A stretch of 20,620 nt of DNA from a virus: IMG/VR virus record IMGVR_UViG_3300036944_000816, positions 1 through 20,620 of that record; one strand, 5' to 3'. This document shows, one piece after another, positions 1 through 20,620 of the stretch (positions within the stretch are counted from its first letter, which is position 1; every line of letters starts with the position of its first letter). Made by a program: the position numbers and the translations under genes. The notes beneath the pieces are model-generated. The model was not told where the DNA came from. It worked only from the letters and a program-made list of their open reading frames with translations, and did not search any database.

Positions 1-218
1 AAGAGAATGTAATTTTTGAGGGGTTTTACATAACTAAAAAAGATGATAAACATATCATATTAAAAATATGGAAAATGTCTATTGTATTTGATATAGAAAA
101 TGACGAAGTTATTCTTTGTGATATATTTGCAGATGAAAATTACATCGAAACCATCGAAGACCTTGTAAAATACGATTTAACCCTAACCGAAAACGCAATT
201 AAGAAATATAAGTTATGA
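1..218 (+). CDS. Hypothetical protein, 3' end only
   Basis: The frame that begins at base 3 is open from the left window edge to the TGA at 216-218, giving at least 71 residues, so the start lies outside the window. The visible part is acidic and mixed in character, ending TENAIKKYKL, with no motif I recognise. Its stop overlaps the next start as ATGA, which indicates translational coupling with the following gene and supports it being real. I cannot assign a function. By position it belongs to the module upstream of the packaging genes. Confidence 0.6.
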   Translation, partial: ENVIFEGFYITKKDDKHIILKIWKMSIVFDIENDEVILCDIFADENYIETIEDLVKYDLTLTENAIKKYKL

Positions 219-904
219 GAAACATACACATATTACCAACGGATAAACCGAGTGAGTTATACTTAACAAGCGTAAAAAAATTAGTTTATACAAAAGGATA
301 TATTGCTATAGCTGAGGAAGGACAAGTTAATCAAAATATCTATATCACTAATTCAGAAGAAATTAAAGTTGGGGATTGGATTTTAGACACAGAATTTAAT
401 TTAGTTGAAGTAGCTATATATAATCATAGTAAATTAAAAATTGATTGGAAAAAAATCATCCTAACAACAGACCAAAACTTAATAAAAAATGGTGTACAAC
501 CTATTTCTGATGAGTTCCTTGAATGGTTTGTTAAGAATCCAAGTTGTGAGGAGGTTGAAGTAAGAGAAGAAGAAGTGTTTGTAGGTTTTATAGATGGAAA
601 TGGAAAGAAACCAATTTATGATGACGAATACAAAATAATCATTCTAAAAGAAGAACCTAAACAAGAAACACTTGAGGAAGTTGCTGAGAGAGAATTAAAT
701 TATATACATGATGCAACCAGAAATTTTGATTTTGATTTAGGATTTAAAACTGGATGTTTGATTGGATACAAACAACAAAACAATAATTTGTATAGTGAGG
801 AGGATATGATACGATTTGCTAATTTCTATATGGAAGAAAGAAAAAATAAAGGAGCAAGAGCTTTAACGCCTGATTTATTAATTAAACAATTTAAACAAAA
901 ATAA
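215..904 (+). CDS. Hypothetical phage protein (MRNIHILPTDKPS-type)
   Basis: This is a 229-residue soluble acidic protein with no signal peptide or membrane segment. Its opening (MRNIHILPTDKPSELYL), the block KVGDWILDTEFNLVEV at about residues 51-66 and the block DEFLEWFVKNPSCEEVEV at about 99-116 look like a protein type I associate with Flavobacterium phages and prophages, where its role is unknown. That link is recalled, not computed. The C-terminal part (NLYSEEDMIRFANFYMEE) resembles helical segments found in the same group. The start ATG overlaps the preceding stop (ATGA). It is the last gene before a possible terminator at 911-978, so it probably closes the upstream transcription unit. 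No catalytic motif is visible. Confidence 0.75.
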   Translation: MRNIHILPTDKPSELYLTSVKKLVYTKGYIAIAEEGQVNQNIYITNSEEIKVGDWILDTEFNLVEVAIYNHSKLKIDWKKIILTTDQNLIKNGVQPISDEFLEWFVKNPSCEEVEVREEEVFVGFIDGNGKKPIYDDEYKIIILKEEPKQETLEEVAERELNYIHDATRNFDFDLGFKTGCLIGYKQQNNNLYSEEDMIRFANFYMEERKNKGARALTPDLLIKQFKQK

Positions 905-910
905 CAATGG

Positions 911-978
911 AAAACAGAGGGAAGTTAACGTATGTGACATTCCAAAATTATATAGACGTGTATAACTCTGTTTTTTTT
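911..978 (+). terminator. Possible factor-independent terminator before the late operon
   Basis: AAAACAGAG (911-919) pairs perfectly with CTCTGTTTT (966-974), and the 3' arm runs into eight T residues (971-978). The loop is long (46 nt), so this is weaker than the other terminators in the window. It sits between the 229-residue gene and the promoter-like site at 1028-1059, where a transcript boundary makes sense. Confidence 0.4.
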
Positions 979-1027
979 AATACTTAAACAATGTAAACAC
1001 GAAACATTAAAAGTTTATTGAGTTAAT

Positions 1028-1059
1028 TTGTGTTTGTAAAGAAAAAATAACTAATTTTG
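1028..1059 (+). promoter_or_regulatory. Bacteroidetes-type promoter, candidate late promoter
   Basis: TTG (1028-1030), a 21-base spacer, then TAATTTTG (1052-1059) fits the known Bacteroidetes pattern TTG-N(about 19-23)-TAnnTTTG. It lies in a gene-free gap after a possible terminator and directly before the first gene of the packaging block. The box ends only 6 bases before the ATG at 1066, so a transcript from here would be almost leaderless. This rests on pattern match and position only. Confidence 0.4.
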
Positions 1060-1065
1060 AAAATT

Positions 1066-1281
1066 ATGAAAAAACTATTATTACTATTAATATTTATTTT
1101 ACTAACAAGTTGTACAACTGATTCAGTAGACTTTTTTAGATACTGGAGAGCTACTTACAACTCACAAATGTTAATAATCAAAACAGAAGAAACAACTAAA
1201 GAAATTTACGAAAAACATAATCCTGAAACTATTTACTTTGAAGATGGATTTAATTGTGAGTATTTTAAAACTAAAGAGTAG
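1066..1281 (+). CDS. Small lipoprotein
   Basis: This 71-residue protein starts with a classical lipoprotein signal: MKK, a Leu/Ile-rich core at about residues 4-13, then the lipobox-like LLTSC with the acylated Cys at residue 16. It should be exported, processed by signal peptidase II and anchored in a membrane. I chose ATG 1066 over a TTG nine bases upstream because it places MKK right before the hydrophobic core. The mature part is only 56 residues, with no known domain. It is the first gene of the late cluster and abuts the small terminase start (TAG then ATG). Phage-borne small lipoproteins sometimes block superinfection or assist lysis, but the position beside the terminase gives no direct clue, so the function is open. 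Confidence 0.7.
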   Translation: MKKLLLLLIFILLTSCTTDSVDFFRYWRATYNSQMLIIKTEETTKEIYEKHNPETIYFEDGFNCEYFKTKE

Positions 1282-1728
1282 ATGGCTTATAGTGAAGAAA
1301 AAAAGAATGAAGTTTTTGAATATATCTGTCAACAAATTGAAACAGGACGTTCTTTACGTTCAATTTTAAAGAATGATAATGATATGCCAAGTAGCTCAAC
1401 TTTCTTCATTTGGTTAACAGAAGATGTATTAAAATCGAAACGATACGAATTAGCTACTGATTTAAGAACCGACGCTTTATTTGATGAAATAGTAGAAATC
1501 GCTTATAATACAGAGCAAGGAATCACAACTAAAGTAAATCAAAAAGGAGAGTTTGAAGAAACTACTGGCGATATGTTAGGGCATAGAAGATTGAAAATTG
1601 ATGCTCTTAAATGGTCATTATCTAAACTAAATCCAAAGAAATACGGAGATAAGACAGAAGTATCTTTAAGTAACAAAGAAGTAACTGAAATAATACTTAC
1701 CGATGCAACTAAAGATATCAACGCTTAA
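1282..1728 (+). CDS. terS: Terminase small subunit
   Basis: This 148-residue protein has the layout of Sf6-type small terminases. An N-terminal helix-turn-helix-like part (residues about 1-45, with MPSSSTFFIWL) is followed by a central helix of the type YELATDLRTDALFDEIVEIA and then the typical RRLKIDALKWSLSKLNPKKYGDKTE block at about 103-127. Small terminases form a ring that recognises the packaging site on phage DNA and hands it to the large subunit. The gene starts right after the lipoprotein stop and overlaps the large terminase gene by 26 bases. Function is inferred from family resemblance and from the adjacent large subunit. Confidence 0.85.
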   Translation: MAYSEEKKNEVFEYICQQIETGRSLRSILKNDNDMPSSSTFFIWLTEDVLKSKRYELATDLRTDALFDEIVEIAYNTEQGITTKVNQKGEFEETTGDMLGHRRLKIDALKWSLSKLNPKKYGDKTEVSLSNKEVTEIILTDATKDINA

Positions 1729-2908
1729 ACACCAAAGGGATTTTATCAACTCCAACGCAACACATACAGCACTTATAGGCGGTTATGGTAGTGGAAAATC
1801 CTTTTGCGGTGTTGCTAAAACAATAATAAAGAAACTTCAATACAAAGGAATTGATGTTGCTTATTACTTACCTACATACGGACTTATTTCGGATGTTGCT
1901 ATTCCTAAATTCTGTGAGCAACTTACAAAATACGAAATTCAATATACTTTAAATAAGTCAGACAATCGTATTACAACGCCTTACGGATGTATTATATTGC
2001 GTAATATGTCAGACCCTGAAAGGATAGTAGGTTATGAAGTTGGATATTCTTTAATTGATGAAACAGATATATTATCTAAGGAAAAGATGGAGGATATATT
2101 TGTCAGGATTATTGGTCGTAACAGGTCAAGATTGCCAAATGGAGAACAAAATAAAACCGATGTAGTTGGAACACCTGAGGGATTTAAGTGGCTTTATGAT
2201 TTCTTTGTAAAAAATCCAAGTGAAAATAAAGTAATTGTAAAAGCTAAAACCCTTGATAATCCTTTTTTACCTACTGATTATATCCAAACTCTTTTAAATA
2301 CTTATACTAAAGAACAAGCAGACGCATATTTGAATGGTGAATTTGTTAACCTTAACTCAGCAAGTGTTTATACTTCTTACAATAGAAAAGCGCATAGGAC
2401 AAACGAAACACATTTACCTAATGAGCAGTTATATGTTGGGTTGGATTTTAACGTTACTAATATGAATGCAGTTGTTCACGTCTTAAGAAATGCTAAGTTA
2501 TACGCTATTGGAGAAATTGCAGCAGCATACGATACTCAATCAATTTGCGATTACTTAATAGAAAACTACCCAACGAATAAAATTATAATGATACCTGATG
2601 CAAGTGGAAACGCTCGAAGTAGTTCGGGAGCTTCTGACTTTTCAATTATAAAACAAAACGGATTTACTATTGATGCACCGAGAAAAAACCCACCAGTAAC
2701 AGAAAGAGTAAACTCAGTTAATTTAGCTTTTCAAAATGATAATTATTTTGTTAATGATAAATTATGTCCTACTTATGCTGAGGCTTTAGAAAATCAAGCA
2801 TATAGAAATGGAGTTCCTGATAAACAATCTGGGTTTGACCACATAACAGAAGCGGGTGGATATTGCGTACATAAAAAACTATTTGGAAAAATTAGTCAAG
2901 TATTATAA
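1703..2908 (+). CDS. terL: Terminase large subunit (packaging ATPase and nuclease)
   Basis: This 401-residue protein carries the two domains of the DNA packaging motor. The N-terminal ATPase has Walker A GGYGSGKS at residues 26-33 and a Walker B-like YSLIDE at 115-120, with E120 as likely catalytic glutamate. The C-terminal RNase H-like nuclease has the three expected acidic positions: D248 in LYVGLDFN, D299 in IMIPDASG and D379 in GFDHITEAGGY. It would translocate DNA into the prohead through the portal and cut it into genome units. The ATG at 1703 lies inside the small terminase gene and sits just before the KHQRDF block that precedes Walker A in this family. The length is slightly short but complete. 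Confidence 0.93.
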   Translation: MQLKISTLKHQRDFINSNATHTALIGGYGSGKSFCGVAKTIIKKLQYKGIDVAYYLPTYGLISDVAIPKFCEQLTKYEIQYTLNKSDNRITTPYGCIILRNMSDPERIVGYEVGYSLIDETDILSKEKMEDIFVRIIGRNRSRLPNGEQNKTDVVGTPEGFKWLYDFFVKNPSENKVIVKAKTLDNPFLPTDYIQTLLNTYTKEQADAYLNGEFVNLNSASVYTSYNRKAHRTNETHLPNEQLYVGLDFNVTNMNAVVHVLRNAKLYAIGEIAAAYDTQSICDYLIENYPTNKIIMIPDASGNARSSSGASDFSIIKQNGFTIDAPRKNPPVTERVNSVNLAFQNDNYFVNDKLCPTYAEALENQAYRNGVPDKQSGFDHITEAGGYCVHKKLFGKISQVL

Positions 2909-2917
2909 AAAATTAAT

Positions 2918-2925
2918 TAAATTTG
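2918..2925 (+). promoter_or_regulatory. TAAATTTG promoter-like box
   Basis: TAAATTTG matches the Bacteroidetes -7 consensus TAnnTTTG and lies in the 24-base gap after the large terminase gene. No clear TTG occurs at the right distance upstream (a TTAG at 2892-2895 is the nearest). The bases after it, TAGAATTA, also follow the box at 10727. A start here would make the mRNA of the next gene nearly leaderless. Confidence 0.3.
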
Positions 2926-2932
2926 TAGAATT

Positions 2933-3130
2933 ATGGCAAAGAAAAAAATACCTTTAAAGGATTTAGGGAAAAATAAAGAACATTTATTGCGATTGTTTCC
3001 TTTCTTAAAAAAAGAATACAGATCGATTGTAAAAAAAGATTTAAACAATCAAGAAACATTTAAGGAACTATTTGGAGAGTTACCATACGAACCACATTTT
3101 ATAAAAGCAATATATGAGTATCAAAAGTAA
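2933..3130 (+). CDS. Small basic hypothetical protein
   Basis: This 65-residue, Lys-rich protein starts MAKKKIPLKDLGKNKEH and has no membrane segment or motif I recognise. It is preceded by a promoter-like box and overlaps the next gene by 17 bases, so both are probably translated together. It sits between the large terminase and the tail-assembly-chaperone-like gene. A small head-tail or assembly factor would fit the position, but nothing in the sequence proves it. The start is the first ATG after the large terminase stop. Confidence 0.6.
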   Translation: MAKKKIPLKDLGKNKEHLLRLFPFLKKEYRSIVKKDLNNQETFKELFGELPYEPHFIKAIYEYQK

Positions 3131-3551
3131 AAACGATATACCTTATTTGAAATTTATTGAGTTTCAAAAAGCTATTGAAGAACACGCTACAGATGAATGG
3201 TTTGTCGCTTTACAAGTAATGCAAAGGTTTTATCCAAACAAAAAAACAAAGATTGCCGAAAGGTTAGAGGATTTTAGAAAGGCTCTTGTATCAACTACAC
3301 CAGCAAAGATGAATTTTAAATTAGATTTGCAATTTACTAACGCTGGTAAATTTATCGATGCTGATACATTAGTTCAAGAAAACGAAATAATTGAGTTCTT
3401 AAAATTAGTTATTAAACCTAAATACTTTTGGCAAAGGATAAATTATAATAAAATTAGTTTAGCGGATGTAACAGCGGTTCTTTCGCTTTTTACGAAGTAT
3501 CAACAGATATTAAAAGCCGATACGAGTGGATTTACAACCCACCACCAATAG
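3114..3551 (+). CDS. Tail-assembly-chaperone-like protein, unshifted product
   Basis: This 145-residue product stops at the TAG at 3549-3551. The N-terminal part (LKFIEFQKAIEEHATDEWFVALQVM), the FKLDLQFTNAGKFIDADTL block at about residues 68-86 and the helical part after it resemble, as far as I recall, a small protein found in the tail modules of Bacteroidetes siphophages, in the role of lambda gpG. Such chaperones coat the tape measure before the tail tube polymerises. The last residues (ADTSGFTTHHQ) look low in structure and unlike the rest, whereas the -1 frame over the same bases continues into good protein, so this is probably the short form of a frameshift pair. The family call is inference; the open frames are seen directly. 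Confidence 0.65.
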   Translation: MSIKSKNDIPYLKFIEFQKAIEEHATDEWFVALQVMQRFYPNKKTKIAERLEDFRKALVSTTPAKMNFKLDLQFTNAGKFIDADTLVQENEIIEFLKLVIKPKYFWQRINYNKISLADVTAVLSLFTKYQQILKADTSGFTTHHQ

Positions 3552-3748
3552 CAAGTTCGGGAGATGTATCAGGCTCTGTTGAGAGAAAGGAATTTGTACA
3601 ACATTATGGGATTTATGCCGAGATAACTTATTTACTTTGCACTACTTATAATTACACACATGATGAGGTTTGGAGTTGGGACATAGATAAGTTTTTATTT
3701 CAAGGCGAATATTTAATTAGGAAAAGAATTGTTGAAAATATAAAGTAA
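3114..3748 (+). CDS. Frameshifted tail-assembly-chaperone-like fusion (-1 product)
   Basis: The -1 frame is open from 3458 to the TAA at 3746-3748 and has no ATG, GTG or TTG codon anywhere, so it cannot be started independently. Its translation is protein-like: RYEWIYNPPPIASSGDV, then HYGIYAEITYLLCTTYNYTH, then FLFQGEYLIRKRIVENIK. It fills the otherwise empty 195 bases before the next features. A -1 shift between 3458 and 3551 joins it to the gene starting at 3114 and gives 211 residues against 145 unshifted. Lambda gpG/gpGT is the model: both forms are needed in a fixed ratio for tail assembly. Possible slip points are the T-run at 3487-3491 and the A-run at 3512-3515. A plain frameshift mutation or sequencing error is the alternative. 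Confidence 0.65.
3486..3517 (+). promoter_or_regulatory. Candidate -1 ribosomal slip sites
   Basis: Two homopolymer runs lie within the stretch where both frames are open. At 3486-3494 the zero-frame reading is CTT TTT ACG; a tRNA on TTT can move back one base onto TTT again. At 3510-3518 the zero-frame reading is TTA AAA GCC; a tRNA on AAA can move back one base onto AAA. Neither is a full X XXY YYZ heptamer, because the P-site codon re-pairs poorly. The second site would join ...YQQILK to SRYEWIYN.... I cannot decide between them from sequence alone. Confidence 0.4.
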
Positions 3749-3768
3749 AACGTATGAAGATATACGTT
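3749..3768 (+). promoter_or_regulatory. GAAGAT-loop hairpin upstream of the next gene
   Basis: AACGTAT (3749-3755) pairs perfectly with ATACGTT (3762-3768) around the six-base loop GAAGAT. It fills most of the 27-base gap between the frameshift-frame stop and the ATG at 3776. There is no U-tract after it, so it is not a terminator. A second hairpin with the same loop and the same stem length but another stem sequence lies at 10744-10763. A role in translation of the gene at 3776 or as a binding site is possible but unproven. Confidence 0.45.
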
Positions 3769-3775
3769 ACAGATT

Positions 3776-4228
3776 ATGAACGAAATAACCAAAGTCTACG
3801 ATTACGTTATTAACTTATTCGACTCAAACGAATTAGTTAATACTATTTCTATTGTACCAACTATCGAAATGGATAACAACAAAGAAAATATTTATCCTTT
3901 GGTAAATGCTGACTTAACAGCAACAGCAATAGAAGATAATATTATTATTTGCGATTTCGAGATTACAATAGTTCAACAAAGAAATACTACTAATAATAAG
4001 ACTGATTCTAAATTATTAAACGATACTAACTATCTTGATAATATGAATGAAACACATTCTATTACTACAAGGTTTATTAATGTGGTTTCAGAACAAAACA
4101 ACAACGATAATATTGAGTTAGATTCAATTACTAAATTACGACCTTTGAAAAATTGGGGGCGTAATTCATTAGATGGATTTCAATTTAATGTAAGTTTGTC
4201 AATTCCTAATAGTGGTAAAAGTTGTTAA
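3776..4228 (+). CDS. Putative tail-completion or tail-terminator protein
   Basis: This 150-residue protein has a layout I recognise from a Bacteroidetes phage family with a tail-completion-like role. The N-terminal helix is MNEITKVYDYVINLF. The strands NTISIVPTIEMDNNKENIYPLVNADLT follow at about residues 22-48, then the strand IIICDFEITIVQQ at about 55-67. The C-terminal stretch ends GFQFNVSLSIPNSGKSC. Tail-terminator proteins cap the tail tube and form part of the joint to the head. The assignment rests on remembered family shape and on neighbours with neck-like features. The stop overlaps the next start as TTGTTAA. The GAAGAT hairpin lies directly upstream of the ATG. Confidence 0.5.
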   Translation: MNEITKVYDYVINLFDSNELVNTISIVPTIEMDNNKENIYPLVNADLTATAIEDNIIICDFEITIVQQRNTTNNKTDSKLLNDTNYLDNMNETHSITTRFINVVSEQNNNDNIELDSITKLRPLKNWGRNSLDGFQFNVSLSIPNSGKSC

Positions 4229-4611
4229 GCGAAGTTGAAATAAGAGCGATTGCGCAAAATATAGTTAACAAAGCGAAGTCGACAGCTCATGTTGAACAAG
4301 GCTCATTAAAGAAGTCTATTGCTTTTACGTATGTTAGAGGACTTGTAACATTCAGACAATTATACTACGGACAATGGAATGAAAACTCACAACTTGAAAA
4401 GTATGCAAATCAAATGATGCCGAGTGGTGTACCTTACAAAGTTGTTTTAACTAAATTAGGTGGCGATACATACGAAAGTGGAAAAACCAAACAAGGGCGT
4501 AAAACTCAAAGAGTAGCGGTTGCACAAGCGTTAAGAAATTCAAGTAGTAATGTAAAGAAGTTAATAGCATTAGTTCAAGCGAAGCGTAAAGATGGCAAAG
4601 AGAAGAAGTAG
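4222..4611 (+). CDS. Putative neck/tail-completion protein (HK97 gp10-like), TTG start
   Basis: This 129-residue basic protein carries EQGSLKKSIAF at about residues 25-35 and RQLYYGQWNE at about 45-54. The pattern (glycine, small loop, amphipathic strand, then YYG) is typical of HK97 gp10-like proteins that complete the neck or tail. The frame has an in-frame stop at 4216-4218 and no ATG until about residue 65, so TTG at 4222, overlapping the preceding stop, is the only sensible start. The C-terminus (LIALVQAKRKDGKEKK) is strongly basic. The next gene looks like a paralogue: both share a G-x-L step followed by a Q-(L/M)-(Y/F)-Y-G-x-(W/Y)-N block. The function is an inference. Confidence 0.6.
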   Translation: MLSEVEIRAIAQNIVNKAKSTAHVEQGSLKKSIAFTYVRGLVTFRQLYYGQWNENSQLEKYANQMMPSGVPYKVVLTKLGGDTYESGKTKQGRKTQRVAVAQALRNSSSNVKKLIALVQAKRKDGKEKK

Positions 4612-4927
4612 AGAGCAGTTGAAAGTTGACCGACTTATTAAAGCCGAGCTACTTATATTGAAAGAAAAGATAATCGATGTCGCACAACCAAATTCAAGAC
4701 GTGATACAGGAAGGCTTCAAGATGAAATGAACGGACGTGTTGACCCCGATACCAGACTAACGATGTATCAAATGTTTTATGGAGCTTACAACTATCCAAA
4801 AGGAAAAGAAAGCGGAGAAAAGAATGCGCTACTTATTGAAATGAAAAAACTTATACCCGATACTACAAAAATAATAATAGGGAATATTAATGAAATTATT
4901 AACGATCCTTTCAAACAAAAAAAATAA
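4592..4927 (+). CDS. Putative neck/tail-completion protein, paralogue of the preceding gene
   Basis: This 111-residue basic protein has SRRDTGRLQDEM at about residues 35-46 and YQMFYGAYNYPKG at about 59-71. The TGRL step followed by an FYG block is the hallmark of HK97 gp10-like head-tail joining proteins. It overlaps the preceding gene by 20 bases, and its pattern parallels that gene, suggesting an old tandem duplication. The basic N-terminus (MAKRRSREQLKVDR) could contact DNA or acidic head proteins. It ends directly before the start of the large tail gene at 4928. The exact role in the neck is inferred from pattern, not from a search. Confidence 0.55.
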   Translation: MAKRRSREQLKVDRLIKAELLILKEKIIDVAQPNSRRDTGRLQDEMNGRVDPDTRLTMYQMFYGAYNYPKGKESGEKNALLIEMKKLIPDTTKIIIGNINEIINDPFKQKK

Positions 4928-6301
4928 ATGGCTACTATTACAATTACTAATTACGACAGAGCAACAGGATGTGTTTATTTTGATATAATTGGAACACCGA
5001 CACCGAGTGCGGTTTCTGTGTTTAAAAGTTTAGACAATGGTGTAACGTGGATAGGATTAGGAACTGCTGGGATTACTTCGCCTCGTTGCGGATATGCTTA
5101 TACTGCTGGTATTTGGTTTAAATTACGTTTAGAAAGTGATGGCGTTTACTCAAATATTTGGAAGGAAGATTATACGATAACACGTACTGAAATTAATACA
5201 CCTAACAGCATATTATTTTGTAATAGCCCTATTCATTTTAAGATACAAAATACCGCACAAGATAATACAATTAGAAGTGCTACTCTTAAATGTTGGGTGT
5301 GGTCGGGAAATCAAAACAGAAGTTTAGGATTACCGAATTTCAAACTATTTAAAGCTCAGGTTTCAGTACAAGATGACTATATCGATTTTCAAGTAGATGA
5401 CTATTTGCGTTCATTTCTCAATCCACAATTTGCCTATAACGAAATGAATTTACCAGCGATTATAAATCAAGGCGTATTTTTTCAATACGAGGCTACAATT
5501 ACAAACGATGTAGGTTTTGAAGTAGTTGAAAGTAATACTTACTTTGCTACACTTGGTTATCGTTGGAACTATGAACAATCGTTGTTAGGTAGTAATGGAG
5601 TAAATCCAAACGGAAGTATAGGATTCGGAGTTGTGGCGCAAAAATATTATAACCACAAAGTACCAAATTATATTTCACAATCATTTGACTTTACTAAAAG
5701 CGTTGCAGATGCTACAAGTAGTAATATTATTACGTTAGTTCGAGATATACCTACAACTAATTTAAAATGTAGCCGTGACCCTTATGTAATTGTTTATTTA
5801 GATAAGAGGGGGTTGTGGAATATGTTTACGCCTTTTGGAAAAACTATTGTATCAACTAAAATAACTACTGAATATTCAAATAGAGCATTCCGAGATAGTA
5901 GTAATATAGATAATCGATACCAACACCACAAAGGACGTACTAAATTAGAAAACCCTCAAAGTTACCAAATAAACACAGGGAACTTAAACGAGGATATGAT
6001 ACAGATTTACGAAGAAATACTTTACTCTGAAAAGATTTATTTAATAGAGTTTAAAGGCGATTTGCAAACCACAACAACGATAGGGATTACAATTGATAAT
6101 ACTTATATTACAATTGATGACGAAACAATTACAATTGATAGCACAACAGTAACTGATGACTATTTGGCTTTTTATAAAACATTTAGACAAATTCCAGTTT
6201 ATATTCCCGATGCTGAGTTTATAAGAAAAACACGAATAAACAATAAGACAGACATTAACTACTCTTTGAAATTAGAAGAAACTTCAAATAAAATATTATA
6301 A
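4928..6301 (+). CDS. Putative tail-tip/baseplate protein with fibronectin-like N-terminus
   Basis: This 457-residue protein is rich in beta structure, Asn and Thr. The first ~80 residues (ITITNYDRATG..., VYSNIWKEDYTITR) look like a fibronectin type III-like fold with exposed strands. The middle (FKIQNTAQDN, YRWNYEQSLLG, YVIVYLDKRGLWNMFTPFG) recalls tail proteins of Bacteroidetes phages that lie near the tape measure. At about residues 387-407 the protein holds three units of a seven-residue repeat starting ITID. It sits between the neck-type genes and a second large tail protein, which it overlaps by one base (TAATG). A role at the tail tip is the best guess from position; no enzymatic motif is visible. 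Confidence 0.5.
   Translation: MATITITNYDRATGCVYFDIIGTPTPSAVSVFKSLDNGVTWIGLGTAGITSPRCGYAYTAGIWFKLRLESDGVYSNIWKEDYTITRTEINTPNSILFCNSPIHFKIQNTAQDNTIRSATLKCWVWSGNQNRSLGLPNFKLFKAQVSVQDDYIDFQVDDYLRSFLNPQFAYNEMNLPAIINQGVFFQYEATITNDVGFEVVESNTYFATLGYRWNYEQSLLGSNGVNPNGSIGFGVVAQKYYNHKVPNYISQSFDFTKSVADATSSNIITLVRDIPTTNLKCSRDPYVIVYLDKRGLWNMFTPFGKTIVSTKITTEYSNRAFRDSSNIDNRYQHHKGRTKLENPQSYQINTGNLNEDMIQIYEEILYSEKIYLIEFKGDLQTTTTIGITIDNTYITIDDETITIDSTTVTDDYLAFYKTFRQIPVYIPDAEFIRKTRINNKTDINYSLKLEETSNKIL
6086..6148 (+). repeat. Three tandem 21-base repeats inside the tail gene
   Basis: Units at 6086-6106, 6107-6127 and 6128-6148 all begin ATTACAATTGAT and encode ITIDNTY, ITIDDET and ITIDSTT. A partly matching fourth unit (VTDDY) follows. 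The first 12 bases are conserved while the last nine vary, so these are diverged copies of a unit whose length keeps the frame. Confidence 0.85.
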
Positions 6302-8514
6302 TGAAAACCGATGTATATGTTTCAATTGATGGATTGACTTACAATCAACTCGACTTGTACAAAGACGAAACTATTGTAATGAAATATGCAAGTAAGGACT
6401 TAAACGATATTACAAAAGTTTTCGCTCCTTACTCTCAGGATTTTACTTTTGAAGCATCAAAGAACAATCGTAAATATTTAGGTTTCTATGGCGATACCGA
6501 TGTTATTAAAATTAAAACAGATTCTAAATATTATTGCAAAATATACGTCGGTGGTCAATTAGATTCATTCGGCTTTCTTAAATTAAAATCGGTTAAATAC
6601 GAAAACAACAAAGCACAATCATTTTTAGCATCATTTGCTACAAGTGTGACTAATTTAAAAGATAAGTTAGGAGATGAAACAATACAAGATTTAACCGATA
6701 CTGCATTAATTCAATGGACACGTGACCACGTTTCTGATTTAATAAGTAGTACCGAAACATATACTTTTGATGGGATTCAAACAAAAGTTTATGTTCCTTT
6801 AATATCCAATAATAGAGTTTGGCAATACGATAGTAATCCAGTTGCATTAGATAATATTAAAGTAGGTAGTACAGGATATGTAAATTCAAGTGAGTTAAGA
6901 CCAGCGGTTAACTTAAATTCAATTTTAGAGTTTATTAAAAAGAAATATAATTTACTTATTGAATTACCAATAGCACAAAGACCTGAGTTTTCAAAGGCTT
7001 TTATGTGGTGTAATACCGAGTTTTTAAGTAAGACTTCTCAAATAAAATTGAATTGTGATAATAGTATGTTGACTACTTACTCAGTAGTTGTAGCCGATGG
7101 TGGCAATCAACCTATTTCAAGTGCTACAACAGAGCGTAAATACTCAATAACTCAATCGTTAAACGCTTACAAAATTACAAAGAATAGCGTTTCAGATAGT
7201 GCTTGGAATATTTATCCTTATTGCGAATTTAATATAAACTTTCAAAACTTATATAACGTATCAAGTACAGGCGATAATAAGTTGGATATACTATTAGTTT
7301 CAAAAACTACAGGCGAACTTATAACCTCAACTACACAAGATTATAGCGAGGGTAATTTCAAAGCAAGTATAAGAATTAACGATAGTTATTTTGTAACTTC
7401 TGATATAGAGTTTTATGTTTATTTGCAGTTTTCAAATCCTACTACATTTGAATATACGAGAACAAATTTATCTTTTCCATATCGAAAAACTATTTTTGCA
7501 AGTGGTAGTTTTCAAAGATATAATTTCGACTTTTACCAATATGAAAATGGTAATACTTATTTTGCATCAAATAATTCATTTGCAACAATAAACGTATTTA
7601 AGGCGTTGCCAAATATGAAAGTGATTGACTTTCTTACTTCGTTAATTAAAACGTTTAATTTAGCGATATACGATAGTTCTCCCGATAATGATAATTTATT
7701 TTTTCTTACACCAGCTAATATTGAAGAACCTAATCAAGTTTATTCAAAGTTAGAAGTAGATTATACGCCTTATGTTGATATTAAAGAAAGTACTAAAGCA
7801 AGTGTGGAACAATACAATTATTATAACTTAAAACACACAACATCGAAATATAGAAGTAATGTTGATTTCAAAAGAATTTACGGAAGCGAATATGGACAGA
7901 TATATTTTCCTGAAACAAAACCAACCGAAGCAAAGGAATTTAAAATAGAAACGGGATTTAGTATTATTAATCCTATTACTATTCAAGGTACAAACGACTT
8001 AATAAGTGCTTATGGATTTACAAGCGATGCACCAAGTATTGGAGGTTCTGGAGAAAGCAGATATACACCTAACTATGATGAGCCTACAATATTCTATAAT
8101 AATGGTATTCAAACACTGACAGAAGATTATTTATTTCAATCGGGTTCGACTGCTCCAATAGTTATTTCAAAAAGCACCTATCAATTAACATTGCCTTTCT
8201 TAATTACTAACAATGGCGATAGTTTAGGGTTTTCGATACTTGTTTTCGAGGGTAGTACCTATCCAAATAATCTTTATAGCATGTATTACCAAAAACAATT
8301 AGAGCGATTAATCGATCCTAATGTAATGGCACAAAGTTTTACGCTTAATTTACCGACTAACGAAATGTATTTAAACGAATTTACTCAAAATACTACACCT
8401 ACGGGATTTAGACTACAGAATGATGTTATAATAATGGAAAATAGATTCACAATATTAGATGCTCAAATCGACAAAACAACAGGGAAAACTAAAATAACAC
8501 TACTAAACTACTAA
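6301..8514 (+). CDS. Putative distal-tail/baseplate protein
   Basis: This 737-residue protein shows an N-terminal motif I associate with Bacteroidetes phage tail-tip proteins. A short beta start (MKTDVYVSIDGLTYNQLDLY) is followed by DITKVFAPYSQDFTFEASKNNRKYLGF at about residues 36-62, resembling the 'IT...S.TF..P.T..N' stretch of that group. The rest is beta-rich, with many Asn and Tyr and no membrane segment. A KVIDFLTSLIKTFNLAIYD helix at about 440-458 recalls baseplate hub-like proteins. It lies between another tail gene and the tape measure, as expected for a protein at the tail tip, but the order is reversed compared with most siphophages. The specific role (distal tail, hub or both) is not settled. 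Confidence 0.55.
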   Translation: MKTDVYVSIDGLTYNQLDLYKDETIVMKYASKDLNDITKVFAPYSQDFTFEASKNNRKYLGFYGDTDVIKIKTDSKYYCKIYVGGQLDSFGFLKLKSVKYENNKAQSFLASFATSVTNLKDKLGDETIQDLTDTALIQWTRDHVSDLISSTETYTFDGIQTKVYVPLISNNRVWQYDSNPVALDNIKVGSTGYVNSSELRPAVNLNSILEFIKKKYNLLIELPIAQRPEFSKAFMWCNTEFLSKTSQIKLNCDNSMLTTYSVVVADGGNQPISSATTERKYSITQSLNAYKITKNSVSDSAWNIYPYCEFNINFQNLYNVSSTGDNKLDILLVSKTTGELITSTTQDYSEGNFKASIRINDSYFVTSDIEFYVYLQFSNPTTFEYTRTNLSFPYRKTIFASGSFQRYNFDFYQYENGNTYFASNNSFATINVFKALPNMKVIDFLTSLIKTFNLAIYDSSPDNDNLFFLTPANIEEPNQVYSKLEVDYTPYVDIKESTKASVEQYNYYNLKHTTSKYRSNVDFKRIYGSEYGQIYFPETKPTEAKEFKIETGFSIINPITIQGTNDLISAYGFTSDAPSIGGSGESRYTPNYDEPTIFYNNGIQTLTEDYLFQSGSTAPIVISKSTYQLTLPFLITNNGDSLGFSILVFEGSTYPNNLYSMYYQKQLERLIDPNVMAQSFTLNLPTNEMYLNEFTQNTTPTGFRLQNDVIIMENRFTILDAQIDKTTGKTKITLLNY

Positions 8515-8517
8515 TAA

Positions 8518-10686
8518 ATGGAAGATATTAGACAAAATATTGAGCTGAATTATAACACAAATGCCGAAACAACTGCAAAAGAAGTAGAAGTTTTAGCAAA
8601 TTCTGTTGATAATGTAACCGATTCTCAGGATAAAAACACCGCTTCGACAAAGAAAAATGAGCAATCAATGTCTTCTTTTAAAGCTCAATTGCGTCAAGCT
8701 AATCAGGAGTTATTAAAAGTATCACAAACTTATGGAGAAACTTCACAAGAAGCAGTTAAAGCAGCTAAAAAAGTGGCGGAGTTAAAAGACCAAATGACAT
8801 TTGCAAAGGATTTAGTAGACAAATTTAATCCAGACCAAAAGATGAAAGCGCTAACCGCTGCAACATCATTAGCGGGAACTGCAATGACTGGAGTTGTTTC
8901 AGGAATGGCTTTATTTGGTGACCAATCAGAAGACACCGCTAAAATGCTTTTAAAAGTTCAATCTGCAATGGCTTTTAGTCAAGCTATTAGTGGGCTTTCA
9001 GAAGTAGGTGACCAATTTAAAACTTTAAAAGCCACAATAGTATCAGCATATGTTGGAATTACAACAGCAAAAACAGCCGATACTGTAGCCACAGAAGCAA
9101 ATGCAGTTGCTGAAAACCAATCCTTTTTAGCAAAAGCAAAGAATGTAGTTGTAAATGGTGCTTTATCAATCGCTACAGGAATAGCAACAGCAGCACAATG
9201 GGCGTGGAATACTGCAATGGCTGCTAATCCAATAGGTGCAATAGTAGCTGTAGTAGTAGCTTTAATTGCTGCAGGGTATGCTTTAGTAAAAATGTTTCAA
9301 GCGAGTTCAGCAGAAGCAGAAGCAGCTGCAGCAGCTAACGCAAAGTTAGGTAGTGAAATGCGCAACCTTGAAAAAAGTACAGCTAAGTCTAATGAAGAAA
9401 TGGACATGGCGCATAAGCGAAGTTTAGCTTTAGCAAAAGCACACGGAGCAAGTACAGAGGCTATTCGTAAATTATCTTTATCATTAGTAAATCAAGAAAT
9501 TAAAGAAAAAGCATTAAACGCCGAGAAAGCACGTTCTATATTTTTAGAAGCGCAAAGAATAGCAATGTCAGAAGACGCTACAGATGCGCAAAAGAAAACA
9601 GCACAAGAAGCATATAAATTATTTCAATCTCAAAATGATACATTAAAAGAAAGTTTAAAAAAACGTAAACAAATAACAATTGATAACGAGGTTGAAATAG
9701 CACAAGAAAAAACAGACGCACAAAATAAAGAAAAAGAAAACCAAAAAAAGCATAATGAAGACCTTGCTAAAATAGCAGAAGACAAACGTAAAAAAGATGT
9801 AGAGGCTAGAGAAAAAGAACGTAAAGCACATGAGGACTTTTTAAACTCAATCCAAAATTTAGAAACAAATAAGTTAAAAGAGCTTCAAGATATTAATGCA
9901 AAAACTGAACAAGAGAAATTAGACTTACAAGAGCAAAGAGATTTAGCCGAGATAATGGCTATTGAAAAGAAAGGTGGCGATATTGCTAATTTAATGGCTT
10001 TTCATAATGAAAAATATACCGCATTAAATGAAGAACTTGACCAAAAAGAAAAAGAACGTTTAGCGAAAGTTTCAGAAGATAGACTTAACGCTTTAATGGA
10101 AGAACTCGATGCAGATGTTACAGCAAGAGATGAGAAAGCAAAAAAAGAATTAGAAATTGATAAAGCACTTGCAGACCAAAAAAGAGCAAACCAAGACCAA
10201 TTAGTTAGTAGCGGAGAGCAATTAATAAAAAATATTCAGAATTTAGCTGGCAAAAATAAAGCTATTCAAAAAGCGGCTATTATTGCGGATGGGGGTGTGG
10301 CAATTGGTAAAGCAATAGCAAACACAAATGAAGCAGTAACAAAAGATTTAACCAAAGGCGCTCCGTTCTCTGCTCCCTTAGTAGCCTTAGATATAGCAGT
10401 GGGAGCTACAAGTATAGCTTCTATTATAAAAGGAACTAATCAAGCATTACAGGCAGTTGGAGGCGGAAGTGTGTCAAGCGGTGGCGGAACTACAACAACA
10501 GGAGGAGGCACAAGCGCATCGCCACAAATGTCTTTTCAAACAAGTAAAGAAAATCAAATTGCTACAAGTTTAGGAGGTAAATTAAATGAACAACCTCCGA
10601 TAAAAGCATATATGACAAGTGGGGATGTAGCCAATGCTTTACTATTACATAATAAAGCTATTTCAGAAAATTCAATCGGAGGGTAA
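8518..10686 (+). CDS. Tape measure protein
   Basis: This 722-residue protein has the classical build of a tape measure. An N-terminal coiled coil (residues about 30-105, Gln/Lys/Glu-rich) precedes an Ala/Gly-rich helical region with a hydrophobic segment starting NPIGAIVAVVVALIAAG at residue 237. A long charged coiled coil covers about 370-560 (many EKE and KKE runs). A Gly/Ser/Thr-rich linker lies near 650-665, and the C-terminus PIKAYMTSGDVANALLLHN is a tail end I know from Bacteroidetes tape measures. The protein fixes tail length and is expelled into the host at infection. By the rough 0.15 nm per residue rule the tail would be near 105-110 nm. The frameshift chaperone expected to coat it lies 5 kb upstream instead of adjacent. 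Confidence 0.88.
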   Translation: MEDIRQNIELNYNTNAETTAKEVEVLANSVDNVTDSQDKNTASTKKNEQSMSSFKAQLRQANQELLKVSQTYGETSQEAVKAAKKVAELKDQMTFAKDLVDKFNPDQKMKALTAATSLAGTAMTGVVSGMALFGDQSEDTAKMLLKVQSAMAFSQAISGLSEVGDQFKTLKATIVSAYVGITTAKTADTVATEANAVAENQSFLAKAKNVVVNGALSIATGIATAAQWAWNTAMAANPIGAIVAVVVALIAAGYALVKMFQASSAEAEAAAAANAKLGSEMRNLEKSTAKSNEEMDMAHKRSLALAKAHGASTEAIRKLSLSLVNQEIKEKALNAEKARSIFLEAQRIAMSEDATDAQKKTAQEAYKLFQSQNDTLKESLKKRKQITIDNEVEIAQEKTDAQNKEKENQKKHNEDLAKIAEDKRKKDVEAREKERKAHEDFLNSIQNLETNKLKELQDINAKTEQEKLDLQEQRDLAEIMAIEKKGGDIANLMAFHNEKYTALNEELDQKEKERLAKVSEDRLNALMEELDADVTARDEKAKKELEIDKALADQKRANQDQLVSSGEQLIKNIQNLAGKNKAIQKAAIIADGGVAIGKAIANTNEAVTKDLTKGAPFSAPLVALDIAVGATSIASIIKGTNQALQAVGGGSVSSGGGTTTTGGGTSASPQMSFQTSKENQIATSLGGKLNEQPPIKAYMTSGDVANALLLHNKAISENSIGG

Positions 10687-10726
10687 AAAAAATATAAATT
10701 TATTTAGATTAATTAAAAATAATTAA

Positions 10727-10734
10727 TATATTTG
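10727..10734 (+). promoter_or_regulatory. TATATTTG promoter box before the small RNA
   Basis: TATATTTG is a perfect match to the Bacteroidetes -7 box. TTAG at 10704-10707 lies 19 bases upstream in the place of the TTG element. The region around it is almost pure A/T. The box is followed by TAGAATTA, as after the box at 2918. It is placed so that a transcript would start near 10740, just before the hairpin at 10744. Confidence 0.5.
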
Positions 10735-10739
10735 TAGAA

Positions 10740-10841
10740 TTAAATAGTGTGAAGATGCACTATGCCAATCAAAAATGAATTTGAAAACAACACAAGTACA
10801 AATCAAATCCTTAATCGATTAATTTCGGTTAAGGATTTTTT
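10740..10841 (+). ncRNA. Candidate small RNA or leader between tape measure and protease genes
   Basis: In the 168-base gap between two structural genes there are, in order, a promoter box (10727-10734), a 7-bp hairpin with loop GAAGAT (10744-10750 pairing with 10757-10763, last pair U-G), about 40 unpaired A-rich bases, and a strong terminator (10805-10841). A transcript from about 10740 would be near 100 nt. The terminator ends about 13 bases before the next start, so it could also act as an attenuator for the head genes. The same loop and stem length recur at 3749. A 28-codon ORF (10762-10848) overlaps the structure and could be a leader peptide. I recognise no Rfam family. The promoter and terminator are seen directly; the RNA itself is inferred. 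Confidence 0.5.
10805..10841 (+). terminator. Strong factor-independent terminator
   Basis: AAATCCTTAA (10805-10814) pairs perfectly with TTAAGGATTT (10829-10838). A U-G, a C-G and a G-C pair extend the stem inward to 13 bp, leaving an eight-base loop (10818-10825). Six T residues follow (10836-10841). It would end the small RNA and limit read-through from the tail genes into the head genes. Confidence 0.8.
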
Positions 10842-10854
10842 ACGTTAAAAAAAA

Positions 10855-11790
10855 ATGAAAACATATAAAATAACATTTAAAGGAGGTCACAAAGTTAGCT
10901 TAGTCAAAGACCCAGCTATTGAGGAAACACTTTTAAAATTCAGTGCAGAGCAAGAAGAAAAACTATACTTTGCTAATGATGAAAAAAAAGTAGTTTATTC
11001 TGTGGCTATGATTCCAAATAAGTTAATATTCAGAAAAAATATTAATGGAGAACCAGCGCAGGTGTTTTATGATGAACAAGCTATTGAGGATTTTCAACAA
11101 CAATATTTTAGAAACCAAGATTTATCAACTAACATTAATCACGCTCAATTTAATACAGATGGTATATTCCCTTTTGAAAGTTGGATAGTTGCTAATAGCG
11201 AAGTTGACAAATCAAAAGAGTTAGGATTAAACGCTCCGAATGGTAGTTTAGTGATGGGTTTTAAAATCGAAAATGATGCTATTTGGAATGATGTTAAAGA
11301 GGGTAAACTCGATGGATTAAGTATTGAGGGTTTTACGCGAATTGAAGAAGTAACCACAAACACAATTAATATGAATACAGAAAAAAACCCGCAAACTTTG
11401 TGGGACACGCTTAAGGCGTTTTTTGCAGTTGAAACACCGACTGAAAAAACACCCGAAGAAATTGCAACAGAAGCAGCTAAGGAGTCAGAAGACACTCCTG
11501 CAGAAACTACTGAGCAAACTTTGCAAAAACAAGTTGATGAGTTGACTTCTGAAAATGAAAGTTTAAAAGCTGAAATAGCTAACTTAAAAGCAGAGCAAGT
11601 AAAAGCTGACACTGAAATGACTACAATGAAGTCAGAAAAAGAAACAATGACTACTGAAATTGAAAAATTAAAGGGTGAAATTGTTGAAGTAAAAATGGTA
11701 AAAAATGTTCCTCAAAATGAAAATTTAGATAACATTCCATACGAAAAAATGACTAACAAACAAAAAGTAAAATTTAACCGAGAAAACTAA
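10855..11790 (+). CDS. Prohead serine protease (XkdF / peptidase S78_2 type) fused to scaffold-like tail
   Basis: This 311-residue protein has an N-terminal protease domain (about 1-165) with the features of the XkdF-like family. NINHAQFNTDG carries the likely catalytic His at residue 96, then comes FESWIVANSE, and DGLSIEGFTR carries the likely nucleophile Ser156. The domain would cleave scaffold and capsid during head maturation. From about residue 173 the protein changes to a Glu/Thr/Ala-rich linker and then a coiled coil (about 219-285) typical of scaffolds. It precedes the capsid gene by six bases, the normal protease-scaffold-capsid arrangement. The scaffold part may also be made separately from an internal ATG at 11371. 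Confidence 0.8.
   Translation: MKTYKITFKGGHKVSLVKDPAIEETLLKFSAEQEEKLYFANDEKKVVYSVAMIPNKLIFRKNINGEPAQVFYDEQAIEDFQQQYFRNQDLSTNINHAQFNTDGIFPFESWIVANSEVDKSKELGLNAPNGSLVMGFKIENDAIWNDVKEGKLDGLSIEGFTRIEEVTTNTINMNTEKNPQTLWDTLKAFFAVETPTEKTPEEIATEAAKESEDTPAETTEQTLQKQVDELTSENESLKAEIANLKAEQVKADTEMTTMKSEKETMTTEIEKLKGEIVEVKMVKNVPQNENLDNIPYEKMTNKQKVKFNREN
11371..11790 (+). other. Possible nested scaffold gene within the protease gene
   Basis: An in-frame ATG at 11371 (residue 173 of the protease) lies exactly at the border between the protease domain and the scaffold-like part, preceded by the A/T-rich CACAATTAAT. Starting here would yield a 139-residue coiled-coil protein (MNTEKNPQTLWDTLKAFF...). Lambda C/Nu3 uses such a nested start. 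The position is seen; use of the start is inference. Confidence 0.35.
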
Positions 11791-11796
11791 CAAACT

Positions 11797-12828
11797 ATGG
11801 CATTAACATTTACAGGCACTAAGACTGCACAATCAGAATATCCTGAGATAATTCAAGAGGTATATGCTGACTCTCCTACATTTAGAGGAGAAACAATTGA
11901 AATCGTAGAGGGGCATAAGTCAGGAATGGATATTTACGAAAGCTCCGCTTCTGTAACATTCTCCGCTGCTAATTATGGCTCAGTAACTACTGATAACGTG
12001 GATTTACAAACACAAAAATCAACAGTAAACTTAAAAACATTTAACGTTGAGGGTATTATCGACGAAAGCTCTTTATTAAACACTCGTTTTGAGAAATCTA
12101 TGAAAGCTGGTGCTTACGAAGTTGTTTCAGATGAGTTCGATAAACGTGTATTAATCCAAGTACAACCAGCAACAAGTGCAAAACTTGAGGCTAATGTATG
12201 GAATGGAGCAACAGCTGCAACTAAAACTGCAATTGCAGCGTTAACACCTGGAGCTGGTCAAGGAAGTATTACTGCATCAGCACAAACGAAAGTAGCTGCA
12301 ATGCCTACAACTTTATTCGATTCGATTCCAGCAACAATGTTGTATAATGATTCTCAATCAAAAGCAACACCTGGAGCTGGTTTAGGAGATTATATTAAAG
12401 TAACAGGAACAACAATCACTACTTCTAATATTGTAGCTGAGTATGTAAAAATCTACAACGCAATCCCGAATGATATTTTAGTTCAGATAGGAGATAATGC
12501 TCCAGTAATTTTTGCCCCAAAAGCACACTACAAATTAATCAAATCTGTAAATAGAGTTCAAGGCGCAGCATTACAAGAAAACTTTGTTGGAAACACATTT
12601 AACGATATGTATTTCAATGATGTGAAAATTATATTTGTTGACTTAGTTGACTTTGTAATTGCAGCGCAAAAATATAACTTAAAATTAGTTATGGACTTAC
12701 TATCTGATAGCTCTCAATTGATTATTGAGAAAGAAGCTAACGCCTCTACTAGACGTATCCTAAAAATTATCAACACAATGAATACTTGGGTTGTTAAACA
12801 AAAATGGAACGTTCTTTACAACGGATAA
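11797..12828 (+). CDS. Major capsid protein
   Basis: This 343-residue protein directly follows the protease-scaffold gene. It has the look of Bacteroidetes phage capsid proteins: a small start (MALTFTGTKTAQSEYPEII), an extended N-arm, a long alpha-helical stretch (FEKSMKAGAYEVVSDEFDKRV, about 99-119), Ala/Thr-rich loops and a beta-rich C-terminal domain (NDILVQIGDNAPVIFAPKAHYKLI, then KLVMDLLSDSSQLIIEKEANAS). An HK97-like fold is expected. It carries two short similar loops (TPGAGQGS and TPGAGLGD) encoded by near-identical bases. A terminator follows at 12838, as usual for a highly expressed gene. The call rests on position, size and character rather than a motif. Confidence 0.8.
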   Translation: MALTFTGTKTAQSEYPEIIQEVYADSPTFRGETIEIVEGHKSGMDIYESSASVTFSAANYGSVTTDNVDLQTQKSTVNLKTFNVEGIIDESSLLNTRFEKSMKAGAYEVVSDEFDKRVLIQVQPATSAKLEANVWNGATAATKTAIAALTPGAGQGSITASAQTKVAAMPTTLFDSIPATMLYNDSQSKATPGAGLGDYIKVTGTTITTSNIVAEYVKIYNAIPNDILVQIGDNAPVIFAPKAHYKLIKSVNRVQGAALQENFVGNTFNDMYFNDVKIIFVDLVDFVIAAQKYNLKLVMDLLSDSSQLIIEKEANASTRRILKIINTMNTWVVKQKWNVLYNG

Positions 12829-12837
12829 AATATTAAC

Positions 12838-12861
12838 AAGGGCGTGAAATACCGCCCTTTT
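12838..12861 (+). terminator. Terminator after the capsid gene
   Basis: AAGGGCG (12838-12844) pairs perfectly with CGCCCTT (12853-12859) around an eight-base loop, with four Ts at 12858-12861. The stem is GC-rich in very AT-rich surroundings. The short U-tract suggests partial termination that lowers, but does not stop, transcription into the tail tube gene. Confidence 0.7.
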
Positions 12862-12875
12862 AAAACTTAAAATAT

Positions 12876-13436
12876 ATGTCAATTACTTGTAAAACACTTA
12901 CAAAAAGTTTAAAGAAACCATGTGTTAAGTCAATCGCTGGTGTCCGTGCTATTTCATTTGGTTTATATGACCCTATGGATAGAATTGCAACTACTTCGAC
13001 TGGTGTTGTTGATGTCGCTGCTGTTTATGGAGCTGGTACTCTTTCAAGGTTTGAAGTAAAAAGTACAACTTCAAAATATACCGAAACAAGAACAACAGGA
13101 GAGGATACTAACTCAACTAACGTAAAAGGAACATTCCCTTTAATGTTAGCTATTCCACCAGATGTAACTACTCGTTTAGATATTGCTAAAATTGAGCAAA
13201 CATTAGCAGAACGTCAATGGACTTTGTTCATTGAGTACAAAGATGGTTCAATTGTTTGTGCTGGTTCTCAAAATGGTGCAGATGTATTGACTTCTGATAG
13301 TGATTCAGGAGCTACTGCAACTGACAGAAACGGATTTATGGTAAATATCACAACAGATGAACCTGACTATTCAAGTTTATATGTTCTTAGTGGAGATGCA
13401 TTAGTAGATTACGCTGCTGCAATTATGACTTATTAA
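12876..13436 (+). CDS. Putative major tail (tube) protein
   Basis: This 186-residue, beta-rich protein is of tail tube size. Features include a Lys/Cys-containing start (MSITCKTLTKSLKKPC), VRAISFGLYDPMDR, a strand-rich region with many Thr (YTETRTTGEDTNSTNVKGT, likely an extended loop at about 69-87) and a C-terminal part with YSSLYVLSGDALVDYAAAIMTY. Tail tube proteins stack in hexameric rings around the tape measure. It lies immediately after the capsid gene and is enclosed between two terminators (12838 and 13461), which fits a heavily used structural gene with its own mRNA level. A head decoration protein is the alternative. Confidence 0.6.
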   Translation: MSITCKTLTKSLKKPCVKSIAGVRAISFGLYDPMDRIATTSTGVVDVAAVYGAGTLSRFEVKSTTSKYTETRTTGEDTNSTNVKGTFPLMLAIPPDVTTRLDIAKIEQTLAERQWTLFIEYKDGSIVCAGSQNGADVLTSDSDSGATATDRNGFMVNITTDEPDYSSLYVLSGDALVDYAAAIMTY

Positions 13437-13460
13437 TCATAATGATAAATTAAACATAGA

Positions 13461-13487
13461 AAAGGCGGGATAAACTCGCCTTTTTTT
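13461..13487 (+). terminator. Terminator after the tail tube gene
   Basis: AAAGGCG (13461-13467) pairs with CGCCTTT (13477-13483) around a nine-base loop, and the T-run continues to 13487. This is a textbook factor-independent terminator in the 67-base gap before the next gene. Confidence 0.85.
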
Positions 13488-13503
13488 ATAAAAAATAAAG
13501 AAA

Positions 13504-13830
13504 ATGAAAGTACTTTTTATCGATACTGATTTAAACTTTTCTTTAATTCCACGAAAATATCCAACTATTAACGATACATTATCGGTAACTTTAAGAAATG
13601 AGGATTCTGATTTAAAAATAGTACCTAATTTTTCATTTTCAGTAAACGAAAAATTAAATATTACTTTAGAAAATAATTCAGATTTCAAAGTTTCAAATAA
13701 ATATGAAGTCGAAATTAAAAACGATGGAGATATTATTTATTTAGGAAAACTTTTATTTTTAGAAGAAAATACCGACGTACAAAATTACACTTATGGAAGT
13801 CAACCAAACTCAAAATTCCAATATGAATAG
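13504..13830 (+). CDS. Hypothetical protein before the portal
   Basis: This 108-residue protein is rich in Asn, Asp, Leu and Val, and its alternating pattern suggests mostly beta strands (LFIDTDLNFSLIPRKYP, DTLSVTLRNEDSDLK, NEKLNITLENNSDFK, KYEVEIKNDGDIIYLGKLLF). No signal peptide or membrane segment is seen. The repeated strand-turn layout suggests a small beta-sandwich; in this place a minor structural or head-completion protein is possible. I cannot name the family. The gene begins 16 bases after a terminator, and its end overlaps the portal gene. Confidence 0.6.
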   Translation: MKVLFIDTDLNFSLIPRKYPTINDTLSVTLRNEDSDLKIVPNFSFSVNEKLNITLENNSDFKVSNKYEVEIKNDGDIIYLGKLLFLEENTDVQNYTYGSQPNSKFQYE

Positions 13831-14908
13831 TTCGCCTCAAGTGTTTGAAAGCACTATGAGGTTTAGTAAGTTCGAGCCTATTGATATTAAACCAGTAATG
13901 GGGCGTAAATGGATTACTAACGGGGTTAATAACAAGAACTATAAAAGCTATCAAGATGCTTACGATGACAGCCCAACCAACGCTTCGATTATCAATGCAA
14001 TGGTTAACTTTATTTATGGTGATGGGTTAATCGACAAAAGCGGTTTAAATGTTTCTACTTTTTTAAGTAAAGAAGATGCTAAACTAATATGCAAAGATCA
14101 TAAATTATTCGGAGGTTTTTCGATTCAAATTATTTGGCACGAAAAGAAAATATTAAAAATTGAATATTTGCCAGTTTACAAACTTGGTATTAATGTAACT
14201 GATAATTTAAAAGTTGATGGTTATTGGTATAGTTGGGATTGGACTAATTACGGACGTTACAAAAGAGAGTTTATTCCAATTTTCACAGGAGTTTATAAAG
14301 ATGGTCAAGATGTAGAAGCGTTACTTATTCGTAATCCAACAAGCGAGCCATTTTTTCCTATACCTGACTATTTCAGTTGTATTCGTTGGTGCAAAGTAGA
14401 GGCTGAACTTTCAAATGCTGGTATTAAACACTTCTATAACTCAATGAGTGCTATGACTATTATTAATTATAATAATGGTAGAATTACAGATGAGGAAGTG
14501 GCAAAAGAACAAGCTAATAAAGTACGTGAAAAAGCAGTAGGAACTGAAAATCAAAGTGCTGTTTTAGTAAGTTTTAATGAGGGTTCAGAAGAAAGCTTGG
14601 TAGTTGACCAATTACATCCGCCTGAATTAAACCAACAAAATGTATTTTATAGTGAAGAAGCTGAAAGAAAAATTATAGTTGGACATAGCGCACCGCCTAT
14701 ATTATTTGCTGGTAGTGGAAATAGTAACGGATTCTCAAATAATGCTGATGAAATTGCAATATCTACTAAACAATTATACAGAAGAAATATTAATCCAATG
14801 CGTGAGGTTATTTTGGATGGACTAATGAAAGTATTTAAAGTAATTGATAGCAAATATAATTTAGACTTTAAGAATTTTGAAGAGGAAGCAATAGAAACAA
14901 ATCAATAA
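13793..14908 (+). CDS. Portal protein
   Basis: This 371-residue protein has portal-type features. After a start region with GRKWITNGVNNKNYKSY comes an anchor-like helical part (DAYDDSPTNASIINAMVNFIYGDGLI, about 51-76). The block AKLICKDHKLFGGFSIQIIWHEKKI follows, and then the typical LPVYKLGINVTDN stretch. The C-terminal half has long helices (EEVAKEQANKVREKA; NADEIAISTKQLYRRNINPMRE). Portals form the ring through which DNA enters and leaves the head. Two starts are possible: ATG 13793 (38-base overlap with the preceding gene) and ATG 13823 (8-base overlap, dropping ten residues). The gene comes after the capsid and tail tube genes, whereas in most phages it lies beside the terminase. Confidence 0.75.
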   Translation: MEVNQTQNSNMNSSPQVFESTMRFSKFEPIDIKPVMGRKWITNGVNNKNYKSYQDAYDDSPTNASIINAMVNFIYGDGLIDKSGLNVSTFLSKEDAKLICKDHKLFGGFSIQIIWHEKKILKIEYLPVYKLGINVTDNLKVDGYWYSWDWTNYGRYKREFIPIFTGVYKDGQDVEALLIRNPTSEPFFPIPDYFSCIRWCKVEAELSNAGIKHFYNSMSAMTIINYNNGRITDEEVAKEQANKVREKAVGTENQSAVLVSFNEGSEESLVVDQLHPPELNQQNVFYSEEAERKIIVGHSAPPILFAGSGNSNGFSNNADEIAISTKQLYRRNINPMREVILDGLMKVFKVIDSKYNLDFKNFEEEAIETNQ

Positions 14909-14910
14909 TT

Positions 14911-15384
14911 ATGATAACACTATTAGTAAAAGCAAACGATGTTGTACAATTAACAGGGATAGGTGGGAATGTTGACACTGACCAATTAAATCCATCGATT
15001 AATATTGCGCAATCAACACATATAAAAAGAATTTTAGGATTAGATTTGTATAATAAAATACTAACAGATTATAAGAATGATGACCTAGCTGGTAATTATT
15101 TGACAATTTACAACGATTATATTTCTTTTATGCTTTCTTTTTTTTCTGTTTCAATTTACTTATCTTTGAACAACGCAAAAATTAGTAATGCTGGTACGTT
15201 TAAAATGAATATTGAAAACGGAACACAACCAACACCGAGCGAAATAAATACTTTAGGTAAAAATCACGAAAGCATAGCGATAAGTTACGAAACTAATTTC
15301 TATGAGTATATGAAAACAATTGATATTCCTGAGTATAATAAATCGGGAGTAAAAGAAACAACTAACTTAATTCAATGGTATTAA
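14911..15384 (+). CDS. Putative head-tail connector protein (DUF6712-like)
   Basis: This 157-residue protein begins two bases after the portal stop. It has MITLLVKANDVVQLTGIGGNVD at the N-terminus, then a helix around HIKRILGLDLYNKIL (about 37-51). A central helical part follows (YNDYISFMLSFFSVSIYLSLN), and then SNAGTFKMNIENGTQPTPSE at about 91-110. I recall that order from connector proteins next to portals in Bacteroidetes phages, where they extend the portal ring toward the tail. The C-terminus ends TTNLIQWY. The function is inferred from position and remembered family shape. Confidence 0.55.
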   Translation: MITLLVKANDVVQLTGIGGNVDTDQLNPSINIAQSTHIKRILGLDLYNKILTDYKNDDLAGNYLTIYNDYISFMLSFFSVSIYLSLNNAKISNAGTFKMNIENGTQPTPSEINTLGKNHESIAISYETNFYEYMKTIDIPEYNKSGVKETTNLIQWY

Positions 15385-15385
15385 T

Positions 15386-18217
15386 ATGGCACAAGTAATA
15401 CATAATATTTCAAGTCCTAACGATGGATTAGGGGATGAGTTAAGAGTAGCTTTTGACCATCAAAACGAAATGAATACCGAACTTTACGATACTAAAGTTG
15501 ATAAAGAAACTGGTAAAGAATTAAGTTCAAATGATTTTACCGATGCGCTTAAAACTAAACTTTTAGGTATTGAAGATGGTGCTGAGGTTAATATTCAATC
15601 TGATTGGTCACAAAGCGATAATACAGCAGACGATTATATTAAAAATAAACCAGTACTAAACAATTATGTCAATACAATTGGTTTCTTTGATTACAATAAC
15701 GATGATACTACACCGCTTACATTAGTAGCTAATACCGAAAAGAAACTTGAAAACGATACAATAGGTACTTATACTAATATTGACCATCCAACACACGGAG
15801 TTACAAGATTATTTGACCCTACAACAAACAATATAGTTTTAGACGAATTAGGTGTTGGCGATTTAGTAAAATTACGTGTTGATATTAATGTAACTACTGC
15901 AACTGCAAACCAAGTATTCAAGTGTATTTTACGTTTAGGAATTGGAACTGCACAAGAGTTTGAAATAATAATCCACGAAGAACAAATAAAAGATACAGGA
16001 GCGCATCAAAGAACTATATTTACAGGTTTTTACGTTGGAAGTGAGGAAGTACGTTTAGCACTTGGGGAATTAGTTTTAGTTTCTGACCACGCTGGAAGTG
16101 TAGTTGTAAATGGTTTCTTATTTGAGGGTATTAAACGAAATGTAAATTTTGTAGAGTTATCAGGTGGCGGTGCTGTTTCAATCACTGGTTTAATTGATGC
16201 TGGTACAAACGTTACAATAACTGGAACTGGAACTTTAGCAGACCCTTATATAATTAATTCAAGTGGCGGAAGCGGAACAACCCCAACACTTCAAGAAGTT
16301 ACAACAGAGGGGAATGAAACTGACCAACCTATTATATTAGAGTCTTTTGGTTCTACAAATGAAATAGGTACAGATGATGCTGATGGTGATTTTTATATCA
16401 AAAGTTCTGAAAATGGTGGTAAAAAAGCGTTATTTGATATGAATGTTTTATCAGATGATAGAAGATACGATTTCCCTAATAAAAATATAACATTTGCTGG
16501 TTTAGAAGACATCCACGAAAACATTGTTAAAACCCTTGCTAAAAATGATGATGGAGAGTTTTCTTTTCCTCACGGAACTTTACAAGTAGGTAACAAGTTT
16601 TATATTGGAACAAGAGAGGGTGCGACTTCTAAATTATTACGATATAATGAGCTTACTTTAGAAGAAAGTATTACTATTCCGTGTACCTCTACTATTGGTT
16701 TAGAAAGCCTTTGCACCGATGGAACACGTTTATATGGAATTAGACATAATGCAAGTACTTCTTATATTTTCGATTGTGATTTAGAAGACTTTACGGATAT
16801 TCAATATAACACTATTACGGGTGTTGATTTGTTAGGAAGTCCAGCTATTGTTACCGATGGAACTTATATTTACGGAGTTGAAAATACAACACCAACTTGT
16901 GACTTCTTTAAAATTAGAATTAGCGACTGGTCAACAATATTAACGAATAGTTGGAGTGGTGTAGGTGGTGGTCACGGAGGTAAAATTAACGTTTCCGATG
17001 GTGTTGCTTATTTTAGTTCTCAATTAGGTTACTTTGCAAAAGTAGCATTATCGGATTTAACTTATACGCAATTAGACTTAAGAAATTATTTGTCAATTAT
17101 TACAGATGATTTAGTTTTTTGTCCTGCAAGTGATAATACTGCATTTATTAATTATGCTATTGTAGGTGGAGAATATCGAGATACAACAACAGGCAAAGGT
17201 GGTGTTTTAATTGATACCGATGCAATGACTTTTTTGGAGTTTAATTTAATTCCTACTTACGGATTATTTTTTAACAACGATTACACAAAATTATATAATT
17301 GCTCAAATGTTGGATTTATTGAAGAAATAGACTTCGAGAGCCTTATTTATAATTTGCAATTTAACCAGCCTTACACTTGCAATACTTACACGTTTAGACA
17401 AGGCGGTGTTCCGAATGAAATGTTTTTCAATACTTCAAACGCACCTTATTGTACTAATTGGATTAGTGGTGGTAATTTGTTTAAAATTGAATTAACGCCT
17501 TTAGTATTGCCTTTAATAACGGAGCGTGAAAGCTACTATAGAAATTTAGTATCTGTCCCAACTGCATTATCACAATTAACAGAGGACAGTACACATAGAG
17601 TTGTTACCGACACTGAAAAAGCTACTTGGAATGGAAAAATTTCAGAAGCTCCGAATGATGTTAATGCTTATGTTAGAAGTGCTTTAGGTTGGGTAATTGG
17701 CTACACCAAAAGCGCAATTGATACTTTGTTAGGGACAAAACAAGATGTTTTATCTTACATTCCTTATAAGTTTGTTCATACAACGCAAACCGCACATACT
17801 GGGACGACTGCAAAAACAATTGTAGCTACTGCAACAATAACGGCAAATAGTTTTAGCGTTTCAGATGTTGCAAAAGCAATTTTTGGAATTAATAAACCAG
17901 CAACTACAAGTGCTTATACAATTAGATTAGATATTAACACCTCTAATACTTTGTCCGGCGCTACAACAATAGCAACATTTACGGGTTCAGCAACTGCACA
18001 AGTAGCAGTAATGACACGTAAATATTCATTATTCGGTGGCGATTTGTATGGTTATCCTTTTACAACCTCGCAACTTTCAGATTCAGCAGCGTTATTAGCT
18101 GGAACTTTAGGTAGTACCGCTTTTGACACTACAAACACAATTTATATGTTTTGGACTATTCAATTAGTCAATTCAGCAGATAGCGTTACACCAAATTTAG
18201 CAACTTTATCAAATTAA
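15386..18217 (+). CDS. Tail fibre / receptor-binding protein with a beta-propeller-like centre
   Basis: At 943 residues this is the largest protein in the window. Residues 1-90 (HNISSPNDGLGDELRVAFDHQNEMNTE, then NDFTDALKTKLLGIEDGAEVN) form a Bacteroidetes tail-fibre type N-terminus for attachment to the tail. A collar-like part with GGAVSITGLIDAGTNVTITGTG follows near 260-285. At about residues 390-705 seven units recur, with turn residues at N403, D445, D491, D538, D583, D632 and N677 (spacing 42-49), each followed by an aromatic strand and a second strand naming an 'I/F-D-D/S' edge. This spacing fits a seven-bladed beta-propeller, a plausible sugar- or protein-binding head. The last ~150 residues (FVHTTQTAHTGTTAKTIV...) form a C-terminal beta domain, perhaps for trimerisation. 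Host range is probably set here. Confidence 0.7.
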   Translation: MAQVIHNISSPNDGLGDELRVAFDHQNEMNTELYDTKVDKETGKELSSNDFTDALKTKLLGIEDGAEVNIQSDWSQSDNTADDYIKNKPVLNNYVNTIGFFDYNNDDTTPLTLVANTEKKLENDTIGTYTNIDHPTHGVTRLFDPTTNNIVLDELGVGDLVKLRVDINVTTATANQVFKCILRLGIGTAQEFEIIIHEEQIKDTGAHQRTIFTGFYVGSEEVRLALGELVLVSDHAGSVVVNGFLFEGIKRNVNFVELSGGGAVSITGLIDAGTNVTITGTGTLADPYIINSSGGSGTTPTLQEVTTEGNETDQPIILESFGSTNEIGTDDADGDFYIKSSENGGKKALFDMNVLSDDRRYDFPNKNITFAGLEDIHENIVKTLAKNDDGEFSFPHGTLQVGNKFYIGTREGATSKLLRYNELTLEESITIPCTSTIGLESLCTDGTRLYGIRHNASTSYIFDCDLEDFTDIQYNTITGVDLLGSPAIVTDGTYIYGVENTTPTCDFFKIRISDWSTILTNSWSGVGGGHGGKINVSDGVAYFSSQLGYFAKVALSDLTYTQLDLRNYLSIITDDLVFCPASDNTAFINYAIVGGEYRDTTTGKGGVLIDTDAMTFLEFNLIPTYGLFFNNDYTKLYNCSNVGFIEEIDFESLIYNLQFNQPYTCNTYTFRQGGVPNEMFFNTSNAPYCTNWISGGNLFKIELTPLVLPLITERESYYRNLVSVPTALSQLTEDSTHRVVTDTEKATWNGKISEAPNDVNAYVRSALGWVIGYTKSAIDTLLGTKQDVLSYIPYKFVHTTQTAHTGTTAKTIVATATITANSFSVSDVAKAIFGINKPATTSAYTIRLDINTSNTLSGATTIATFTGSATAQVAVMTRKYSLFGGDLYGYPFTTSQLSDSAALLAGTLGSTAFDTTNTIYMFWTIQLVNSADSVTPNLATLSN

Positions 18218-18219
18218 TT

Positions 18220-18369
18220 ATGATAACAATAATCGATAAAAACACAGAAGAAGTACTTTACTCAACACATTTTGAAGTCGAACTATTAGAAAATGAAATT
18301 TCAGTAGACGGATTAAGTGGCGACTTTACGCATTATAATTTAGTAACCAAAGAATTTTATAACAAATGA
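18220..18369 (+). CDS. Small acidic hypothetical protein
   Basis: This 49-residue ORF starts three bases after the fibre stop (MITIIDKNTEEVLYSTHFEV...GDFTHYNLVTKEFYNK). It is acidic with no motif. Its stop overlaps the next start as ATGA, which argues that it is translated in a coupled chain. Small proteins of this kind often accompany fibre genes as chaperones or tip pieces, but that is only positional inference. Confidence 0.5.
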   Translation: MITIIDKNTEEVLYSTHFEVELLENEISVDGLSGDFTHYNLVTKEFYNK

Positions 18370-18494
18370 AAGAATTAACAGAAGAACAACAAAAAGCGGT
18401 AAAAGATGCTTTAGACTTATTGGATAGCGTTGGATTAGTAGATTGTGTAATCGTTCCGTCAATCGGTGCGCCACGTCCTCACAGACCAAAATAA
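18366..18494 (+). CDS. Small hypothetical protein
   Basis: This 42-residue ORF (MKELTEEQQKAVKDALDLLD, then VGLVDCVIVPSIGAPRPHRPK) has one charged amphipathic helix and a Pro/Arg-rich end with one Cys. It overlaps the previous ORF by ATGA, and the next gene's ATG follows its stop directly. The tight chaining supports it being real; I do not recognise the function. Confidence 0.5.
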   Translation: MKELTEEQQKAVKDALDLLDSVGLVDCVIVPSIGAPRPHRPK

Positions 18495-18830
18495 ATGAAA
18501 AATTTAGGAGCGTTTATATTACTTTATAATTTAGTTTGTGTTTTAATAATGCAAACCAATTGGTATTCTTCTAATTGGATAATTATAGATAGTATCGACG
18601 CTCCTTTTTATTTTATATGCCCGATTATTGTGTGGTATTATTATCGTAAATTAACTATATTCCAAAAGCAATGTTATCTATTCGCTTTTATTTTTTTAGC
18701 GTTTAAATTAATCGATTTAAACTATCCTATTGATTATGTTAATTACAAGTTTTGGAGCATTTTAATAATCACAACACCGATTATATTACTAATTGAGCGA
18801 AATATAAATTATGATAGGTTTAATAAATGA
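18495..18830 (+). CDS. Integral membrane protein
   Basis: This 111-residue protein has three or four hydrophobic segments (about residues 4-20, 36-50, 60-75 and 84-101) joined by short loops rich in aromatic residues (NWYSSNWII, VWYYYRKL). The N-terminus lacks a cleavable signal shape. It lies at the head of the lysis block, directly before two holin-like genes, and overlaps the next gene by 20 bases. It could be a holin, an antiholin or an unrelated membrane protein; multi-pass topology and position suit a lysis role, but nothing decides between these. Confidence 0.55.
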   Translation: MKNLGAFILLYNLVCVLIMQTNWYSSNWIIIDSIDAPFYFICPIIVWYYYRKLTIFQKQCYLFAFIFLAFKLIDLNYPIDYVNYKFWSILIITTPIILLIERNINYDRFNK

Positions 18831-19041
18831 TACTTTAAAGAATAAAAATAAATGGTCACAAAAACGTTTACTAACTTTTAGTAGCTTTTTTGTTGCCACT
18901 TGTTACGCTTTTATTCCAATTTTTTTACCTACTTTTGAAGTTAAAGAATTTGTTTTTTTAGGTTTTTTAGGAGTTGGTGGTTTTTCAATTTATAGAACAC
19001 AAAAAACAAACGAAAATATTAATACTAATTTAGAACCATAA
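18811..19041 (+). CDS. Putative holin
   Basis: This 76-residue protein has two hydrophobic segments (about residues 20-39 and 46-63) with the turn PTFEVKEF between them, a Lys-rich N-terminal part (LKNKNKWSQKRL) and a polar C-terminus. Small size, two membrane spans and location before a phage endolysin are the usual marks of a holin, which opens the inner membrane at the end of infection. The N-terminal NKWSQKR block recalls holin-type proteins of Flavobacterium phages from memory. No sequence motif proves holin activity. Confidence 0.5.
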   Translation: MIGLINDTLKNKNKWSQKRLLTFSSFFVATCYAFIPIFLPTFEVKEFVFLGFLGVGGFSIYRTQKTNENINTNLEP

Positions 19042-19050
19042 CTCCTTACT

Positions 19051-19365
19051 ATGGCAACAACAGACGAAAGATTGAAAGCACTCGAAGTTAAAGACGAAAG
19101 ACGTGATCTACATATTAAAGATATAAGAGAAAACGTTAAGAATATTGCTGAAATGCAAAAAGAAATATTAATAGTTTTAGGCGGTTCTGAACTAAACAAA
19201 AATAAAGGTGTTATTTCGATGCTTGACGATGTTAAGTCAAAAGTTGAGGGTTTACAAATTAAGTCTGAAAGTCACGCAAAGGATATTGATAGCGCTAAAT
19301 GGTGGGGGCGTGGAATAGCTGGAGCGTTAATAATTACTATTTTTAAAATAATAACAGATAAATAA
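19051..19365 (+). CDS. Coiled-coil protein with C-terminal membrane anchor (lysis accessory)
   Basis: This 104-residue protein is highly charged and helical over about residues 1-80 (DERLKALEVKDERRDLHIKD, DVKSKVEGLQIKSESHAKDI) and ends in a single hydrophobic segment (RGIAGALIITIFKIITDK, about 87-104). The build resembles XhlA-type proteins that act with holins: a coiled coil in the cytoplasm and a C-terminal anchor. It sits nine bases after the holin candidate. The similarity is in architecture, not in a motif, so the assignment is tentative. Confidence 0.5.
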   Translation: MATTDERLKALEVKDERRDLHIKDIRENVKNIAEMQKEILIVLGGSELNKNKGVISMLDDVKSKVEGLQIKSESHAKDIDSAKWWGRGIAGALIITIFKIITDK

Positions 19366-19366
19366 T

Positions 19367-19534
19367 ATGAAAAAACTAATAAAAGTATATTTTTGGATAG
19401 GTGTAAACGTTATCGGAATACCTGAGTTATTTATACATAATTTTGATAAAAAAGAAATTACAAATAAAAGTCGTTTCTTTGGAGAACAAAGAACAAATGT
19501 TTATTTATTTAATCAAACAACTGAATTTTTATGA
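19367..19534 (+). CDS. Small hypothetical protein before the endolysin
   Basis: This 55-residue ORF has a basic, partly hydrophobic N-terminus ([20 protein letters not shown]) and a polar rest ([20 protein letters not shown]). The hydrophobic part is too short and interrupted for a clear membrane span. It starts one base after the preceding stop and overlaps the endolysin start as ATGA. Coupling to the endolysin hints at a lysis-related or regulatory role, otherwise unknown. Confidence 0.45.
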
Positions 19535-19995
19535 TAACAACTACACAAGCTACTGAAAAATACGGAATACCAAGTAAGAATCCAACATATTTAACTACTT
19601 TAAATTTACCTTATCCAATGCGTTTAAGTTGGGATAAAAACATTAAAGTAAATAAAATCCAATGTCACAAATTAGTAGCTGACAAATTAGGTAAAATATT
19701 TACCGAGTTATTAGAGGTTTATGGCTATGAAAAAATTGTTGAGTTAGGTATTGATTTATTTGGTGGTTGTTTTAATTTTCGTGCAATGCGTGGCGGTACT
19801 GCACCGAGTAGACATAGTTGGGGAATAGCTATTGACCTTGACCCTGAAAGAAATCAGTTAAAAGAAACTTCAAAAACTGCAAGATTTGCACGTGCTGAAT
19901 ATAAACAAATGATTGATATTTTCTATAAACACGGATTTATTAGTTTAGGACGTGAAAAGAATTATGATTTTATGCACTTTGAGGTTAAGGAATAA
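19531..19995 (+). CDS. Endolysin, M15 family L,D-type peptidase
   Basis: This 154-residue protein has the metal-binding layout of M15 peptidases (VanY / L-alanyl-D-glutamate endopeptidase group). [12 protein letters not shown] at residues 93-104 carries ligands H95 and D102, and DFMHFE at 146-151 carries ligand H149. NFRAMRGG at about 82-89 holds the Arg of the substrate site. It would cut peptide bonds in host peptidoglycan to release virions. There is no signal peptide, so it relies on a holin, for which candidates lie just upstream. Length is normal for single-domain M15C endolysins. The start overlaps the previous stop (ATGA). Confidence 0.88.
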
Positions 19996-20087
19996 TGAAA
20001 TACATCTTACTACTAATAGCCTACGAATTTATAAGGTCAAAATTAATTTGGCTTTGGTACTACTTAATTAAAAAAGGTCAAGAATAA
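19995..20087 (+). CDS. Mini-ORF with one hydrophobic segment, end of lysis cassette
   Basis: This ORF of 30 residues ([20 protein letters not shown], then WYYLIKKGQE) overlaps the endolysin stop by one base (TAATG). It is hydrophobic and aromatic with a basic end, so it could sit in the membrane as a small spanin-like or accessory lysis peptide, or be fortuitous. The exact coupling to the endolysin gene and the terminator 30 bases downstream support a real short gene. Confidence 0.4.
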   Translation: MKYILLLIAYEFIRSKLIWLWYYLIKKGQE

Positions 20088-20117
20088 CGCCACCTCATAA
20101 TCTCAGTATTATGAACC

Positions 20118-20140
20118 AGCTCCTTATGGGAGCTTTCTTT
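20118..20140 (+). terminator. Terminator after the lysis cassette
   Basis: AGCTCC (20118-20123) pairs with GGAGCT (20129-20134) around a five-base loop, followed by a T-rich tract (TTCTTTATTT from 20135). This is the clear end of the late operon. The following 240 bases hold no complete gene: only a promoter-like site, a start-less frame and a hairpin element. Confidence 0.75.
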
Positions 20141-20168
20141 ATTTAGACTAATTATAAACTACACCATT

Positions 20169-20201
20169 TTGTTATTAATATCAAAATAAATGTTATATTT
20201 G
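20169..20201 (+). promoter_or_regulatory. Bacteroidetes-type promoter at the right end
   Basis: TTG (20169-20171), 22 bases of spacer, then TATATTTG (20194-20201): the best match in the window to the Bacteroidetes consensus. It is followed by TAAAATAATTAAC and then a reading frame with no start codon. It starts a new unit after the late terminator. Confidence 0.55.
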
Positions 20202-20316
20202 TAAAATAATTAACGGCACTTTAACTTTAGTAGATGATTACAAAAATCCTTCTGAATTTCATCATTTATACGACAATGTTGATTTTCAGTATGAGGTTTC
20301 CAAATCTGACGCATAA
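20179..20316 (+). pseudogene. Start-less reading frame, possible gene remnant
   Basis: The frame is open from 20179 to the TAA at 20314-20316 but contains no ATG. From about 20212 the translation looks like real protein (NGTLTLVDDYKNPSEF, HHLYDNVDFQYEVSKSDA), while the bases before it are promoter-like rather than coding. It may be the 3' end of a gene cut off by recombination, for example by phage integration, or a chance open frame. No family is recognised. Confidence 0.35.
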
Positions 20317-20343
20317 CGGTTCTCGGCTTTGTTTAGTGCCGAC
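20314..20343 (+). other. TAACGG hairpin element between small reading frames
   Basis: Directly at the stop of the start-less frame the sequence reads TAACGGTTC, then TCGGC (20323-20327) pairing with GCCGA (20338-20342) around a ten-base loop. AGTGCCG (20335-20341) is also the reverse complement of CGGCACT at 20214-20220, which itself follows a TAA. An A/T-rich leader leads to the ATG at 20382. The ORF there again ends in TAACG. The layout recalls spacers between gene cassettes, but no attC core matches cleanly. Confidence 0.35.
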
Positions 20344-20381
20344 TTAGAAAGATAAATTTTAAACTTAAAATAAATATAATT

Positions 20382-20618
20382 ATGAAAACAAAATTTGATA
20401 ATACCGAAAACAAGGCATTGAACAAAACCGATGTTAGCGGTATTTTTATTTCTGATGTTGAAAAACTTACAAATGATATTATTAAATATTTTCCGAAGTT
20501 TTTTGATGACTTCACAAATTTTGAATATGGAACAGGTGTAGATGCTGGCAAGGACTTTAAGAAAATATTTAATAAAGCTAAAAAGTTAAATAAGGTAGTT
20601 TCTAAAAATTACTTCTAA
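20382..20618 (+). CDS. Small hypothetical protein at the right edge
   Basis: This 78-residue soluble protein (MKTKFDNTENKALNKTDVSG, then KYFPKFFDDFTNFEYGTGVD) ends in a Lys-rich helix (FKKIFNKAKKLNKVVSK). No motif is recognised. The ORF is complete (TAA at 20616-20618). It is separated from the late operon by a terminator, a promoter and the TAACGG element, and its stop is again followed by CG, so it need not belong to the phage. Possible roles, such as a host cassette gene or phage cargo, cannot be told apart here. Confidence 0.5.
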   Translation: MKTKFDNTENKALNKTDVSGIFISDVEKLTNDIIKYFPKFFDDFTNFEYGTGVDAGKDFKKIFNKAKKLNKVVSKNYF

Positions 20619-20620
20619 CG

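Follow-up and report, generated by a model that had tools for sequence, protein, structure and literature searches.

The DNA analyzed here, referred to below as the window, is a virus record of 20,620 bases. Its terminase genes start at 1282 and 1703, the latter (1703..2908, + strand) being assigned as the terminase large subunit from PHROG and Pfam matches and from synteny, and this conserved upstream neighbor is followed by a small gene at 2933 and by an ORF at 3114..3551 (+) with a 145-aa product. Behind this ORF, as an initial sequence-only reading had noted, a -1 frame is open from 3458, just past a TAG, to a stop at 3746-3748, a run of 96 codons without any ATG, GTG or TTG; both frames are open together over 3458..3551 (+), this overlap contains a T-run (TTTTT, 3487-3491) and an A-run (AAAA, 3512-3515), and the stretch from 3552 to 3775 would otherwise have no gene. 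We found that 3458-3748 is the only + strand frame of at least 60 codons in the window that lacks every start codon. The next gene, 3776..4228 (+), encodes a 150-aa predicted tail terminator, which occupies the same place in most relatives at 29-62% identity (93% in the closest). The order terminase, 2933, two-frame gene, 3776, 4222 (HK97-gp10-like), 4592, 4928, 6301, tape measure is conserved, and the tape measure gene itself lies at 8518..10686 (+; PHROG tape measure matches, E 4.5e-6). Farther on are a protease gene (10855), a probable major capsid gene assigned by position (11797) and the portal gene (13793). The adjoining genes 4222-4611 and 4592-4927 both resemble neck proteins of the HK97-gp10 type, although for the second this was judged only by eye. 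Some close relatives carry insertions of a few hundred bases in the gap between the -1 extension and 3776 or between 3776 and 4222 (L064, 5633-6021; L072 and L074, between 5635 and 6480).

The sequence-only reading took the start-less frame as a sign that it is entered by programmed frameshifting from the 3114 gene. Chance has some part in the absence of start codons: in two sister sequences a GTG occurs 25 codons past the slip and a TTG 74 codons past it, and in a third the GTG alone is present. None of the three has a start codon near the beginning of the conserved -1 part. The frame is nevertheless far beyond chance, because its protein sequence is conserved in relatives: a search with the -1 product returned 21 viral contigs at 43-99% identity. 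Besides the window itself, about 20 contigs have the two-frame layout; their identity to the window is roughly 30-99%, and with it they form six groups, namely group A (the window, L003, L004 and L005, 97-99%), group B (L006, L007, L009 and L010, about 55%), group C (L072-L074), group D (L075 and L083), group E (L086-L094, including Flavobacterium prophages) and group F (L096 and L097), with L072-L074, L075, L083, L086-L090, L096 and L097 coming from wider searches. A genome scan, empty in its first run, yielded prophages in Flavobacterium nitrogenifigens, F. panici, F. daemonense and Flavobacterium sp. MC2016-06, which together with the metagenome contigs shows that the layout spans independent samples and isolate genomes. 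Among annotated phages, tblastn with the proteins of the window and of its close relatives gave no match. Two-frame genes, with the -1 frame following, are also present in distant relatives, namely L062/L063 and the cultured Nonlabens phages P12024L and P12024S. In these Nonlabens phages the -1 part is annotated as a 55-aa gene of its own, as would suit a separate gene translated by reinitiation or from a nonstandard start codon. We consider this very improbable, given the start-less frame of the window, the lack in relatives of a start at any shared or suitable place, and the onset of -1 conservation precisely at the slip codon, a point midway through a predicted helix.

In many other relatives a single frame codes for the whole protein (L008, L011/L032, L012-L023, L027/L031, L029, L030, L033, L034, L045-L047, L055, L059, L060, L066 and L068), and they align without gaps through the join: the window reads ...SLADVTAVLSLF-YEVSTDIKSRYEWIYNPP and L008 ...SLAEAELVISNWVEFSSEIKSRYEWIYNPP. 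The translation of 3458-3748 thus has homologues of both kinds that the sequence-only reading had envisaged, lying in the -1 frame in some relatives and fused to the 3114 product in others. It had also proposed that close relatives with an uninterrupted frame would point to a mutation or sequencing error in a normally one-frame gene. The relatives at 97-99% share both frames, and the single-frame version appears only in more distant ones, at about 40-55% identity and below. An accidental split can draw on the existence of these single-frame genes and on phage 6H, which seems truly broken at a similar spot, but metagenomes sampled independently, Flavobacterium genomes and the cultured Nonlabens phages all show the same split, with coding constraint on both halves across long branches, and an accident is exceedingly unlikely. 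In 6H (L105, KC959568; 10048-10927, minus strand), the distant homologue is truncated at TGT TTT TTC TAT... and its remainder lies in another frame; FPSV-F7 and 23T, phages almost identical to it, carry an unbroken frame of 293 aa, and 6H seems locally altered or mis-sequenced. In a tree of the family, groups A-E stand together with modest support (82/74) on long separate branches, group F stands apart, adjoining a single-frame gene, and the minimum number of changes between the two-frame and one-frame states on this unrooted tree is two.

More distant homology was traced by profile comparison. The Nonlabens/L062 family matches a Duneviridae family (PHROG 25418; Flavobacterium phages FPSV-F7, 23T and laban6-1, Cellulophaga phage Ingeline) at 95% in hhalign, and the latter lies in a tail gene context and, unlike the window gene, is a single uninterrupted frame of 293-301 aa. 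The link between the window family and the Nonlabens/L062 family is weaker (hhalign 31%, E 5e-4) but is backed by a common gene position and common neighbors, and the window and Duneviridae families gave no direct profile match. At the DNA level, TGGATTTACAACCCACC (window 3527-3543, coding WIYNPP) is identical across groups A and B and the single-frame L008, which may exceed what protein conservation by itself needs.

Each of 19 two-frame genes was joined at its own T-run before alignment, and in all 19 the join fell in a single alignment column, at a Phe codon with a T ahead. In the window this is 3486..3494 (+), zero-frame CTT TTT ACG, a reading common to groups A, B and D; group C has CTT TTT ATA, group E has TCT TTC followed by TTG, TTA or TCA, and group F has GAT TTT TTC GTC, containing the classical T TTT TTC. 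At the matching place, L062/L063 and P12024L/S read GTT TTT TTT TGG and CTT TTT TTT TAT, with the classical T TTT TTT in P12024L/S and L062. The 3114 frame is kept in all relatives as far as the slip codon, its final 19 codons being read only without a shift, and the -1 frame is conserved from its first codon, TAC 3491-3493, whereas the -1 reading ahead of 3491 is not. The extension (3491..3748, +) thus adds 85 aa past the slip, and 3114-3491 joined to 3491-3748 gives a long product of 211 aa. The substitutions follow this division. Third-position excess lies in the zero frame ahead of the join and in the -1 frame past it; between the window and L006, changes at the three codon positions number 38/35/62 in 119 codons before the join and 29/21/46 in 78 codons after it. 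In the 20-codon overlap the window and L004 differ by one change, vs. 32 in the 126 codons ahead of it, as expected if both readings matter. Among degenerate columns with an invariant amino acid in groups A-D, the codon itself is kept in only 12 of 67, both slip codons being among the 12, and CTTTTTA is invariant across these groups; in group E, 15 of 83 such columns keep the codon, TCT TTC included. In the window, T TTN codons account for 4.4% of all codons.

Of the two slip sites offered by the sequence-only reading, the T-run fits this pattern and the A-run does not: YEVSTDI, ahead of the A-run, already belongs to the conserved -1 reading, and the A-run is absent in group B. The possible P-site -1 slips in the overlap are at 3458 (TTTAGCG), 3488 (TTTTACG) and 3512 (AAAAGCC), and none of the in-frame P-site slip positions over 3458-3551 forms a classical X XXY YYZ heptamer, so that the site in the window is indeed nonclassical; such heptamers occur only in group F, P12024L/S and L062. 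Comparison of the relatives shows that each part is protein-coding, that the two are joined as one protein in some relatives, and that the frame switches at the Phe codon. The persistence of the layout in deeply separated branches, the unbroken alignment of single-frame relatives across the join and the use of one switch codon throughout all speak strongly for programmed frameshifting, and we regard a programmed -1 shift as the best explanation, the shift itself being highly likely.

Based on this comparison, two proteins would be made from one mRNA. Most ribosomes would presumably finish 3114-3551 and release the 145-aa helical protein, the short form probably outnumbering the long one. A fraction would slip back one base after CTT and ahead of the rare codon ACG, the Phe-tRNA on TTT 3489-3491 re-pairing with TTT 3488-3490, and would resume at TAC 3491 to give the 211-aa product with a C-terminal helical domain. 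We infer that this is a ribosomal slip by P-site re-pairing of a single tRNA. T TTT (3488-3491) permits perfect P-site Phe re-pairing, and only the Phe-tRNA can do so in the window, where the neighboring CTT would need pairing with GCT after a -1 step and ACG (7% of Thr codons in the window) would become TAC; Phe in the P site while the slow, rare ACG enters is therefore probably the likeliest step. Two tRNAs can re-pair at the sites of group F, P12024L/S and L062.

The same long protein would also result if RNA polymerase added a base within the T-run. Eight-T runs, a length sufficient for polymerase slippage, do occur at the site in the distant relatives P12024L/S and L062, but the run in the window is just five Ts, and group E (TCTTTCT) keeps the same switch codon without any long run. 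Such transcriptional slippage is accordingly improbable, and a slip of the ribosome is the reading that we retain.

We found no stimulatory RNA structure shared among the relatives (RNAalifold on an ungapped alignment), and single-frame controls showed no clear difference. The z score of the downstream fold is -0.55 for the window, -2.7 and -1.4 for group B and -2.3 for group F; small lineage-specific hairpins begin a few bases past the slip codon in several groups, and only groups B and F stand apart from shuffled sequence in the wider fold. No Shine-Dalgarno-like sequence was seen ahead of the slip site in the window. Other backward slip motifs that are not heptamers are listed by PRFect (PMC10885494). 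We tentatively suggest, at less than even odds, that flavobacterial phages hold a -1 class conserved throughout the family, in which a single P-site Phe-tRNA slips before a codon that does not re-pair (ACG, ATA, TTG or TCA), in hosts in which translation seldom relies on Shine-Dalgarno pairing. In this reading, the class would have been exchanged repeatedly with a plain fused gene or a classical heptamer, at one and the same codon of a chaperone family unrelated to gpG.

As judged from these sequences, it is very probable that a phage of Flavobacterium type produces one tail-assembly protein in two versions, short and long, through a -1 slip of some ribosomes at five Ts. Frameshifting of this kind in lambda-type tail chaperones is textbook knowledge (PMC5009743), and the two-frame gene resembles such genes in having one start, a short and a -1 extended product (145 and 211 aa) and a shift near the 3' end of the short frame, as placed by comparison. 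AlphaFold2 models are almost all helical, both for the short form of the window (pLDDT 91) and for a fused relative (pLDDT 85), and place the join inside a long helix leading into a helical C-terminal domain. The gene lies in a run of tail and connector genes in which we found no other chaperone candidate before the tape measure gene. The name of tail chaperone given in the sequence-only reading is thus in keeping with layout, fold and gene order, and finds no counterpart in homology searches: the window protein matched nothing in Pfam, in PHROGs or in a PDB fold search, its BFVD matches were to unnamed phage proteins only, and hhalign with lambda G and HK97 gp13 was negative. Nor does the gene occupy the expected chaperone location between the major tail protein and tape measure genes, as it comes after the terminase genes with five genes separating it from the tape measure gene.

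This position invites the alternative that the frameshifting is real and the product not a chaperone, being instead another virion protein with a short and an extended form, such as a neck protein or head-tail connector. The neighbors of the gene are connector-like (3776, terminator-like; 4222, HK97-gp10-like) and do not include the tape measure gene, its likely distant counterpart in the Duneviridae phage Ingeline comes after the portal and adaptor genes, and many relatives have the long form alone. However, the model of the two-frame protein is almost all helix, whereas frameshift-extended versions of major tail and capsid proteins are rich in beta structure, and connector roles seem to be filled by the window genes 13504, 14911, 3776 and 4222; we consider a connector or other virion role unlikely, though a serious competitor. 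From layout, all-helical fold and gene order, a tail assembly chaperone like gpG/gpGT is plausible, its short and long forms acting together to link the presumed partner, the tape measure protein, with the tail tube. The best explanation overall, to which we give a probability of roughly two in three, is a -1 frameshift yielding the short and long forms of such a chaperone.

Compared with lambda gpG/gpGT, which slips by -1 at G_GGA_AAG, the window has a site that is not a classical heptamer and a shorter extension (85 aa vs. about 144), its family has no detectable sequence similarity to the lambda proteins, and many of its relatives are single-frame. HK97 gp13/gp14 is alike in that its chaperone, of 128 aa, has a -1 extended form in the annotation, and differs in showing no profile match and in its location between the major tail and tape measure genes; in both lambda and HK97, in contrast to the window, the tape measure gene comes immediately after the chaperone genes. 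The Nonlabens phages P12024L and P12024S (genes 40 + 41, JQ823123, and genes 38 + 39, JQ823122) have the same post-terminase place and a zero/-1 overlap at T TTT TTT, but there the pair is annotated as two unrelated hypothetical proteins, and its similarity to the window gene is weak. In the cultured members examined the annotations are separate or plain hypothetical proteins, and our literature search found no paper that describes frameshifting for this family. The slip trick is known from lambda; what appears to be undescribed is the protein family, together with its unusual site of slippage and its on/off pattern across relatives.

Tail-chaperone frameshifting has been mapped mostly in phages of other hosts, and flavobacterial phages thereby gain a likely chaperone gene that every annotation examined had missed or split. 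The relatives form a natural series at one homologous codon, comprising a classical heptamer, a degenerate site and a fused gene, and the need for the short form and the working of a weak one-tRNA slip site in Bacteroidota therefore become directly testable. Two minor features of the window concern its wider organization. The module order over 8518-14908 is unusual, with the tape measure gene ahead of the protease and capsid genes and the portal gene past the capsid gene. An intergenic repeat, 88% alike, lies ahead of genes at 2902-2933 and 10712-10742 and holds TAAATTTG and TATATTTG, respectively, which resemble the -7 element of Bacteroidota promoters.
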